Below are positions 1-64,000 of a stretch of DNA of 64,000 nt, in pieces. Position 1 is the first letter of the stretch. Each line of letters starts with the position of its first letter. Location: positions 930,001 to 994,000 of the forward strand of contig NZ_JBAMDA010000001.1 in NCBI RefSeq assembly GCF_036964665.1, given 5' to 3'. The position numbers were made by a program, and so were the translations under genes. The notes below the pieces were generated by a model. It was not told where the DNA came from. It did not search any database and was given only the letters and a program-made list of their open reading frames with translations. This DNA comes from Nitrobacter sp. NHB1 (GTDB lineage Bacteria; Pseudomonadota; Alphaproteobacteria; Rhizobiales; Xanthobacteraceae).

Positions 1-1
1 G

Positions 2-274
2 ACGCTGCGATTGATCGTGGTGCCGCAAGCGATGCGGATCATTCTGCCGCCGCTGACCAATCAGTATCTCAATCTCACCAAGAATTCGTCGCTGGCTGTC
101 GCCATCGGATATCCGGACCTGGTCTCGGTGTTTGCCGGAACCACGCTGAGCCAGACCGGACAGGCCATTGAGATCATCGCAATCACGATGGGCGTTTATC
201 TGCTGATTTCACTGGTGACCAGCGCGATCATGAGCTTCTACGGCTGGCGCGTCGCGCGGAGCATGGGCGCATGA
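2..274 (+). CDS. aapQ: AapQ, general L-amino-acid ABC transporter permease (C-terminal part)
   Basis: Only the last 90 codons are in the window; the 5' part lies upstream. The fragment starts inside the cytoplasmic EAA loop of a HisM/HisQ-type permease (VVPQAMRIILPPLTNQYLNL) and continues through the last two membrane segments (NSSLAVAIGYPDL; IIAITMGVYLLISLVTSAIM). In the family this subunit pairs with AapM to form the membrane channel of a broad-range polar amino-acid importer. The stop overlaps the aapM start in an ATGA, so the two are translationally coupled in one operon with aapM and aapP. The periplasmic binding protein AapJ is expected upstream, outside the window. The assignment as AapQ rather than another HisMQ permease rests on the gene order. 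Confidence 0.85.
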   Translation, partial: TLRLIVVPQAMRIILPPLTNQYLNLTKNSSLAVAIGYPDLVSVFAGTTLSQTGQAIEIIAITMGVYLLISLVTSAIMSFYGWRVARSMGA

Positions 275-1791
275 CCGATCAGCCCGCATTGTCGTTCGTT
301 CGCGCCGATCTTGTTCCGGAGCGGCCCGTGCCGATCAAAACCATCGGCTTTGTGGGCTTTCTGCGGACCCGTCTGTTCAATACCCCGACCAATGCACTGC
401 TGACCATCGTGGGTGCGTTGCTGCTCTGGTTCATCATTGTCCCCACGATCCAGTTTCTTCTCGTGGACGCAGTCTGGGAAGGCAAGGATCGGACATCGTG
501 TCTGGCTGCGGATGCGGGGCATTCCGTCGGGGCATGTTGGCCGTTCGTCCAAGCGAAAATCACGCAGTTTATCTACGGCTTTTATCCCGAACCCGAACGC
601 TGGCGGGTGAATCTGACCTTCCTGCTGGCGGCCGTTTTGCTGCTGCCGCTTCTGATCCCGCGATTGCCTGCCAAAAGTCTCAACGCGGGCCTGTTCTTTG
701 TCGCTTTTCCCGTTGTGGCATTTTTTCTGCTGCATGGCGGAGGCATCGGTGGATTCGGCGTGAGTTGGACCGTCGGCTTTCTGTCGAACTTCGCTGACGG
801 CGTGGGCAATGCCGGGCGGCAACTCGCCGCGTCAGGAGAGGCAGGCGGAATCGGTTCGACCTTGTGGCTTCTGGGAAATGCCGTTGCATGGATCGGCGAT
901 GCGTTGAACTCGCTGGCGTGGCCCCTGATCTGGCTGCGCGATCGGGTCCAAAACTCCGGTCAACCGGTCTGGTCCGATTTTGCGTGTACCGCTGCGATCG
1001 TTTCGCTGCTGCTCTTTCTTCTGAGCGGCGCATTCCGCACGGGCTGGCGCGCGCTGCTCACCAGCCTGACAACGTTCGTCGGTATTGGTCTGGTGATCGC
1101 GGTGATGCACCTCGATCGCGGCGGCCTTCCGGTCGTCGGTACCCGACTCTGGGGCGGTCTGCTGGTGACATTGGTGGTGTCGGTCACCGGCATCGTAGCG
1201 TCGATACCGATCGGAATCACGCTGGCACTGGGACGACGCTCCACCATTCCACTGATCCGGATTTTTTCGATCGCCTTCATCGAGTTCTGGCGCGGCATTC
1301 CCTTAATCACCGTGCTGTTTTTCGCGACCTACATGCTGCCGCTTTTCCTCCCCGGAAACTTCACCGTCGATGGTCTGGTCCGGGTGTTGATCGGCGTCGC
1401 GCTGTTCGCCGGCGCCTATAATGCCGAGGTTATTCGCGGCGGCCTGGCCGCGATCCCGCGCGGACAGGCGGAAGCGTCTCACGCGCTTGGCTTGTCGTAC
1501 TGGAAGACGACGGGACTGATCGTGATGCCGCAGGCGTTGCGGCATGTCATCCCCGGACTGGTCAACAGCTTTATCGCGTTGTTCAAGGATACCTCGCTGG
1601 TCTCGATCGTTGCTCTGTTCGACCTGCTCGGGAGCTTGCGGGCCTCGTTCGCAGACCCAACGTGGGCGACGCCGACCACGCTGTTCACAGGGTTCGCCTT
1701 CACCGGAATTATCTATTTCGTGTTCTGCTTCAGCATGTCCCGCTATTCACTGTTCGTCGAACACCGGCTGAACGCGCACCGGCGAAGCTGA
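271..1791 (+). CDS. aapM: AapM, general L-amino-acid ABC transporter permease, enlarged
   Basis: A 506-residue inner-membrane permease, the second channel subunit of the amino-acid importer. The canonical BPD_transp_1 core begins near residue 291 ([15 protein letters not shown]). The EAA loop that docks on the ATPase is at about residues 401-420 ([20 protein letters not shown]). The N-terminal part has the AapM-type first helix (residues 40-65) and a second hydrophobic block near 115-155. Known AapM proteins are, as I recall, about 380-400 residues. The excess here is a Gly/Ala-rich, partly hydrophobic stretch of roughly residues 155-270 between the first helices and the core. The ATG overlaps the aapQ stop, and aapP follows after 14 bases. 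Confidence 0.88.
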
Positions 1792-1805
1792 GCCTGGGAT
1801 TAGCC

Positions 1806-2549
1806 ATGACAGACACGAATGCCATCGTTTCCATCGCCGGCCTCAACAAATGGTACGGCAGCTTCCACGTGCTGCGGGACATCGATCTCGATGTGGCGCG
1901 CGGCGAGCGTATCGTTATCTGCGGACCTTCAGGATCGGGAAAATCGACGCTGATCCGCTGCATCAACGCGCTCGAGGAATTTCAGGAAGGCCGGATCGTC
2001 GTCGATGGAATCGAACTTGGTCCCAATCTGCGGCGCGTCGAGGAGGTTCGACGCGAGGTCGGAATGGTTTTCCAGAGCTTCAATCTGTTTCCGCACCTGA
2101 CTGTGCTCGAAAACTGCACGCTTGCTCCGATCTGGGTTCGCAATATCCCGAAGAAGGACGCCGAAGCGGCGGCGATGAAGTTTCTCGAACGTGTCAAGAT
2201 TCCTCATCAGGCCAACAAATATCCCGGCCAGATGTCGGGAGGCCAGCAGCAGCGCGTGGCGATTGCGCGCGCGCTCACGATGAATCCGAAGGTCATGCTG
2301 TTCGACGAGCCCACATCGTCGCTCGACCCCGAGATGGTCAAGGAAGTGCTCGACACCATGGTCGATCTCGCCAAGGAAGGCATGACCATGCTTGTGGTCA
2401 CGCACGAAATGGGATTCGCAAGGGAAGTAGCCAACCGCGTCGTGTTCATAGACGAAGGACAGATCATCGAATCCAATACGCCGGCGAACTTTTTCGCCAA
2501 TCCGCAACATCCGCGAACCCAGCTCTTCCTCAGCCAGATCCTGCGTTGA
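1806..2549 (+). CDS. aapP: AapP, amino-acid ABC transporter ATPase
   Basis: A 247-residue cytoplasmic ATPase that powers the Aap importer. Walker A is GPSGSGKST (residues 40-48), the signature is MSGGQQQR (about 145-152), Walker B is VMLFDEP (about 165-171), and the switch histidine lies in VVTHEMG. The length and the polar-amino-acid uptake signature ([12 protein letters not shown] after the Q-loop) fit the GlnQ/AapP family. An open frame extends upstream into aapM, but the ATG at 1806 gives the normal N-terminus, so I chose it. It is the last gene of aap(J)QMP and ends 18 bases before the convergent cysK stop. Confidence 0.93.
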
Positions 2550-2567
2550 GACCGCGGCGACTTGAGA

Positions 2568-3608
2568 CTAAGTTTGCGCGAGGGGGACCTTCACGGTGCT
2601 CCGCCGCTCCAGCCATTGTGGCACGGGAAGGTTTTTGGAACGCATGAAGTCCGGATTGAACAGCTTCGACTGATAGCGGTTGCCGGAGTCGCAGAGGATC
2701 GTCACGACGGTGTGGCCGGGTCCCAACTTGCGTGCAAGACGAATTGCGCCGGCGACGTTGATGCCGGTGGAGCCGCCAAGGCAAAGCCCCTCGTGTTCAA
2801 GCAAATCGTAGATCACCGGCACGGCTTCCTCGTCGGGAATGAGATAGGCCTCGTCGACCTTGGCGTTGGCGATCACCGGGGTTACCCGCCCAAGGCCGAT
2901 TCCCTCGGTGATCGAACCTCCCGGGGTCGCCTTGGCCACGCCGTTTTTGAACAGCTCATACATGGCCGCCCCGCACGGGTCCGCAACGCCGATGACGATG
3001 TCCTTCTTTTTCTCCCGCAGGAAAGCGCCGGTCCCCACCAGCGTGCCGCCGGTCCCGATCGAACAGATGAAACCATCGACCGTGCCGCCGGTCTGCTCCC
3101 AGATCTCGGGCCCCGTTGAAACGTAGTGGGCTTTGGGATTGTCGAGGTTGTTCCATTGATCGGCAAACAGGACGCCGTTGGGTTCGGACTTGCGCAACTC
3201 GTCCGCGAGACGTTTTGCGATGTGCTGATAATTGTTCGGATTGCTGTATGGGAGCGCCGGAACCTCGACCAGCTCGGCTCCGCACAGCCGCAGCATGTCC
3301 TTCTTTTCCTGGCTCTGCGTTTCCGGGATGACGATCATCGTGCGGTAGCCGCGCGCGCTGGCAACGACGGCAAGGCCGATGCCGGTATTGCCGGCCGTGC
3401 CTTCGACCACAAGGCCGCCGGGCTTGAGATCGCCCCGCTTTTCGGCTTCAAGGATCATCTGTTTGCCGGCGCGATCCTTGACCGACTGACCCGGATTCAT
3501 GAACTCGGCCTTACCGAGGATGGTGCATCCCGTCGCTTCCGATGCGTGCTTCAACTTGATAAGCGGTGTGTTGCCGATCGCTTCGACGACGTCGTTGTTG
3601 ATTCTCAT
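2568..3608 (-). CDS. cysK: Cysteine synthase A
   Basis: A 346-residue PLP enzyme of the OASS family that makes L-cysteine from O-acetylserine and sulfide. The PLP lysine is K44 in NPGQSVKDRAG. The phosphate/substrate loop is EGTAGNTGIG (about residues 68-77), and the C-terminal GGSTGINVAGA holds the PLP pyridine contact. It is somewhat longer than the roughly 310 residues of E. coli CysK, with a C-terminal extension ending in VPLAQT. It is transcribed alone, convergent with aapP. A CBS-like or CysM role cannot be excluded, but the spacing of the motifs favours CysK. Confidence 0.92.
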   Translation of the reverse strand: MRINNDVVEAIGNTPLIKLKHASEATGCTILGKAEFMNPGQSVKDRAGKQMILEAEKRGDLKPGGLVVEGTAGNTGIGLAVVASARGYRTMIVIPETQSQEKKDMLRLCGAELVEVPALPYSNPNNYQHIAKRLADELRKSEPNGVLFADQWNNLDNPKAHYVSTGPEIWEQTGGTVDGFICSIGTGGTLVGTGAFLREKKKDIVIGVADPCGAAMYELFKNGVAKATPGGSITEGIGLGRVTPVIANAKVDEAYLIPDEEAVPVIYDLLEHEGLCLGGSTGINVAGAIRLARKLGPGHTVVTILCDSGNRYQSKLFNPDFMRSKNLPVPQWLERRSTVKVPLAQT

Positions 3609-4187
3609 GAGATGCTAAATCTTGTCGGCCCATTGGAGGAATTGAGGGCAACCCTAGTTGAGAGGCGAGGGAGGTACAAGGGCGCGAAGACGGTCGGTCT
3701 CACAACCGGTTTGAGTTGCGTTGCTGCACGCTCTTTTGCGAGGAAGAGGAATTTGTCGCAAGCGCTTCCGGAGCGGTGGGCTCCGCAACGGGCGAAACGA
3801 TCCGCCTGGCCGGGCTTCGAGTCGCGTGAAGCGCACGTCTGGCCCGAGAATCCTCGGCAGCGTGTCGTCCGCGCCACTGCGCCGCATGAAATCTTGGTAA
3901 GATTGCCGGGACCGCTTGCGAACTGATCGTCTGGAAAGCCTGTTAAACAGGGCTTTTTGATAAATCAGGTTACCTACAGAGCAGCGACGTCGATAGAACG
4001 TATCTAATGTTCGCGGCCGTGCAGGACTGTCCGGCGATTGATCGGGCCGCTAGAATAGGGCGGTTCCAAGAGGAAGCAATCCCACCGGTGACCGCGTTGT
4101 TTTTTGTATTTGAAAAGATTGGTACGTGGGTGCTGCGACCTCACGCGAATGCCTGTTATCGCCTCTGCCGCCCCTTGGAGGGCCGGC
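3609..4187. other. Intergenic stretch between cysK and the RND operon
   Basis: These 579 bases lie between divergent genes and must hold the cysK promoter and the promoter of the efflux operon. Short open frames exist on both strands, but none has a recognisable protein or a good ribosome site. A short hairpin with a T-run (CTGTTAAACAGG then CTTTTTG, near 3940-3960) resembles a weak terminator. No regulator gene for the pump is present here. Confidence 0.4.
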
Positions 4188-5672
4188 GTGGGTGATTCTC
4201 CTGCGAATGCCTCGATCGATCCACAAGGGGTTGCGACGTGGATTTATCGTTCCGCCATGCTCCTCGCGATATTGGCGGCGGTGGCAACGTCGGCTGGCTG
4301 CGTTCTGACCAGGGATCTTCCCGATCCGGCGCTGGACATTCCGGCCGGATACAAGGCTGCGCGGCTGACCACGACTGAGGCTCCGCCGACGCTCGACTGG
4401 TGGCGTGGCTTTCGCTCGCCAGAGCTGACGGGCCTGATGGAGGAAGCCCAGACCGTCAATCTGGACATTGCAGCGGCGACGGCGCGGATCGTGCAGGCCG
4501 ATCAGCAAGCCCGGATCGCGGGGGCGGCGCTGTTGCCGAGCCTCAGTGTCGGGGGACAGGAAACCTATTCCCGCACGTCGGGGTCGAGTTCCAGCGGCCT
4601 GACCAACCGCGGTCGGGAGGTTGTGAACTACTCGTCCTCGCTGAGCGCCGCCAGCTACGAGATCGATTTCTGGGGCAAAAACCGCGATGCCGCCCTGGCC
4701 GCTGAGGAAACCGCGACGGCAAACCGCTTTGATCGCGATGTGGTCGCCCTGACGACGCTCACCAGCGTTGCGAATGCCTATTTTCAGGTCCTCGCGGCGC
4801 AGGATCGTATTCGCACCGCCGAGCGCAACATCGCCAGCGCCGCGCGCATCCTCGACGCGATCAAGCAGCGGCTGAGTGCCGGCACCGGGACCGATCTCGA
4901 CGTGGCGCAACAGGAAAGCGTGCTGGCCAATCAGCGCGCCGCCGTTCCGCCGCTTCGTCAGATCCTGCTGCAGAACATCAACGCACTCGCGACGCTGGTG
5001 GCGCGGCCGCCGGAAAGCGTGAAGGTCAAGGGCGGCTCGCTCAACCGGATCGCCGCACCGCGGGTGACGCCAGGCCTGCCGTCGGAATTATTGACGCAGC
5101 GTCCGGACATCCGCCGTCAGGAAGCGCAACTCGCATCAGCCACCGCCAACGTAGGCAGCGCGCGCGCGCAGTTTTTCCCGAGCATTCAGTTGACCGGGCA
5201 GGGTGGTTATCAAAGTTCGGCCCTGGTCGCGTTGTTTCAGCCTAACGCCGCATTTTTCAGCCTCGCCGGCGGACTGACGCAGCCGATCTTCGACGGCGGC
5301 AGGATTCTCGGCAACTTCGAGTACACAAGGGCGAAACAGGACGAACTGCTTCAGATGTACCGCAAGACGGTGGTTTCGGCGTTTGCCGACGTCGACAACG
5401 CGCTGATCGCGATCCGTCAGACCACGGAGAGGCTGCGCCTTCAGCGGGATGTCCTGACTGCCTCGCGCAGGGCATTCGAACTCGGCGAGCAGCAGCTTCG
5501 GGCTGGCACCGCCGATATCGTAACCGTGTTGAATACGCAACTGACGCTGTTTCAGGCGGAGGATTCGCTGTCGCAGGCGCAGCTTGCGCGGCTACTGGCA
5601 GTCGTGAGCCTTTATCAGGCTCTCGGTGGCGGCTGGGAACCAAGGATTGAGAGGCCGGGCAATGCTCTTTAA
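4188..5672 (+). CDS. RND efflux outer-membrane lipoprotein, NodT family
   Basis: The outer-membrane TolC-like channel of the tripartite pump that follows. It is a lipoprotein: a hydrophobic segment MLLAILAAVATSAGC supplies the lipobox, with the acylated Cys as the last residue. Two OEP repeats follow, including the typical GQEXYSRTSGSS-like strands, the motif ELLTQRPDIRRQEAQL, and IFDGGRILGNFEYTRAKQDE in the second repeat. I chose the GTG at 4188 because GGAGGG lies five bases upstream. An ATG at 4257 would give a very short uncharged signal, and a TTG at 4104 has no ribosome site. The stop lies inside the adaptor gene, so the operon is coupled. Confidence 0.85.
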   Translation: MGDSPANASIDPQGVATWIYRSAMLLAILAAVATSAGCVLTRDLPDPALDIPAGYKAARLTTTEAPPTLDWWRGFRSPELTGLMEEAQTVNLDIAAATARIVQADQQARIAGAALLPSLSVGGQETYSRTSGSSSSGLTNRGREVVNYSSSLSAASYEIDFWGKNRDAALAAEETATANRFDRDVVALTTLTSVANAYFQVLAAQDRIRTAERNIASAARILDAIKQRLSAGTGTDLDVAQQESVLANQRAAVPPLRQILLQNINALATLVARPPESVKVKGGSLNRIAAPRVTPGLPSELLTQRPDIRRQEAQLASATANVGSARAQFFPSIQLTGQGGYQSSALVALFQPNAAFFSLAGGLTQPIFDGGRILGNFEYTRAKQDELLQMYRKTVVSAFADVDNALIAIRQTTERLRLQRDVLTASRRAFELGEQQLRAGTADIVTVLNTQLTLFQAEDSLSQAQLARLLAVVSLYQALGGGWEPRIERPGNAL

Positions 5673-7035
5673 ACCGGGTCTGGACGAAACCGCAAAAGCA
5701 GTCGGCGACGGGATACCTGACAAGATGACGGGTCGAGGCCGGCGGCGGCCTGCCGTGCGGATCGCGATCACGCTTCTGATCGTCGGAGGATTGGCCTATC
5801 TCGGCTGGACCATGTTCGCGCAAAAGAAGCGCGACGCAAGGGCGCGTCCCGATCTCGCAGTTCCGGTGCTTGCCGCAACGCCGCGCATCGAGGACGTGCC
5901 GGTCTACCTCGACGGCGTCGGAGCCGTCCGGGCTCTGAACACGGTCGTCGTGCGCTCGCAGGTCGACGGCAAGCTGATCGCCGTCAATTTCACCGAAGGG
6001 CAGGACGTCGCGAAAGGCGACGTGCTGGGCGAGATCGATCCCGTGATCTACCAGGCGCAGTTCGATCAGGCGGTCGCGAAGAAGGCTCAGGATGAGGCGC
6101 AACTAGCCAATATGCGCCTCGATCTAAAGCGCTACCAGCAACTGGCCGCCTCCAAAGCCGGATCGAAGCAGCAGGCCGATACGCAGAGTGCGGTCGTTGC
6201 GCAGCAGGAGGCGCTCGTCAGGGCCGATCAGGCCGCGATCGACAACGCCCAGGCGATGCTCGGCTATACCAAGATTATCGCGCCGATTTCGGGCCGCGTG
6301 GGCTTGCGCCAGGTCGATCGGGGCAACATCATCCACGCGTCCGATGCGACCGGACTCGTCGTCATTACGCAGCTCCAGCCCATTGCTGTGCAATTCAGCC
6401 TTCCGCAGCAGCAGATTGTGCGTGTGAATGCAGCAGCGGCGAAGGGCGCCCTCGCAGTCGATGTATTCGGAAACGACGGAACGACAATTGCCGATACCGG
6501 CAAGCTGATCGGCATCGACAATCAGGTCGATCCGACGACCGGCACGTTGAAGCTGAAGGCCGAATTTCCGAACGGACACTTCCAGCTCTGGCCCGGCCAG
6601 TTCGTCAATGTGCGTCTCAAGGTGGAAACGCTGTCGCAGGCGACGGTCATACCGACGTCCGCGGTACAGCGTGGTCCGCTCGGAACCTTCAGCTATGTGA
6701 TCGGAAGCGACGATATCGCGACAGCGAAGCCGGTAACGGTGACGCAGCAGGACGAAAACGACGCGGTGATCGCCAAGGGCATTGCTCCCACGGATCGGGT
6801 GGTGACCACGGGCTTTGCCAATCTGTCCGACGGCGCAAAGGTGACCGTCAGCCAGAACGACCGGCCGCCGACGGCCGATCTCGCGCCACAGAAGCGGCCG
6901 GGCAAACGCGGCGCTCGTCAAGGCAGAGGCAACGGCGAGCACCGCGGCAAGCGGGGCGAGGGAAGTCAAAAGCAGTCGGGCAATGGGGCGCAGGAAAACG
7001 GGCAGTCTAGCGGCAACGCAAAGGCTCGACCGTGA
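5662..7035 (+). CDS. mdtA: RND efflux periplasmic adaptor (membrane fusion protein), MdtA-like
   Basis: About 457 residues. A short cytoplasmic N-terminus and one membrane anchor (VRIAITLLIVGGLAYLGWTMF) are followed by the split lipoyl domain (VVVRSQVDGKLIAVNFTEGQDV), a coiled-coil hairpin (residues ~110-190) and the beta-barrel (PISGRVGLRQVDRGNIIHASD). It links the outer-membrane channel to the two pumps. The C-terminus ends in a Gly/Lys/Gln-rich low-complexity tail (QKRPGKRGARQGRGNGEH and on), which is not part of the fold. The ATG at 5662 overlaps the end of the lipoprotein gene. The MdtA name rests on family resemblance and on the two following pump genes. Confidence 0.85.
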   Translation: MLFKPGLDETAKAVGDGIPDKMTGRGRRRPAVRIAITLLIVGGLAYLGWTMFAQKKRDARARPDLAVPVLAATPRIEDVPVYLDGVGAVRALNTVVVRSQVDGKLIAVNFTEGQDVAKGDVLGEIDPVIYQAQFDQAVAKKAQDEAQLANMRLDLKRYQQLAASKAGSKQQADTQSAVVAQQEALVRADQAAIDNAQAMLGYTKIIAPISGRVGLRQVDRGNIIHASDATGLVVITQLQPIAVQFSLPQQQIVRVNAAAAKGALAVDVFGNDGTTIADTGKLIGIDNQVDPTTGTLKLKAEFPNGHFQLWPGQFVNVRLKVETLSQATVIPTSAVQRGPLGTFSYVIGSDDIATAKPVTVTQQDENDAVIAKGIAPTDRVVTTGFANLSDGAKVTVSQNDRPPTADLAPQKRPGKRGARQGRGNGEHRGKRGEGSQKQSGNGAQENGQSSGNAKARP

Positions 7036-7100
7036 TCCCGGAGGCAGGGTGCTGAGCATCGAACCCGCGGCAGCGAGCTGCCAGACATGAGCTGACAGAC

Positions 7101-10100
7101 ATGGGCGTCTCCGAACCGTTTATTCGTCGTCCGATCGCAACCTCCTTGCTCGGGATCGCGCTGATGATCGGAGGCGCGCTCGGCTATTGGGCGTTGCCGA
7201 TCTCGGCGTTGCCGCAAGTCGATTTCCCGACGGTGCAGGTGAGGACGCAGTTGCCGGGCGCGAGTCCCGATGTTGTTGCGTCACTGCTGACCGCACCGCT
7301 GGAACGCCAGCTCGGACAGATCCCCTCACTGTCGTCGATGACATCGACAAGCTCGTTTGGCGTCAGTCAGATATCCCTGCAATTCAACCTGGACCGCGAT
7401 ATCGACGGCGCTACGCAGGATGTGCAGGCGGCGATTAACGCCGCCGCCGGGATACTGCCGAAAAACCTGCCGTATCCGCCGACTTACGCCAAGGTAAATC
7501 CTGCCGATGCGCCGGTGATGACGCTCGCGCTGACGTCGGACACGGTCTCGCTGCGAGCCATGAGCGATATTGCGGACACCATCCTGACCCAGCGTCTCAG
7601 CCAGATTTCGGGCGTGGGGCGCGTTTCCGTGCTCGGAGGTCTGAAGCCGGCGGTGCGTGTCCAGGCCGACCTCGCACGGCTGGCCGCCTACGGCATTTCA
7701 ATGGAAGATTTGCGGGCCGGGATTGCCGGCGCCAATGTTTCAGGCCCAAAGGGGTCGCTGGACGGCGCGCAGCAAGCCTACACCATCGCCGCCAACGACC
7801 AGATCGCGGTGGCGGACGCATACAAGCCCATCATTATCGCCTATCGCAACGGCTCTCCGGTGACGATTGGCGATGTCGCCCAGATCGTCGACGGGCTGGA
7901 AAACGACCGCACCGGCGGCTGGTATAACGGAACGCCGGCCGTCATCATCGATATCCAACGCCAGCCAGGCGCCAATGTGATCGATGTCGTCCGCCAGATC
8001 AGGGAGGAGATTCCGAAGGTCCAGCGCGCGATTCCCGCCGGTGTCAAACTGACGGTCGTCAGCGACCGGACCGTGACGATTCGTGCCTCCGTCCACGACG
8101 TGCAATTCACGCTCATCCTCAGTGTCGTGCTGGTCACGCTCGTGGTGCTGCTTTTCCTGCGCTCGCTGCGGGCGACGTTGATCGCGGGCGTGGCGCTGCC
8201 GCTGTCGCTGATTACCAGTTTCGGCATCATGTATTTTGCCGGATTCAGCCTCGATAACCTGTCGTTGATGGCGCTGACGATCGGCACCGGATTCGTGGTC
8301 GACGACGCCATCGTGATGATCGAAAACATCGTCCGTCACATCGAGAACGGCGAAAGCGTCATGCAAGCCTCGCTCCGTGGCGCGAGCGAGATCGGCTTTA
8401 CCGTGATTTCGCTGACGGTCTCGCTGATCGCGGTGTTCATTCCGCTGCTGTTCATGTCCGGGCTGGTCGGTAGGATGTTCCGCGAATTTGCCCTGACCCT
8501 CACCATCGCGGTCGTCACATCCGCTATCGTGTCGCTGACTTTGACGCCGATGATGTGCTCGCGGCTGCTGAAGCACTCCGGGGGAGAGCGAGCGGTTCCG
8601 GGATTGGCGGCGGTCAGCCGCAGTATCGATCGGATGGTCGAGTTCTATCATCGGACGTTGTTATGGGTGCTTCGGCATCAGCGCGCGACACTGGTTGTGG
8701 TGTTTGCGACAGTCGCCGCAACGATGGCCCTTTATGTCGTCGCGCCCAAGGGCTTTCTGCCCTTGCAGGACACGGCATCGATCATCGCGGTGACTGAAGC
8801 AGGGCCCGATGTATCCTTTGCCGAAATGCGAAGGCATCAAGCCGAGGTGGCCAACGTCATCAAAGAGGACCCCGACGTCACGGGTGTCGTATCGGTCATT
8901 GGTGCCGGCTCCGTGAATCCCACCACGAATGTCGGACGTCTGGTGATGACGTTGAAGCCGCGGAGCGACCGCCGTGACGATGTGGCTGTCGTCATCGGGC
9001 GTTTGAAGGCGCGCGTTGCCCCGATCCCCGGCATGACGGTTTATTTTCAGCCGGTGCAGGATGTCCAGATCAGTACGCAGTCAAGCCGTTCGCTATATCA
9101 GTACACTCTGACGGGGACGGATGCCACTCAGGTTTCGGAGTGGGCCGGTAAACTGGTTGCCGAACTGCGTCGCGATCCGCTGTTTCAGGATGTGTCATCC
9201 GAGGCTCAGGAAAACGGACTGCGTGCCGCGCTGCACATCGACCGCGCGCGTGCGGGCCAGCTCGGCGTCAGCCTTCAGGGTGTCAACGACACGTTGAACG
9301 ATGCCTTCGCGCAACGGCAGATATCGACCGTTTACGGGCAGGCCAACCAGTATCGTGTCGTGCTGGAGGCCTTGCCGCGGTATCAGCGCGACCCCTCGAT
9401 CCTCTCCAAGCTTTATCTGCCGGGTCTTGCCGGCGCACAGGTGCCGCTGTCCGCGGTCGCGACGCTGACCCGAACGACTGCACCGCTGGCGATCTCGCAT
9501 CACGCGCAATTCCCGGCGGCGTCGCTCAGTTTCAACCTTGCTCCGGGAGAATCGCTCGGCGATGCAGTGGAGCGGGTCAAGACCATCGAGACCCGCATCG
9601 GCATGCCCACCAGTATCGTCGGCTTGTTCTCGGGCGATGCGGCGGAGTTCTCCAAATCACTTGCCGGACAACCCTGGCTGATCCTGGCCGCGCTGGTCAC
9701 GATCTACATCGTGCTGGGCGTATTGTACGAGAGCTACATTCATCCGATCACGATTCTCTCGACGCTGCCTTCGGCGGGTGTCGGCGCCATTCTCGCGTTG
9801 ATGCTGTTCGGACAGGATCTGTCCGTCATCGGTCTGATCGGCATCATTCTTCTGATGGGCATCGTGAAAAAGAACGCGATCATGATGATCGATTTCGCGC
9901 TCGAGGCTGAGCGCCATCAAGGCCTATCGCCGACCGAGGCGATCACGCAGGCCTGTCTGCTCCGGTTCAGGCCAATCATGATGACCACGCTGGCGGCGCT
10001 GTTCGGCGCGCTGCCGCTGGCGATCGAAAGCGGCACCGGCGCGGAACTGCGATTTCCCCTTGGCATCTCGATCATCGGCGGCCTGCTGCTCAGCCAGTTG

Positions 10101-10226
10101 CTCACGCTTTACACCACGCCCGTGATCTATCTGGCGCTGGATCGGCTGAACAAGCGTATCGAGAAGGCCGTCCCGACGGTTGGGCCGGAGCCGCCGATCG
10201 CGGGTACGACCGAAGGAATGCAGTAG
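7101..10226 (+). CDS. mdtB: RND efflux pump inner-membrane subunit, MdtB-like
   Basis: A 1041-residue HAE1-type proton/drug antiporter with twelve membrane segments. The first helix follows PFIRRPIATSLLGIALMIGG, and the two large periplasmic loops contain the porter domains. The proton-relay pair is in TM4 at about residues 400-401 (GFVVDDAIVMIEN), with the partner lysine region in TM10 (GIVKKNAIMMIDFALEAE). It forms the first of two pumps encoded by one adaptor operon, as in E. coli MdtABC, where MdtB and MdtC assemble as a heterotrimer. Its TAG stop overlaps the GTG of mdtC. Substrate cannot be read from sequence. Confidence 0.9.
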   Translation: MGVSEPFIRRPIATSLLGIALMIGGALGYWALPISALPQVDFPTVQVRTQLPGASPDVVASLLTAPLERQLGQIPSLSSMTSTSSFGVSQISLQFNLDRDIDGATQDVQAAINAAAGILPKNLPYPPTYAKVNPADAPVMTLALTSDTVSLRAMSDIADTILTQRLSQISGVGRVSVLGGLKPAVRVQADLARLAAYGISMEDLRAGIAGANVSGPKGSLDGAQQAYTIAANDQIAVADAYKPIIIAYRNGSPVTIGDVAQIVDGLENDRTGGWYNGTPAVIIDIQRQPGANVIDVVRQIREEIPKVQRAIPAGVKLTVVSDRTVTIRASVHDVQFTLILSVVLVTLVVLLFLRSLRATLIAGVALPLSLITSFGIMYFAGFSLDNLSLMALTIGTGFVVDDAIVMIENIVRHIENGESVMQASLRGASEIGFTVISLTVSLIAVFIPLLFMSGLVGRMFREFALTLTIAVVTSAIVSLTLTPMMCSRLLKHSGGERAVPGLAAVSRSIDRMVEFYHRTLLWVLRHQRATLVVVFATVAATMALYVVAPKGFLPLQDTASIIAVTEAGPDVSFAEMRRHQAEVANVIKEDPDVTGVVSVIGAGSVNPTTNVGRLVMTLKPRSDRRDDVAVVIGRLKARVAPIPGMTVYFQPVQDVQISTQSSRSLYQYTLTGTDATQVSEWAGKLVAELRRDPLFQDVSSEAQENGLRAALHIDRARAGQLGVSLQGVNDTLNDAFAQRQISTVYGQANQYRVVLEALPRYQRDPSILSKLYLPGLAGAQVPLSAVATLTRTTAPLAISHHAQFPAASLSFNLAPGESLGDAVERVKTIETRIGMPTSIVGLFSGDAAEFSKSLAGQPWLILAALVTIYIVLGVLYESYIHPITILSTLPSAGVGAILALMLFGQDLSVIGLIGIILLMGIVKKNAIMMIDFALEAERHQGLSPTEAITQACLLRFRPIMMTTLAALFGALPLAIESGTGAELRFPLGISIIGGLLLSQLLTLYTTPVIYLALDRLNKRIEKAVPTVGPEPPIAGTTEGMQ

Positions 10227-13200
10227 TGGCCTCGATCTCCGAGCCGTTCATCCGGAGGCCGGTCGGTACCACGCTTCTGGCGATCGGCCTGTTTCTGATC
10301 GGTGTGGTCGCTTACGGGTTCCTCCCGGTAGCTTCGGTTCCGAATGTCGATTTCCCGATGATCAGGGTGTCGGCGAACCGGCCGGGGGCTGACCCTTCGG
10401 TGATGGCGGCGACCGTCGCCGCGCCGCTGGAGCGCCGGCTCGGCGAGATCGCCGGCGTCGATCAGATCACATCCACGAGCACGCTTGGCGCTACTAGCAT
10501 CCGTTTGCGATTCGCTATCGGGCGAGACATCGACCATGCAGCACGCGACGTCCAGGCGGCGATCAACGCCTCGCTCGCCGATCTGCCGACCGATCTGCCG
10601 ACATTGCCGAAATTCCGCAAGGCGAATCCCGCTGCGGCGCCGGTCTTTATTCTGGCGTTGACGTCAAAAACCATGTCGACCAGCGCGATCTATGATGTGG
10701 CCGACACCGTGATCGTTCAGCGCATCTCGCAGGTTCCAGGTGTCGGCGAGGTTACCGTGAGCGGCGCCGATCAGCCGGCCGTCCGGATTGCGCTCAACCC
10801 GGTAACGCTCTCGAACGCTGGCATCTCGACCGACGATGTCCGGACCGCGATCGTGAGCGCGAATCCGCTCGGCCCTGTCGGAATCTTCAATGGTGGCCGC
10901 CAGAGCGAAACGCTGTCGACCAACAAGCAGATGCGGACGGCGGTCGAATTTCGCGACATCGTTATCAAAAGCTCCGGAGGGAATTTCGTCCGGCTCTCGG
11001 ACGTGGCCGATGTCAAGGATGCCACTCGAAACAGCCGCTCGATCGCCTGGTTCAACAAGCAACCCGCGGTGCTGATCCAGATCACCAAGCAGGGCGATGC
11101 CAACGTCATCGACACTGTCGACCGGGTGAAGGCGATGATCCCCGAGATCAAGCGATGGATTCCGGCCGGTGTCGAGATATCGACCATCGTTGACCGCACC
11201 GGCTCGATCCGCGCAAGCGTCGACGACATGGAGTGGACGCTGTTGGCGACAGCGTTTCTGGTGATGGTCGTGGTTTATGCGTTCCTCCGCCGCCTCACGC
11301 CGACCCTCGCGGCCGGTGTGTCGGTTCCGCTGGCGCTGGCGGGCACATGCGCCGGGATGTGGCTGGCGGGCTTCTCCATCGACAACCTCTCCCTGATGGC
11401 GCTGGCCATTTCCGTCGGTTTCGTGGTCGACGATGCCATCGTCATGATCGAGAACATGTACCGCAACCTCGAGCAGGGGCTGCCGCCTTATCGGGCTGCG
11501 CTCGAAGGAGCAAGGCAAATCGGTTTCACGGTGCTGTCGATCAGCCTGTCGTTGATCGCCGCATTCACGCCCCTGATCTTCATGGACGGCATGGTCGGCC
11601 GGTTGTTACGGGAGTTCTCGCTCACCCTCACATTTGCGATCGTGGTATCGACCGTCGTGTCGTTGACGGTCACGCCGGTGATCTGCGCCCACTACATCAA
11701 GCACGCGACATCAGCCGATGCGACCCGGCTTGACCGGCTGGTCGAAAGCTTGCTGTCGCGAATCGTGGCGTTCTATACGCGGACGCTGCGCGTCGTACTC
11801 GGCTTTCCCATCCTCACATTGCTGGTGTTTTTTGCGACGATCGCCCTGACAGTGACGCTATATATCAAGACGCCGAAGGGCTATTTCCCCATCGACGACA
11901 GCGGCTTCGTGATCGGCTCGACGCGCGCGTCGGCGGACGTTTCCTTTCAGTCCATGCTCGGGCTTCAACAGCGCGTTATGGATATCGTGATGGCAGATCC
12001 TGCCGTGCAAGGGATCGGCTCCTCCATCGGTGGCAGCAGCACGCGCGGAGGCTCAAATCGCGGATTCATGTATATCACGCTGAAGCCCCCGGCCGAACGG
12101 GGCGGGCTGACGACCCAGCAGGTGATCGACCGGATGCGCCGAAATCTCGGCGACGTACCGGGCATCAGGCTATACATGTTCGCAGCGCAAGACATTCGCG
12201 GTGGCGGACGCCAGAGCGATTCCAACTACCAGTACACGCTCTCCAGCACCGACCTCGATTTGTTGCAAAAGTGGGCGCCCCTTGTCGCCAAGCGCATGGA
12301 GACGGTGGAGGGAATCACGGACGTTTCCAGCGACCGCGATCCCGGCGGTCTGCAACTGACCTTGTCGATCGATCGGCAGAAGGCTTCCAGCCTTGGCGTC
12401 AGGGTTCAGGATATCGACAACGCGCTCAACAACGCCTTTTCGCAACGGCAGATTTCGATCGTCTACACCCAGCGCAACCAGTACCAGGTCATTCTGGAAA
12501 TCGACCCGCAATTCCAGCAAGACCCATCCAACCTGGAACGCATCTTCGTTGCGGGAGCCAACGGAGTACAGGTGCCGCTGTCCGCCGTCGTCAGCTACCG
12601 GCGCGACCTCTCGCCGCTCGCCGTCTATCATACGCAGTCGTTTCCATCGGTGACGGTGTCCTTCAATACGTTACCGGGTGTGGAGCTTCAGGAAGCGACC
12701 ACCAATATTCAACGCGCGGTCGATGAATTGCACATGCCCGAGGGTATACGCGGAAGCTTCGAGGGCAACGCCGCCGATTTCCGCAAAACCTCCGGGCGGC
12801 AGCCGCTACTGATCCTCGGCGCGCTCGTCGCTGTGTATATTGTGCTCGGCGTTCTCTACGAGAGCCTCGCGCATCCGCTCACCATCATCTCGACCTTGCC
12901 ATCCGCCGGTCTTGGCGCGCTGCTGGCCTTGCAGATCACCAATACGTCGCTGACGATCATTGCATTCGTCGGAATCATTCTTCTCATCGGCATCGTCAAG
13001 AAGAACGGCATCATGATCGTGGATTTCGCGCTGGATGCCGAGCGCCAGCGCGGCCTGTCGTCCACGGACGCCATCTTCGAGGCATGCAGCGTGCGCTTCC
13101 GACCCATCCTCATGACCACCATGGCGGCGATTTTCGCCGCGATACCGCTGGTGCTCGCAACCGGCCCGGGCACGGAACTACGACGACCGCTCGGCATCAC

Positions 13201-13324
13201 CATCATCGGCGGGCTGCTCGTTTCACAGGTTTTGACGCTTTACACGACACCCGTGATCTACCTCCTGATCGATCGGTTGCGGCGGCGAGGCGAGGCTGCG
13301 CCAGCGGTCGCGCCGGCCGAGTAA
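10226..13324 (+). CDS. mdtC: RND efflux pump inner-membrane subunit, MdtC-like
   Basis: A 1032-residue second pump subunit, clearly paralogous to the preceding gene (same opening SEPFIRRPVGTTLLAIGLFLIG and the same TM4 relay GFVVDDAIVMIENM near residue 401). It starts with GTG on the last base of the mdtB stop (TAGTG), so production is coupled at a near 1:1 ratio, as expected for an MdtB-MdtC heteromultimer. Both proteins keep the relay aspartates and the GIVKKNG lysine motif, so neither looks inactive. The C-terminus ends in an Ala/Pro-rich tail. No dedicated regulator is adjacent. Confidence 0.9.
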   Translation: MASISEPFIRRPVGTTLLAIGLFLIGVVAYGFLPVASVPNVDFPMIRVSANRPGADPSVMAATVAAPLERRLGEIAGVDQITSTSTLGATSIRLRFAIGRDIDHAARDVQAAINASLADLPTDLPTLPKFRKANPAAAPVFILALTSKTMSTSAIYDVADTVIVQRISQVPGVGEVTVSGADQPAVRIALNPVTLSNAGISTDDVRTAIVSANPLGPVGIFNGGRQSETLSTNKQMRTAVEFRDIVIKSSGGNFVRLSDVADVKDATRNSRSIAWFNKQPAVLIQITKQGDANVIDTVDRVKAMIPEIKRWIPAGVEISTIVDRTGSIRASVDDMEWTLLATAFLVMVVVYAFLRRLTPTLAAGVSVPLALAGTCAGMWLAGFSIDNLSLMALAISVGFVVDDAIVMIENMYRNLEQGLPPYRAALEGARQIGFTVLSISLSLIAAFTPLIFMDGMVGRLLREFSLTLTFAIVVSTVVSLTVTPVICAHYIKHATSADATRLDRLVESLLSRIVAFYTRTLRVVLGFPILTLLVFFATIALTVTLYIKTPKGYFPIDDSGFVIGSTRASADVSFQSMLGLQQRVMDIVMADPAVQGIGSSIGGSSTRGGSNRGFMYITLKPPAERGGLTTQQVIDRMRRNLGDVPGIRLYMFAAQDIRGGGRQSDSNYQYTLSSTDLDLLQKWAPLVAKRMETVEGITDVSSDRDPGGLQLTLSIDRQKASSLGVRVQDIDNALNNAFSQRQISIVYTQRNQYQVILEIDPQFQQDPSNLERIFVAGANGVQVPLSAVVSYRRDLSPLAVYHTQSFPSVTVSFNTLPGVELQEATTNIQRAVDELHMPEGIRGSFEGNAADFRKTSGRQPLLILGALVAVYIVLGVLYESLAHPLTIISTLPSAGLGALLALQITNTSLTIIAFVGIILLIGIVKKNGIMIVDFALDAERQRGLSSTDAIFEACSVRFRPILMTTMAAIFAAIPLVLATGPGTELRRPLGITIIGGLLVSQVLTLYTTPVIYLLIDRLRRRGEAAPAVAPAE

Positions 13325-13378
13325 GCGGGACCCGATCGGTTTCCTTGCTGGACAGATCGGCGCGGCGTATAGCGGGCA

Positions 13379-14113
13379 ATGCCAAGGAATTCCGAGATAG
13401 TCGCTGCTGACACAGGGCCGGACCCGATTCCGGATTGCCAACGATGCCACAAGCCGTTGGCGCTCTGCATTTGCGACAGCGTCGAGCCGATCAGGAACAG
13501 GACATCGCTCTTGATCCTGCAGCATCCGCAAGAGCAGGACAGGGCTCTCGGGACCGCCCGCCTGACGGCGTTACATTTCCAGGACGCCGTGCTGAAGATC
13601 GGGCTGTCTTGGCCGAGCCTATCCCGGGCGCTGGGCCGACCGGAGCATGATCCGTCGCGCTGGGCGGTGCTTTATCTCGGATCGGCCAGGGTCGACGATC
13701 TCAACACCGACCGCGCGATCGTGGCGATCGACCGCAAGGGTGAGATGGAGGACAATCAACGCGCCATCCTCGCGGATATCGAGGGTCTGGTGCTGCTGGA
13801 CGGCACCTGGAGCCAGGCCAAGGCGCTGTGGTGGCGCAACGCGTGGATGCTCAAATGCCAGCGCATCATTCTGGGACCGCGCCAACCCTCACGTTATGGC
13901 AAGCTTCGCAAGGAGCCTCGTCGGGACGGACTCGCCACGATCGAAGCCGCGGCGATGATGCTTGCCGGTCTCGAAAATCGTCCGGACATCGAGACGACCT
14001 TGCTCGCGAGTTTTGAGCGGATGTTGGCGAAATATCGTGAGGTCCAGACGACGATGCCCGAACTTGCGCCCCGACCCAAACCGCGCAGGGATTATCGCCG
14101 CCGCCGTGACTGA
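13379..14113 (+). CDS. DTW-domain protein, probable tRNA-uridine aminocarboxypropyltransferase
   Basis: A 244-residue DTW-domain protein. The family includes E. coli TapT (YfiP), which transfers the aminocarboxypropyl group of SAM to uridine 47 of tRNA. The N-terminus has a metal-type cysteine array CQRCHKPLALCICD (residues ~19-32). The middle has the family core ILQHPQEQ...GTARL, and the later motif LLDGTWSQAKAL carries the DGTW variant of the DTW signature. The C-terminal part (KEPRRDGLATIEAAAMML) also matches. The gene follows the mdt operon after 54 bases. Whether it acts at position 47 here is inferred from the family. Confidence 0.78.
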   Translation: MPRNSEIVAADTGPDPIPDCQRCHKPLALCICDSVEPIRNRTSLLILQHPQEQDRALGTARLTALHFQDAVLKIGLSWPSLSRALGRPEHDPSRWAVLYLGSARVDDLNTDRAIVAIDRKGEMEDNQRAILADIEGLVLLDGTWSQAKALWWRNAWMLKCQRIILGPRQPSRYGKLRKEPRRDGLATIEAAAMMLAGLENRPDIETTLLASFERMLAKYREVQTTMPELAPRPKPRRDYRRRRD

Positions 14114-14222
14114 CCGACCATTTCGGCAGGTCGTCGAAGGGTATCGAATTGCAGAACCTCGCCGCGGCCTGCACGAGCAGGTTGCCTAAGCGGCGGATGC
14201 TCTATATTGATCCGATTCAAGG

Positions 14223-14296
14223 GGCCACGTGGCGGAGTGGTTACGCAACGGTCTGCAAAACCGTGTACTCCGGTTCAATTCCGGACGTGGCCTCCA
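14223..14296 (+). tRNA. tRNA-Cys (GCA)
   Basis: A full cloverleaf of 74 bases with encoded CCA. The acceptor is GGCCACG (14223-14229) paired with CGTGGCC (14286-14292), the discriminator is T at 14293, and CCA is 14294-14296. The anticodon stem is ACGGT/ACCGT with loop CTGCAAA, giving anticodon GCA at 14255-14257. The T-arm has the standard GGTTCAATTCC core. Confidence 0.96.
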
Positions 14297-14377
14297 TCAA
14301 TATAATCAATACCTTACGATGATTATTTGATGAATTTCTTAATCTTACCGATGCGCCGATCGGGCTCGCCGTATCAT

Positions 14378-14572
14378 TCAGCAAGCGCCGTTCCATCCAT
14401 CGGGAAAAGGAAAAAACGGCCATGCGATCTGGTTGTCGTTTGCAGCCTGCGGCGGCTTGTCGAAATGCAACTCGTCGAAATCCGACAGGCCGTTCAGCAC
14501 GGCTTCTTCAATGCGCGGAGCGATCGCGGCGTTCACTGCGCTAAGCAACCGTTCAAACTCGACTTCACTCAT
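14378..14572 (-). CDS. Small hypothetical protein (64 aa)
   Basis: No function is recognised. The predicted cytoplasmic protein begins MSEVEFERLLSAVNAAIAPR, has an amphipathic helical N-half, and ends in an aromatic/Pro tail (IAWPFFPFPDGWNG) after an AANDNQ linker of a type seen in short rhizobial orphans. An open frame continues 12 codons upstream, but the internal ATG at 14572 gives the cleaner start, with an AGG nearby. It lies alone between tRNA-Cys and glmS on the opposite strand. It is kept because the codon use and acidic helical profile look coding. Confidence 0.5.
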   Translation of the reverse strand: MSEVEFERLLSAVNAAIAPRIEEAVLNGLSDFDELHFDKPPQAANDNQIAWPFFPFPDGWNGAC

Positions 14573-14921
14573 GTGCGCCTCATTTTTTCTTTGCGCACAT
14601 CGTGACAAAAAGGGTTTGGGCTCCCGTTGCAGGAATCGCTAAAATTGTTGCGATCGCACGTTAAAATTCAAAGCGGCTTTGAGTACCGAACATTGGTGAC
14701 TTGCGAGGCCATCCTCGATGCTACGGATTGTCGGTCCACGGACATCGAGGTTACCGAGCGGTTAATCGGGGGCGGTTACGTTATGACGCCGCCAGCCATC
14801 GCGGTGATTTAACCCTGTCGCAATCGGCAATAATTATTGTTTCCTTGCGCTCCAGGCTTTTCGTTAAGAGGGCACGAGCTTTTTCTGCAATTTTTCTGCG
14901 ATCTTGGAGATATTGATCCGC
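14573..14921. other. Leader region of glmS
   Basis: There are 349 bases without a convincing gene. The stretch is noticeably more AT-rich than the genes on both sides and should contain the glmS promoter. I see no glmS-ribozyme features and no clear riboswitch. A ribosome site GGAGAT lies just before the glmS ATG. Confidence 0.4.
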
Positions 14922-16748
14922 ATGTGCGGCATTGTCGGAATTTTGGGACGCGGTCCCGTTGCGGATCAATTGGTTGATTCGCTCAAGCGCCTCGAATACC
15001 GCGGCTACGATTCCGCCGGCATCGCGACACTGGAGGGAACGCATCTGGCGCGTCGTCGCGCCGAGGGCAAGCTGAAGAATCTGGCGGCGCGCCTGCGGGC
15101 CGAACCGCTGGGCGGGCGCGTCGGGATCGGACACACGCGCTGGGCAACGCACGGCAAGCCGACCGAGAACAACGCGCACCCGCACGCCACCGAGCGCGTG
15201 GCCGTCGTTCACAATGGAATCATCGAAAATTTCCGCGAACTGCGCGAAGAGCTTCAAGAAAAAGGAGCGGTCTTCGAGACTGAAACCGATACCGAGACGG
15301 TCCTGCATCTCGTCGACGGCTATCTTGCCGCCGGCCTCGATCCGGTTGAAGCGGTCAGAGCCACGTTGTCGCGGCTTCGCGGCGCCTTCGCCCTCGGTTT
15401 TATCTTCGCAGCCGACGACAACATTCTGATCGGTGCGCGCAACGGACCTCCGCTGGCCATCGGATATGGCGACGGCGAAATGTATCTGGGATCGGACGCG
15501 ATCGCGCTCGGCCCGTTTACCGATACGATCAGTTATCTTGAGGACGGCGACTGGGCGGTTTTGACCCGCGAGGGCGCGACCGTCTACGACCACCGGAATG
15601 CCATCGTTCAGCGCGACATCGTCAAGCACAGCGCCTCGATTTCTCTGGTGGACAAAGCCAACTTTCGTCACTTCATGGCCAAGGAAATCCACGAACAGCC
15701 GGAAGTGGTCGGGCATACGCTCGCCCGCTATGTCGACATGGCAACGGAGCGTGTGTTGCTTCCGGTGGACCTCCCGTTCGATTTTCGCGATATCAGACGG
15801 GTCTCGATCATCGCGTGCGGGACCGCGAATTACGCCGGTTACATCGGCAAATACTGGCTGGAGCGTCTGGCCCGGTTGGCCGTCGAGATCGATATCGCAT
15901 CGGAATTTCGCTATCGTGAAGCGCCGCTCAGCAAAGGCGACCTCGCCATTTTCATTTCGCAATCGGGGGAAACCGCTGACACGCTCGCGGCACTTCGTTA
16001 TGCGAAGGAGCAGGGACTGCATACGCTGTCGGTTGTCAACGTCGTGACATCGACGATCGCACGGGAAAGCGAGACGATGCTGCAAACTCTGGCGGGCCCT
16101 GAGATCGGCGTCGCTTCGACCAAGGCCTTCACCTGCCAGTTGATGGTGCTTGCGGCGCTCGCGATCGCCGCCGGCAAGGCGCGCGGCGAATTATCCGAAG
16201 AGGACGAATCCAGGCTTGTGCACGGCCTTATCGAAATTCCGCGGCTGATGTCGGAAGCGCTGAACACCGAACCGCAGATCGACAGGCTCGCGCGCGACAT
16301 CGCCAAATCAAGGGACGTCCTGTATCTCGGGCGAGGCACCAGCTATCCGCTTGCGCTGGAGGGGGCGCTCAAACTCAAGGAAATCTCCTACATCCACGCG
16401 GAAGGCTACGCCGCAGGCGAACTCAAACATGGACCGATCGCATTGATCGACGAGAACATACCGGTGGTAGTAATCGCCCCCTATGATCGCGTTTTCGAGA
16501 AGACCGTGTCCAACATGCAAGAGGTGGCGGCGCGGGGCGGCAACATCATTCTCATGACCGACGCAAAGGGGGCAGCGGAGGCGACGATAAAGTCGCTGGT
16601 GACGATTATCCTGCCCGATATGGCGGCCACCTTTGCCGCGCTGGTCTATGCGGTTCCGGTGCAGTTGCTGGCCTACCATACCGCGGTCGTCATGGGCACG
16701 GACGTCGACCAACCGCGTAATCTGGCAAAATCCGTCACTGTCGAATAA
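14922..16748 (+). CDS. glmS: Glutamine-fructose-6-phosphate aminotransferase (isomerizing)
   Basis: A 608-residue enzyme that makes glucosamine-6-phosphate, the first step to UDP-GlcNAc for peptidoglycan and lipid A. The ATG at 14922 is chosen because the next residue is the catalytic N-terminal cysteine (CGIVGILGRGPV); the longer frame would bury it. The class-II amidotransferase domain covers about residues 1-220, with GHTRWATHGKPTENNAHPH. Two SIS isomerase domains follow, with ACGTANYAGYIGKYW and later GRGTSYPLALEGALKLKEIS. The C-terminus DQPRNLAKSVTVE is the typical glucosamine-synthase tail. It is a stand-alone gene, with no glmU adjacent. Confidence 0.96.
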   Translation: MCGIVGILGRGPVADQLVDSLKRLEYRGYDSAGIATLEGTHLARRRAEGKLKNLAARLRAEPLGGRVGIGHTRWATHGKPTENNAHPHATERVAVVHNGIIENFRELREELQEKGAVFETETDTETVLHLVDGYLAAGLDPVEAVRATLSRLRGAFALGFIFAADDNILIGARNGPPLAIGYGDGEMYLGSDAIALGPFTDTISYLEDGDWAVLTREGATVYDHRNAIVQRDIVKHSASISLVDKANFRHFMAKEIHEQPEVVGHTLARYVDMATERVLLPVDLPFDFRDIRRVSIIACGTANYAGYIGKYWLERLARLAVEIDIASEFRYREAPLSKGDLAIFISQSGETADTLAALRYAKEQGLHTLSVVNVVTSTIARESETMLQTLAGPEIGVASTKAFTCQLMVLAALAIAAGKARGELSEEDESRLVHGLIEIPRLMSEALNTEPQIDRLARDIAKSRDVLYLGRGTSYPLALEGALKLKEISYIHAEGYAAGELKHGPIALIDENIPVVVIAPYDRVFEKTVSNMQEVAARGGNIILMTDAKGAAEATIKSLVTIILPDMAATFAALVYAVPVQLLAYHTAVVMGTDVDQPRNLAKSVTVE

Positions 16749-16854
16749 GACGGGGGGTCGCAGGGCGGTCCATCGCGCCGCGTGCAAAGTCGGCTAGAAT
16801 GCCTATATGAGCAGATATCAGCCATTTTTTACACATCTTTGATCTGGAACCACG

Positions 16855-17625
16855 ATGACCCGTGACAATCCTTCGAGCGGCGCGCCAGGCGACCATCACC
16901 CGGATATGCCCCGCGGCGTCATCGCGCGATTCCGGAACTATTTTCTGACCGGCCTGATCGTAGCCGGCCCGGTTGCTATAACACTTTACCTGACCTGGTG
17001 GTTCGTGAACTGGGTCGACAGCCTGGTACGGCCGTTCGTTCCGATCGCGTATCGGCCGGAAACGTATCTGCCTTTCGGAGTGCCGGGATCAGGCTTGATC
17101 GTTGCGGTGTTCGCGCTGACGATGCTGGGCTTCCTGACGGCCAACCTGATCGGCCGGACGCTGGTCGATCTTGGCGAAAGGCTGCTGGGCCGGATGCCGG
17201 TGGTGCGGGCGATCTACCGCGGACTCAAGCAGGTCTTCGAAACGCTTTTTTCCGGGTCCGGATCGAGCCTCCGCAGGGTTGGTCTCGTTGAATTCCCGTC
17301 GCCCGGCATGTGGTCGATCGTCCTCATTTCGCAAGTGCCGAGCGAGAATGTTGCCGCCCGGCTGCCAGGTCAGGAAGAGCATATTTCGGTGTTTCTGCCG
17401 TGCGCGCCCAACCCGACCACGGGCTTCTTCTTCTACGTACCCAAGAGCAGGGTCGTCGATATCGACATGAGCACGGAGGAAGCGGCAACCCTGATCATGT
17501 CCGCGGGCGTCGTTCAGCCAAATTCCGACCCGCAGAAGAAGCTCGCAGCTCTAGCAGAGATGGCCCAAGCGTCGCGCGCGGCGAATGACTCTGCCCTTGA
17601 GCCCCAGACTGCAAAGGTCGACTGA
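16855..17625 (+). CDS. DUF502 family membrane protein
   Basis: A 256-residue protein of the DUF502 family (conserved in proteobacteria, function unknown). Two membrane segments are visible: YFLTGLIVAGPVAITLYLTWW (about residues 25-47) and GLIVAVFALTMLGFLTANLI (about 80-100). The soluble C-terminal domain carries family landmarks such as RGLKQVFETLFSG, GMWSIVLIS and FLPCAPNPTTGFFFYVP. It ends three bases before the convergent recG stop. No function can be assigned. Confidence 0.85.
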   Translation: MTRDNPSSGAPGDHHPDMPRGVIARFRNYFLTGLIVAGPVAITLYLTWWFVNWVDSLVRPFVPIAYRPETYLPFGVPGSGLIVAVFALTMLGFLTANLIGRTLVDLGERLLGRMPVVRAIYRGLKQVFETLFSGSGSSLRRVGLVEFPSPGMWSIVLISQVPSENVAARLPGQEEHISVFLPCAPNPTTGFFFYVPKSRVVDIDMSTEEAATLIMSAGVVQPNSDPQKKLAALAEMAQASRAANDSALEPQTAKVD

Positions 17626-17628
17626 CCT

Positions 17629-19728
17629 TCAGCCCGCACCGATCAGAGGCAGGGCCTCGTCGCGCTCAAACAGATGCAGCAGGCGTCGCAGGGCTTCGCC
17701 GTGTGCGCCCGTGAGCTTCGGGTTCTGCTTCATGATACGCAAGGCTTCGTCGCGGGCTTGCGTGATGAGTTGAGCGTGAACATCTGAGCGAGCAATGCGA
17801 TAGCCGGGCAGGCCGCTTTGACGGGTCCCGAGCACGTCGCCTTCGCCGCGCAGTTTCAGATCTTCTTCGGCGATACGGAAGCCATCCGTGGTCTCCCGGA
17901 TCACCCGCAGCCGGGCGGCGGACATCTCGCCCAGCGGCTCGCGGTATAGCAGCAGGCAGGTCGAGGGCTCCGAGCCGCGGCCGATCCGACCCCGCAATTG
18001 ATGCAGTTGCGCGAGGCCAAAGCGTTCCGCGTTCTCGATGACCATGACGGTCGCCGCCGGCACGTCAACGCCGACCTCGACAACGGTGGTCGCCACCAGC
18101 AGATTGATGTCGGCCGCAGCGAATTGCGCCATCACGCGATCTTTCTCGGAGCCTCGCATCTTGCCGTGAACAAGGCCGACCTTGTCGCCGAAGCGCGCCT
18201 TGAGGCTGTCGAAGCGCTGCTCCGCATCGGTCAGGTCGACGGTGTCGGATTCCTCGACCAGCGGACAGATCCAGTAAACCAGCTTGCCGGCCTTCACGGC
18301 GCGGCCGACCGCGTCGATCACCTCGTTCAAGCGGCTAGCGGTGACGGCGCGGGTATCGATCGGCTGCCGGCCGGCGGGCTTTTCGCGCAACTCGGATACG
18401 TCCATGTCGCCGAAATAGGTGAGAACCAGCGTGCGCGGGATCGGTGTTGCGCTCAGCACCAGCACATCCACGGCCTCTCCCTTGGCCGTCAATGCGAGAC
18501 GCTCGCGCACGCCGAAACGGTGCTGTTCGTCCACCACCGCAAGCGCCAGCGCCTTGAACGCCACATCGTCCTGGATCAATGCGTGGGTGCCGACGAGCAG
18601 GTCGATGTCGCCATCGGCGAGGCGCGCCGTGATCTCGCGCCGTTCCTTGCCTTTCTCGCGGCCGGTCAGGATCGCAACGCGCAGGCCGGCCTGTTCGGCC
18701 AGCGGCGCGATGGTCTTGATATGCTGGCGGGCAAGGATTTCGGTCGGCGCCATCAAAGCGGTCTGCTTGCCGGCCTCAGTCACGGCGGCGGCGGCGAGCA
18801 GCGCGACGACCGTCTTGCCCGAGCCGACATCGCCCTGAAGCAGCCGCAACATCCGCACCGGCTGCCGCAAGTCGTCGCTGATCGCGGCGGCCGCTTGCTG
18901 TTGCGATGCGGTCAGGGCGTAGGGAAGCGCGTCGATGATCTTGTTGCGCAGGTGCCCATCGCCGGCGTGTCGGCTTCCGGCCGGCCGGCGAAGCTGCGCG
19001 CGCACCAGTGCCAGCGCGAGTTGTCCGGCAAGCAACTCATCGAAGGCAAGGCGCGACCAGAACCGACCTTCCGGTAGAATATCGGTCAATTCCAGCGGGA
19101 CGTGAACGCGACGGAGTGCTTCCTCCAGCGACGGGAAGCTGCACCGGCGCAAAATGTCCGGACCGATCCATTCGGGCAATACGGGGAGCTTTTGCAAGGC
19201 GCCCGCGATCGCGCGCCGCAAGGAGCCCAGCGCCAGGCCCTCGGTGAGGGGATAGACGGGATCGATGCCTGAGAGCTTCGCCAGCCCGGCCTCATCGACC
19301 ACCCGGTCGGGGTGCACGATCTGCAAGGTGCCGTCGAACATCTGCGCGGTGCCGGACACATAGCGCCTGGCTCCGACGGGAAGCAGCTTTTCGACGTAGC
19401 CCGGCTGGGCGCGAAAGTAGGTCAGCACGACGTCCCCGGTCTCGTCGCTGGCATAGACCAGATGCGGCGCGCGCGAGCGTCCGGTCGGCGCAGGGCGATG
19501 CCGGTCGATGGTCACCTCAAGCGTCACGACGGTGCCGGGAATGGCGTCGCGGATTTTCGGCCGCGCCCTGCGATCGATGACGCTTGCAGGCAGGTGAAAC
19601 AGCAGATCGATCAGCCGTGGGGTTTCATCGCGCCCGAGCAGATACCGGAACAGCCTGTCCTGCTTCGGGCCGACGCCGGACAGGCTGGTCACCGATGCAA
19701 AGAGAGGATTGAGCAGTGCAGGGCGCAT
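17629..19728 (-). CDS. recG: ATP-dependent DNA helicase RecG
   Basis: A 699-residue superfamily-2 helicase that remodels stalled forks and branch-migrates Holliday junctions. The N-terminal wedge domain (MRPALLNPLFASVTSLSGVG start; OB fold near residues 60-150) precedes the helicase core, with Walker A GDVGSGKT, the DExH box VVDEQHRFG, SATPIPRT, and the C-terminal QLRGRIGRG and LRGEGDVLGTRQSG motifs. The longer open frame adds 29 residues that do not look like RecG, so I start at 19728. It is convergent with the DUF502 gene and divergent from sdhE-mfd. Confidence 0.95.
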   Translation of the reverse strand: MRPALLNPLFASVTSLSGVGPKQDRLFRYLLGRDETPRLIDLLFHLPASVIDRRARPKIRDAIPGTVVTLEVTIDRHRPAPTGRSRAPHLVYASDETGDVVLTYFRAQPGYVEKLLPVGARRYVSGTAQMFDGTLQIVHPDRVVDEAGLAKLSGIDPVYPLTEGLALGSLRRAIAGALQKLPVLPEWIGPDILRRCSFPSLEEALRRVHVPLELTDILPEGRFWSRLAFDELLAGQLALALVRAQLRRPAGSRHAGDGHLRNKIIDALPYALTASQQQAAAAISDDLRQPVRMLRLLQGDVGSGKTVVALLAAAAVTEAGKQTALMAPTEILARQHIKTIAPLAEQAGLRVAILTGREKGKERREITARLADGDIDLLVGTHALIQDDVAFKALALAVVDEQHRFGVRERLALTAKGEAVDVLVLSATPIPRTLVLTYFGDMDVSELREKPAGRQPIDTRAVTASRLNEVIDAVGRAVKAGKLVYWICPLVEESDTVDLTDAEQRFDSLKARFGDKVGLVHGKMRGSEKDRVMAQFAAADINLLVATTVVEVGVDVPAATVMVIENAERFGLAQLHQLRGRIGRGSEPSTCLLLYREPLGEMSAARLRVIRETTDGFRIAEEDLKLRGEGDVLGTRQSGLPGYRIARSDVHAQLITQARDEALRIMKQNPKLTGAHGEALRRLLHLFERDEALPLIGAG

Positions 19729-19886
19729 CAAGCGTTTCAACGAAAGTGAGATGGACCGGTTGCAAGCCTTGAATGCAATTTCCGGATTATGCAATGCGCG
19801 AACAGGTGCTGACATCCCCGATTGCGAAGGCTATATGGTGCCGGCCCGGCTCGTCCGGGCTTTTGGCGTTCGGATGGGATTGACGG

Positions 19887-20177
19887 ATGACGGGATCGAC
19901 ACGATCGAGCGACGGCCTGGATGACCGCCGCAAACGGCTGCTGTTTCGCTGCTGGCATCGCGGGATGCGCGAGGTGGACCTGATCCTCGGCCGGTTCGCC
20001 GACGCCGAAATCGGTTCGCTGACCGATGCGGAATTGATCGATCTCGAAAGTCTGATCGAGGTTCCGGACCCGGACCTTTATGCCGCGCTGAGCGGCGGCG
20101 CTCCGCTTGTCCCCGAATACAGGACGGCGCTGTTCGATCGTATCAAGTCGTTCCGGCCGTCAGGGCAGGGCGCGTGA
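19887..20177 (+). CDS. sdhE: Succinate dehydrogenase assembly factor SdhE (CptB/YgfY)
   Basis: A 96-residue cytoplasmic protein of the Sdh5/SdhE family that attaches FAD to the succinate dehydrogenase flavoprotein. The family core RRKRLLFRCWHRGMREVDLILGRF appears at residues 13-36 (the conserved RGMRE/D motif is the flavinylation determinant), followed by an acidic helix LTDAELIDLESLIEVPDPDLY. Length and helical pattern fit. The stop overlaps the mfd ATG (TGATGG), so it is coupled to mfd. The recG-sdhE-mfd order recurs in related alphaproteobacteria. Confidence 0.9.
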   Translation: MTGSTRSSDGLDDRRKRLLFRCWHRGMREVDLILGRFADAEIGSLTDAELIDLESLIEVPDPDLYAALSGGAPLVPEYRTALFDRIKSFRPSGQGA

Positions 20178-23100
20178 TGGCGACAGTACGATCACCGGCG
20201 GAATCGCTGTCGCCCGGCCGTCCGCTGACGCTCGCGAACGTCGCGGAAGGCGCCGAAGGGCTCGTCGTCTCGGACCTCGCGCGGGCCATCAAGGCCAAAG
20301 CGGGGCGGCAGGCTTCGGCCGTCAGCCTCGCTGTGGTCTGTCGGGATGGTCCACGGATGCAGCAACTGGCGCGCGCGCTTGAGTTCTTCGCGCCTGATAT
20401 TTCGGTGATGCAGCTTCCGGCGTGGGACTGTCAGCCCTATGACCGGGTCTCGCCGCACGGCGGCATCCTGGCCCAGCGGCTCACGACGCTGGCGCGATTG
20501 TCTCGTCTGACCGGCAGCGAGGCGCCTTTGATCGTACTCACGACGGTCAACGCCATGCTGCAACGGGTGCCCGCGCGCGCGATCGTCGCGTCTCAAGCCC
20601 TGTCGGTCGCGCCCGGCCACGTGGTGCCGATGGACTCGATCGTCGCATGGCTCGAGCATAACGGCTACAATCGCTCCTCGACGGTCCGCGAACCCGGCGA
20701 ATACGCCGTGCGCGGCGGCATCATCGATCTGTTTCCGTCCAGTCTCGACCAGCCTGTGCGGTTCGATTTCTTCGGCGACTCGCTGGAGTCGATCCGGTCG
20801 TTTGACGCCGAAACCCAGCGCACGCTGTTCGACGTGCGTTCGCTCGATCTGGTCCCGATCTCCGAATTCCAGTTCGTCACCGAAACCATCCGGCGTTTCC
20901 GGATGGGATATGTCGCCGCTTTTGGTGCGCCCGGACGCGATGACCTGTTGTACGAGGCCGTCAGCGAAGGGCGGCGGCATCCGGGCATGGAGCACTGGCT
21001 ACCGTTGTTTCACGAGCGCATGGATACGCTGTTCGATTATCTCGACGGCGCGCCCATCGCCATCGAACCGCAGGGGGAAGACGCAGCGAACGAGCGTTTC
21101 AAGCAGATCGTCGATTACTACGAAGCGCGGCGCGAGGCCCTTGAGCACCCCGGCGGCGGCGCTGTCTACAAGCCGCTTCCGACCGACCGGCTTTATCTGA
21201 CGCCGGATGAATGGACGAAGCGCATTAATGAAGCAGCATTGGTTCGACTGACGCCTTTCGCGGTGCCTGACGAGGCCGTCAATGTCGTCGATGCCGGCGC
21301 GCGGCAGGGGCGGAATTTCGCACCCGAACGGGCAGATGCCGCCGTCAACGTTTTCGCGTCCGTCGTGTCCCATGTGCAGGCCTTGCAGGCCGCGCGGAAG
21401 AAAGTCGCCGTCGCGTTGTGGAGCGAGGGCTCGCGCGACCGCATGGCGAGTATGCTCAGGGATCACAAGCTGCTCAATCTGACCAGCGTCAACACTTGGC
21501 GCACGGTGCAGGCCACCCCGCGCAATGAAGTGATGCTGGCGGTCGTCGGCATGGAATCGGGTTTCGAGACCGAGACTGTCGCGATCATCAGCGAACAGGA
21601 CATTCTCGGTGACCGTCTGGTGCGGCCACGCAAGGCCAGCCGTAAGCTTGAAAACTTCATCTCGGAAGCGACCAGCCTCGCGGCTGGCGATCTCGTCGTG
21701 CACGTCGAGCACGGCATAGGGCGTTTCACCGGTTTGCAGACGCTCGAGGTAGGCGGTGCGCCGCACGATTGTCTGGAGCTGCGCTATGCGAACGAAACAA
21801 AACTGTTCCTGCCCGTTGAAAATATTGAACTGCTGTCGCGCTACGGCTCCGATCACGCCAACGTCGAGCTCGATCGCCTCGGCGGCAGTGGGTGGCAGGC
21901 CCGCAAGGCCAAACTGAAGAACCGCATTCGCGAGATCGCGGGCGAACTGATCAAGATTGCCGCGGCGCGGCATTTGCACGAAGCGCCGAAGATGCCGATA
22001 CAGTCCGGCCTCTACGACGAATTTTGCGCGCGCTTCCCCTATGAGGAAACTGAAGATCAGCTCGGCGCGATCCATGCGTCGCTGAAGGATCTTGAGAGCG
22101 GGCGGCCGATGGATCGGCTGATCTGCGGCGATGTCGGTTTCGGCAAGACCGAGGTGGCGTTGCGGGCGGCCTTTGCCGTCGCACTGGACGGGAAACAGGT
22201 CGCGGTCGTGGTGCCGACGACATTGCTGGCGCGCCAACATGCCAAGACATTCACCGAGCGGTTCCGCGGTTTTCCGGTCAACGTCGCGCAGGCGTCGCGG
22301 CTGGTGTCGCCGAAGGAGCTGGCTCAGGTCAAGAAGGGGATTTCCGACGGCTCCGTCGATATCGTCGTGGGAACCCATGCGCTGCTTGGCAAATCCATCA
22401 AGTTCAGAGACCTCGGGCTTCTCGTGGTTGACGAAGAGCAGCACTTCGGCGTCAGCCACAAGGAGCGGCTGAAGCAGTTGCGGGCGCAGGTGCACGTTCT
22501 GACGCTGAGCGCGACTCCGATCCCGCGCACGCTGCAACTGGCGCTAACCGGTGTGCGCGATCTTTCGATCATTGCCTCGCCGCCAGTCGATCGACTCGCC
22601 GTCCGTACCTTTGTGGCACCGCACGACCCCTTGATGATCCGCGAGGCGTTGCTGCGCGAACGCTATCGCGGCGGCCAGGCGTTCTATGTGGTGCCGCGCA
22701 TCGATGATCTCGCCGAGGTCAAGGATTTCCTCGACAAGCATGTGCCGGAGATGAAGGTCGCCGTCGCCCACGGGCAGATGGCGCCGACGGTGATCGAGGA
22801 CATCATGTCGGCCTTCTACGACGGCAAGTACGATGTCCTGCTCTCGACCACCATCGTGGAGTCGGGTCTCGACATCCCGTCCGCCAATACCCTGATCGTG
22901 CACCGCGCGGACATGTTCGGTCTGGCGCAGCTTTATCAGTTGCGCGGCCGGGTCGGCCGGTCGAAGCTGCGCGCCTACGCGCTGTTCACGCTGCCGTCGA
23001 CCCACAAGATCACGGCGCAGGCCGAGCGCCGGCTGAAGGTGTTGCAATCGCTGGAAACGCTGGGCGCCGGCTTCCAGCTTGCGTCGCACGATCTCGACAT

Positions 23101-23698
23101 TCGCGGCGCCGGCAATCTGCTCGGCGAGGAGCAGTCGGGCCACATCAAGGAAGTCGGCTTCGAACTTTATCAGTCGATGCTGGAGGAGGCGATCCTGAAT
23201 CTGAAGGCCGGTGTTGCGGAGCCGGCCGCTGATCAGTGGTCGCCGCAGATCACCGTTGGAATGCCAGTTTTGATTCCGGACGATTTCGTCGCGGATCTCG
23301 CGGTGCGGCTGTCGCTGTATCGCCGGCTTGCCGACCTCGACACCGATGACGAAATCGAAAATTTCGGCGCGGAGTTGCGCGACCGCTTCGGTCCGCTGCC
23401 GGATGAAGTCCGTTACCTTTTCAAGGTCGCCGCCATCAAGGCCTATTGCCGCCGCGCCAATGTCGAGAAGGTAGATGCTGGGCCGAAGGGCGCGGTGATT
23501 TCCTTCCGCGATAATAAGTTCGCGCAACCTGATCGGTTGGTCTATTTCATTCGCCAGCATGGACAGGCGGCAAAGGTCCGTCCAGACATGAAGGTCGTGT
23601 TCTTCCAGAACTGGGAAACGCCGGAGGAACGCCTGACGGGAACCACCGAAGTCATGCGCCAGCTCGCCAATCTCGCGGAAGATCGCAAGGCGGCGTGA
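20174..23698 (+). CDS. mfd: Transcription-repair coupling factor Mfd
   Basis: A 1174-residue DNA translocase that removes stalled RNA polymerase and recruits UvrA. The order is a UvrB-like N-terminal module (QLPAWDCQPYDRVSPHGGI; FPSSLDQPVRFDFFGDSLESI), an RNA-polymerase-interacting domain near residues 500-560 (GDLVVHVEHGIGRF), and a RecG-like helicase core with Walker A GDVGFGKTE (about 651-659) and DEEQHFG (about 752-758). It also has SATPIPRTLQL and the TRG motif, followed by the UvrA-masking C-terminal domain. The length matches the family. It is the second gene of sdhE-mfd. Confidence 0.96.
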   Translation: MMATVRSPAESLSPGRPLTLANVAEGAEGLVVSDLARAIKAKAGRQASAVSLAVVCRDGPRMQQLARALEFFAPDISVMQLPAWDCQPYDRVSPHGGILAQRLTTLARLSRLTGSEAPLIVLTTVNAMLQRVPARAIVASQALSVAPGHVVPMDSIVAWLEHNGYNRSSTVREPGEYAVRGGIIDLFPSSLDQPVRFDFFGDSLESIRSFDAETQRTLFDVRSLDLVPISEFQFVTETIRRFRMGYVAAFGAPGRDDLLYEAVSEGRRHPGMEHWLPLFHERMDTLFDYLDGAPIAIEPQGEDAANERFKQIVDYYEARREALEHPGGGAVYKPLPTDRLYLTPDEWTKRINEAALVRLTPFAVPDEAVNVVDAGARQGRNFAPERADAAVNVFASVVSHVQALQAARKKVAVALWSEGSRDRMASMLRDHKLLNLTSVNTWRTVQATPRNEVMLAVVGMESGFETETVAIISEQDILGDRLVRPRKASRKLENFISEATSLAAGDLVVHVEHGIGRFTGLQTLEVGGAPHDCLELRYANETKLFLPVENIELLSRYGSDHANVELDRLGGSGWQARKAKLKNRIREIAGELIKIAAARHLHEAPKMPIQSGLYDEFCARFPYEETEDQLGAIHASLKDLESGRPMDRLICGDVGFGKTEVALRAAFAVALDGKQVAVVVPTTLLARQHAKTFTERFRGFPVNVAQASRLVSPKELAQVKKGISDGSVDIVVGTHALLGKSIKFRDLGLLVVDEEQHFGVSHKERLKQLRAQVHVLTLSATPIPRTLQLALTGVRDLSIIASPPVDRLAVRTFVAPHDPLMIREALLRERYRGGQAFYVVPRIDDLAEVKDFLDKHVPEMKVAVAHGQMAPTVIEDIMSAFYDGKYDVLLSTTIVESGLDIPSANTLIVHRADMFGLAQLYQLRGRVGRSKLRAYALFTLPSTHKITAQAERRLKVLQSLETLGAGFQLASHDLDIRGAGNLLGEEQSGHIKEVGFELYQSMLEEAILNLKAGVAEPAADQWSPQITVGMPVLIPDDFVADLAVRLSLYRRLADLDTDDEIENFGAELRDRFGPLPDEVRYLFKVAAIKAYCRRANVEKVDAGPKGAVISFRDNKFAQPDRLVYFIRQHGQAAKVRPDMKVVFFQNWETPEERLTGTTEVMRQLANLAEDRKAA

Positions 23699-23703
23699 CG
23701 CGG

Positions 23704-24939
23704 TTACGATGCCGCGCGGCACGCCTCGTCATTCAATCGGGCGAGAAGCGATTTTGCGGAATCGTCGGGCCGGGACACCGTCAAGGCGACATGGGGATCG
23801 ACCCGCAGTGCTCGTTTGTTGCTGTGCGCCGTATGCTTCATCACGCTCGCAAGTCGCCGCGCGATCATGTGGGCATTGCGCAGATCGGCGTCGGCGAAAA
23901 CCACAATGATCGACCCGTCGTTTTCGAGCGCGCCGAAATCCATTCGCCGCATCAGCCGACTGAGAATGCGCGCCGCATCGAATAGCGGACGCTCCTGCTT
24001 CTGGCTGAGCGAAAACCGCGCAACGGAGAGCCTTCCGCCATGGGATTGGGTCTGATCGATTGCCGTGGCGAGTTCGCGGTGGAAGGCATCTGTAGTCAGA
24101 AGGCCGGTTCGCGGATCCAGCAACCCGCCCGCATCGAGGGATTTCAGCGTACGATCGAGACGCGCCTCGAATGCGTGTTGCCGGACCAGGGGCAGGAATG
24201 TGCTTGCGATATGGGCGGGCTCGCCCGACATCACTTCGAGATTGGGAAGATCATAGGTCGCCACCAGACTGCCGGTCGTGACGGCGATCGGCAGATTACG
24301 AAAGCGCGTGTCTTCCGCCAGCACGGTCAGAAGCGCGTCAACCACACGCGGGGTGAACCCTTCGCTTATAACGATGCCGTCCAGGTCGCGCGCGTTGAGG
24401 TGCTTCGCCGCCGCCTCGATGCTGAGCGCGCCGACGACACCGAGCCGTTCGCCAAAAGCAACCGATAGCGTCGGATAGGCGGCGCCGCGCCCGATCAGGA
24501 GAACGGCCGCGTCATGGATCGGATCGTTGTCCGGTTCGCGTATCGGCGCGGCTGGATTGCTCGCAAGCCGCCGAAGCACGGTCGTGTGCAGCGCCCGTAC
24601 GCGCAACGCCGCCTTGAGACGCGCGCCGAGTCGATCGAAACTGCCGTTCGAGGATGAATACGGAAGTGCGTTGCCCGGGCATGGCATAATGGGATCGGCG
24701 ACGATCAGCGGAACGTAGGGCTGCATTGCAGCGACCTGGCTCGCAAGCCTATCGAATGCTGCGCCCGCTCCTTCTGTCGTGGCGACAAACACGGCGGCGG
24801 GATGAAGCCGCTCGACCGCCTTCGGTGCCTCCGACCAATCGATATCGACGACGGGAAATATGTTCAGGCGGGATAGGAACGTGACCGACCGTTGGCGCTC
24901 TCGGGCTGCGACAACGACGATCGGGCCTTGCTGGGACAT
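23704..24939 (-). CDS. Degenerate GGDEF-domain protein with receiver-like N-terminus
   Basis: 411 residues. The N-terminal half resembles two tandem CheY-like folds without clear phospho-acceptor residues. The C-terminal third starts with DPRTGLLTTDAFHREL, the typical entry to a GGDEF (diguanylate cyclase) domain. At the place of the GG(D/E)EF active site, however, the sequence reads GALENDGSIIVVFADAD, so the catalytic motif is lost. It is therefore probably a non-enzymatic c-di-GMP-fold or signalling scaffold protein. It is convergent with mfd (5 bases between stops). The start at 24939 is the first in-frame ATG. Confidence 0.65.
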   Translation of the reverse strand: MSQQGPIVVVAARERQRSVTFLSRLNIFPVVDIDWSEAPKAVERLHPAAVFVATTEGAGAAFDRLASQVAAMQPYVPLIVADPIMPCPGNALPYSSSNGSFDRLGARLKAALRVRALHTTVLRRLASNPAAPIREPDNDPIHDAAVLLIGRGAAYPTLSVAFGERLGVVGALSIEAAAKHLNARDLDGIVISEGFTPRVVDALLTVLAEDTRFRNLPIAVTTGSLVATYDLPNLEVMSGEPAHIASTFLPLVRQHAFEARLDRTLKSLDAGGLLDPRTGLLTTDAFHRELATAIDQTQSHGGRLSVARFSLSQKQERPLFDAARILSRLMRRMDFGALENDGSIIVVFADADLRNAHMIARRLASVMKHTAHSNKRALRVDPHVALTVSRPDDSAKSLLARLNDEACRAAS

Positions 24940-25020
24940 TTCGAGGAACTCGGATACGCAAAACGCCCGATCCTAATTTACCGCCCTTAATGCGGCGTCA
25001 ATGAATGACGCCAGATTCGA

Positions 25021-26526
25021 TCAGCCAGTTGCCGACCGATCACGAAAAGCTTCCACCATCAATGGGTTAAGTCCAAGTTCCGTAAGTGCTTCGCGAGCGC
25101 GCGCATTGTCGCTGGCTCGCCCGGCGAGGCGATGGCCGCTGAGGCGGTTGGGAAGCGCCGTCAGCATCGCGTTCTGCCCGAGCCGCCGTGCCCATTCCTG
25201 AAGATCCTGCGCAAGAAACCGGTAGCCGCCGACGGCCATGACGCCGGCCGGCGGAGCCGTGATGGCGATGGCACCCGTGGCGCGATCGATCCGCGCAGCA
25301 TACCCGGTATCGACATAATCCGGCTGGGAAAGCATGGCGAAGGCATCGGAAGGCTGCTCCGATGTGGCGTAAGCCGCGACCGGAACCATCGGCCCCCGCA
25401 GCCCAAGCGTTCCCTTGGGAGTCAAAACGATCTCGCCCGCCGTCGATAATGCGGGAACCTCGGGCGGCGCCCGATAAGGACCGGGCATCACCGGAGCAGG
25501 CGACCCGTCGTCCGCGCGCCGGGCACCGAAAAGACCGGCTTCGCCGAACAGGTAGACATCCGTCATCCGGATCCCGTTTTCAGGCCAGAGCGCACTCGAC
25601 GTAACCTGCTCCGGGGCCCGCCAGAGACCGACGACGTGATGAAGGCTCGGCACGGATGACAGAAGGTCGGCTTCGGCCATCCGCAAGGCCAATTGGGCCG
25701 GCGCGACCAGCGTATCGCAATGTTCGGCCTCGATCTGCCGCATCATGATGGTCTCGTCGAAGGGATGATGCATCGCCAGCGTGCCGCCGCTGAGCAGCCA
25801 CATCACGAACGACGAAGTCAGTCCGGCGAACGACGACGGCGCGAGGGCAGAGAGAATCGTTCCTCCCTGGGGCAGTCCGCTCTCGAGGAAGATGGCAAGC
25901 CCGGCGGCGATCAGGTTGACATGAGTTCGCGGCACGGCGCGGAAACCCGAGCCCGACGCCTCGAACGTCACCAGCGCGGGGCGGCGCGAATCCTGGACCG
26001 CGAGCCGCGAGCCGGCGGCCATCAAGTCGCTCGTGGCAATATCCAGCGGAACCATGCCTTCCGGCAAGTCGCTGCCGAAGCCGCAGACATGGCGGATGGA
26101 GAAGGCTTCGGCGGCCGCGTTCATCGCGAGATCGGCATGATCGACGCCGTCGATGCGGCCCATGGCGACGATCGCGCGCGCGCCGGTACGGTTGATCGCG
26201 ACGGTCAATTCGGCCTGCCGCCAAAGCTGAGGCAACAACGCGACGATCAGGCCGGCGCGATAGGCGGCAAGCACTGTCAGCACCAGCTCGACGGTATTGG
26301 GCAGTTGAACCGCGATCACCGAATTGGCCGGCAAGCCGGCTTCGATAAAATGGGTCGCCAAAGCTGAAACGGACCGGTCGGCCTGCGCAAAGGTCAGGCG
26401 CCGCGGCGGCTGTCCGGTCACCCGCAATTTGTCGGGCGGATCGATCAGCGCCAGTTGATCCGGCTGCCGGGCGAGGATGCGGCCGAATAGTTCATCCAGC
26501 GTGGGCGATGTGTTGTTCTGGAGCAC
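25021..26526 (-). CDS. Diverged AMP-dependent synthetase/ligase family protein
   Basis: A 501-residue ANL-superfamily protein. N-terminal landmarks are LTFAQADRSVSALATHF and SVIAVQLPNTVELVLTVLAAYRAG. In place of the ATP-binding TSGTTGxPK loop it has TFEASGSGFRAVPRTH, and the later YGxTE region is weak (DVYLFGEAGLFG). The C-terminal domain is shortened and lacks an obvious catalytic-lysine motif. The fold is clear, but ligase activity is doubtful. It starts with GTG, four bases after the upstream yejA-like stop, so it is probably co-transcribed with it. Substrate is unknown. Confidence 0.7.
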   Translation of the reverse strand: MLQNNTSPTLDELFGRILARQPDQLALIDPPDKLRVTGQPPRRLTFAQADRSVSALATHFIEAGLPANSVIAVQLPNTVELVLTVLAAYRAGLIVALLPQLWRQAELTVAINRTGARAIVAMGRIDGVDHADLAMNAAAEAFSIRHVCGFGSDLPEGMVPLDIATSDLMAAGSRLAVQDSRRPALVTFEASGSGFRAVPRTHVNLIAAGLAIFLESGLPQGGTILSALAPSSFAGLTSSFVMWLLSGGTLAMHHPFDETIMMRQIEAEHCDTLVAPAQLALRMAEADLLSSVPSLHHVVGLWRAPEQVTSSALWPENGIRMTDVYLFGEAGLFGARRADDGSPAPVMPGPYRAPPEVPALSTAGEIVLTPKGTLGLRGPMVPVAAYATSEQPSDAFAMLSQPDYVDTGYAARIDRATGAIAITAPPAGVMAVGGYRFLAQDLQEWARRLGQNAMLTALPNRLSGHRLAGRASDNARAREALTELGLNPLMVEAFRDRSATG

Positions 26527-26530
26527 GGCG

Positions 26531-28351
26531 TCACTGGCTCGGCTTCGGCGGCCTTTGCCACCATGTTTCGGGGAGGTATCCGGTCAACGCGGTCGCTGCC
26601 GGTCGTTCTATCCGATTCCAGCGCGCAATCCATTGCTCTCGAACGTTGTAGACCGGAATTGCGTAGAAGCCGGACATCAGGACCCGGTCGAGCGCGCGTA
26701 CCGCATCCACGAAAACCGGACGCTCCCGGGCCTCGAGCATGGCCGCGATCATGGCATCGATCGCCGGGTTCTTCGCGCCCATGTAATTTCGAGTTCCGGG
26801 GGTGTCGGCTGCCTCGCTGCCCCAGTAGAACGACTGCTCATTGCCCGGCGACAGCGATTGATCCCAGCGGTTCTGGATCATGTCGAAATCGAAGCTCAGC
26901 CGCCGCTGGTCGAACTGCACGGCATCGACCGAACGCACCGACACCTCGATGCCGGCCCGTTTGAGATCGCGCGCATAGGTAAGCGCGATTCGTTCCTGAT
27001 CGCGCGTCGTCACCAGAATTTCGAAGGCGAGGGGCGCCCTCGTCGAACGGTGACGCAAGACCGTCCCGTCAAGCTCGTAACCGGCTTGCGACAAAAGTGC
27101 GAGGGCGGCGCGCAAGGCCTTGCGGTCGCGGCCTGAACCGTCTGTCATCGGCAGACGGTAGCTGCCATCGAGAATGTCGTGCCGCACGGCCGACGCAAAC
27201 GGCTTCAGCAACGACCGTTCCCGTTCGTCGGCGGGACGTGCGTAAGCGGACAACTCCGATCCCGCGAAGAAGCCGCCGGCGCGGCTGTAGAGCCCGAAAA
27301 AATAATTCCGGTTGATCCACTCGAAGTCGAACAGCAGCGTCAGTGCTTCCCGGACACGGACATCGGAAAAGATCGGGCGTCGCGTATTGAACACCAGGAA
27401 TTCCGATGGCGCCGGCGTGCCGATCTTGATGGCTTCGCGAACGAGTTGACCGTTGCGGGCGGCCGGAAAATTGTACCCGTCGTGCCAGCGCAGCGGTTCT
27501 GTCTCGACGCGAAAATCGTACAGTCCGCGCTTGAAGGCTTCGAACTGACTGTTGGCTTCGCGATAGAAGTCGAACCTGATCTCGTCGAAATTCCACAGGC
27601 CACGATTGACCGGCAGGTCACGCCCCCAATAATCCGGATTGCGCGTCAGCGTGACGCTGGCTCCAGGCTTTACCGCGGTGACGCGATACGGCCCGGAACC
27701 CAACGGCGCGGTCATCGAGGTCTGCTCGAAAGTCGCGACGTCGATCGCGTGTTTCGGCAAAATCGGCATCAGGCCGAGAATCAGCGGCAGTTCGCGATCT
27801 CTGGCTCCGCCGAAATCGAAACGCACCGTACGTTCATCGAGCGCCTCGGCCTTTGCGACCTTCGAATAATACTGGCGATGATTGGGGCGGCCTTTGTCCC
27901 GCAGGAGCTGCCAGGAGAACAGCACGTCTTCGGCACGGACGGGTTGCCCGTCGGAAAAACGCGCCAGCGAGTTGAGGTGGAAGGTGGCATGGGTTCGGGC
28001 ATCGTCGGTCTCAATGCTGTCCGCCAGGAGGCCGTAGAGCGTGAAGGGTTCATCGTTGCCTCGGGCCATCAGGCTCTCGACCACGAACCCCCGTATTTGC
28101 TGGAGGGCAACGCCTTTAACGATGAAGGGATTGAGGCTGTCGAAGCTGCCCGGAACGCTTTGAACCAGCCGGCCACCCTTGGGCGCGTCCGGATTGGCAT
28201 AGGGCATCTGGCTGAAATCGGCCGGCAAGGCCGGTTTGCCGTGCATTGCGATAGCATAGCTCGGACTCGCCAAAGTCCCTTCGGATCCCGCAGCGAGCAG
28301 CCCGACCACGAGGCCCAGACACGCTCCTATCCGGATACGGTAGCGCGGCAT
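26531..28351 (-). CDS. Family 5 extracellular solute-binding protein, YejA-like
   Basis: A periplasmic binding protein of about 606 residues for peptides or microcin-C-like substrates (SBP_bac_5). The signal peptide is MPRYRIRIGACLGLVVGLLA followed by a cleavage region near ASPSYA. The family start AMHGKPALPADFSQMPYANP, the SFDSLNPF motif and the NPDYWGRDLPVNRG signature are typical of YejA rather than of OppA. The permease and ATPase genes yejBEF are not next to it. The ATG at 28351 is preferred over an upstream GTG because it leaves a normal signal peptide. Confidence 0.85.
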   Translation of the reverse strand: MPRYRIRIGACLGLVVGLLAAGSEGTLASPSYAIAMHGKPALPADFSQMPYANPDAPKGGRLVQSVPGSFDSLNPFIVKGVALQQIRGFVVESLMARGNDEPFTLYGLLADSIETDDARTHATFHLNSLARFSDGQPVRAEDVLFSWQLLRDKGRPNHRQYYSKVAKAEALDERTVRFDFGGARDRELPLILGLMPILPKHAIDVATFEQTSMTAPLGSGPYRVTAVKPGASVTLTRNPDYWGRDLPVNRGLWNFDEIRFDFYREANSQFEAFKRGLYDFRVETEPLRWHDGYNFPAARNGQLVREAIKIGTPAPSEFLVFNTRRPIFSDVRVREALTLLFDFEWINRNYFFGLYSRAGGFFAGSELSAYARPADERERSLLKPFASAVRHDILDGSYRLPMTDGSGRDRKALRAALALLSQAGYELDGTVLRHRSTRAPLAFEILVTTRDQERIALTYARDLKRAGIEVSVRSVDAVQFDQRRLSFDFDMIQNRWDQSLSPGNEQSFYWGSEAADTPGTRNYMGAKNPAIDAMIAAMLEARERPVFVDAVRALDRVLMSGFYAIPVYNVREQWIARWNRIERPAATALTGYLPETWWQRPPKPSQ

Positions 28352-28621
28352 CGATCGCAAACTCGGGGTCCGTTTTGATTCGGCCTTGCGCACGTTGGAA
28401 TTTTATCACAACCGTCGCGGCACGGTCCTGAATGGGCATCAAAAACATCTGTTGCCATTGATCTTTTTACCCGCCGCTGTATTGAAAGCGGGCAATTGAC
28501 CATGATAGTGCGGACCGTCACGTAACCGCCCCATTTCACTAAGAGACAGCCGCCAAATGGTGTGGTGCCGGTGCCTGCGTCACGGGGTTCGAATCCTAGT
28601 GTTCAGAAAGGGTTTTCCGCA

Positions 28622-29371
28622 ATGAACTTTCGTCTCTTGGCCGCGTCGGCTCTGCCGCGCGGACGGGCCGTTGCCCTGTTTGCCGCGGTGACGCTCGTGG
28701 CTGCTCCATTTATTATGTCGGACGCTTTCGCCCAACACCCGCCCGCCGCGGCATCCAAGGGCAAGAAAGCCGCGCCCTCGAATGCTGCGCAGGCGCCTGC
28801 GGCAGCACCGGCCGACCAGCAGGTGCAACTGATCTACGCGCCCTGGACCAAGTTCTGCCTGAAGGGGCAGGACGCGAAGGCCAAGCAGGTCTGCTTCACC
28901 GGCAAGGACGGACGGATCGAATCCGGCCAGCCTGTGATCGCAGCGGTCATCATCGAGCCGGAAGGCGAGCCGAAGAAAATCCTCCGCGTAACGCTGCCGC
29001 TCGGCATGCAGCTTGTTCACGGAACGCGCATCATCATCGACAACAATCCGCCGCAGCAGAGCCCTTACGTGATCTGCTTCGCCAACGGCTGCATGTCAGA
29101 TTACGAACTGACGCCGGAGATGCTTGCAAACCTCAAGAAAGGTAAGAACCTGATCGTTCAGGCGATCAATTCCAACGGTGCGCCGCTGACGCTGCCGCTT
29201 CCGCTGGCTGAATTCGCCAAGGCTTATGACGGCCCGCCGACCGATCCGAAGGTGTTCGAGGAAACCCAGAAGAAACTGCAGGAAGAGCTGCAAAAGCGGG
29301 CCGCCGAAGCGCGCGCAAAGCTCGAGGCCACCCAGCAGAATGCGGGCACAGCACCCGCCGCCAAGCAATAA
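28622..29371 (+). CDS. Invasion-associated locus B (IalB) family protein
   Basis: About 249 residues, exported. The signal peptide (hydrophobic ALFAAVTLVAAPFIMSDAFA) ends at AFAQ, followed by an Ala/Pro/Lys linker. The IalB domain runs from about residue 70 to 190, with WTKFCLKGQDAKAKQVCFTG, VTLPLGMQLVHGTRIIIDN and YVICFANGCMSDYELT; the four cysteines would form two disulfides. The C-terminus is a charged coiled-coil tail (EETQKKLQEELQKRAAEARA). The family is named from Bartonella but is widespread in non-pathogens, so no virulence role is implied. Confidence 0.85.
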   Translation: MNFRLLAASALPRGRAVALFAAVTLVAAPFIMSDAFAQHPPAAASKGKKAAPSNAAQAPAAAPADQQVQLIYAPWTKFCLKGQDAKAKQVCFTGKDGRIESGQPVIAAVIIEPEGEPKKILRVTLPLGMQLVHGTRIIIDNNPPQQSPYVICFANGCMSDYELTPEMLANLKKGKNLIVQAINSNGAPLTLPLPLAEFAKAYDGPPTDPKVFEETQKKLQEELQKRAAEARAKLEATQQNAGTAPAAKQ

Positions 29372-29404
29372 AGCGGGAATCAAGTTAGGTTCGGTCGGCT
29401 CTGC

Positions 29405-29547
29405 CGTCATTGCGAGCTCGCGACAAAATTGGCTCTCGCCAATTTTGCGCTGAGCGAAGCAATCCAGAGACCACACGGAAAGGACTGGATTGCTTTGTCG
29501 GCGTCGGGACGACGCTACGCGTCGCCCTCGGCCTCCTCGCAATGACG
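29405..29547. repeat. Intergenic palindromic repeat (CGTCATTGCGAG...CTCGCAATGACG)
   Basis: This 143-base element is bounded by a perfect 12-base inverted repeat, CGTCATTGCGAG at 29405-29416 and CTCGCAATGACG at 29536-29547. Internally it carries further self-complementary parts, such as AAAATTGGC/GCCAATTTT and the GCAATCCAG/CTGGATTGC pair. It looks like the dispersed palindromic repeats found between genes in Bradyrhizobium and Nitrobacter relatives. It sits downstream of the ialB-like gene, in the 286-base gap before hspQ, and may end transcription there. Confidence 0.85.
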
Positions 29548-29657
29548 TCGATCCCGACTGAACCCATCCCGTTCCAACCCTCCTCGAGAAGGCAAACGGA
29601 AAAGGCGACCCTTGCGAAGCGTCTTTTTTGTTGGCGAGTAACGGTCGAAAGACCGCC

Positions 29658-29990
29658 TCAGTTCAGCGATGGATTGCGGGGGCGATAGCCGCCGGATTTA
29701 TCCTTGACGAAAATCTCCGTCACCTGCGAATGCCGGATCGGCTCGCCGGAGTCGTCGGGCAGAAGGTTCTGCTCGGACACGTAAGCCACGTATTCGGAAT
29801 CCGCGTTCTCGGCAAGCAGATGGTAGAATGGCTGGTCCTTATGCGGCCGGACATTCTCCGGGATCGAGAGCCACCATTCTTCCGTGTTGTTGAAAATCGG
29901 ATCGATATCGAAAATCACGCCCCGAAACGAAAAAATCCGGTGGCGAACGATCTGGCCGATCTGAAACCTGGCGGTACGCGCTTTTGCCAT
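29658..29990 (-). CDS. hspQ: Heat-shock protein HspQ (YccV family)
   Basis: A 110-residue small cytoplasmic protein. The family core RFQIGQIVRHRIFSFRGVIFD, then DPIFNNTEEWWLSIPENVRP and DQPFYHLLAEN, is nearly canonical for HspQ/YccV, a hemimethylated-DNA-binding fold that in enterobacteria acts as a Lon specificity factor and DnaA-stability modulator. It is single-copy and single-gene here. The C-terminal VKDKSGGYRPRNPSLN is typical of the alphaproteobacterial branch. The role in this organism is inferred from the family. Confidence 0.9.
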   Translation of the reverse strand: MAKARTARFQIGQIVRHRIFSFRGVIFDIDPIFNNTEEWWLSIPENVRPHKDQPFYHLLAENADSEYVAYVSEQNLLPDDSGEPIRHSQVTEIFVKDKSGGYRPRNPSLN

Positions 29991-30131
29991 GCCTCGTCGA
30001 ATAGACCAGGATTACGGCCGAAGCTAGAGGCAAAACTAACGAATCGGGTTCCCGGGTTCGTTGAACGGCTGCGCCTCGCGCATGGCTGGCGAACCCCGAA
30101 AACCACCGTCGCGGGCGACCGACGCGGCCGT

Positions 30132-31358
30132 TCAAGACCGGCCGGATCGCGTTTCGCTGTATGAACGTTGCCGCCACGACGGCGCGAGACCCTCGCGCAT
30201 GGCAAGGCGTCGGAGCGGGCCGATCTTGCCGATCAGGTGCAGACCGAGCGCGCGTGCGGTCTGGGTCGGCAGGAAATCGCTCAGCAGCGACCGGTTGGCC
30301 ATGTCGATTGCCAACGTCCGGCTCAGCACGTCGCTGCGCCGCGCCGTATCGAAACGTGCGAGAGCCCGGGGTGAGCCGGGGTCCTCGCCGGACGATAGAG
30401 CGCGGCGGACAACGTCTGCGATGTCAGCAGCATCACGCAGACCCATGTTCAAACCCTGCGCGCCGATCGGCGGCAGAACATGGGCGGCTTCGCCAACCAG
30501 CACAATGCGGTTGTTTGCGAAGCGCGCGGGTCGTTCGATCCCGAGCGGAAACAGATTCCGCCCCGGCCCGACATGAAGCCGTCCCAGGATCGAATGCGAT
30601 TGCCGTTCGGCGGCTTCGGCCAGGTCGTCGTCGCTGAGCGCCTTGAGCCGCTCGGCCTCCTTCGGCGAGGCGACCCATACGACGCTGGAGCGATTTCCCG
30701 GCAACGGTACGAAAACGCAGGGACCATGCGGCGTGTGAAATTCGGTCGAGATATTCTTGTGCGGCCGGGCATGAGTAACGTTGAAGGTCAATGCAGCCTG
30801 ATCGAGGGTGCGACGCGTGACGCCGATGCCGGCTGCCTTGCGGCAGAGCGACTGCCGTCCGTCGGCGCCGACGGCGAGACGGGCGGTCAAGGTCTCGCCC
30901 TGCCGCGTCGTGATGGTGACTGCGGCATCGTCGGGCACCACGCCCTCCGCCTCGCCGTCGATCCGCGTGAGGCGTCCGGCTTCCGCGGTCCGCGCTTCCA
31001 TGGCGGCCATCAGCGCGCGGTTTTCGATGTTGTAGCCGAACGCATCGAGTCCGATCTCGTCGGACGAGAACCGCACCTCCGGCGCCCGGATAAGACGTCC
31101 GGTATCGTCGACGAGCCGCATGCCGCGGAGAGCCGCGGCATCGGCCTCGCAGCGGGTCCATACGTCAAGCTGCCGCAGCAGATCGACGGAGCCGCCGAGC
31201 AGCGCCGTCGTCCGGTTATCGCTGTAGGGGACGCGACGAGCGATCAGCGCCGTGCGTGCGCCTGCATCGGACAGCGCGATCGCCGCCGCCAGTCCGGCAG
31301 GGCCGCCGCCGACCACCGCGACGTCGTAAATGGCATCCGGCTTCGCACTCTCGTTCAT
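30132..31358 (-). CDS. UbiH/UbiF-family FAD-dependent monooxygenase (ubiquinone biosynthesis type)
   Basis: A flavoprotein hydroxylase of about 408 residues. The Rossmann FAD motif VVGGGPAGLAAAIALSDAG lies near the N-terminus, the second FAD/DG motif is RLAVGADGRQS, and the third is VLVGEAAHVLPPIGAQGLNMG. This pattern fits UbiH/UbiF/UbiI/COQ6-type enzymes that hydroxylate the ubiquinone ring. The regiospecificity cannot be read. The open frame extends far upstream, but the ATG at 31358 places the FAD motif at the usual distance, so I use it. It is divergent from pcs, with 149 bases between. Confidence 0.85.
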   Translation of the reverse strand: MNESAKPDAIYDVAVVGGGPAGLAAAIALSDAGARTALIARRVPYSDNRTTALLGGSVDLLRQLDVWTRCEADAAALRGMRLVDDTGRLIRAPEVRFSSDEIGLDAFGYNIENRALMAAMEARTAEAGRLTRIDGEAEGVVPDDAAVTITTRQGETLTARLAVGADGRQSLCRKAAGIGVTRRTLDQAALTFNVTHARPHKNISTEFHTPHGPCVFVPLPGNRSSVVWVASPKEAERLKALSDDDLAEAAERQSHSILGRLHVGPGRNLFPLGIERPARFANNRIVLVGEAAHVLPPIGAQGLNMGLRDAADIADVVRRALSSGEDPGSPRALARFDTARRSDVLSRTLAIDMANRSLLSDFLPTQTARALGLHLIGKIGPLRRLAMREGLAPSWRQRSYSETRSGRS

Positions 31359-31507
31359 GTGCAGACAATCAACATTCGCAACGGCATTTTCAAGCCCGCA
31401 GGCCAACATTGTTCGGCGATGACCGGTCTGTTCCCGGTCGTTCGCGCGGCGGAACGCCGCAAGGACCGTTATGCAAACCGGCACGATTCCTGATAGCAAG
31501 ATGGCAA

Positions 31508-32242
31508 ATGAGCCAGTCAAGCCGGCAGGACCCGCTACCCGGACCGAGAGCGTCGCGCGTTGCCGCGTTCTTTGTCCATGTTTTGACGGCGACGGGCGCC
31601 GGCATTGCGCTGCTTGCACTGCTTGAAGCCGTGCGGGAGCATTGGGCGGCCATGTTCGTCTGGCTTGGTCTCGCACTCGTGATCGATGGCCTGGACGGGC
31701 CGATCGCACGGCGACTGAACGTCGAAGCGGCGCAGCCGAACTGGTCGGGCGAGGTGCTGGACCTGGTGGTCGACTTCGTGACCTACGTCTTCGTTCCTGC
31801 CTATGCCATTACCGCGAGCGGCCTGCTGCTGCCGGTCGCCGCGCCCTTGCTGGGTGTGGGCATCGTGATCAGCGGTGCGCTCTATTTTGCCGACCGCCGG
31901 ATGAAGACGGCGGACAATCACTTTCGCGGCTTTCCGGCGCTCTGGAACGCGGCTGCGTTCTACCTGTTCCTGCTGCGTCCGTCGGCGGCGATATCGACGC
32001 TCGGCATCGCCGCGCTTATTGCACTGACCTTCGTGCCCATCAACGTGCTGCATCCGATACGGGTGAAGCGGCTGCGCGGTCTTAATCTGTCGCTGATCGC
32101 AGTATGGGCCGTGCTGGCGATCATGACCGTCGTAGAGAATTTCAATGTGGCGATGCCGGTCACCGCCATGCTTTGCGCTATTGCGCTCTACGTCATTTGC
32201 GGCGATGCCGTGATCCGTGTCATGCGGCGAGAGAACCGATGA
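31508..32242 (+). CDS. pcs: Phosphatidylcholine synthase
   Basis: A 244-residue integral membrane enzyme that condenses CDP-diacylglycerol with choline to give phosphatidylcholine, an envelope lipid typical of rhizobia and their relatives. The CDP-alcohol phosphotransferase signature is present as DGLDGPIARRLN followed by GEVLDLVVDF (metal-binding Asp residues), and eight hydrophobic segments are visible. The long open frame starts earlier, but the ATG at 31508 matches the family length. The stop overlaps the terC start (ATGA). Confidence 0.92.
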   Translation: MSQSSRQDPLPGPRASRVAAFFVHVLTATGAGIALLALLEAVREHWAAMFVWLGLALVIDGLDGPIARRLNVEAAQPNWSGEVLDLVVDFVTYVFVPAYAITASGLLLPVAAPLLGVGIVISGALYFADRRMKTADNHFRGFPALWNAAAFYLFLLRPSAAISTLGIAALIALTFVPINVLHPIRVKRLRGLNLSLIAVWAVLAIMTVVENFNVAMPVTAMLCAIALYVICGDAVIRVMRRENR

Positions 32243-32970
32243 TCGAACTGCTGACCAGTCCGGAAGCATGGGCCGCGCTGTTGACGCTGACGGTGCTCGA
32301 GATCGTTCTGGGAATCGACAACGTCATCTTTTTGTCGGTGATCGTGTCGCGAATCCCGCCGCCGCAGGCGAAGCGGGCACGTCAGATCGGCCTGGCGTTG
32401 GCGCTGATCTTCCGCATTCTCCTGCTGAGCATTCTGGTCTGGCTGATCGGTCTGACCGCGCCCGTGTTTGCGGTGAAGGGCTTTGAGTTCTCCTGGCGCG
32501 ATATCATCTTGATCGGCGGCGGCTTGTTCCTGATCGCCAAGGCAACGCACGAGATTCACGGCGAAGTGGAAGCGCGCGACTCCGAGGAGAACGGGGCATC
32601 GAGATCGAGTACATTTTTCTGGATCATTGTCCAGATCATCGTCATCGACATGGTATTCTCGCTGGACTCCATCATCACCGCGATCGGCATGGCCAAGGAT
32701 CTCGAGATCATGATCGCCGCCGTCGTCATCGCATGTTTCATCATGTATGTGTCGTCGGGACCGGTGGCGCGGTTCGTCGCCGAGCATCCAACCACCAAGA
32801 TGCTGGCGCTGACGTTTCTGGTTCTGATCGGGGTCGCGCTCGTCGCTGACGGATTCCATTTCCACATCCCGCGCGCCTATATCTACTTTGCGATGGCGTT
32901 CTCGGCGGCGGTAGAACTGTTCAACGTGCTCGCCAGGCGCAACCGCAATCGCAACAGGGCGGCCCGCTGA
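32239..32970 (+). CDS. TerC-family integral membrane protein
   Basis: A 243-residue, seven-helix membrane protein of the TerC/YgjT family. It has the two characteristic acidic helix motifs VLEIVLGIDNVIFLSVIVSR (residues 19-38) and IDMVFSLDSIITAIGMAK; the Asp residues lie in the membrane and are thought to bind metal. Some relatives export manganese and protect secreted metalloproteins. The link with tellurite resistance is only by name. It is coupled to pcs by a four-base overlap, which hints at a shared role in envelope physiology. Confidence 0.88.
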   Translation: MIELLTSPEAWAALLTLTVLEIVLGIDNVIFLSVIVSRIPPPQAKRARQIGLALALIFRILLLSILVWLIGLTAPVFAVKGFEFSWRDIILIGGGLFLIAKATHEIHGEVEARDSEENGASRSSTFFWIIVQIIVIDMVFSLDSIITAIGMAKDLEIMIAAVVIACFIMYVSSGPVARFVAEHPTTKMLALTFLVLIGVALVADGFHFHIPRAYIYFAMAFSAAVELFNVLARRNRNRNRAAR

Positions 32971-33055
32971 TTTATGGAGGCACTCCAGCGTTGAGTTGAC
33001 AACATAGGCTCAATGCTTTTCGCTCTCCGAAGCGCAGTTGGCAGGGAGAGGACAG

Positions 33056-34030
33056 ATGACCAGGGCAGTGCGCGTTCATCAGGTAGGCGGTCCCGAGGCG
33101 CTCGTCTATGAGGCCGTGGACCTGCCCGCGCCGGGGCAGGGCGAGGTCCGCATCAAGCAACATGCCGTCGGCCTGAATTTCATCGACGTCTATTATCGCA
33201 CCGGCCTCTACAAGGCGCCGACTATGCCGTTTGTCGTCGGTAACGAGGCCGCCGGCGAAGTCGTTGCCGTCGGGCCGGGCGTCACCGATTTCCATCCCGG
33301 CGACCGCGTCGCTTACTATGCCAATCTCGGCGCTTACGCGACCGAGCGCAACGCTCCGGCCGACAAGCTGGTCAAGTTGCCGGACCACATCACCTACGAG
33401 CAGGGTGCTGTGCTGATGCTGAAGGGATTGACGGTGTGGTATCTCCTGCACAAGACCTTCAAGGTCGGGCAGGGCCATCGCGTGCTGATCCATGCCGCGG
33501 CCGGCGGAATTGGGCTTCTCGCCTGTCAGTGGGCGAAGGCGCTTGGCGCGAACGTCATCGGCACCGTCGGATCGAAGGCCAAGGCGGATCTCGCACTGGC
33601 CAATGGCTGCGATCATGTCATCCTTTACAAGGAGGAGGACTTCGTCGCGCGCGTCAAACAGATCAGCCGCGACGAGTTGTGCGACGTGGTCTATGACGGC
33701 GTCGGCAAGACCACGTTTCCGGGCTCGTTGTCCTGCCTGCGGCCGCGCGGCCTGTTCGTCAGCTTCGGCAACGCTTCCGGTCCGGTGCCTCCGTTCGCGC
33801 TGACTGAACTTAACAATCACGGTTCGCTGTTCGCGACGCGGCCGAAGCTGAACGACTATGTGGCGACGCGCAGGGAGCTGCTTGAAGGCGCCGATACACT
33901 GTTCGCCGCCGTCATCAATGGAGAGCTGCACGTTCCGATCAACCATGCCTACGCCTTGAAGGATGCGGCGAAGGCGCAGACCGACCTGGAAGGCCGCTTG
34001 ACGACCGGAGCCGCGATTCTCAAGCCATAG
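33056..34030 (+). CDS. qor: NADPH:quinone oxidoreductase (zeta-crystallin type)
   Basis: A 324-residue member of the medium-chain dehydrogenase superfamily. GroES-like N-terminal domain: GLNFIDVYYRTGLYKAPTMP and VVGNEAAGEVVAVG. Rossmann domain: VLIHAAAGGIGLLACQWAKA (AAxGGVG-type NADPH site), then GTVGSKAKADLA. The zinc-binding cysteines of alcohol dehydrogenases are absent, as in quinone reductases. I start at 33056, since an ATG five codons upstream would read MAGRGQ before the true N-terminus. An intergenic palindrome follows directly. Confidence 0.9.
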   Translation: MTRAVRVHQVGGPEALVYEAVDLPAPGQGEVRIKQHAVGLNFIDVYYRTGLYKAPTMPFVVGNEAAGEVVAVGPGVTDFHPGDRVAYYANLGAYATERNAPADKLVKLPDHITYEQGAVLMLKGLTVWYLLHKTFKVGQGHRVLIHAAAGGIGLLACQWAKALGANVIGTVGSKAKADLALANGCDHVILYKEEDFVARVKQISRDELCDVVYDGVGKTTFPGSLSCLRPRGLFVSFGNASGPVPPFALTELNNHGSLFATRPKLNDYVATRRELLEGADTLFAAVINGELHVPINHAYALKDAAKAQTDLEGRLTTGAAILKP

Positions 34031-34036
34031 AGCCTG

Positions 34037-34085
34037 GAGCATGATCCCGAAAAGTGGAATCCGGTTTTCGGATAAGATCATGCTC
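34037..34085. repeat. Intergenic palindromic repeat (GAGCATGATC...GATCATGCTC)
   Basis: A 49-base near-perfect palindrome, GAGCATGATCCCGAAAAGTG at the left and ending in GATCATGCTC. The inner part CCGGTTTTCGG repeats the self-complementary pattern. Elements of this consensus are scattered between genes in Bradyrhizobiaceae and other Rhizobiales. It stands seven bases after qor and could serve as its transcription end. Confidence 0.88.
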
Positions 34086-34310
34086 AATCAAAAGAATAAG
34101 GCTGGAGTCCGATCCAACGCAGTTGGGACCAGATTCCAGCCGGCATTGATCGAGATGCCCGCGAACAGAATTTTTCGCAAACATGCTTGCGGAGAATTTC
34201 CGTCCGAATATCCGGTCTTTTGAAGAATCTCATCGCTTATTTTCCTTACCGATCTTGCCGCCGGCGGGAAGCATCGTTCATTGTGGAGCGTGTTGAGCCG
34301 GAGACCGAAG

Positions 34311-34460
34311 ATGTACCAACGATCCGACGAAACCCGACTGAACGCTGGCACCCGCCTGACAGAGCGCACGGTGTTGCGTGTCCAGACGTTTGCGCTGTAC
34401 GGCTCGCTCGCCCTGATCGCCGCCGTGGTATTCGGTTCGCTATCAATCCATCCGTTCTGA
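34311..34460 (+). CDS. Small membrane protein (49 aa)
   Basis: A 49-residue open frame beginning MYQRSDETRLNAGTRLTERT, followed by a single membrane helix (FALYGSLALIAAVVFGSLSI) and ending HPF. The basic N-terminus suggests an N-in orientation. GGAG lies about eight bases before the ATG. It is too short for function assignment, but the charge and hydrophobicity pattern is that of a real single-pass protein. It is convergent with pxpA, with 10 bases between the ends. Confidence 0.6.
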   Translation: MYQRSDETRLNAGTRLTERTVLRVQTFALYGSLALIAAVVFGSLSIHPF

Positions 34461-34470
34461 TCGGAACGGA

Positions 34471-35238
34471 TTATTTCGTTGTCTTGAACGGCGCAACAGC
34501 GATGCCGTTGTCCTTGAGCGTCTTGCGCAGCACGCGTGCGATTTCGACCGCGCCGGGCGTGTCGCCGTGGATGCAAACGGTATCCATCCGCATCTTGATT
34601 GTCTTGCCGGTGATCGAGACGACTTCTCCGGACTGAACCATTTTCACCACGCGCCGGGCGATGGCGTCCGCATCGTGCAGCACCGCGCCGGACTTGCGAC
34701 GCGACACCAGCGATCCGTCGTCTTCATAGGCACGGTCGGCGAATACTTCATGCACCATCGACAGGCCGAAGGCTTCACCCGCGGCAACGAGGCGTGAGTT
34801 CGCGAGTACAACAAAGACCAGATCGGGATCGACCGCCTTGATTGCCGAGGCAATCGCGCGCGCGGTCATGTCGTCGTCGCAGGCGATGTTGGAAAGCGCG
34901 CCGTGCGCCTTCACATGCGTGACCTTGTGACCGGCCATGGTGGCGATCGCCTGCAATGCGCCGATCTGGTAGGCGACGAGGTTTTCAATCTCCGACGATG
35001 AAAGGCCCACGACCGGACGCCGGCCGAACCCGTGCAGATCGCGATAGCCGGGATGCGCGCCGATGCTGACGCCGCGCGCTTTGGCGAGATCGACCGTCTT
35101 CTTCATGGTGTCGGCATCGCCGGCGTGGAAGCCGCAGGCGATGTTGACGGAGGTCGCGAGATCGATCATCGCGGCATCGTTGCCCATCGACCAGACACCA
35201 AAGCTTTCGCCGAGATCGCAGTTGAGGTCGATCGTCAT
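34471..35238 (-). CDS. pxpA: 5-oxoprolinase subunit A (LamB/YcsF family)
   Basis: A 255-residue TIM-barrel-like subunit of the bacterial PxpABC 5-oxoprolinase, which uses ATP to open 5-oxoproline to glutamate. The start [16 protein letters not shown] is canonical, followed by [15 protein letters not shown] and [15 protein letters not shown]. The open frame runs 21 residues further, but 35238 is the family start. It is the last gene of the pxpB-pxpC-pxpA group on this strand. Confidence 0.92.
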
Positions 35239-35297
35239 GTCGTTTTTTGCTCCAATGCGGAGAGCGGTTGCTATGGCTCCGAAGGCGGCCAAGCTTG

Positions 35298-36308
35298 TCA
35301 CGTTCCATTGTCGAATGCATTCACCGCAGAACCGGCGATATTGGCGTTCTGCAACGCGTCGCTGATGTCGAAATTGCGCACGTCGCTGATGCGGTCGGGG
35401 AGGGTTCGCAACAACTCCGCCATCGCGCGCGCCTCGGCCTGGGCATCAGTCATGGTGACGGCCTCAAAGCGGAAGCCACGGCCGGCGGGGATTTGCGCGA
35501 AGCGGCCGAGGTCGACGGTGATCACTGTCGCGATTTTCGGATAGCCGCCGCTGGTGCCGCGATCCGGCATCAGCACGATCGGCTGTCCGTCGCCGGGAAC
35601 CTGAATGCTGCCGTTCACGGTGCCGTCGGAGACGATGTTATGGCCGTGCAGATGCTTGATGGTCGGACCTTCAAGGCGATAGCCCATGCGGTCGCTTGCC
35701 GACGAGATTTTCCACTCGCTGCGGAGGAACAGATCCTTTGCGTCGCCGAATTCGTCGTCCTGCGGCCCCATCACGACGCGGATCGGGCCGTCGGATACCG
35801 CCGGAAGGTCGATCCGTCGCTCGGTCGCGGCCTTTGCTGCATCGACATCGAGGGCGTCATCGGCCTGCAACGGCCGCGGAAACGGACCGCCGAGGCCGGC
35901 GCGTGCATTGACGGCGAGGCTGCCGAACATCGGCTCGCCTTTCACGCCACCCTCGATGGCGAGGTAGCTGAAGATCCCGCCGCGTGCGAAGCCGAGCGTC
36001 AGGCTTTCGCCGTCATCGAGCGTGCAGGATTCGTTGAGCGACACCGGGCGGCCTGCGACTTCGACGTTCCGCACGGCGCCCGCGAGCGCAACGCGTACCT
36101 TGCCCTCGCGGGCGACGAAAGCGGCGCCGAACGGCCCGACTTCGATCGCAGCGGCAAAGGGCGGATTGCCGACCAGGCAATTGGCGGCCGCCAGTGCGAG
36201 GCGATCCACCGCGCCGCTCGGCGTCAGGCCATAGCGCTGCACGCCGTAGCGCCCGCCGTCCTGAACCGACGTCGCGGGTCCGACAGCGGTGACGACAAGC
36301 TTGCTCAT
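35298..36308 (-). CDS. pxpC: 5-oxoprolinase subunit C (biotin-dependent carboxylase-like)
   Basis: A 336-residue subunit (allophanate hydrolase subunit 2 fold). It begins [20 protein letters not shown], with later motifs [28 protein letters not shown] and the C-terminal [20 protein letters not shown]. It pairs with PxpB to phosphorylate the substrate handed on by PxpA. The start overlaps the pxpB stop by four bases (ATGA), whereas pxpA follows after a 59-base gap. The longer open frame into pxpB is a shadow. Confidence 0.92.
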
Positions 36309-37036
36309 GAGGTCACTAGTTCCGCGACGAACTCCCCGCGCGCGGCGGCGCGATCTTGTTCGAGGAACTGCTTGTCGTCGACCGCATGGAACGTGACGGC
36401 ATCTCCCGGTTCGAGCAGGAAAACAGGATCGCGGTGAAGCTGGTAGGTGCGCACGGCGGTCCGGCCGAGCAGGTGCCAGCCGCTGGGTCCGGCGAGGCAC
36501 TGGATACCAGTCTGGAGACCGCCGATCGGGATTGCGCCGGCGGGTGTGAGCAGGCGCGGGCTCGCGCGTCGCGGCATTCGAAGTGAATCGTCGAGGCCGC
36601 TGAGATAGGACCAGCCCGGCGTAAATCCGATCATGGCGACGCGATAATCACCAGCGACATGACGCGCGACGATATCGTCCGGCGTCAGGTTCAACGTCCT
36701 GGCGACATTTTCGAGATCGATGCCATGCTCGCCACCATAGGCGACGGGGATGCGCCAGCGCCGGGTCGCGGTCGCCGGCGGCGCCGGCAATCGAGCGAGT
36801 GCCGTCAGGCGTTCGCCGAGTTCATCGAAACCAACCCGGACCGGATCGTAGTGAACGAGCAGCGATCGGTAGGTCGGCACGGTTTCGGTGACGCCGTCAA
36901 TCGGCGCGTCCGCAAGTGCGCGGTCGAGCGCAAGCACGCGACGGTTGGCCTGCTCGTCGATGACGCGGCCGAATTCCACCGTGATGGCGGCATCGCCGCT
37001 TGGCAGAAGGCGGGGCGGAGACAAAGTTGCGGTCAT
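36305..37036 (-). CDS. pxpB: 5-oxoprolinase subunit B (KipI-like)
   Basis: A 243-residue protein of the KipI/allophanate hydrolase subunit 1 family. It starts MTATLSPPRLLPSGDAAITV, with the conserved IPVAYGGEHGIDLENVARTL and GFTPGWSYLSGLD motifs and IPIGGLQTGIQCLAGPSGWHLLGRT shared by the family. It is the first gene of the group. The ATG at 37036 lies next to a region of 122 bases that should hold the operon promoter. Confidence 0.92.
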   Translation of the reverse strand: MTATLSPPRLLPSGDAAITVEFGRVIDEQANRRVLALDRALADAPIDGVTETVPTYRSLLVHYDPVRVGFDELGERLTALARLPAPPATATRRWRIPVAYGGEHGIDLENVARTLNLTPDDIVARHVAGDYRVAMIGFTPGWSYLSGLDDSLRMPRRASPRLLTPAGAIPIGGLQTGIQCLAGPSGWHLLGRTAVRTYQLHRDPVFLLEPGDAVTFHAVDDKQFLEQDRAAARGEFVAELVTS

Positions 37037-37158
37037 GACCGATCGATAAGTTCGTCAGCGGGGATTCCAGCCGTCAGCATTGTCTTGGCGATAGATGGAT
37101 TTGCAGCAATAATACGTGCAAATGAATTATTGATGGCAAGCGCCACAGGAGGTCACCC

Positions 37159-37569
37159 ATGGATATCCATCAAGCAGGTTCGCGGCCGGCAAAAACTGGG
37201 CCCAAGGAGTATTTTTCCGGCACGGTTTTGGTCGAGCCGATCATCGCCGCTGCGAATGCGCCCTCACGCGTCATGGCCGCGAGCGTCGCGTTCGAGCCCG
37301 GCGCACGCACCGCATGGCACACCCATCCGCTCGGCCAGACGCTATACGTGGTTTCCGGCGTCGGGCTGGTCCAAACCGAGGGTGGGCCGATCCGAGAGAT
37401 ACACCCCGGTGACACGGTATGGTTTCCGCCGGGAGAAAAGCACTGGCACGGCGCGGCGCCGACCACCGCTATGACCCACATCGCGGTGCACGAATCCCTC
37501 GACGGAAGCGCCGTCACCTGGATGGAACACGTCACCGACGAGCAATACGGCGGTCAAGTCGGCGGCTGA
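37159..37569 (+). CDS. Cupin-domain protein
   Basis: A 136-residue single-domain cupin. Cupin motif 1 is [20 protein letters not shown] (two His and a Gln instead of the usual Glu as metal ligands). Motif 2 is [16 protein letters not shown], which supplies the last His. Such proteins include small dioxygenases, isomerases and metal-binding proteins of unknown substrate. It is transcribed divergently from pxpBCA and may share the regulatory region. The specific reaction is not recognisable. Confidence 0.85.
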
Positions 37570-37696
37570 CCAAATCAAAAGTCGTGACGGGTCGCCCGGG
37601 TTCAATCCGTGACGGGTGGCCCTCTCGACGCGAGAGCAAACAGCCGCCGGCTCGAAGGAGCGTTCTCCCGTCAGTTCGGTGTGGGGCCGGGGCGGG

Positions 37697-38164
37697 CTAC
37701 TCGTCGTCGCGCGGGCCGACTTCGCCACCGGCCATCTCGCTTCGCAGCGCTTCAAACCGCTGGCAGGCGTCATGCTCGCGGTCGTCGACAAACTTGATCG
37801 CGGCTTCTTTTGTCATGGGACCGCTGACAAGCGGGTGCGAACTTTCTCCGATCGTTTCATCAACGAAATAGTCGCCGCTGTCATCGCGGCGCGTGGTCCA
37901 CTTGAACCGGACGGCGGCGAGCGGGCCGGGCCCATACTTGGTGTAGCTGTCGGTTTCGACGAAATCGGAAGGAGAATCGGAAGCGGGATCGGGCACGACC
38001 GAAGTCGCCGCCGGTATTTCCTCGGTCGGGCAAACCCTGGGCCGGTCTGTCGCCTCCGACTCAGGGGCGCCCCCGGTGTCGTTTCGTTCCTCGGAAGTTT
38101 CCGGCGTGTCGACGAGGCCCGCAATCGCCTCGAGGGTGTCGTCGGTCGGATCGCCTTCACTCAC
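37697..38164 (-). CDS. Acidic hypothetical protein (155 aa)
   Basis: No family is recognised. Residues 1-75 are low-complexity and rich in Asp, Glu, Thr and Pro, as in a disordered segment. Residues 80-150 look folded, with YGPGPLAAVRFKWTTRRDDS and MTKEAAIKFVDDREHDAC. The high density of negative charge and the clean start (ATG at 38164, MSEGDPTDDTLEA) support it as real. It stands alone. A function cannot be stated. Confidence 0.55.
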   Translation of the reverse strand: MSEGDPTDDTLEAIAGLVDTPETSEERNDTGGAPESEATDRPRVCPTEEIPAATSVVPDPASDSPSDFVETDSYTKYGPGPLAAVRFKWTTRRDDSGDYFVDETIGESSHPLVSGPMTKEAAIKFVDDREHDACQRFEALRSEMAGGEVGPRDDE

Positions 38165-38542
38165 CCGCTATCCCCCTATTGAGAATGGAGGCGACGCGGC
38201 GCACGCGTCCGCAAGTTGTTGGCGCGTCCGTCCCCATGCACATCTGGACATGTATCCAGACGCAAATGGCGGTTTTTTGTCTTTCCGGGGGCGCTGTTGG
38301 GCAGGACCGTGAAGCTCGTGGAATGCGGACGGTCAACTCGCGCATCGCCAAGCACCGCCTGGCGATGGAAGTGAATGTCCTCCGTTTACCATTCCTCAAA
38401 ACATAGATTTACCAGCCTGTTAAAGCCGATTCCATTGGAATTTCTTTAACAGGGAGGAAGCTTTCGCCCCCGAGATCGCCGCGTTTCGCGTAGTCAAAAA
38501 GCGCGAATGATGCTTCAGCCGAATTCTCTATTGCGCGGCTGC
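38165..38542. other. Intergenic stretch
   Basis: 378 bases without a gene I can support. Overlapping short frames on both strands lack ribosome sites and family features. A short self-complementary segment (CTGTTAAAG...CTTTAACAG, near 38416-38451) is present. Confidence 0.35.
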
Positions 38543-38674
38543 TCAATCGTCTTTCGCGATCTCTTTCGGCGCCTCTTCCTCTTTGCGCGTCGACGGATGA
38601 GATCGCACGTAGCGATAGCTTGCATAAAAGAGCAGGCCGCAGCCAACGATTGCGCCAAACATGACCAGGGGCAT
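38543..38674 (-). CDS. Small membrane protein (43 aa)
   Basis: A 43-residue frame: MPLVMFGAIVGCGLLFYASY, then a strongly charged tail RYVRSHPSTRKEEEAPKEIA. It is a single membrane helix followed by a cytosolic charged tail. This hydrophobic-then-charged design, the ATG start and the TGA end make a real small membrane protein plausible. No homologue is recognised. Confidence 0.55.
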   Translation of the reverse strand: MPLVMFGAIVGCGLLFYASYRYVRSHPSTRKEEEAPKEIAKDD

Positions 38675-39111
38675 GGTGTTGTCGTGCCTCAAACAGCGGA
38701 ACAGAACGATCGCCTATCGTAAAAGCGACCGGCGCCGTCCCTGATGGTGCAACTCTAGATCGCGGAAGGCGAAAAGAGCAATATCGGAGTTCGCAGCCTC
38801 GGCCGGAAGATGGAGGAGGCAAATAAACTTGAGACCACGAGGTACGCCCGACGAGGGCTGCGGCGCATCGCGGTAGGGCTTGTCCGTAGGCCAAGGCGCA
38901 CAGGTTCCGTCGCCGACGACCAGCAGCAGCAACCAGCTATACTCAACTGATGGGCCTCTTGGACGGCAAGCGGCGTGGGGGAAATCGTGTTAAACGCGTG
39001 ATGCATACCGAGATGGCGGAAGAGGTGGGAAGTGAGGGCGGACAGGGGAGCGGAAGAGCTGTCGCTTTACGGTGCCCCCGAATGGGAGGAAGCGTTGGTG
39101 GGATTTAATAG
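38675..39111. other. Intergenic stretch left of the satellite
   Basis: 437 bases with no supported gene. At 39014-39030 is TGGCGGAAGAGGTGGGA, which matches the 3' end of tRNA-Ser at 50451 in 16 of 17 positions, in the same orientation. It is an alternative left attachment site for the satellite. Confidence 0.4.
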
Positions 39112-39300
39112 TTAGCGCGGCTCGGTGGTCAGTTTGGTAATAAGGGTGCCAAGACGCTCATCTAACTTTTGCAAGGTCTCCTCGGCCAGCTTTTCGTCCT
39201 TGTCTTTGAGAACGGCGTCCATTGCGACGTGAAGTCCCTGCATAATGTTCTTTAATGCCTCGATCGTTGCTTGGTTCGCGCGCAGTCCTTCTGTCATCAT
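39112..39300 (-). CDS. Small coiled-coil protein (62 aa)
   Basis: A 62-residue helical protein starting MMTEGLRANQATIEALKNIM, with heptad-like leucines (LHVAMDAVLKDKDEKLAEET) suggesting a coiled coil. An AAGG motif lies at good distance before the start. It lies between the two candidate left attachment sites, so it belongs either to the satellite's accessory end or to host sequence. Function unknown. Confidence 0.5.
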   Translation of the reverse strand: MMTEGLRANQATIEALKNIMQGLHVAMDAVLKDKDEKLAEETLQKLDERLGTLITKLTTEPR

Positions 39301-39558
39301 CTCGCCTTTCTGAATTCCAATCTCTACAAGCTGCCCTGATCGCCCTCAACCTTCCGACAACTCTAAGGCACGGATCGGAAGGCGCAATCTATATTTCTGT
39401 TTCGACTTAAGGCAATCCCGACCAGCCTACAAGTCGTCTCCGGTCACTTGGTAGATCCTCCTGGCGACGACGCCAGCCGTCCAGAGCCTTGGTCATGTCT
39501 GGCTGAACTTGGAGGCCAACAAGCTCCCTGTAACGAGGGAATATATCTATTGTGATTG

Positions 39559-39572
39559 TGGCGGAAGGGGTG
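39559..39572. other. Candidate left attachment site (attL) of the satellite
   Basis: TGGCGGAAGGGGTG is an exact 14-base copy of 50451-50464, which is the CCA end plus acceptor 3' strand of tRNA-Ser(UGA), in the same orientation. Tyrosine integrases next to a tRNA normally leave such a copy of the tRNA 3' end at the far end. Fourteen bases is short, and a 16/17 copy stands at 39014, so the choice is tentative. Confidence 0.55.
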
Positions 39573-39619
39573 TCCGTCAATAGCCGTTGTTTTGTAAGGG
39601 CTATTTCGCACTTCCGGAT

Positions 39620-39796
39620 TTAATCCACGTCGTCACCCTCATCATCGGGAATATAGACGCCGTTCTCTTTCGCCATCGCGTGGATTTGCACTTTCATCCG
39701 CTCAACGTTCTCAGCCAGCGCGGCGACATCGACCACTAGGCTCATCAGAACGCGCGCGGTGAATTGGGGATCGGCTTCTTCAATCTGCGTTGTCAT
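39620..39796 (-). CDS. Small acidic protein of the satellite (58 aa)
   Basis: A 58-residue protein: MTTQIEEADPQFTARVLMSL, a central helix (DVAALAENVERMKVQIHAMA) and a very acidic tail (IPDDEGDDVD). AAGGAA precedes the ATG at 39796. It is the last supported gene before the attL candidate. No family is recognised. Its position matches the accessory end of such satellites, where genes for defence or helper interference tend to sit. Confidence 0.55.
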   Translation of the reverse strand: MTTQIEEADPQFTARVLMSLVVDVAALAENVERMKVQIHAMAKENGVYIPDDEGDDVD

Positions 39797-39864
39797 GTGT
39801 TTTCCTTTCGACGGCCCCATGGCCGCAGACGAACATGGCTTATTCAGCCCGCGACGTCGATATC

Positions 39865-39892
39865 TTGACGCCGACTAAGTTGTTGTTATAAT
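39865..39892 (+). promoter_or_regulatory. Promoter-like sequence with nearby palindrome
   Basis: TTGACG (39865-39870), 16 bases, then TATAAT (39887-39892) on the plus strand. About 30 bases further, GTAGTACTAC is a perfect 10-base palindrome. A transcript from here would run rightwards, antisense to the cold-shock gene. The segment is more AT-rich than its surroundings. There is no experimental support. Confidence 0.4.
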
Positions 39893-39942
39893 TGTGCTAT
39901 TCCGTTGACAAACTACGGACGCGTAGTAGTACTACACAAAGA

Positions 39943-39968
39943 AAAAGCCCGGACCATCGATCCGAGCC
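39943..39968 (-). terminator. Rho-independent terminator after the satellite structural operon
   Basis: Read on the minus strand, GCTCGGA (39968-39962) pairs with TCCGGGC (39954-39948) around a 7-base loop and is followed by TTTTTC. It lies 58 bases after the cold-shock protein stop and so ends the long structural operon. Confidence 0.75.
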
Positions 39969-40025
39969 GCTCTCGCCAGCATCGCCGGCTGCCATCAACC
40001 CGCGTAGGAGTCCACGGGCCGAACT

Positions 40026-40232
40026 CTAATTGATTATCGCGACGTTGTTCGCGCGCAGCCGCCCGTCAGGGCCGCGACCGACGTCATATTCCACGCGGTC
40101 CTGCGGAGATGGATAGCGAAGCTTGTCCGCCAACCCATGCACATGCAGGAAAATATCCTGACTGCCGTCATCCGGACCAATAAATCCGTAGCCCTTGGAA
40201 TCGAGAAAAAACTTCACAACGCCGGTTGCCAT
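40026..40232 (-). CDS. Phage-borne cold-shock-domain protein
   Basis: A 68-residue CspA-type RNA/ssDNA-binding protein. The RNP1 motif is KGYGFIGPDDGS (residues ~12-23) and RNP2 is DIFLHVHGL. The rest (VEYDVGRGPDGRLRANNVAI) fits the family, although several core aromatic residues differ from host CspA. Its ATG overlaps the portal stop (ATGA), and GGGAGG inside the portal gene supplies a ribosome site, so it is coupled to a head gene. Cold-shock proteins occur in some phages; this tight coupling is unusual. It may protect nascent DNA/RNA or modulate host translation, which is inference. Confidence 0.85.
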   Translation of the reverse strand: MATGVVKFFLDSKGYGFIGPDDGSQDIFLHVHGLADKLRYPSPQDRVEYDVGRGPDGRLRANNVAIIN

Positions 40233-41296
40233 CACTTTGCCTCCCAATCGAGCATTGCCAGCGCGCCCTTTGCGTCGACGCCGCTTTCCTTTGCCATAGC
40301 CAAGCCCTGGACCAGGGTAGCGAACGCTCGCGCCGAACCGCCGCTATCGAATGCCTGTGTCGGCCCCATGGTGTCGATCGTCACCGCACCGCCAAGCTTT
40401 TCGCTGGCTTCCTCGGCGAGCAATTCCGCCAAGGGCTGAAGCGCCCATTGGGCAAGATGCCGCTGGCATTCGCGCACCATCGGCCCCGTGGTGGCGCTGT
40501 TGAACAGGCCGGGCAGAACACCGAAGGCGGCGAGGATTGAATCCCGCGCCGCGTCCAGCGTCTCCTTGGTCATGCTCTTTTCGAGATCGGGCGAAAGATC
40601 ATTCGGCGACCAGTCCTGCATAGGCGTTGGCCCGCCGGCCGCCGTCACCGCGACCGACTCTCTAACAAGGATCCGCCCCCTTTTGCCGATAAAGCTGTTC
40701 GCCAGTGCCGTGTTGTCTTGCTCCGGGTTCTCAGGCATCGGCACGACTTGCGAGCCGAGCGGTGCGTTCTGGAAAACCTCGCTCAAAGCTGTCTCGACCG
40801 CGTGCAAGAGACCAGCGCTTAGCGATGCGGTGCGCAGCGGACTGACGCCCGACCATGGCGCCGCATTGTCGGCGTTGATCCGAACGTGAAGAACTTCGCC
40901 AGCGAGTGCGGTCATGCTGCGACCGCCACCGGATTCGGGGACGCTCAAACGGTACGCTTTAGGCTTGCTCTGATATGTTGACACGTCCCAATCCGACGCC
41001 GGCACCAATTCGTCGCCGTCGATCAGAGCCACGAATTCGCCGCGCAATGCCAGCGACCGCCCAAGCATTGCCATGGTGCGTCGATCGAGCATGTCAGTGC
41101 CATCGACGGCTGCGAGCGCGAAACCGTTCTGCCAGAGCGACACGCAACTCGACACAGTGCCTGTGAGTTCTGCCAAACCGGTGCGGCCCTGAACGTAAGC
41201 CCAGCGAGCCTGCATCACTTCCGCGGTGTACCCAGCGCCGCTACTACGCTTTTCAACTGCGGGTGCGCCACGTCGAAAGAGATCAAGAAATTTCAT
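40232..41296 (-). CDS. Phage portal protein (HK97-like)
   Basis: A 354-residue portal protein that forms the DNA entry ring of the capsid. The start MKFLDLFRRGAPAVEKR is the usual portal N-terminus; the long upstream frame is a shadow of the connector gene. Motifs include VSSCVSLWQNGFALAAVDG, the APWSGVSPLRTASLSAGLL helix region and ILAAFGVLPGLFNSATTGP near the C-terminal crown. The length is a little short compared with HK97 portal (about 420). The connector gene overlaps it by four bases upstream, and a cold-shock gene overlaps downstream. Confidence 0.88.
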   Translation of the reverse strand: MKFLDLFRRGAPAVEKRSSGAGYTAEVMQARWAYVQGRTGLAELTGTVSSCVSLWQNGFALAAVDGTDMLDRRTMAMLGRSLALRGEFVALIDGDELVPASDWDVSTYQSKPKAYRLSVPESGGGRSMTALAGEVLHVRINADNAAPWSGVSPLRTASLSAGLLHAVETALSEVFQNAPLGSQVVPMPENPEQDNTALANSFIGKRGRILVRESVAVTAAGGPTPMQDWSPNDLSPDLEKSMTKETLDAARDSILAAFGVLPGLFNSATTGPMVRECQRHLAQWALQPLAELLAEEASEKLGGAVTIDTMGPTQAFDSGGSARAFATLVQGLAMAKESGVDAKGALAMLDWEAK

Positions 41297-41823
41297 CGGA
41301 ATGTCCTCAAAAGATCGGCAGCGCCGGAATTGACCATTGCTTGCGACACCCAGCTTTCGGAGCGTCGGGTCGCAATGCTGATTGATCCTGCGGAAATGGA
41401 TTCCGACGTCGCGCCAGGCGTGCCAGGTGCCGCAGCGAAATACGTCGCGAGCCGCTTCCAGGCTTCGAGAACAAGCGGCGGCACAACAGGCGCAGGGCTT
41501 CCGCCGCCGACGGTTGCGGTAATGCGCCATGGTCCTGTGCATGGCAGATAAAATCCACCGCGCGGGCTGGGATCGAGCGTTGCCGATTCCCACTCTTTCG
41601 CCCGGTTTGACCACACCTCAGTCGCCGTGATGCTGTAGGGCAACCGGTTCGGCTCGAAATAGCCGGAGCCGTTGACGAACCAAATGACCGTGCGGGGCGT
41701 GTAGCGGTACCTGATCCAGCCTTCAATCCGCTGCCACGCCAAGTCGCCCATTGGCAATGCGGGGGAAGTGTTGAGATACTCGGCGGGCGAGGCTTCATCG
41801 ATATGATCTGCAACGACGTACAT
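41293..41823 (-). CDS. Phage head-tail connector/adaptor protein
   Basis: A 176-residue protein in the usual adaptor position between prohead protease and portal. Sequence features include MYVVADHIDEASPAEYLNTS, the SPRGGFYLPCTGPWRITATV strand region and an Ala-rich C-half with VVPPLVLEAWKRLATYFAAA, resembling DNA-packaging adaptors of the gp6 type (helical). The stop overlaps the portal start. The family assignment is from position and weak pattern similarity. Confidence 0.65.
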   Translation of the reverse strand: MYVVADHIDEASPAEYLNTSPALPMGDLAWQRIEGWIRYRYTPRTVIWFVNGSGYFEPNRLPYSITATEVWSNRAKEWESATLDPSPRGGFYLPCTGPWRITATVGGGSPAPVVPPLVLEAWKRLATYFAAAPGTPGATSESISAGSISIATRRSESWVSQAMVNSGAADLLRTFR

Positions 41824-41825
41824 TG

Positions 41826-42527
41826 TTATCTCCAGCGAAGCGGCGCGGGCATCGCGCGCTTGATTGTCTGTGGCGGCGGGATCAGGATTCCAGCCGCGTT
41901 GTAGGTCCAGCCCGCGGCAAGTTTCTCTTCGTCCGTCATGTCTTCGGGATTGATGACGTTGCCGAGCGCGTCGTGCAGCACGACACTGGCGTCGGAATAT
42001 GCGGGCCTCGTTACGATCGACAGTTCCGTCAGGATCGCTTCGAAGATTGTGCGAATAATCGCGCGGCCGAGCTTCGGGTCTTCGTCTTCAACCTTCTGCG
42101 CCTTGTGCGCTGGCACAGCCGCAGGCGGCGGAATTCTGAATGCCGGCGATAAGCCAAACACGAGGCCGCTCGAAATCTGCTTAATCAAATCGCTGCCATA
42201 TGACGTGTCCGCGATTTCCGGCGCAATATCCGCGTCGAACTGCAACGCTTCCGGACCGTCGTCGAATGTCAGTGTTCCGGTGTTCTTGCTGGCGAGTGGT
42301 TTCGAATAGTCGTGACCACTGAGCAAATGAATTTCTGCATCGGATTTGATCGAATATGAAAAGGCGCCGGCTTCAAACTGCTCCTTGACCGGTTTACCGC
42401 GTGCGCCTCCATCGCTGAGGATGGCGCGCTTGCGGTACGGAAAGCGACCACGGATGCGACGCCTCCCCCCGCGAGGGGAAGCGCGCAATTCCAATTCGCC
42501 TATACCGATGGCGAATCCATCTGACAT
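41826..42527 (-). CDS. Prohead protease (HK97 family)
   Basis: A 233-residue serine protease that cleaves the scaffold domain of the capsid protein during maturation. The catalytic His motif is LLSGHDYSKPLAS and the catalytic Ser motif is TELSIVTRPAYSDAS, in the normal order. The N-terminus GELELRASPRGGRRRIRGRF also fits. The C-terminal tail (PPPQTIKRAMPAPLRWR) may be cut away. Its start overlaps the capsid-gene stop by one base (TAATG). Confidence 0.88.
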   Translation of the reverse strand: MSDGFAIGIGELELRASPRGGRRRIRGRFPYRKRAILSDGGARGKPVKEQFEAGAFSYSIKSDAEIHLLSGHDYSKPLASKNTGTLTFDDGPEALQFDADIAPEIADTSYGSDLIKQISSGLVFGLSPAFRIPPPAAVPAHKAQKVEDEDPKLGRAIIRTIFEAILTELSIVTRPAYSDASVVLHDALGNVINPEDMTDEEKLAAGWTYNAAGILIPPPQTIKRAMPAPLRWR

Positions 42528-43786
42528 TACTGAATGCCCGTGAGCACAGCCAACTGAGACGGACGAGCAACGGTCACGTCCGCAGTCAGAATTGCCGTGA
42601 GCTTCAGCGATCCAGCGGCTGCCCCAGCGTAGGGATCCCTCACCAGGTCAATTCCGCCCCAAAGAGCGGCGAAGATCGGAGCGACCCCGCCGGCCGAAGT
42701 CGTAAGCAAAGCCTTGCTGGCGAGCGGAGAACCCGCAGGAGCCACAAGCGCATTGTTGCTCATGGCAATGTTGCCGGCCGGAATGTTCTTCAGCAGCCGA
42801 TCCCATTCGGTGATACCCGAACCGGAATCCGCGAACGTGTCATCAAGATCGCTCCACACTTCGGGGCGGATCAAAAGATTCACGTCCGAAGCGCCGTTCG
42901 CGGTGTTGGCGAGCATGAACGCCACAACCGCAGCACGGAAGGCACTCCAACTCGCAGCGGCCGAAATCGCCGTGGTGCTGATCCCGTACGTCGCCTGACC
43001 CGAAATGACGCCGAGCGGCTGACCGTTCGCGCCAGTGCCGAGGAAGATCGCTTTATCGAGACCGGCGGCAATCGCGGAATTCATATCGCGACGAACCGCG
43101 TCCTCAATGCCTGCCGACTGCTTGAGGGTCTTCCGTGACAAAACCATTTGAACGCCGAAGTTCTGTTCCGGCTTCAGCGGTTTGTCCGTCGTCGCAAATG
43201 CCTGCGCAGCCGCAACGTCCGCTAGCTCGCCATCGGCCCAGCCTGCCGTTACGCTGGACGTGACGACGGGATACTCGACCGCGCCGGTGTCGATGTTGAT
43301 AAGGCTCGTGCCCATCTTCGCTGCAACCGACTGCGGAAAGAGCCGGTCAATGATCGGCTTGGTAACGATCGGATCCGGCGTTCCCGAACTGATCGTCTCG
43401 CCGCTGCGCTGCTCAAGAGCCGCCAGCGGAACGGGCACGCCGCGATAGCTGCCCTTCGAACGCATTTCCTCGACCACTTCCGCAGTCTGACCGGACAGGG
43501 ACCTGCCCTCGTCATAGAATTGCGCAACCTGTCGAAGCTCAAATCGCGAAATGAGATCGGCGTACTCGCGATCCGAACGGCCTTCCAGATCGTCCTTGGC
43601 TGCCGAGCGTTCCTCGGTTTCGGAAATCAGAGCAGCACGGAAACGCTGCTCATTGGCCTGATAGCGGCCATCAAGCTCAGTCATCTGACGAAGCTCTGTA
43701 TCGTCGGGCGTCTGCTTGCCGGCAAGCACCGCAAGCTGTGAGCGAAGCTCGCTCTGTTCCCGCTGAATTTTAACTGACGTCAACAT
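42527..43786 (-). CDS. Major capsid protein (HK97 fold)
   Basis: 419 residues. Residues 1-105 form a charged coiled-coil delta/scaffold domain (QREQSELRSQLAVLAGKQ; FRAALISETEERSAAKDDL). After that the HK97 capsid fold begins, with SSGTPDPIVTKPIIDRLFPQ, GAVEYPVVTSSVTAGWADGE, FGVQMVLSRKTLKQSAGIED and DKAIFLGTGANGQPLGVIS. The protease encoded next to it would remove the N-terminal domain. The size is usual for the family. This is the best sign that the satellite builds its own head. Confidence 0.92.
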   Translation of the reverse strand: MLTSVKIQREQSELRSQLAVLAGKQTPDDTELRQMTELDGRYQANEQRFRAALISETEERSAAKDDLEGRSDREYADLISRFELRQVAQFYDEGRSLSGQTAEVVEEMRSKGSYRGVPVPLAALEQRSGETISSGTPDPIVTKPIIDRLFPQSVAAKMGTSLINIDTGAVEYPVVTSSVTAGWADGELADVAAAQAFATTDKPLKPEQNFGVQMVLSRKTLKQSAGIEDAVRRDMNSAIAAGLDKAIFLGTGANGQPLGVISGQATYGISTTAISAAASWSAFRAAVVAFMLANTANGASDVNLLIRPEVWSDLDDTFADSGSGITEWDRLLKNIPAGNIAMSNNALVAPAGSPLASKALLTTSAGGVAPIFAALWGGIDLVRDPYAGAAAGSLKLTAILTADVTVARPSQLAVLTGIQ

Positions 43787-44114
43787 TTAGTACCTCGTGG
43801 GTTTGGGGTTTCGCCAACTGGCGGACAAGATCGCGCCAGGCGGCGCGTTTCGGGTCGACTTCAGTGAAGAAACCGACTTCGATCTGAGTTTTCTTGGAAT
43901 GGCAGAAGCGACAAAGCGTCTGGAGGTTCGATAATTCGAACGCTAATTCTGGCGCGTCGCGTACCGCCTTAATGTGATCGACTTCGAGCCGGCCGCGGAA
44001 TCCGCATTTGACGCAACGCCATCTGTCGCGTTGCTTGGCCTGATAGCGGAGCGCGGGCCATCGCTTGTCGCGAATGACGTGCGCCGATTTGCGATCGTAG
44101 GTTTTCACAACCAT
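43770..44114 (-). CDS. HNH endonuclease
   Basis: A 114-residue HNH nuclease: zinc cysteines in WRCVKCGFRGRLEVDHIKAV and LQTLCRFCHSKKT, with the HNH core DHIKAVRD then N and H. HNH proteins beside the terminase gene take part in DNA packaging and cos cleavage in several phages and satellites. It overlaps the terminase end by 10 bases and the capsid start by 17 bases. Confidence 0.9.
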   Translation of the reverse strand: MVVKTYDRKSAHVIRDKRWPALRYQAKQRDRWRCVKCGFRGRLEVDHIKAVRDAPELAFELSNLQTLCRFCHSKKTQIEVGFFTEVDPKRAAWRDLVRQLAKPQTHEVLNVDVS

Positions 44115-45616
44115 ACGGGCGCCCGCGCTTTGCGAACTGGCGCTGCAAGCATTCGCGCGCCATGGCTGACCGCCAACACGGTCGCGCTCGCTGCATCGAT
44201 ACGTCCGAGCGAACGGGCCTTAGCCAGTTTGATGTTGTTGGCCGGGTCGCGGAGGCATACGGCATCGCCGAACGCGCTACGCAGCAACAGCGACGGCTTC
44301 GCCTTTACCAGCCCGTCAAAGCACGCGCGCTGGAATTGAAGACAGTCGGCCGAACCGTCCTTGAAGCCGAAACCGCGCCATACGATCGGGCAGCGAATGC
44401 CGGCGGCGTCGATCGCCTGACCAAGCTCCGCTTGTTTGTATCGGTCCATGACCAGTGCGGCGATGCGCTCGCCCTCGACGTGACGAATGACCTCGGATAC
44501 CCACGGCGCCACAGGAACGGTTGCCGCGCCAAGCGTCGTCAATTCGCCGCGGCTCGCCATTTCGGTGTAGCGGCTGCCGACGCCGTCCCGCTGTCCCCGG
44601 TCGAGGAGCGAAGGCTGCGAAGGGAACCATCCAAGGCATTCGAGGCGACCCGTGTCCGGCCAGTAGAAACTTGCCGCAGTCATGGAGGCGCTGCCTCCGA
44701 GATCAATTCCGACGACGACGCTGCCGGCGCGCTCGGGGAGTTCGTCCACCTCGCAGTTGAGCCATTCATCGGTAGTAAGCAGCATGTCGCGGGTTTCGCC
44801 GGACACGCGCTGATTGAGGTTGAAAAGCCTGTAGTTCGATAGCGTGCTGCCACCGCGGGCAAGGGCGCGGCGTGCCTCGCCTTGGAGCCAGTCGAGCGAG
44901 GATCCGATGCCGGTGACCGCTCCGGGATTCGCAGCCTTGATCGCTTCGAGATCGTCGGGAGCGCAGCCCGCCGGCGCGCGGTGTTCCTGGACGTAGACGT
45001 TCTCGCCCGGCGCATCGAGTAATTTGCTGAACGAGTGGGCATCGTCCGGCGCCGACGTCGAGATGACCATGGCTCGCCCGGACCGCTTGCCGAGCGCCGA
45101 GAAGATGGCCGCTTCCAAGGCGTCACCTTTGTCCCGGTCCCAGAACCCGCGCTCATCGAGCAGGCTGAATACCGGTGCCAGTCCCAAAGCATTCTTGGCG
45201 TCCGATGCCAGCACGCGCAGGACATGACCACCGCCGTCACCCTCGAACCGCACCTCAAGGCGCGGAGAGCGGACGAACGTCAGCAGTTTGCGGGTTTTGG
45301 TCGGGAGCGACTCGGCCAGACCTTCGATGAAGGACCACGCAATGCGGCCCTGGTCGCGGGTCTTGGCCCCGATGATGACTTCGCGCCGCGGCTGGCGATC
45401 GATCTTGCCGAGCAGCGCCGCCAAGGACAGGCCGGAACCCAGCATTGTTTTGCCGGCGCCGCGCCCGACCGATAGCGCTGCGATGGAAACGCCATCTGCC
45501 AGCGCGCCGCGGACGTACTGCTTTTGGAAATCGGCCAATCTCACCGGTTTCCCGGCTAGCGGACCCTCTGGAATTTTTAGTGATTCCAAGAACTTAATGG
45601 CGTCTTCGGCGCTCAT
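44105..45616 (-). CDS. Phage terminase large subunit
   Basis: A 503-residue packaging motor. The ATPase has Walker A SVGRGAGKTMLGSGLS (residues ~48-63), Walker B VFSLLDERGFWDRDKGD and a coupling-motif region MVISTSAPDD. The nuclease domain begins with VVVGIDLGGSASMTAASFYW (catalytic Asp) and continues with IAALVMDRYKQAELGQAID and a late Asp. No separate small terminase could be identified, although its gene normally precedes this one. Confidence 0.9.
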   Translation of the reverse strand: MSAEDAIKFLESLKIPEGPLAGKPVRLADFQKQYVRGALADGVSIAALSVGRGAGKTMLGSGLSLAALLGKIDRQPRREVIIGAKTRDQGRIAWSFIEGLAESLPTKTRKLLTFVRSPRLEVRFEGDGGGHVLRVLASDAKNALGLAPVFSLLDERGFWDRDKGDALEAAIFSALGKRSGRAMVISTSAPDDAHSFSKLLDAPGENVYVQEHRAPAGCAPDDLEAIKAANPGAVTGIGSSLDWLQGEARRALARGGSTLSNYRLFNLNQRVSGETRDMLLTTDEWLNCEVDELPERAGSVVVGIDLGGSASMTAASFYWPDTGRLECLGWFPSQPSLLDRGQRDGVGSRYTEMASRGELTTLGAATVPVAPWVSEVIRHVEGERIAALVMDRYKQAELGQAIDAAGIRCPIVWRGFGFKDGSADCLQFQRACFDGLVKAKPSLLLRSAFGDAVCLRDPANNIKLAKARSLGRIDAASATVLAVSHGARMLAAPVRKARAPVWL

Positions 45617-45725
45617 TTCTTACCCGATTTTTTCGGGGAGCGAGAAAGCGTCTGCCCGCCTACTGCGGCGAACGGTCCCCCCCATTTCGGGGTATTGGCA
45701 CCAGCACAAGATATGGTGTTGTACG

Positions 45726-46079
45726 TCACTTGCGCGCCTGAATGACCCAACATGTAGATGCTGGATCGAGCGCGACATTGACCACTGTGTACGTGATGCC
45801 ACTGATGACGAGGCGATCAACAGTCGCAGGCGTAAGGTCTAAGCTGCTGCAAACAATGAAGACTTTGCGATCATTCGCTTGAATGAGCGTGCCAGTGAGG
45901 TCTTGCTGGGAGTAGTTGTCCACCCAGCCCTGTGCATCGTGGTCAACCCACGTCACCGTTGGGTTGAACGGATCGTTGTCCGACTCTTGATGCTGAAGCG
46001 TCAGGCCGTAGGGGATGCCAGCGCTATTGAGCGCGGCGGATAGGCGGGTGGCGAGCGTGCCATCGGTCAATATACTCAT
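45726..46079 (-). CDS. Small phage-related protein (117 aa), possible head completion/joining factor
   Basis: 117 residues from the ATG at 46079 (MSILTDGTLATRLSAALNSA). It is beta-rich, with VTWVDHDAQGWVDNYSQQDL and KVFIVCSSLDLTPATVDRLV. The pattern resembles small head-closure or tail-attachment proteins of other phages, which also have an immunoglobulin-like beta core. This is a resemblance, not an identification. It is the first gene of the packaging/head operon, 109 bases before the terminase, and lies beside the repeat array. Confidence 0.55.
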   Translation of the reverse strand: MSILTDGTLATRLSAALNSAGIPYGLTLQHQESDNDPFNPTVTWVDHDAQGWVDNYSQQDLTGTLIQANDRKVFIVCSSLDLTPATVDRLVISGITYTVVNVALDPASTCWVIQARK

Positions 46080-46082
46080 GTA

Positions 46083-46171
46083 ACAAAAGTTTACTACGAT
46101 CACGGACTTTTGTCAACCTATGCCATTGACCCATGGTCTTGGCTATGGCAGCCGCCAGCATTGGTCAATGG
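46083..46171. promoter_or_regulatory. Two inverted repeats before the structural operon
   Basis: ACAAAAGT (46083-46090) and ACTTTTGT (46106-46113) form one 8-base inverted repeat. CCATTGACC (46123-46131) and GGTCAATGG (46163-46171) form a perfect 9-base inverted repeat. They lie in the 241-base gap between the primase-helicase gene and the first head gene, where a late promoter, its operator, or the packaging (cos/pac) site would be expected. Confidence 0.5.
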
Positions 46172-46241
46172 TTCTGATGCGTGGGCGCCGCGCCCAAGCG
46201 GCGTCTATCGCAGGGGGTATAAGGGGGTTGATATATGCGGT

Positions 46242-46319
46242 GATAGACGGGCGATGGACGCCCGATAGACGGGCGATCTGCATGCGATAGACGGAGGGAT
46301 AGACGGGCGATAGACGCCC
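46242..46319. repeat. 11-bp tandem repeats (GATAGACGGGC), likely origin iterons
   Basis: Units start at 46242, 46253, 46264, 46275, 46286, 46298 and 46309. The consensus is GATAGACGGGC: three units are exact, 46253 is GATGGACGCCC and 46309 is GATAGACGCCC, while 46275 is degraded. The spacing is 11, 11, 11, 11, 12, 11, so each unit lies on one helical face. An inverted copy GCGTCTATCG is at 46201. The array lies immediately beyond the stop of the primase-helicase, as expected for an origin recognised by that protein. Confidence 0.75.
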
Positions 46320-46320
46320 A

Positions 46321-48384
46321 TCATCTGGCGACCTCCAAGCGATAACCACCCGATCGGCCGTACGGTGCGTTGACAATTCGCTTGGTGTCGAGAAGGCGTT
46401 TCATCGCCATTTCAAGATCGCTCTTGTTGACGCCTTGCGAACCGCCGTCGCTCTGAAACGTCTTTGGCGCGTATCCTCGCCCCGGAGCTACATGGACGTG
46501 GACGTTCTGGCCCGTGGCTTTCTCAAGCAGTTCGAGAAACACCCGATCAGCCTTTGCTTGCCGCTCCAGCGGATCGCCCGTTACTGCGCGTGCGCGGTCA
46601 GGGACAAAGGCGCCTCGCTGATAGCGCATGGGGATTTCGGTGCCGATCTTCGAATAGTTCGATTTCATCAGCTTCAAGACACGCAGATCGGGATCGCCCA
46701 CTTGTCCCTCGTCCTTCACCCAATCGAAATACATCCGGGAGCGGATGGAGTTATTCCAAGCCGTCGAGCCTGACGTACCCGAACCGCTGTTCAAGCCAGA
46801 AAGTGACGGATGCGCCAGCACCACAACCGCGCATTTGAAGCGCAATGCGATCTTGCGAAGCATGCCGACGAAGGACCGCACTTGCTGGCGAATGACCTCG
46901 TTGCCGCCGTAGATGTCCGCGAGGGTATCCAGAACGACCAGCGATGGCTTTCCAGCCTCGCAGACGTCGACTAGCTCGTCATAGAGCCCCGTGGCATTTA
47001 GAACGCCCTCGCCATTCAGCGAAGCCAGCACGGCATCTGTGTCCGCAAAGCTGGAAGGATACAGACTCGCCATGCGCTCAAGCGAAATGCCATGCTCGCG
47101 CGAGATGGCGGCGAGGCGGATGTGGATTTCGTCCCGACTATCTTCGGCCGTCATGAAGATGGCATTGCCATGCTTGACCGGTCGACCGAACCACGGAACC
47201 GCGGATGCCGCACAAGCCGCCATGTGCAACGCGACCAGCGATTTACCGACGCCACCGTCGCCGTAGATCATCGTAACCTGACCGTTCGGAATCCACTCGC
47301 GAATGAACCAATCGCGCTCCGGAACCGGCAAGCCTGCCAATTCGGCTGCGCTGAACGATCGCTCAACAAAGGCGTTGCCGGGTTCTTCGTAATAGCCATC
47401 ATCTTCGGCAGGCCCGGGTAGGGGAATCGGGCCGGTGTAGGGCTCTAGAGGCGGTTGCGGAGTTGGAGGCGCCCCAATGATGACATCCGCAAACATCTCC
47501 TTGGCGGTTTTGTCCCTCAGCGGCATATCCGTAAATGTCATCGCGTTGTCGAAGCTATTATTTATTGCGCGCTCCCATCCTTCGCTCGACACTCCGCTCT
47601 CGCTGAACGCTTCCGCCAGCGCGTAATAGGCAAACTCGCGACCGATATTACCAATCGCGACATGGGCGCCAACCGCATTGGCAACCTTCAAGATGACGGG
47701 ATGCGAGCCGGTGCCGTCCAGCGCCCGAAGCTCCGCGCACGCCTCCGCAAGCACCGTTTCAGCGCGCCCCCGCGGAAGTGGCGCATGGTCAGCCGGCGCC
47801 AAGCGTGACAGGTCTACCTCGCCCTTGGGGGGCGCTGTCGTCAATGCGGGGCGCAGCACATTGCCGTCGTAAATATCCTCAACGCCAGTCGAGACGTAAG
47901 GCCCAGGCGTCTTTCCGGCGATGTTGCGGGGGTTTGTGAAATAACTTGGCGGGCACACAGCGTTAGCGTTGCCAACCAGGAGATCGCCCCATCCTGTCTG
48001 CCCTTTGCCCTGCTTTTGAAATGTCGCCGAGTCGGGAAGTCGGAAATATGTATGAAAGCCACCGGAGGGGCTGGTCATGTGCGGGGGCGGTGGCTCAAAT
48101 TCGAGGTTGTTGCACCATTCCTTGAAGACTGTCTCGCAGCCCCGTTCGACATCGCAAACCGCGATCCCGGATGCGCCGGGGTTAATGCCGATGTTGTAGC
48201 CGTCGGCGACCCACGTCTCCCATCGCAGGGTGTCCTTCGTGTGTCGGAGTTGCCACTCCTTGCCGATCGGGGCTTTATCGCCCTCATGGACTTGATGCAG
48301 AGCGAAGCCGTGACGTTCGTAAAAGTCGAAAAAGCTCGAAGTTTTAGATGACATACGTTTGATTGCTTTCTTTGATTGATGCAT
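46321..48384 (-). CDS. Primase-polymerase/RepA-like helicase fusion (satellite replication protein)
   Basis: 687 residues. The N-terminal part (about 15-190) is a bifunctional primase/polymerase-like domain (YNIGINPGASGIAVCDVERG, then TSPSGGFHTYFRLPD). The second half is an AAA/RecA-type hexameric helicase: Walker A YGDGGVGKSLVALHMA (about 372-387), Walker B PSLVVLDTLADIYGG, and VVVLAHPSLSG as in RepA. The C-terminal end has a winged-helix-like region (GVNKSDLEMAMKRLLDTKRI) for origin binding. The ATG at 48384 has GGGAG eight bases upstream. It is the satellite's autonomous replication protein. Confidence 0.85.
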   Translation of the reverse strand: MHQSKKAIKRMSSKTSSFFDFYERHGFALHQVHEGDKAPIGKEWQLRHTKDTLRWETWVADGYNIGINPGASGIAVCDVERGCETVFKEWCNNLEFEPPPPHMTSPSGGFHTYFRLPDSATFQKQGKGQTGWGDLLVGNANAVCPPSYFTNPRNIAGKTPGPYVSTGVEDIYDGNVLRPALTTAPPKGEVDLSRLAPADHAPLPRGRAETVLAEACAELRALDGTGSHPVILKVANAVGAHVAIGNIGREFAYYALAEAFSESGVSSEGWERAINNSFDNAMTFTDMPLRDKTAKEMFADVIIGAPPTPQPPLEPYTGPIPLPGPAEDDGYYEEPGNAFVERSFSAAELAGLPVPERDWFIREWIPNGQVTMIYGDGGVGKSLVALHMAACAASAVPWFGRPVKHGNAIFMTAEDSRDEIHIRLAAISREHGISLERMASLYPSSFADTDAVLASLNGEGVLNATGLYDELVDVCEAGKPSLVVLDTLADIYGGNEVIRQQVRSFVGMLRKIALRFKCAVVVLAHPSLSGLNSGSGTSGSTAWNNSIRSRMYFDWVKDEGQVGDPDLRVLKLMKSNYSKIGTEIPMRYQRGAFVPDRARAVTGDPLERQAKADRVFLELLEKATGQNVHVHVAPGRGYAPKTFQSDGGSQGVNKSDLEMAMKRLLDTKRIVNAPYGRSGGYRLEVAR

Positions 48385-48422
48385 AAGAGTTGCTCCCGCG
48401 TCGGCGGGTTTTTCAATCGGCG

Positions 48423-48677
48423 TCAGTTGCCGAGAATCAGCAGCGCGTTATAGGCCGCGTCCGCCGCAGCCTTCGACAGCGAGCCTTCGGTGAATTCGAC
48501 CAGCCGCTCGCCGTTCGTTTTCGGCGGCGAAGTGTGATTGAAGCCGCGCGCGGTGCGAACGAGCAAGCACTTGCTGATCCGAACGCCGGCGAATTCCACA
48601 TCGAAAAAGGCGAGAGGGTGATCGCCGTTTTCCCAAGTCTTCGGATTTTTGATTTTGGAGATTGCGGTGATTCTCAT
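48423..48677 (-). CDS. Small SpoVG-like protein (84 aa)
   Basis: 84 residues: MRITAISKIKNPKTWENGDH, LAFFDVEFAGVRISKCLLVR, SPPKTNGERLVEFTEGSLSK. The alternation of strands and the central basic segment resemble the SpoVG fold (a nucleic-acid-binding family often found in phage and satellite early regions), but the match is weak. It overlaps the alpA stop (ATGA) and lies 38 bases before the primase gene, so it is part of the early operon. Confidence 0.5.
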   Translation of the reverse strand: MRITAISKIKNPKTWENGDHPLAFFDVEFAGVRISKCLLVRTARGFNHTSPPKTNGERLVEFTEGSLSKAAADAAYNALLILGN

Positions 48678-48865
48678 GCCGCCACCTCGCCAACAAAGCG
48701 ATGCACTTCGCCAATCGGAATGAAGAAGCGGCCACCGCGCTTCACCATCTTCGGCCGCTCATTGTCGGGGAGGGAATAGAAATAAGACTTGCTGCTGCCG
48801 GTGAGGCGGCAGAATTCCGAGACCGAGACGGCCAGTCGGTTTTGAAGGTCAAGTGATTTAGCCAC
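48674..48865 (-). CDS. alpA: AlpA-family excisionase/regulator
   Basis: A 63-residue helix-turn-helix protein of the MerR/AlpA type. Core: LAVSVSEFCRLTGSSKSYFY (helix-turn-helix), then NERPKMVKRGGRFFIPIGEV (wing). This family regulates the integrase or acts as the excision factor in P4-like elements and PICIs. A longer frame goes to 48952, but GTG at 48865 has GGAG just before it and gives the normal AlpA length. A terminator-like hairpin stands upstream (48904-48948). Confidence 0.8.
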   Translation of the reverse strand: MAKSLDLQNRLAVSVSEFCRLTGSSKSYFYSLPDNERPKMVKRGGRFFIPIGEVHRFVGEVAA

Positions 48866-48903
48866 GGCGAGCTCCATTTTGATATGGCTCGCCATCGGGC
48901 AAC

Positions 48904-48948
48904 AAAAAGCCGAGACGAGCGCATGTAATTTGCGCATCTGCCTCGGCT
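48904..48948 (-). terminator. Terminator/attenuator between integrase and alpA
   Basis: On the minus strand, AGCCGAG (48948-48942) pairs with CTCGGCT (48914-48908), with an inner stem GCGCA/TGCGC, followed by TTTTTG. It follows int by about 110 bases and sits right in front of alpA, so it may end the int transcript or attenuate read-through into alpA. A short inverted repeat TGACAC/GTGTCA spans 48980-49012 next to it. Confidence 0.6.
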
Positions 48949-49060
48949 GCAATCCGGTTGCAGTCGTTCAGGGTGAAAATGACACCGGGGGGTCGTACCC
49001 GCTTACGTGTCACCCGCCAACGTGGCCGTGTCTTCTTACCCTTAGAACGCAGGCACCATA

Positions 49061-50272
49061 CTACGTTTTAGGAATTTTGTCAACGGGTCGGACCGCTTCG
49101 CAACAGTACCGACTCCAAAGCACCATGAGAGCGCGACGTTTTTCGATTGCTGATGAGCGTCGATAAGCCGCCTCAACATCGTTGCTGATGGCATGTGCCA
49201 ATGCAGCTTCGGCGATCTCGCGCGGCACGTCCGTTTTGTCGCCACACCAATCCCTGAAGCACGATCGAAAGCCGTGACACGTCGCAGGCAGGGCAGTGTG
49301 GCGCTTGATCGCCTTGGCAATGCTCACGTCGCTGATCGGTCGGCCGACGCGCTGGCCGGGGAATATCAGCCCCGCCTTCGTGCGGGAAAGTTCGAGGACT
49401 GCCATTGCTTCGTCAGTCAGCGGCACGACGTGTTCGCGACCGCCTTTCATTCGAACGGCTGGCACGGTCCATATCTGCTTTTCCGTGTTGATCTCGGACC
49501 ACTCAGCGCGGGCCGCTTCGCTGAAACGCGCGCCGGTCAAGATGATGTATCTGAGCAGCGCGGCGGACTCCGACGTGTCAGCCGAAAGCGACTTCCAGAA
49601 CTTCGGCATTTCAACGTAGGGCAGGGCGTCGTGGTGGCGGACGGCGCGCACCTTCTTTCGCGAGGGCAGCAAATGGGCAAGGCGACCGCGCCAGACAGCC
49701 GGGTTATCGCCGCTGCGGTACTCCGCCATCGTCGCCCAATCTAGCACGGCTTCGATCCGGCCGCGAATGCGCGAGGCTGTCTCCGGCTTTTTCTGCCAGA
49801 TCGGTTCAAGGATTTTAAGAACCGCGGCAACGTCGACCTCCGCCACTGGCCATGAACCGATTACCGGATAGACGTAATCCCGTAAGGTGTTCTTCCATTG
49901 CTGGCGATGGATGGGGTTTTTCCACGTCGCCTCGCGGCTATCGATGAATCGTTCGGCGCACTGCCGAAAGGTCATGTCACGGCGCGCGGCAACTCGCGCA
50001 GAAGCCTTTTTTTCCCGCTTCTGATTTATCGGGTCGACTCCGCTGCGAACAAGTTTGCGGGCGTCGGCTGCCAAATCGCGCGCCTCGGAAAGCGCGACGT
50101 CGCGGGCAGGTCCTAATCCTAGGTATCGTTCCTTCGCCGTGACCGGTGATTTGAAACGAAAGACCCATGACGCATTGCCGTTGGCATCCACGTCGAGCCG
50201 CAGGCCATCGCCATCAGCAAGACGATCGCCAGGCTTTGCATTCTTAACCTTGGCAGCGGTGAGATTTCCCAA
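49061..50272 (-). CDS. int: Tyrosine-type integrase (DUF4102/P4-like)
   Basis: About 403 residues. The N-terminal DUF4102 domain (NLTAAKVKNAKPGDRLADGD) is followed by a core-binding domain and the catalytic domain: Arg in LTGARFSEAARAEW, H-x-x-R in HGFRSCFRDW, the second His in LAHAISND, and Tyr in AAYRRSS. All are present. TTG at 50272 is preferred because GGAGG lies five bases before it; an upstream TTG (50284) has no such site. It faces the 3' end of tRNA-Ser at 178 bases, the classical position of tRNA-targeting integrases. Confidence 0.92.
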   Translation of the reverse strand: MGNLTAAKVKNAKPGDRLADGDGLRLDVDANGNASWVFRFKSPVTAKERYLGLGPARDVALSEARDLAADARKLVRSGVDPINQKREKKASARVAARRDMTFRQCAERFIDSREATWKNPIHRQQWKNTLRDYVYPVIGSWPVAEVDVAAVLKILEPIWQKKPETASRIRGRIEAVLDWATMAEYRSGDNPAVWRGRLAHLLPSRKKVRAVRHHDALPYVEMPKFWKSLSADTSESAALLRYIILTGARFSEAARAEWSEINTEKQIWTVPAVRMKGGREHVVPLTDEAMAVLELSRTKAGLIFPGQRVGRPISDVSIAKAIKRHTALPATCHGFRSCFRDWCGDKTDVPREIAEAALAHAISNDVEAAYRRSSAIEKRRALMVLWSRYCCEAVRPVDKIPKT

Positions 50273-50450
50273 AGTGTCCTCCAAACCTACGCCATATCCC
50301 TCGCTAAAATGTCGCTAATTCTACGGATCGATTAGCAACAATTCGGAATGATCCGAACCGTTGAAAGCGAGGAAGTGGCTGCGGCACAGCCGCTATATAG
50401 CCACTTCTCTCGACAATCCGCATTAGCTTGATATGGTGTGGACACTTTAC

Positions 50451-50540
50451 TGGCGGAAGGGGTGGGATTCGAACCCACGGTGGGCTTGCACCCACGCCGG
50501 TTTTCAAGACCGGTGCCTTAAACCACTCGGCCACCCTTCC
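50451..50540 (-). tRNA. tRNA-Ser (UGA), satellite attachment site
   Basis: A 90-base type-II tRNA on the minus strand. The acceptor GGAAGGG is paired with CCCTTCC, the discriminator is G, and CCA is encoded at 50453-50451. The anticodon loop CTTGAAA gives UGA. A long variable arm (GTGGGTGCAAGCCCAC) marks serine. The last 14 bases recur at 39559, so the gene is the probable attachment target and stays intact. Confidence 0.95.
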
Positions 50541-51157
50541 GTCGTCTCAGGAATTTCGACCGCTTAGCGCACGCCTCGCCGAAGCGCAATGCGAACGGGT
50601 TTTCTGAAAGAAGCCAGATTGGTCGCGGAAGGATGATTCGATTCCGCGATGCGGACGGAGGCAGATCGAAGGCCAAGTCGTCGAGCCTGCTTCGCAATAC
50701 TGGAGCAGGACACGATCACGCCTTCGCCGATTTCGTTTTCAGCAGAAAGTCAGCTTCCGTTATTTAAAAACAGACGGTTTTACAAAGATATGCCTGTTTG
50801 TGCTGATCGTTTCCTTAAGCTGATGGTCCGTTCTCGATTGCGCCTCTGTATCACCTCGGGACGCGCCGTCTTGGAGCATCACAGCCAGGCTTCGATACAT
50901 CTCGGGGAGGGTGATGCGCTCTTCCGTATGCCTTCCGATAGATCGGGATCGCTTTCTGACGGGCGACGAAGACCCTCCCGCGCGGAAAGCCGTTAGCGGA
51001 GAATGAGAATGCGGCCCTATGCTGCCGGGAAACTTCATGCGCATTGGTGTTTCGTTAGGCCGGCCGCTATAGAGTTCATTCCGCCGGGTAATGCGGGGTG
51101 TTGCGCGCGCGTCGCGATCATGATGGTGCTCCTACGTAAAGACAAAGAAATTCACCA
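50541..51157. other. Intergenic stretch between tRNA-Ser and the PilZ gene
   Basis: 617 bases with no gene I can support. Overlapping frames of 94-115 codons on opposite strands show no family features or good ribosome sites. The promoter of tRNA-Ser and that of the PilZ gene should lie here. Confidence 0.35.
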
Positions 51158-51442
51158 ATGGATGATCGCCGCAAACATCCGCGCGTCGAAATCGACGAAT
51201 CGGCTTACATTTCTGCTAGCGGATTGAGCATGCGATGCCGGCTGTTGAACATGTCCGCCGATGGAGCCGCCGTCGAGGTTCCGAATCCGGCTTTTGTCCC
51301 GTCGCATTTCCAGCTCATGACCGAGAAGGATCGTGTGATCCGCCACTGTCGGGTGATCTGGATCAAGCAGAACCGGATCGGAGTTACCTTCGATCAGCCC
51401 GGTGCGGAGGACGGCTCGACCGAGCCGGGCAGCAACCCCTGA
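51158..51442 (+). CDS. PilZ-domain protein
   Basis: A 94-residue single PilZ domain that binds c-di-GMP. The two contact motifs are RRKHPR (residues 4-9, the RxxxR loop) and NMSADGAAVEV (the N/DxSxxG motif, about 31-41). The rest (FQLMTEKDRVIRHCRVIWIK, then RIGVTFDQP) is the expected beta-barrel. It is a stand-alone effector; the partner protein cannot be told. Confidence 0.85.
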   Translation: MDDRRKHPRVEIDESAYISASGLSMRCRLLNMSADGAAVEVPNPAFVPSHFQLMTEKDRVIRHCRVIWIKQNRIGVTFDQPGAEDGSTEPGSNP

Positions 51443-51563
51443 TTTACTATTCGTTCCGTCAACCGACGGCTCACCCCATTTCCGCCGTGTTTGCGCTGCG
51501 ATATGTTCACGGCTTGGTATGGATGTGGGCCGTATCATGCTGACCGGCGCTACGATGCGTGGC

Positions 51564-52532
51564 ATGGCGTCCGGGAATTGGTCTTGGGGACGGATGGGGA
51601 AACCAGATTCAGATCGAATTGGACGTGCTGCACGCGCTGTAGCCGCCGCGGGCGCGTGCTTGATGCTGGCCAATTGCAGTTCATCGGGCAAGTTTAGCCG
51701 GATTGATCCGAAGTACGGAGTTTCGAGCAGCCCCCGGGTCGTCGGCTTCGGCGAGCCGGTGCCGAAAGGCGGCGGCACTTACCGGGTCGGCAAGCCTTAC
51801 ACTGTCGCCGGACGCGTCTACGTTCCTGAGGAAAATACCCATTACCGTGCTGAAGGACTCGCTTCATGGTACGGTGACGCCTTTCATGGCCGTCTGACTG
51901 CCAACGGCGAGGTTTTCGACATGGCCTCACTGTCCGCCGCGCACCCGACGCTCCCGTTGCCGTGCTATGCACGGGTGACCAACCTCGGCAACGGCAGATC
52001 CCTGATCGTTCGCGTCAACGATCGCGGACCGTATCACGGCAACCGGCTGATCGACGTCTCAAACAAGGCCGCCGAGTTGCTGAAGTTCAAGAGCAAGGGC
52101 GTCGCGCGAGTACGGGTCGAATATGTCGGACGCGCGCCGCTTGAAGGTTCGGATGACCGGCAACTGATGGCGACCCTACGAACCGGCGAACCGGCGCCGT
52201 CGCCATCCACGGTCAGGATCGCGTCGGCACGGCCGTTTGTGCCTCAACTCGCGTCGTCCGAGCGGCCGATCCGCAGCGATGTTCCGACGCCGGACGGGCG
52301 ACCCTATACGCTCGGACATACCTCGATGGACGCTGACTCCATCAATGCGACTTCCGAAATGTCGGCGTCCAGCCGCGTCCGGTCGCATCCACAGAGGCCG
52401 GACAATCCGCGAGCGGTTTCATACGACGCCAGCGGCGACAGCGTGTCAGGCGATGTCCACCCGGTCGCCGCTTATGCGCCCATCGACCCGCGCGGACCGA
52501 GCGAACTGCTCTCGGGGCGCGGACTCTACTAA
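51564..52532 (+). CDS. rlpA: RlpA-family septal lipoprotein
   Basis: A lipoprotein of the RlpA family, which binds or cleaves denuded peptidoglycan. The signal (RAARAVAAAGACLMLANC) has a lipobox ending in Cys. The double-psi beta-barrel includes EGLASWYGDAFHGRLTANGE, MASLSAAHPTLPLPCYARVT and IVRVNDRGPYHGNRLIDVSN. The C-terminal 120 residues are low-complexity, and no SPOR domain is visible. The frame is open from 51402; 51537, 51564 and 51594 are possible starts, all before the lipobox, and I take 51564 tentatively. Confidence 0.85.
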   Translation: MASGNWSWGRMGKPDSDRIGRAARAVAAAGACLMLANCSSSGKFSRIDPKYGVSSSPRVVGFGEPVPKGGGTYRVGKPYTVAGRVYVPEENTHYRAEGLASWYGDAFHGRLTANGEVFDMASLSAAHPTLPLPCYARVTNLGNGRSLIVRVNDRGPYHGNRLIDVSNKAAELLKFKSKGVARVRVEYVGRAPLEGSDDRQLMATLRTGEPAPSPSTVRIASARPFVPQLASSERPIRSDVPTPDGRPYTLGHTSMDADSINATSEMSASSRVRSHPQRPDNPRAVSYDASGDSVSGDVHPVAAYAPIDPRGPSELLSGRGLY

Positions 52533-52649
52533 GCGCCGCCCACCAGCAACCGATCCCGCCGTCTTGACATTCCCCGGTGCTCCTCGGGCGTGGTCCGTGT
52601 TGTTCGCGATGGTTCCAACTGTTAGAATGGCCCATTCGGAACACGGCGC

Positions 52650-53894
52650 ATGACAACCAGATCTTCCACGCCTGACAAACGCCGGAGGTTCGCCTGGCGC
52701 GGTCTGATGGCCGCCGCGGTCGGCCTTGCGATCGGCCTCAATGGCATCGCGTTGGCTGCAAACAACAGCGTACAGGGCGCCAAGAAGGAAGAGGTCTATG
52801 AGACCAGCGCCCCGACCGCGATTCTGATCGAAGCTAACAGCGGCAGCGTGCTGTTCGAAAAGAATGCCGACGAGCTACGTGCGCCGTCCAGCATGATGAA
52901 ACTGATGACGGTAGAGGTGGTGTTCGACGCCATCCGGAAAGGCAAGGTCAAGCTCACCGACGAGTTCCTCATCAGCGAAAACACCTGGCGCAAGGGCGGG
53001 GCGCCCTCTGGCGGATCGACCATGTTCGCGGCGATCAACAGCCGCGTCTCCGTCGACGATCTCCTGCACGGCGCGATCATCCAGAGCGGCAACGATTCCT
53101 GCATGGCGCTGGCGGAGGGTATCGCCGGGAACGAGAGCGCCTTCGCGGAAAAGATGACAGCGCGGGCGCGGGAACTGGGCATGACCCGCTCGACCTTCGC
53201 CAATTCCAACGGCCTTCCGGATCCGAACAACAAGATGACGGTTCGCGAGCTTGCTATGCTGGCGCGCCACATCGTTCTGACGTATCCGAATTTCTACAAG
53301 CTGTTCGGCGAACGCGAATTCACCTGGAACAAGATCCGCCAGTTCAACCGCAACCCGCTGCTGACCGCGATGGACGGGGCCGACGGGCTCAAAACCGGCT
53401 ACACCAAGGAGGGCGGCTACGGCCTGGTCGGCTCGGCCGTCCAGAACGGCACGCGGCTGATCGTCGTGGTAAACGGCCTCGAGAGTGCCGACGACCGCGC
53501 GACCGCCGCCAAGAAGTTGCTCGAATGGGGTTTTCGGAATTTCGAAGTCCGAACCTTGTTCGCAGCGGAACAGCCGGTCGGCTACGCCAAGGTGTTTGGC
53601 GGCGACAGCGGCTCGGTTCGGGTCGCCGCGTCTGAACCGGTTCAGGTCATGGTCCAGAAGACCGGCAGCGACAAGCTGATCGCACGCATCGTCTATACGG
53701 GCCCCGTTCACGCCCCGATAGCGCCGGGACAGCCGGTCGGGGTCATCAGGGTGTGGCGTGGCAAGGAAGTCGCGGTCGAGACGCCGGTTCATGCCACGGA
53801 CGCCATCGGTGTCGGCTCGACCATGCGCCGCGCGATGGACGGGGCAATCGCGCTTGTCATCGGGATGGTGCGCTCGGGCGTCGCGAGGCTCTGA
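52650..53894 (+). CDS. D-alanyl-D-alanine carboxypeptidase (PBP5/6 type)
   Basis: A 414-residue low-molecular-weight penicillin-binding protein that trims the terminal D-Ala of peptidoglycan stem peptides. The signal anchor is AWRGLMAAAVGLAIGLNGIA. The active site is SxxK at S81-x-x-K84, SGND near residue 148 and KTGYTK near 250. The PBP5-type C-terminal domain is present, and the last helix (AIALVIGMVRSGV) probably anchors it to the membrane. The stop overlaps the tmk start. Which dac gene it is cannot be decided. Confidence 0.92.
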   Translation: MTTRSSTPDKRRRFAWRGLMAAAVGLAIGLNGIALAANNSVQGAKKEEVYETSAPTAILIEANSGSVLFEKNADELRAPSSMMKLMTVEVVFDAIRKGKVKLTDEFLISENTWRKGGAPSGGSTMFAAINSRVSVDDLLHGAIIQSGNDSCMALAEGIAGNESAFAEKMTARARELGMTRSTFANSNGLPDPNNKMTVRELAMLARHIVLTYPNFYKLFGEREFTWNKIRQFNRNPLLTAMDGADGLKTGYTKEGGYGLVGSAVQNGTRLIVVVNGLESADDRATAAKKLLEWGFRNFEVRTLFAAEQPVGYAKVFGGDSGSVRVAASEPVQVMVQKTGSDKLIARIVYTGPVHAPIAPGQPVGVIRVWRGKEVAVETPVHATDAIGVGSTMRRAMDGAIALVIGMVRSGVARL

Positions 53895-54586
53895 TGACCG
53901 AGGCCGCACCCAAAGCGGGCCTGCTGTGTGGGCGCTTCATTACCTTCGAGGGCGGCGAGGGGTCCGGCAAATCGACGCAGATCAAAATCCTCGCCGAGCG
54001 CCTCAACGCGGCGAAACTGCGGGCCATCGTCACGCGCGAACCCGGCGGATCGCCGGGCGCCGAAATCATTCGTCACCTCGTGCTATCCGGCATGGGAAAA
54101 ATGCTTGGCGCCTATGCGGAAACCTTGCTGTTTGCTGCGGCGCGCGACGACCATGTTCATACTGTCATCAAGCCCGCGCTGGAGCAGGGCATCTGGGTGC
54201 TCTGCGACCGCTTTGCCGATTCGACCCGTGCCTATCAGGGCCGGCTGGGCGACGTGCTGCCAAGCGTGCTGAACGCGCTGGAGCGCGTCACCATTGGCGA
54301 TCTCAAGCCTGATCTGACCGTGATCCTCGACGTTCCGGTAGAGGTCGGGATGCAGCGCGCCGCCGCTCGCCGCGGCAGCCGCGCACCCGACCGCTTCGAG
54401 GCCGAGGACGTTGCTTTTCACCAGAATCTCCGCGGCGCCTATCGAGACATCGCCGCGAGCGACCCGCAACGCTGCGTGGTGATCGACGCCAATGCCGACA
54501 TCAATACCGTCGCCGCCGGCGTGTGGGCAGCACTGCGCGACCGCGTGCTGACAGCGGACTCCACCAAAACGGTCACACGGGCATGA
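53894..54586 (+). CDS. tmk: Thymidylate kinase
   Basis: A 230-residue enzyme phosphorylating dTMP to dTDP. P-loop FEGGEGSGKST (residues 18-28), the DR motif LCDRFADSTRAYQG, and the LID segment RRGSRAPDRFEAED. The longer frame is a shadow inside the preceding carboxypeptidase gene; ATG at 53894 overlaps its stop (TGATG). It overlaps holB by four bases at the end, a pairing common in proteobacteria. Confidence 0.95.
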   Translation: MTEAAPKAGLLCGRFITFEGGEGSGKSTQIKILAERLNAAKLRAIVTREPGGSPGAEIIRHLVLSGMGKMLGAYAETLLFAAARDDHVHTVIKPALEQGIWVLCDRFADSTRAYQGRLGDVLPSVLNALERVTIGDLKPDLTVILDVPVEVGMQRAAARRGSRAPDRFEAEDVAFHQNLRGAYRDIAASDPQRCVVIDANADINTVAAGVWAALRDRVLTADSTKTVTRA

Positions 54587-55623
54587 TCGCCCGCCCCACC
54601 GCTGCGGAGAAGTCTTTCCTGCATCCGCGCGAAACCACCGCGCTGTTCGGTCATGGCGAGGCGGAGCGAACGTTGCTCGACGCCTACCGAGGCGGCCGCA
54701 TCCCGCACGCGTGGCTGATCGGCGGCGCTCCGGGGATCGGCAAGGCGACGCTGGCCTATCGGATGGCGCGGTTTGTGCTAGCGCACGCCGACCCCGCCAT
54801 GGCAGGGGTGCAATCGGCGGAAACGCTCGAACTGGACCCGATGCATCCGGTTGCCCGCCATGTCGCGGCCGACACGCATGGCGGGCTCCTGACGCTGGAG
54901 CGGACGCCCAACGAAAAGGGTGTGATGCGTACAGTCATCAGCGTCGAGCAGACCCGGGAGACAATCGCCTTTTTCGGTTCGACCGCGGCCGTGGGCGGCT
55001 GGCGGGTGTGCATCGTCGATACCGTCGACGAACTCAACCCCAATGCCGCCAACGCGCTGCTCAAGGTTCTTGAGGAGCCGCCACGTCAGTCGCTGTTTCT
55101 TCTGGTCAGCCACGCGCCGGCCCGGATGTTGCCGACGATCCAGTCGCGCTGCCGCAAACTCGCGCTGCGGCCGCTGGTCGCCGACGATGTGATCCGGGCG
55201 GCCGCCGAGGCGGCGCAGATCGCGCCCGACGATGCGTCGCTACGGGAAGCCGCCGACGCGGCCGAAGGCAGCGTGGCGCGAGCGCTGGCCCTGGTGGGAG
55301 GCGGCGCGCTGAAGCTTCATCAGCGGACGACGGCGTTGTTGGACAGCCTTCCGCAGGTCGACCCGCGCGAACTCCACGCACTGGGCGATGCGCTTGGCGG
55401 CAGCGATCGCGCTGCTCTTGGCGCCTTCGTCGACAGTGTCGATCGTTGGGTCGCCGAGCGTCTCCGCACCGGCGATGCCAACGCCAATCTTCCTCGCCTT
55501 GCACGGCTGGCGGAGGTATGGGAAAAGATCAACAACGCCGCGCGCGAGACGGAAACCTACAATCTCGAGCGAAAACCGCTGGTTTTTTCGGTGTTCGGGC
55601 TTCTTGCAGAAGCAACGCGGTAA
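54583..55623 (+). CDS. holB: DNA polymerase III delta' subunit
   Basis: A 346-residue clamp-loader subunit. P-loop GGAPGIGKATLA (about residues 47-58), a sensor/SRC motif IQSRCRKL (serine-arginine-cysteine), and a helical C-terminal collar domain. The zinc cysteines of E. coli delta' are missing, as in many alphaproteobacteria. The start overlaps the tmk stop (ATGA). It is followed by metG after 52 bases. Confidence 0.9.
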   Translation: MIARPTAAEKSFLHPRETTALFGHGEAERTLLDAYRGGRIPHAWLIGGAPGIGKATLAYRMARFVLAHADPAMAGVQSAETLELDPMHPVARHVAADTHGGLLTLERTPNEKGVMRTVISVEQTRETIAFFGSTAAVGGWRVCIVDTVDELNPNAANALLKVLEEPPRQSLFLLVSHAPARMLPTIQSRCRKLALRPLVADDVIRAAAEAAQIAPDDASLREAADAAEGSVARALALVGGGALKLHQRTTALLDSLPQVDPRELHALGDALGGSDRAALGAFVDSVDRWVAERLRTGDANANLPRLARLAEVWEKINNAARETETYNLERKPLVFSVFGLLAEATR

Positions 55624-55675
55624 AACGCTCCAGCCATGATCGTTCTCGACCTTCAGCCTCACTCATAAGGAATTC

Positions 55676-57664
55676 GTGGTGGCTCCCGCTAAGAAGAAAC
55701 CGGCCAAGAAGTCCCGCGCAGGCAAGGCGCGCAAATCGCGCCACGCCGCCACCGATCGCGCCTCTATCGTGAAGAAGCGCAGCAAGAAGGCGAGCCCTCG
55801 AAAGACCGGCAAACGCACGAAAAAGACGAGCACGAAGACGACGACAAAAGCGCGCGCCCCGAAGAAGACCAAAAAGACAGCAAAAGCGCGCGTACCGAAG
55901 AAAGTCAAAAAGACAGCAAAGAAGGCGGCGAAGCGAGCGGCCAAAAAACGGCCAGCGACAAAAAAAATTCCGAAAAAAGCGGCGACGAAAAAGGTTACTG
56001 CGAAAAAGGCTGCGCCGAAGCGACCCGCAGCAAAGCGTCCGGCGAAGTCCGCAAAGCCCGCGACGTCACGTCGGCCCGGCACGACCGCGCCGCCGACGCC
56101 TTCGAGCGTCGCGCCGGCCCGCACCAACACTTTCTATATCACCACAGCGATCGTTTATCCGAACGGCGCGCCGCATATCGGGCACGCCTATGAGGCGATT
56201 GCCACCGATGCGCTGGCGCGCTTCCAGAGACTCGACGGCAAGGACGTGTTCTTCCTGACCGGCACCGACGAGCATGGACAGAAGATGGTTCAGACCGCGC
56301 AGCGGGAAAACATATCCGCGCTTGAACTCGCTACACGAAATGCCGAACTGCTGCGGAAGCTCGACGAGACGCTGAATATTTCGTTCGATCGGTTCATTCG
56401 CACCTCGGAACCCGCGCATCACCATTCGGTCCAGGAAATCTGGAAACGCATGGCGGCGAATGGCGACATCTACCTGTCGAGTTACGCCGGCTGGTATTCG
56501 GTGCGCGACGAAGCCTATTACGCGGAGGACGAGACGGTCGTTGGTGAGGACAACGTGCGGCGGGGCCCGCAGGGCACGCCGGTCGAGTGGGTCGAGGAGA
56601 AGAGCTATTTCTTCAAACTGTCGGCCTATCAGGACAGGCTGCTCGCGCTGTACGACAAGCAGCCCGATTTCATCGGACCGGATTCCCGCCGCAATGAAGT
56701 CATCAGCTTCGTAAAGGGCGGCCTGAAGGATCTGTCGATCTCGCGCACCACCTTCGACTGGGGCGTCAAGGTGCCCGATGATCCCGAGCACGTCATGTAC
56801 GTCTGGGTCGACGCGCTGACCAACTACATTACCGGTGTCGGCTTTCCCGACGATAACGACAGGAACTGGCACTACTGGCCGGCCGACGTCCACATCATCG
56901 GCAAGGACATCATCCGCTTCCACGCGGTGTATTGGCCTGCCTTCCTGATGTCGGCGGGCATCCCGTTGCAGAAGCGGGTCTATGCCCACGGCTTCCTGTT
57001 CAATCGCGGTGAGAAGATGTCGAAGTCGGTCGGCAATGTCGTCGATCCTTTCAACCTCGCCGCGCAATACGGCGTCGATCAGGTACGCTACTTCTTTCTG
57101 CGCGAGGTGCCGTTCGGGCAGGACGGCAGCTACAACCACGAGGCGATCGTGGCGCGCATCAACGCCGACCTCGCCAACGACTTCGGCAATCTTGCACAGC
57201 GCTCGCTGTCGATGATCGCGAAGCAGCATGACGGCGTTCTGCCGGAGCCAGACGATTTCAGCGACAACGACAAAGCCATCCTCGCGCAGGCCGACGGCAT
57301 GATTGCGATCGCGCGCGACGCGATGAATACGCAGCAGATTCACCAGGCGCTCAATGCGGTCTGGGCCGTCGTCGCCGAAGCCAACCGCTATTTCGCCGGC
57401 GAAGCGCCATGGGTACTGGCGAAGACCGATCCGGCGCGGCAGAAGACGGTGCTGTATGTCACGGCCGAGGTGGTGCGCCAGATCGCGATCCTGGCGCAGC
57501 CCGCGATGCCCGCGTCATGCGCGACGATGCTCGACCTCCTCGGCATTCCCGCCTCTGAGCGAAATTTTGCGATGCTTGGCGGTCATGTCCGCATCAAGCC
57601 GGGCACGACGTTGCCAGCGTCGGTCCCCGTATTCCCGCGCTATGTCGAACCGTCCGTGGCCTGA
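55676..57664 (+). CDS. metG: Methionyl-tRNA synthetase with Lys/Ala-rich N-terminal extension
   Basis: 662 residues. The catalytic synthetase starts at about residue 151 ([14 protein letters not shown]): HIGH motif [13 protein letters not shown] motif [10 protein letters not shown] near residue 450, and the anticodon-binding helical domain after that. Residues 1-150 are almost only Lys, Arg, Ala, Pro and Thr ([16 protein letters not shown]), as in histone H1-like proteins. The nearest in-frame starts are GTG at 55676, 55679 and 55769; none lies between 55772 and the catalytic part, so the tail has to be made. The core (about 512 residues) has the usual length. It belongs to the tmk-holB-metG-tatD cluster. 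Confidence 0.92.
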
Positions 57665-57678
57665 ACCGATAACCGCCG

Positions 57679-58470
57679 ATGCTTGTCGACAGCCACTGCC
57701 ACCTCGATTTTCCGGATTTCGCCGATGATCTCGACGGAATTGTTTCGCGCGCGGCAGCGGCGGGCATCGAGCGCATGGTGACGATCTCGACCAGGGTGAG
57801 GGAGCAGGCGAAACTGCTCGCGATCGCGGAGCGGTTTCCGAACGTCTATTGCTCGGTCGGCACTCATCCGCATCACGCCGACGAGGAGGACGGAATTACT
57901 GCGAGCGAATTGATCGCGCTGACGCAAAATCCAAAGGCCGTCGCGCTGGGGGAGGCGGGGCTGGATTATTTCTACGAGCACGGCTCGCGCGACGCGCAGG
58001 CGCGGGGATTCCGCACCCACATCGCCGCCGCCCGCGCCACCGGTTTGCCGCTAGTGATCCACACCCGCGAGGCGGACGAGGATTGCGGACAAATCCTTGA
58101 AGATGAGATGGCGAAGGGCGCGTTCCGTGCGGTGCTGCATTGCTACACCGGCGGCCGCGAACTGGCGATGAAGGCGGTCGCGCTTGGATTGTATATCGGT
58201 TTCACGGGCATCCTGACCTTCAAGAAATCCGATGCGTTGCGTGCGCTCGCTGCCGAATTGCCCGCAGACCGGATTCTCGTCGAGACCGACGCGCCATATC
58301 TTGCGCCCGGCAAGTTTCGCGGCAAGCGCAATGAGCCCTCCTACGTCGTCGAGACCGCGAAGGTGCTGGCCGATACGCGCGGCGTTTCCCTCGAAGAGAT
58401 TTCACGACAGACCACGGAGAATTTCTTCCGGCTGTTCTCCAAGGTGCCGCCTGTGGAAACGTCCGCATGA
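57679..58470 (+). CDS. tatD: TatD-family metal-dependent hydrolase
   Basis: A 263-residue TIM-barrel hydrolase/DNase. The N-terminal metal-binding DSHCHLDFPDF (HxH), then GEAGLDYF, VIHTREADEDC, LHCYTGG and ILVETDAPYLAP give the full set of ligands of the YcfH/TatD family. It starts 15 bases after metG, and its end overlaps the next gene by four bases. Relatives are thought to act in DNA repair or quality control; the exact substrate is unsure. Confidence 0.92.
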   Translation: MLVDSHCHLDFPDFADDLDGIVSRAAAAGIERMVTISTRVREQAKLLAIAERFPNVYCSVGTHPHHADEEDGITASELIALTQNPKAVALGEAGLDYFYEHGSRDAQARGFRTHIAAARATGLPLVIHTREADEDCGQILEDEMAKGAFRAVLHCYTGGRELAMKAVALGLYIGFTGILTFKKSDALRALAAELPADRILVETDAPYLAPGKFRGKRNEPSYVVETAKVLADTRGVSLEEISRQTTENFFRLFSKVPPVETSA

Positions 58471-59291
58471 CGGTGACGCTGACCGTTCTCGGTTGCGGAT
58501 CGTCCGCCGGCGTGCCGCGTCCGGCGCTGGGCTGGGGCGCGTGCGATCCGACAAACCCGAAGAACCGCCGCCGCCGCTGTTCGCTGATGGTGGAGCGGGC
58601 ATCGAAGCAGGGGACAACGCGTGTTGTGATTGACACCTCGCCCGACCTGCGCGAGCAGTTGATCGACGCCAATGTCGACCACATCGATGCGGTGTTTCTC
58701 ACCCACGAACACGCCGACCAGACCCACGGGATCGACGACCTGCGTTCGGTGGTCTTGCATCAGCGCCGGCGGATTCCTGTGTATCTCAATCAATCCACTG
58801 CCGCGGATGTCATGCAGCGGTTCTCGTATTGCTTCGAGTCACCCGAAGGCAGCTTCTATCCGCCGATCCTGGAGCAACGCGCGATCGAGGCTGGCGAAAG
58901 CCAGGCCATCGACGGCAAGGGCGGCGCGCTCACACTGTCGGCCTTTCTCGTGCAGCACGGCGGCATTCCAGCGCTGGGCTATCGGATCGGCAACGCCGCC
59001 TATACGCCTGACCTGAATGATATTCCAAGCGACAGCTGGCCGGCGCTGCAAAATCTCGATCTGTGGATCGTCGACGGTCTGCGCTACAAGCAACACCCCA
59101 GCCATTTCAGCGTCGCGGATGCGTTGTCGTGGATCGACCGCTTCAAGCCGAAGCGCGCCGTCATCACCAACATGCACTCCGATCTGGATTACGAGGTGCT
59201 GCGTCGCGAACTGCCGGCAAATGTGATGCCGGCCTATGACGGGATGCGGCTGGAGATTGACGGTCCCCATCGTGCCTCAGCACTCGAATAA
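58467..59291 (+). CDS. MBL-fold metal-dependent hydrolase (PhnP-like)
   Basis: A 274-residue metallo-beta-lactamase-fold protein. Metal motif FLTHEHADQTHGIDDLR (HxHxDH), later His and Asp ligands in NMHSDLDYEVL. The N-terminal LGCGSSAGVPRPALGWGACDP is typical of the PhnP/RomA-like branch that includes phosphoribosyl cyclic phosphodiesterases. It overlaps tatD (ATGA), a pairing common in Rhizobiales. There are no phn genes here, so the substrate is unknown. Confidence 0.88.
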   Translation: MTVTLTVLGCGSSAGVPRPALGWGACDPTNPKNRRRRCSLMVERASKQGTTRVVIDTSPDLREQLIDANVDHIDAVFLTHEHADQTHGIDDLRSVVLHQRRRIPVYLNQSTAADVMQRFSYCFESPEGSFYPPILEQRAIEAGESQAIDGKGGALTLSAFLVQHGGIPALGYRIGNAAYTPDLNDIPSDSWPALQNLDLWIVDGLRYKQHPSHFSVADALSWIDRFKPKRAVITNMHSDLDYEVLRRELPANVMPAYDGMRLEIDGPHRASALE

Positions 59292-59525
59292 CAGCAATGC
59301 TGTGTCATTTGGACCGCGCCAAATCTGAGCGAGCAATTCTATTCCGGTGCATAAGCATCTGACTTTCTTACCTTATATTATAGGCGATGTTTCACTTCGC
59401 ATACCCAAGGCAATATCGTCCTCTGGGTCACTGATTTTGCGGCTGAATCTTTCCTGGTGTTTCGAGATGCGACCGCGCCCGAAATGTGCTATGTGTGGGA
59501 ACGGATTTAAGAGAAACGCGGAATC

Positions 59526-59568
59526 GCCGGGGCAGTACCGGCACGGTCCACCACTACCTGGGGGCCGT
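59526..59568 (+). ncRNA. ssrA: tRNA-like 3' domain, possible permuted tmRNA acceptor end
   Basis: The 5-bp stem GCCGG/CCGGC (59526-59530, 59538-59542) with a 7-base loop GGCAGTA resembles a T-arm. Directly after it comes ACGGTCC (59543-59549), discriminator A, then CCA (59551-59553). A partner strand GGGCCGT (59562-59568) closes a 7-bp acceptor stem across the joining loop. This is the layout of the circularly permuted, two-piece tmRNA of alphaproteobacteria (acceptor end, loop, 5' end). A coding piece with a tag is not visible, so it is either broken or a remnant. The identity as tmRNA is inferred. Confidence 0.45.
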
Positions 59569-59600
59569 TAGTGTAGACAGGAACACGCCGCATTGAATTG

Positions 59601-59632
59601 CGCCGCTCCCCTTGTGGGTCGAGCGGCGTTTT
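59601..59632 (+). terminator. Rho-independent terminator
   Basis: CGCCGCTC (59601-59608) and GAGCGGCG (59621-59628) form a perfect 8-bp stem, with CCC/GGG in the loop, followed by TTTTC. It is oriented to end plus-strand transcription coming from the tmRNA-like region. Confidence 0.8.
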
Positions 59633-59778
59633 CATTTCTGGGGCTTCCGAGGCTTCACCACAGCCTTAAAGGCGCGCTTCGCGCCCTTTTCAGTCTCGTC
59701 CGCTCCGGCCTCTTTAGCGGCCTCTAGGAAGCGTTTGGACTGCTCAGGGTCGTCGTGCTTTGGTTTTTTATCGGGCAT
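59632..59778 (-). CDS. Small charged protein (48 aa)
   Basis: A 48-residue protein: MPDKKPKHDDPEQSKRFLEA, then AGADETEKGAKRAFKAVVKP. It is highly charged and helical. Short proteins of this pattern recur in rhizobial genomes without known function. The ATG at 59778 lies one base beyond the stop of the ATP-binding regulator gene, which suggests one operon. Confidence 0.65.
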   Translation of the reverse strand: MPDKKPKHDDPEQSKRFLEAAKEAGADETEKGAKRAFKAVVKPRKPQK

Positions 59779-59779
59779 A

Positions 59780-61333
59780 TCACTCACCGCTTTCTGACAT
59801 TTGAACCGTGTAGTGAGCCTTAGGATCACGCTCGTACTCCCCGGCGTGAAATATCAGAAGTCCATTACGGGCTAATTTGTCTAAATCCTTTTTGCTCGTA
59901 TGCCATGTCCGGCCTGTCACTCTTGCTGCCTCTGAAACCTGAATTCGCTTATTGCGGTAGGCGTAAGCCAGAATTTTGATTTCGTATTCCTGAAGGAGTT
60001 TCCAAGTATCAACGCCGAAATGATGGGCTACATCCGTGTCCGTTGCTCTCTTTCGGCTTGCGTGGTCGTTTCTCAGAGTTACGCGAACCACAACGCCATG
60101 CACGGCTTCTTGCTCCCACTTAGGTTCTGGGAGATTGAATTCCTTCATGCTCTCACGAATACGGCGGGCACCTTCACGAGCCATTCGCACGTATCCGAGA
60201 TGACGCATCGCATCCATCAAATTATGATTTCGGGCCGACCTTGTTTCATAGATAGTTTTTTCATTCACGGGCGGGATGAAGCCGCCCGGACTATCCACCA
60301 CCATGCGATCTGGAAAAAATTTGACGAATATTTCAGAGCCACTGAAACTATAGGAGCGATGAACTACAGCGTTTACAATCGTCTCGAACCAAGCATGGAA
60401 TGGATATTCTGGGGTGGTGACGAATTTTCCTTGATCGTCCAGCCAAGTTACATCGTAAAGCATACTAGCGATGACCGCCTGACAGTCACGCAGAATACTA
60501 ACGACATTCCCCTCAACTGTTCGATCTCGCTGGGGATTGTAAGACGTTCCTTGACCTTCCTGTTCGGCGGCGAACCTTTGAATGCGCACCCTGCATCCTG
60601 GTATCGATTTGCCGGGATCCTTTGCAGCCAACAAAACAAGCCCATTCAGAGGTGTAAGTTTTTCATCGTCTTTTTGAAGGAGCCGCCGGTCTATCAGCAA
60701 TTCCTCATTCGTGAATTTGACGCCTTCGACGCGCCGATATTCGTCACAAAAATCTTGGATAACACGAAGATCAAAATCCTCTGGAAATTTGTATGGAGCA
60801 GGTTCTTGTTCGAATGAGAGTTCTTGTCTGGTTGAGCGGAAGTCTTGCTTTTCCTCCATACTCATCTTGTGACGGCTTTCGCCGTATCTAATCCAAGCCT
60901 CTTCCTTGTTGGTTTCCACGAGCCTGCCAATGTACGGCACGTATATGGCCACGCAGAAATCCGGCGCACCATTTACGATAACCGGAAGTCGCTTAAATTC
61001 CGGCTTGGCCTGCGGGCAGCGCATTAGATGGGTTGTTTCAATATCATTGAGTTGCGCTCCGCTGAGCGAATTGCATCCGACAATCGTAGCGTCGTTGTCG
61101 ATTCCGAAAATGAGCAGACCACCATCCGGAGTGTTTGAAAAAGTGCTGTAGTATGTCGCTAGGTCGTCCAGATTGATCTTCTTGCAACCCTTCCGCTCAA
61201 ATCGTCGATCCTCTCCCAGATATTCGAGAACAGTTTGATTGAGGCGCGCCCAAATATCGCGCGGAGTCCAGATGGCCGGATTATCATTGGCGCTAATTGG
61301 AGATTCAAAGTCGAACGAAAATTGGTCGGACAT
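59780..61333 (-). CDS. Schlafen/AlbA_2-domain ATP-binding regulator
   Basis: About 517 residues. AlbA_2 (Schlafen-like) domain at about 35-130: RRFERKGCKKINLDDLATYY and TPDGGLLIFGIDNDATIVG. A divergent GHKL-type ATP-binding segment (HAWFETIVNAVVHRSYSFSG, then FVKFFPDRMVVDSPGGF) follows, as in the COG2865 family. The C-terminus has a winged helix (IKILAYAYRNKRIQVSEAAR). Relatives act as transcription regulators or as parts of defence systems. Base composition is lower in GC than the flanks. ATG at 61333 is preferred to GTG at 61366. The function is open. Confidence 0.78.
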   Translation of the reverse strand: MSDQFSFDFESPISANDNPAIWTPRDIWARLNQTVLEYLGEDRRFERKGCKKINLDDLATYYSTFSNTPDGGLLIFGIDNDATIVGCNSLSGAQLNDIETTHLMRCPQAKPEFKRLPVIVNGAPDFCVAIYVPYIGRLVETNKEEAWIRYGESRHKMSMEEKQDFRSTRQELSFEQEPAPYKFPEDFDLRVIQDFCDEYRRVEGVKFTNEELLIDRRLLQKDDEKLTPLNGLVLLAAKDPGKSIPGCRVRIQRFAAEQEGQGTSYNPQRDRTVEGNVVSILRDCQAVIASMLYDVTWLDDQGKFVTTPEYPFHAWFETIVNAVVHRSYSFSGSEIFVKFFPDRMVVDSPGGFIPPVNEKTIYETRSARNHNLMDAMRHLGYVRMAREGARRIRESMKEFNLPEPKWEQEAVHGVVVRVTLRNDHASRKRATDTDVAHHFGVDTWKLLQEYEIKILAYAYRNKRIQVSEAARVTGRTWHTSKKDLDKLARNGLLIFHAGEYERDPKAHYTVQMSESGE

Positions 61334-61336
61334 GCT

Positions 61337-61364
61337 ACATATAGTATGTCGAGTTTGGCTCGAC
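61337..61364. promoter_or_regulatory. Tandem operator-like palindromes
   Basis: ACATA-TAG-TATGT (61337-61349) is followed by GTCGAG-TTTGG-CTCGAC (61348-61364), just before the start of the AlbA_2 gene. The product has a winged helix, so self-regulation is plausible. Confidence 0.5.
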
Positions 61365-61502
61365 ACCCCAAATAAGGTGTTTCAGCATCAGGTCGAAGGG
61401 GTGACTATACGTGGTAATCACCCTCTCTGGTAGCCAATGTCCAATCAGAATCGGCGCTTTTTCCGCGACTTTCTTAGTGGCAACTCTAATTGAAAGGGAG
61501 CC

Positions 61503-62432
61503 TTAGGCTTCCGTTTCGCAATTAGCTGATTGATAGGTCAACCGCTTACCGGCGAACCCCTTAAGGGCCAGATCGGCACGCTGCTCATCGTTGATGCCAA
61601 GCTTGGCGCGGGTGTTCTGGCGGAAATCGAATTCTGCCAGATAGCGGTCCAGATGCTTCTTATCGACGTGCTGATAGATACCGACAAGGCCGCGCTTCAA
61701 GACCGAAAAGAAGCCCTCCAGCGTGTTCGTATACACGTCGTCGCGCTTCCACTCGAACTTGGAGTGATCGACCATTTCATGGCTGGCAACCGGCGGGTAT
61801 TTGTAGCGCGCGGCGGTGTCAGTCATCAGGCGGCTTTCGTGATGCACGTTCTGCCGAATGACGGACATTGCCATGCGATGATCCAGAAACGTCGAACGGA
61901 CATCGCCGCCCCGTTCTACAAGGCTCATGACGACCGGATTATGGGTCTTGCGGCGGAAGTCTGCCGGACGCTTGGTCTTGCGGGACCGAGCCAATTCGGT
62001 TTCGTCGGCTTCGACGATCTTACCGGCACCTCCCAATGGGCCAGCGGAAGGCAGCGGAGCCATTCCGTGGCGGATGCGGTGACCAAGGTGCCAAGCGGTC
62101 TTCATGCCGCAGCCAAGGGTCCGCTGAAGCTGGCGGGTGGAAATGCCTTTCTTGCTGCTGCAAAGCAAGTGGATTGCCTGAAGCCACAGCCGTAGGGGAA
62201 GGTGGCTGTCCTCGAAAATGGTGCCGATCCGCACGGTAAACGGCTTGCGGCAGGCGTAGCACTTGCGCAGCCCAACGCGAGTGGTCTTGCCTTGAAGGCG
62301 GCCAATCTTGGCCTGATCCGCGTTCTCACAATGAGGGCAAACGGGACCGTTCGGCCAAAGCTCCGCTTCCACGTAAGCGAAGGCCGCTACCTCATTGTGA
62401 AACCTAGCATCGGACAGAACAGACTTGGCCAT
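61503..62432 (-). CDS. IS1595-family transposase
   Basis: A 309-residue DDE transposase of the ISXO2/IS1595 family. An N-terminal zinc ribbon (CPHCENADQAKIG, then KCYACRKPFTVRIGTIFEDS) is followed by the DDE-type catalytic domain, with IVEADETELARSRK (first Asp), MTDTAARYKYPP (second) and the later EGFFSVLKRGLVGIYQHVDK (third acidic residue). The frame is intact. I could not find terminal inverted repeats around it with confidence, so the ends of the insertion sequence are not marked. Confidence 0.88.
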   Translation of the reverse strand: MAKSVLSDARFHNEVAAFAYVEAELWPNGPVCPHCENADQAKIGRLQGKTTRVGLRKCYACRKPFTVRIGTIFEDSHLPLRLWLQAIHLLCSSKKGISTRQLQRTLGCGMKTAWHLGHRIRHGMAPLPSAGPLGGAGKIVEADETELARSRKTKRPADFRRKTHNPVVMSLVERGGDVRSTFLDHRMAMSVIRQNVHHESRLMTDTAARYKYPPVASHEMVDHSKFEWKRDDVYTNTLEGFFSVLKRGLVGIYQHVDKKHLDRYLAEFDFRQNTRAKLGINDEQRADLALKGFAGKRLTYQSANCETEA

Positions 62433-62584
62433 GGCCAGAACTCCTATGGCCGCATAGAATCATTTTCCAGTGGGTACGTCAAGTGAAACATCGCCATATT
62501 ATATTCCATAATATACCTTATGCGAATTCAGTCACAGCCGATCCGGCTCACGCACGATATGTTGTCGTCGCTCATCCAACCGTT

Positions 62585-64000
62585 TCATTCGACAAGTTCC
62601 GGAGCGGTCGCACGTTCGACACTCCCAGTGTAGGCCGGCGGCTGATGACCGTTGCCATCCCGCAGCCCAATGCCCTTGATCAGGCCGAAGATCGCCGGGA
62701 TCACGATCAGCGTCAGCAGCGTCGACGAGACCATGCCGCCGATCATCGGCACCGCGATCCTCTGCATGATTTCCGATCCGGTCCCCGTGCTCCACATGAT
62801 CGGAAGCAGCCCCGCCATGATCGCGACGACGGTCATCATCTTGGGGCGGACGCGCCCGACTGCGCCTTCCATAACGGCGTCGTAGAGGTCCTTGCGCGTG
62901 ACCGACCGCCCCTCCGCCGCGCGCCGGGCCTCGATCGCGGCATAGGCCTGGTTGAGATAGATCAGCATGACCACACCGGTCTCGGCGGCGACGCCCGCGA
63001 GTGCGATGAACCCGACGGCGACGGCGACGGACAGGTTGAACCCGAGCCACCACATCAGCCAAAGGCCACCTACCAAAGCAAACGGCAGCGATAGCATGAC
63101 GATCATGGTTTCAGTGATCGAGCGGAAGTTCAGATACAACAGCAGGAAGATGATCAGCAATGTCACCGGTATGACGATCTTGAGACGCGCGGTGGCACGC
63201 TCGAGATACTCGTACTGGCCGCTCCAGATCACGTAGTAGCCCGGCGGAAACGCGATGTTGGCCTGCACCGCTTTCTGCGCGTCGGCCACGTACCCGCCGA
63301 GATCGCGATCGTGAATGTCGACGTAGACGTAAGCCGCGAGTTGCCCGTTCTCCGTCCGGATCGAAGTCGGCCCGCGATCCAGGGTAATTTTGGCCACCTC
63401 GCCCAGCGGCACGGCCCCTCCCTGCGGCATCGGCACGAGCACGTCGGACGCGATCTTCCCGGGACTGTCGCGAAGGTCGCGGGGATATCGCATGTTGACG
63501 CTAAAGCGCTGACGGCCCTCGACCGTCGTAGTCACCGTCTGTCCGCCGAGCGCGGTGGCGATAGTGTCCTGCACGTCCTGAATCATGATGCCGTAACGCG
63601 CGAGCGCCGCGCGATCGGGCGTGATGTCCAGATAGTACCCACCAATCCCGCGCTCAGCATAGGCCGAGGAGGTGCCTGGCACGGCCTTCAGAACCCGCTC
63701 GACCTGTTTCGCCAGCTTGTCGATTCCGGCCAGATCGGGACCGATCACCTTGACGCCGACCGGGGTGCGGATGCCGGTCGACAGCATGTCGATGCGGGCC
63801 TTGATCGGCATGGTCCAGGCATTGGAGACACCCGGAAACTGCAACGCCTTGTCCATCTTCGCGATCAGAGTGTCGATCGTCACGCCGGGCGGCCACTGTT
63901 CTTTCGGTTTGAGATTGATGATGGTTTCGAACATCTCAGGCGGGGCCGGGTCCGTTGCGGTGGAAGCGCGGCCCGCCTTGCCGAACACCGATGCCACTTC
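62585..64000 (-). CDS. CusA/CzcA-type heavy-metal RND efflux pump (C-terminal part)
   Basis: The last 470 or so residues are inside the window; the N-terminus lies beyond base 64000. Sequence: a porter domain with GVKVIGPDLAGIDKLAKQVE and RYGIMIQDVQDTIATALGG, then the TM7-12 block with ATARLKIVIPVTLLIIFLLL, FNLSVAVAVGFIALAGVAAE and RPKMMTVVAIMAGLLPIMWS. The metal-RND branch is shown by AETGVVMLIYLN in TM10. Copper/silver or zinc/cobalt cannot be decided without the missing half. The C-terminus ends in a short tail. Confidence 0.9.
   Translation of the reverse strand, partial: EVASVFGKAGRASTATDPAPPEMFETIINLKPKEQWPPGVTIDTLIAKMDKALQFPGVSNAWTMPIKARIDMLSTGIRTPVGVKVIGPDLAGIDKLAKQVERVLKAVPGTSSAYAERGIGGYYLDITPDRAALARYGIMIQDVQDTIATALGGQTVTTTVEGRQRFSVNMRYPRDLRDSPGKIASDVLVPMPQGGAVPLGEVAKITLDRGPTSIRTENGQLAAYVYVDIHDRDLGGYVADAQKAVQANIAFPPGYYVIWSGQYEYLERATARLKIVIPVTLLIIFLLLYLNFRSITETMIVMLSLPFALVGGLWLMWWLGFNLSVAVAVGFIALAGVAAETGVVMLIYLNQAYAAIEARRAAEGRSVTRKDLYDAVMEGAVGRVRPKMMTVVAIMAGLLPIMWSTGTGSEIMQRIAVPMIGGMVSSTLLTLIVIPAIFGLIKGIGLRDGNGHQPPAYTGSVERATAPELVE

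Follow-up and report, generated by a model that had tools for sequence, protein, structure and literature searches.

The repeats directly behind the primase-helicase gene (rep) of an integrated element in Nitrobacter sp. NHB1 are very probably the replication origin of that element. We place this origin, with high though not complete confidence, at positions 46187-46319 of the window (the whole 64,000-nucleotide stretch of DNA that was analyzed) and propose that the winged helix of Rep binds the iterons, the box beside them opens, the helicase is loaded, and the Prim-Pol domain primes synthesis. The origin appears to belong to a gene-plus-origin cassette that many phages and phage satellites share, and the repeat of this cassette changes with the DNA-binding tail of the helicase. 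The features of the region and of the element are collected in Table 1.

Table 1. Features of the candidate origin, the element around it, and the comparable region of phage WO
Feature	Position	Strand	Remark
Distal att repeat TGGCGGAAGGGGTG	39559..39572	.	
Promoter for head/packaging genes	46088..46116	-	sigma-70-like, TTGACA-17-TAAACT; downstream of the putative origin, no overlap
GC-rich potential hairpin GCCGCGCCCAAGCGGC	46187..46202	.	low confidence as a functional part
Single inverted iteron	46200..46211	+	far side of the box
C-rich, TATA-centered box CCCCCTTATACCCCC (rep strand)	46213..46227	-	kept behind rep in 45/91 relatives
Iteron array	46242..46319	-	11-bp positions; of the seven units, six are good and one (46275-46285) is degenerate
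rep	46321..48384	-	687 aa; Prim-Pol primase joined to an AAA_25/RSF1010 RepA-type helicase, with a winged helix at the C terminus
Winged-helix coding segment of rep	46324..46572	-	residues 605-687; proposed iteron reader
att repeat, 3' end of tRNA-Ser(TGA)	50451..50464	.	proximal element end
Phage WO repeats	L130 3665-3890		KX522565.1, about 62144-62369

Anatomy of the repeat region

An earlier note on this DNA described seven tandem units at steps of 11, 11, 11, 11, 12, and 11 bases and an inverted unit at 46201, and both descriptions hold with small refinements. Units of the GATAGACGGGC type start on the plus strand at 46242, 46253, 46264, 46275, 46286, 46298, and 46309, at precisely those steps; six are good, and the one at 46275, GATCTGCATGC, is degenerate, with 6 of 11 bases matching. 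Exact GATAGACG is found in five of the seven units and with one mismatch in the unit at 46253, and the core of the good units on the rep strand reads CGTCTATC. The array scores 78 in Tandem Repeats Finder. Counting the inverted copy, GATAGACG/CGTCTATC occurs six times within 120 bp and just three further times in the 64-kb window, both strands counted; no 8-mer had more than three copies in any of 30 windows of 64 kb simulated with matching dinucleotide composition. With the array reaching up to 46319 and the rep stop codon at 46321-46323, the array, read in the direction of rep, begins 1 bp past the stop and does lie directly behind the gene, as had been reported. A position directly 3' of the replication initiator gene is the one expected of a PICI-type origin, and the arrays of relatives occupy it likewise.

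The inverted unit (46200-46211) is a 12-bp perfect reverse complement of 46307-46318. Between it and the array lies the C-rich, TATA-centered box, which is absent from the earlier note. The 57 nucleotides surrounding the GC-rich hairpin fold with a z score of -2.0; as a third conserved module the hairpin was suggestive among relatives and weak in the window, and we set it aside. Hairpins formed by pairs of units were likewise rejected as a general feature, as they rest on the GGG/CCC linkers of the Nitrobacter element. An inverted repeat, ACAAAAGT...ACTTTTGT (46077-46116, minus strand), coincides in part with the late promoter and is likely an operator.

The spacing of the units had been taken to place all of them on one face of the helix. 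Spacing of the 11-bp type is indeed present, but the mean step is 67/6 = 11.17 bp and the DNA helical repeat is ~10.5 bp per turn, so the iterons are not strictly on one face: each is rotated by ~23 degrees relative to the last, a drift of ~137 degrees across the whole array. We also considered strict helical phasing of the longer gaps between iterons in relatives and dropped it, as a Rayleigh test on 106 such gaps found no sharp phase maximum at 10.5 to 11 bp. The 11-bp step may therefore simply be one binding footprint.

Conservation behind rep in relatives

To collect relatives, whole genomes from the family, the order, and the class were searched, and viral contigs were scanned with aligned C-terminal halves of Rep. 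Full-length Rep as a lone query found no relatives in genome or viral contigs; the C-terminal-half alignment did retrieve them from viral contigs. The end of rep could be read in 111 of the resulting loci, and 91 of these are non-redundant at 80% identity. Tandem periodicity was significant within 160 bp past the rep stop in 71 of the 111 loci, compared with 3/111 inside rep and 4/109 at +500. The expectation that related satellites carry such repeats thus stands for the larger part: a well-defined array with a modal spacing of 11 bp follows rep in 70 of the 91 non-redundant loci, and about a quarter of the relatives are without one. The units themselves differ (TTCCAAC, TTCGCAC, TTCATCTC, GTGCAAC, CCTGCTATC, and others), but the plan recurs 3' of the rep stop whichever genes come next. 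Two loci, L003 and L062, have the array within the rep reading frame, and there the repeats are translated as a Pro/Thr-rich tail.

A box of the CCCCC(n)TATACCCCC type follows the array on the rep strand in 45/91 loci, whereas each control set of about 90 windows gave 0 to 1 occurrences and the opposite strand gave 2/91. In 27 of these 45 loci the locus's own unit recurs in inverted orientation no more than 45 bp past the box (one mismatch allowed; 7.8 expected from the units of other loci), and on this basis the plan of the region is direct units, then the box, then an inverted unit. A palindromic box replaces the C-box in 14 further loci, although this pattern is less specific, and 32/91 loci have neither form. 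Sites resembling those of IHF were seen in 11/91 array regions (for example, in L007, L061, L063, L082, and L088) and in 0 to 3 control windows, and a recurrent TTGATTTCATT motif lies between units in nine loci; either could be a bending site.

The identity of the neighboring genes bears on what else the repeats might be. TerL was detected near rep in 24 loci, capsid in 18, and portal in 15, compared with rep itself in 128, and these packaging-gene counts are lower bounds, many loci being short. Because packaging genes adjoin rep in only about two dozen loci, the array tracks rep rather than its neighbors, which disfavors both a late-gene operator and a packaging site. An operator array through which Rep or another repressor controls the late (capsid and packaging) promoter, or rep, in place of a replication start is the stronger of these two readings and is still improbable. 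There is a good late-gene promoter ~125 bp beyond the array, and a double role is conceivable, autoregulation being frequent among replication initiators. Against it, the array persists though quite different genes come after rep, it lies 3' of rep and away from the rep promoter without overlapping the late promoter, and units, box, and inverted unit together follow the layout of PICI-like origins. That the repeats are a cos or pac start for the satellite terminase is very improbable: TerL and a head-closure gene do come after the region in this element, but such a TerL is detectable beside rep in just 24/128 loci, and the unit varies with the Rep tail. Least credible are functionless chance or slippage repeats or the remnant of a terminator, for although slippage can give rise to short tandem repeats and the GGGC/GCCC linkers form hairpins (z -3.5), the 8-mer count is far above that of simulated sequence, no terminator-like site was found, and dozens of distant relatives have arrays in the same location with differing units, a comparison that already contradicts this reading.

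Rep and its covariation with the repeat unit

Rep combines an N-terminal Prim-Pol domain with an AAA_25 helicase. Among relatives of solved structure, RSF1010 RepA comes closest to the helicase and pRN1 ORF904 to the primase. The best sequence match of the helicase is 1g8y (E 2.7e-7), and its best fold matches are 1g8y, 1nlf, and 1olo, with RSF1010 RepA first in the fold search. An AlphaFold model of the C-terminal half (mean pLDDT 92) ends in three helices and a beta hairpin, and the last 90 residues modeled alone again took a winged-helix arrangement. A fold search with this domain returned the winged-helix fold, with many rows tied near Z 7 to 8.7; it found no close family, and Foldseek gave no match below E 0.001.

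Binding of the unit by the winged helix would lead one to expect covariation between them. Similarity of units correlated with winged-helix identity when helicase identity was held constant (partial r 0.353; 0 of 2,000 permutations), and this link was much stronger than the reverse one, between unit and helicase identity with the winged helix held constant (partial r 0.128; p 0.03). Along Rep, the strongest covarying stretch was the wing and the second was the recognition helix. The unit was also predicted better from the neighbor nearest in winged helix than from the one nearest in helicase; leaving out close relatives reduced the margin (p 0.036 for helicase identity below 0.45). Common ancestry inflates this covariation, and the controls lessen the effect without removing it. 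In the sorted table, the wing SKQRQRL goes with TTCCACC and SRRYxRL with TTCGnAC, and GRPSRP is mostly paired with GTGCA-like units. In a sister element from the same genus (L118/L008), the structural genes are 55 to 81% identical to those of the present element, but the Rep C terminus and the repeats both differ, which fits exchange of Rep tail and origin as one cassette. We conclude from these comparisons that the unit is probably read by the winged helix of the element's own Rep; specific binding of an initiator to direct repeats, as predicted for an iteron origin, is in this way supported indirectly.

The element

The element is 10.9 kb long, lies at a tRNA-Ser gene, and is bounded by 14-bp repeats at 39559 and 50451. 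Besides rep it carries genes for an integrase, a possible excisionase, a head-closure protein, TerL, HNH, capsid, protease, and portal, and a gene for an unnamed protein stands before portal, in the adaptor position. Searches with Pfam and PHROGs found no convincing tail gene and recognized no TerS, although a divergent TerS may be missed by them. The label of satellite given in the earlier note agrees with these att repeats and with capsid, portal, protease, and TerL genes unaccompanied by a recognized tail gene, and the gene makeup indicates a capsid-forming satellite. Its block of genes is also present in about 15 relatives. A gene for a cold-shock-domain protein (40026-40247, minus strand) lies inside the element beside portal, and a similar one is found in the sister element L118. 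Also in the window is an apparent methionyl-tRNA synthetase gene (55676-57664, plus strand; identified by sequence) with a long Lys/Ala-rich, histone H1-like N-terminal extension, in which there are 15-bp and 36-bp tandem repeats.

Discussion

The earlier proposal that these repeats are the origin of a satellite gains support from the arrays behind rep in relatives, from the box and inverted unit, and from the covariation of the unit with the Rep tail. In the mechanism that we propose, the element would first be excised, and Rep made from the adjoining gene would then use the winged helix at its C terminus to bind the 11-bp iterons, reading the unit with the recognition helix and the wing. Rep would be gathered around the C-rich, TATA-centered box by the direct units on one side and the single inverted unit on the other, the DNA would open there, and the RepA-type helicase ring would load. 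The Prim-Pol domain would lay down the first primers, and the satellite could multiply without the chromosomal initiator. Points against an origin are the relatives that have no well-defined array or neither form of box, and the composition of the box in this element, which is GC rich around TATA and is not a long AT-rich melting region.

Parts of this arrangement have counterparts in known systems. The oriV of the IncQ plasmid RSF1010 likewise combines a hexameric RepA-type helicase, the best solved match of the Rep helicase, with a dedicated primase and an iteron origin, but its iteron unit is ~20 bp rather than 11 bp. RSF1010 also divides the work among three separate proteins (RepA, RepB', and RepC) and has ssi hairpins (PMC4234260), whereas there is no separate RepB' primase or RepC here, the Prim-Pol domain, helicase, and putative iteron-reading winged helix being fused in a single Rep. 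ORF904 of the Sulfolobus plasmid pRN1 is a similar fusion of Prim-Pol, helicase, and C-terminal winged helix, with an essential site directly 3' of its gene, but its helicase is of the SF3 type and the site is a 100-bp stem-loop with no iterons (PMC4234260); Rep shares the Prim-Pol domain and departs from the pRN1 type in its AAA_25/RepA helicase and iteron-based site. The alpha protein of phage P4, with its crr, shows that one satellite protein can be primase, helicase, and origin-recognition factor together, although its primase is of the Toprim type and its origin is different (PMC6092414, PMC4234260).

The closest likeness is to the PICIs and SaPIs, small integrated islands in which a primase and Rep, fused or not, are followed by an origin with iterons flanking a presumed melting segment (PMC6092414). 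PICI origins lie immediately 3' of rep, and a Pri-Rep-ori unit was shown to work, with iterons flanking an AT-rich segment; the principle of an origin behind rep is therefore already known (PMC6092414). The present cassette differs from that of the PICIs in its RepA/AAA_25 helicase, in a GC-rich box around TATA where PICIs have an AT-rich segment, in having that box between a direct array and, usually, a single inverted unit, in its occurrence also in larger phage contigs, and in the link between wing and unit in this Rep family. The Nitrobacter element is small and integrated, carries capsid, protease, portal, connector, HNH, and TerL genes of its own, and has no recognized tail genes; in this it matches the capsid-forming PICIs (PMC10690885, PMC10803314). 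Unlike these it has no recognized TerS and has an alphaproteobacterial host; the hosts listed for cf-PICIs are mainly Enterobacteriaceae, Morganellaceae, Pasteurella, and Gram-positive bacteria (PMC10803314).

The same plan extends to the more distant Reps of named phages. Idiomarinaceae phage 1N2-2 has CGGTACA units around ACACACCTATATAGGTGTGT, and an environmental myovirus has GGGACA units around CACACCTATAGGGTGTG behind its Rep; Rhodoferax phage P26218 has no such array behind Rep. In Wolbachia phage WO, AAG(A/T)TGGCA repeats of either orientation surround TCCTCCTATATAGAGGG immediately after RepA, and we regard this region as a candidate replication origin from its layout. The text available to us of the phage WO genome paper treats the origin of the chromosome and describes no phage origin. 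The C-box sequence was not found in a replication context in the open-license literature, a weak indication of novelty. The box, the correlation of unit and wing, the wide spread of the cassette, and the candidate origin of phage WO appear to be undescribed. It seems to us an even question whether these cassettes represent a large undescribed class of replicons in phages and satellites, phage WO included, in which a fused primase-helicase carries, in its wing and recognition helix, a readable code for an 11-bp unit arranged around a conserved C-rich TATA box. If that is true, origins would be predictable from the Rep sequence alone, and the compatibility of coresident elements from the wing.

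The general rule that follows can be tested: genes of this Rep family should be followed by a predictable origin whose repeat is predicted by the Rep tail. It provides candidate origins for many satellites and phages, among them phage WO, and a set of natural protein-DNA pairs with which winged-helix recognition might be decoded. It may also help to address which satellites are able to coexist in one cell and which could replicate with the Rep of another.
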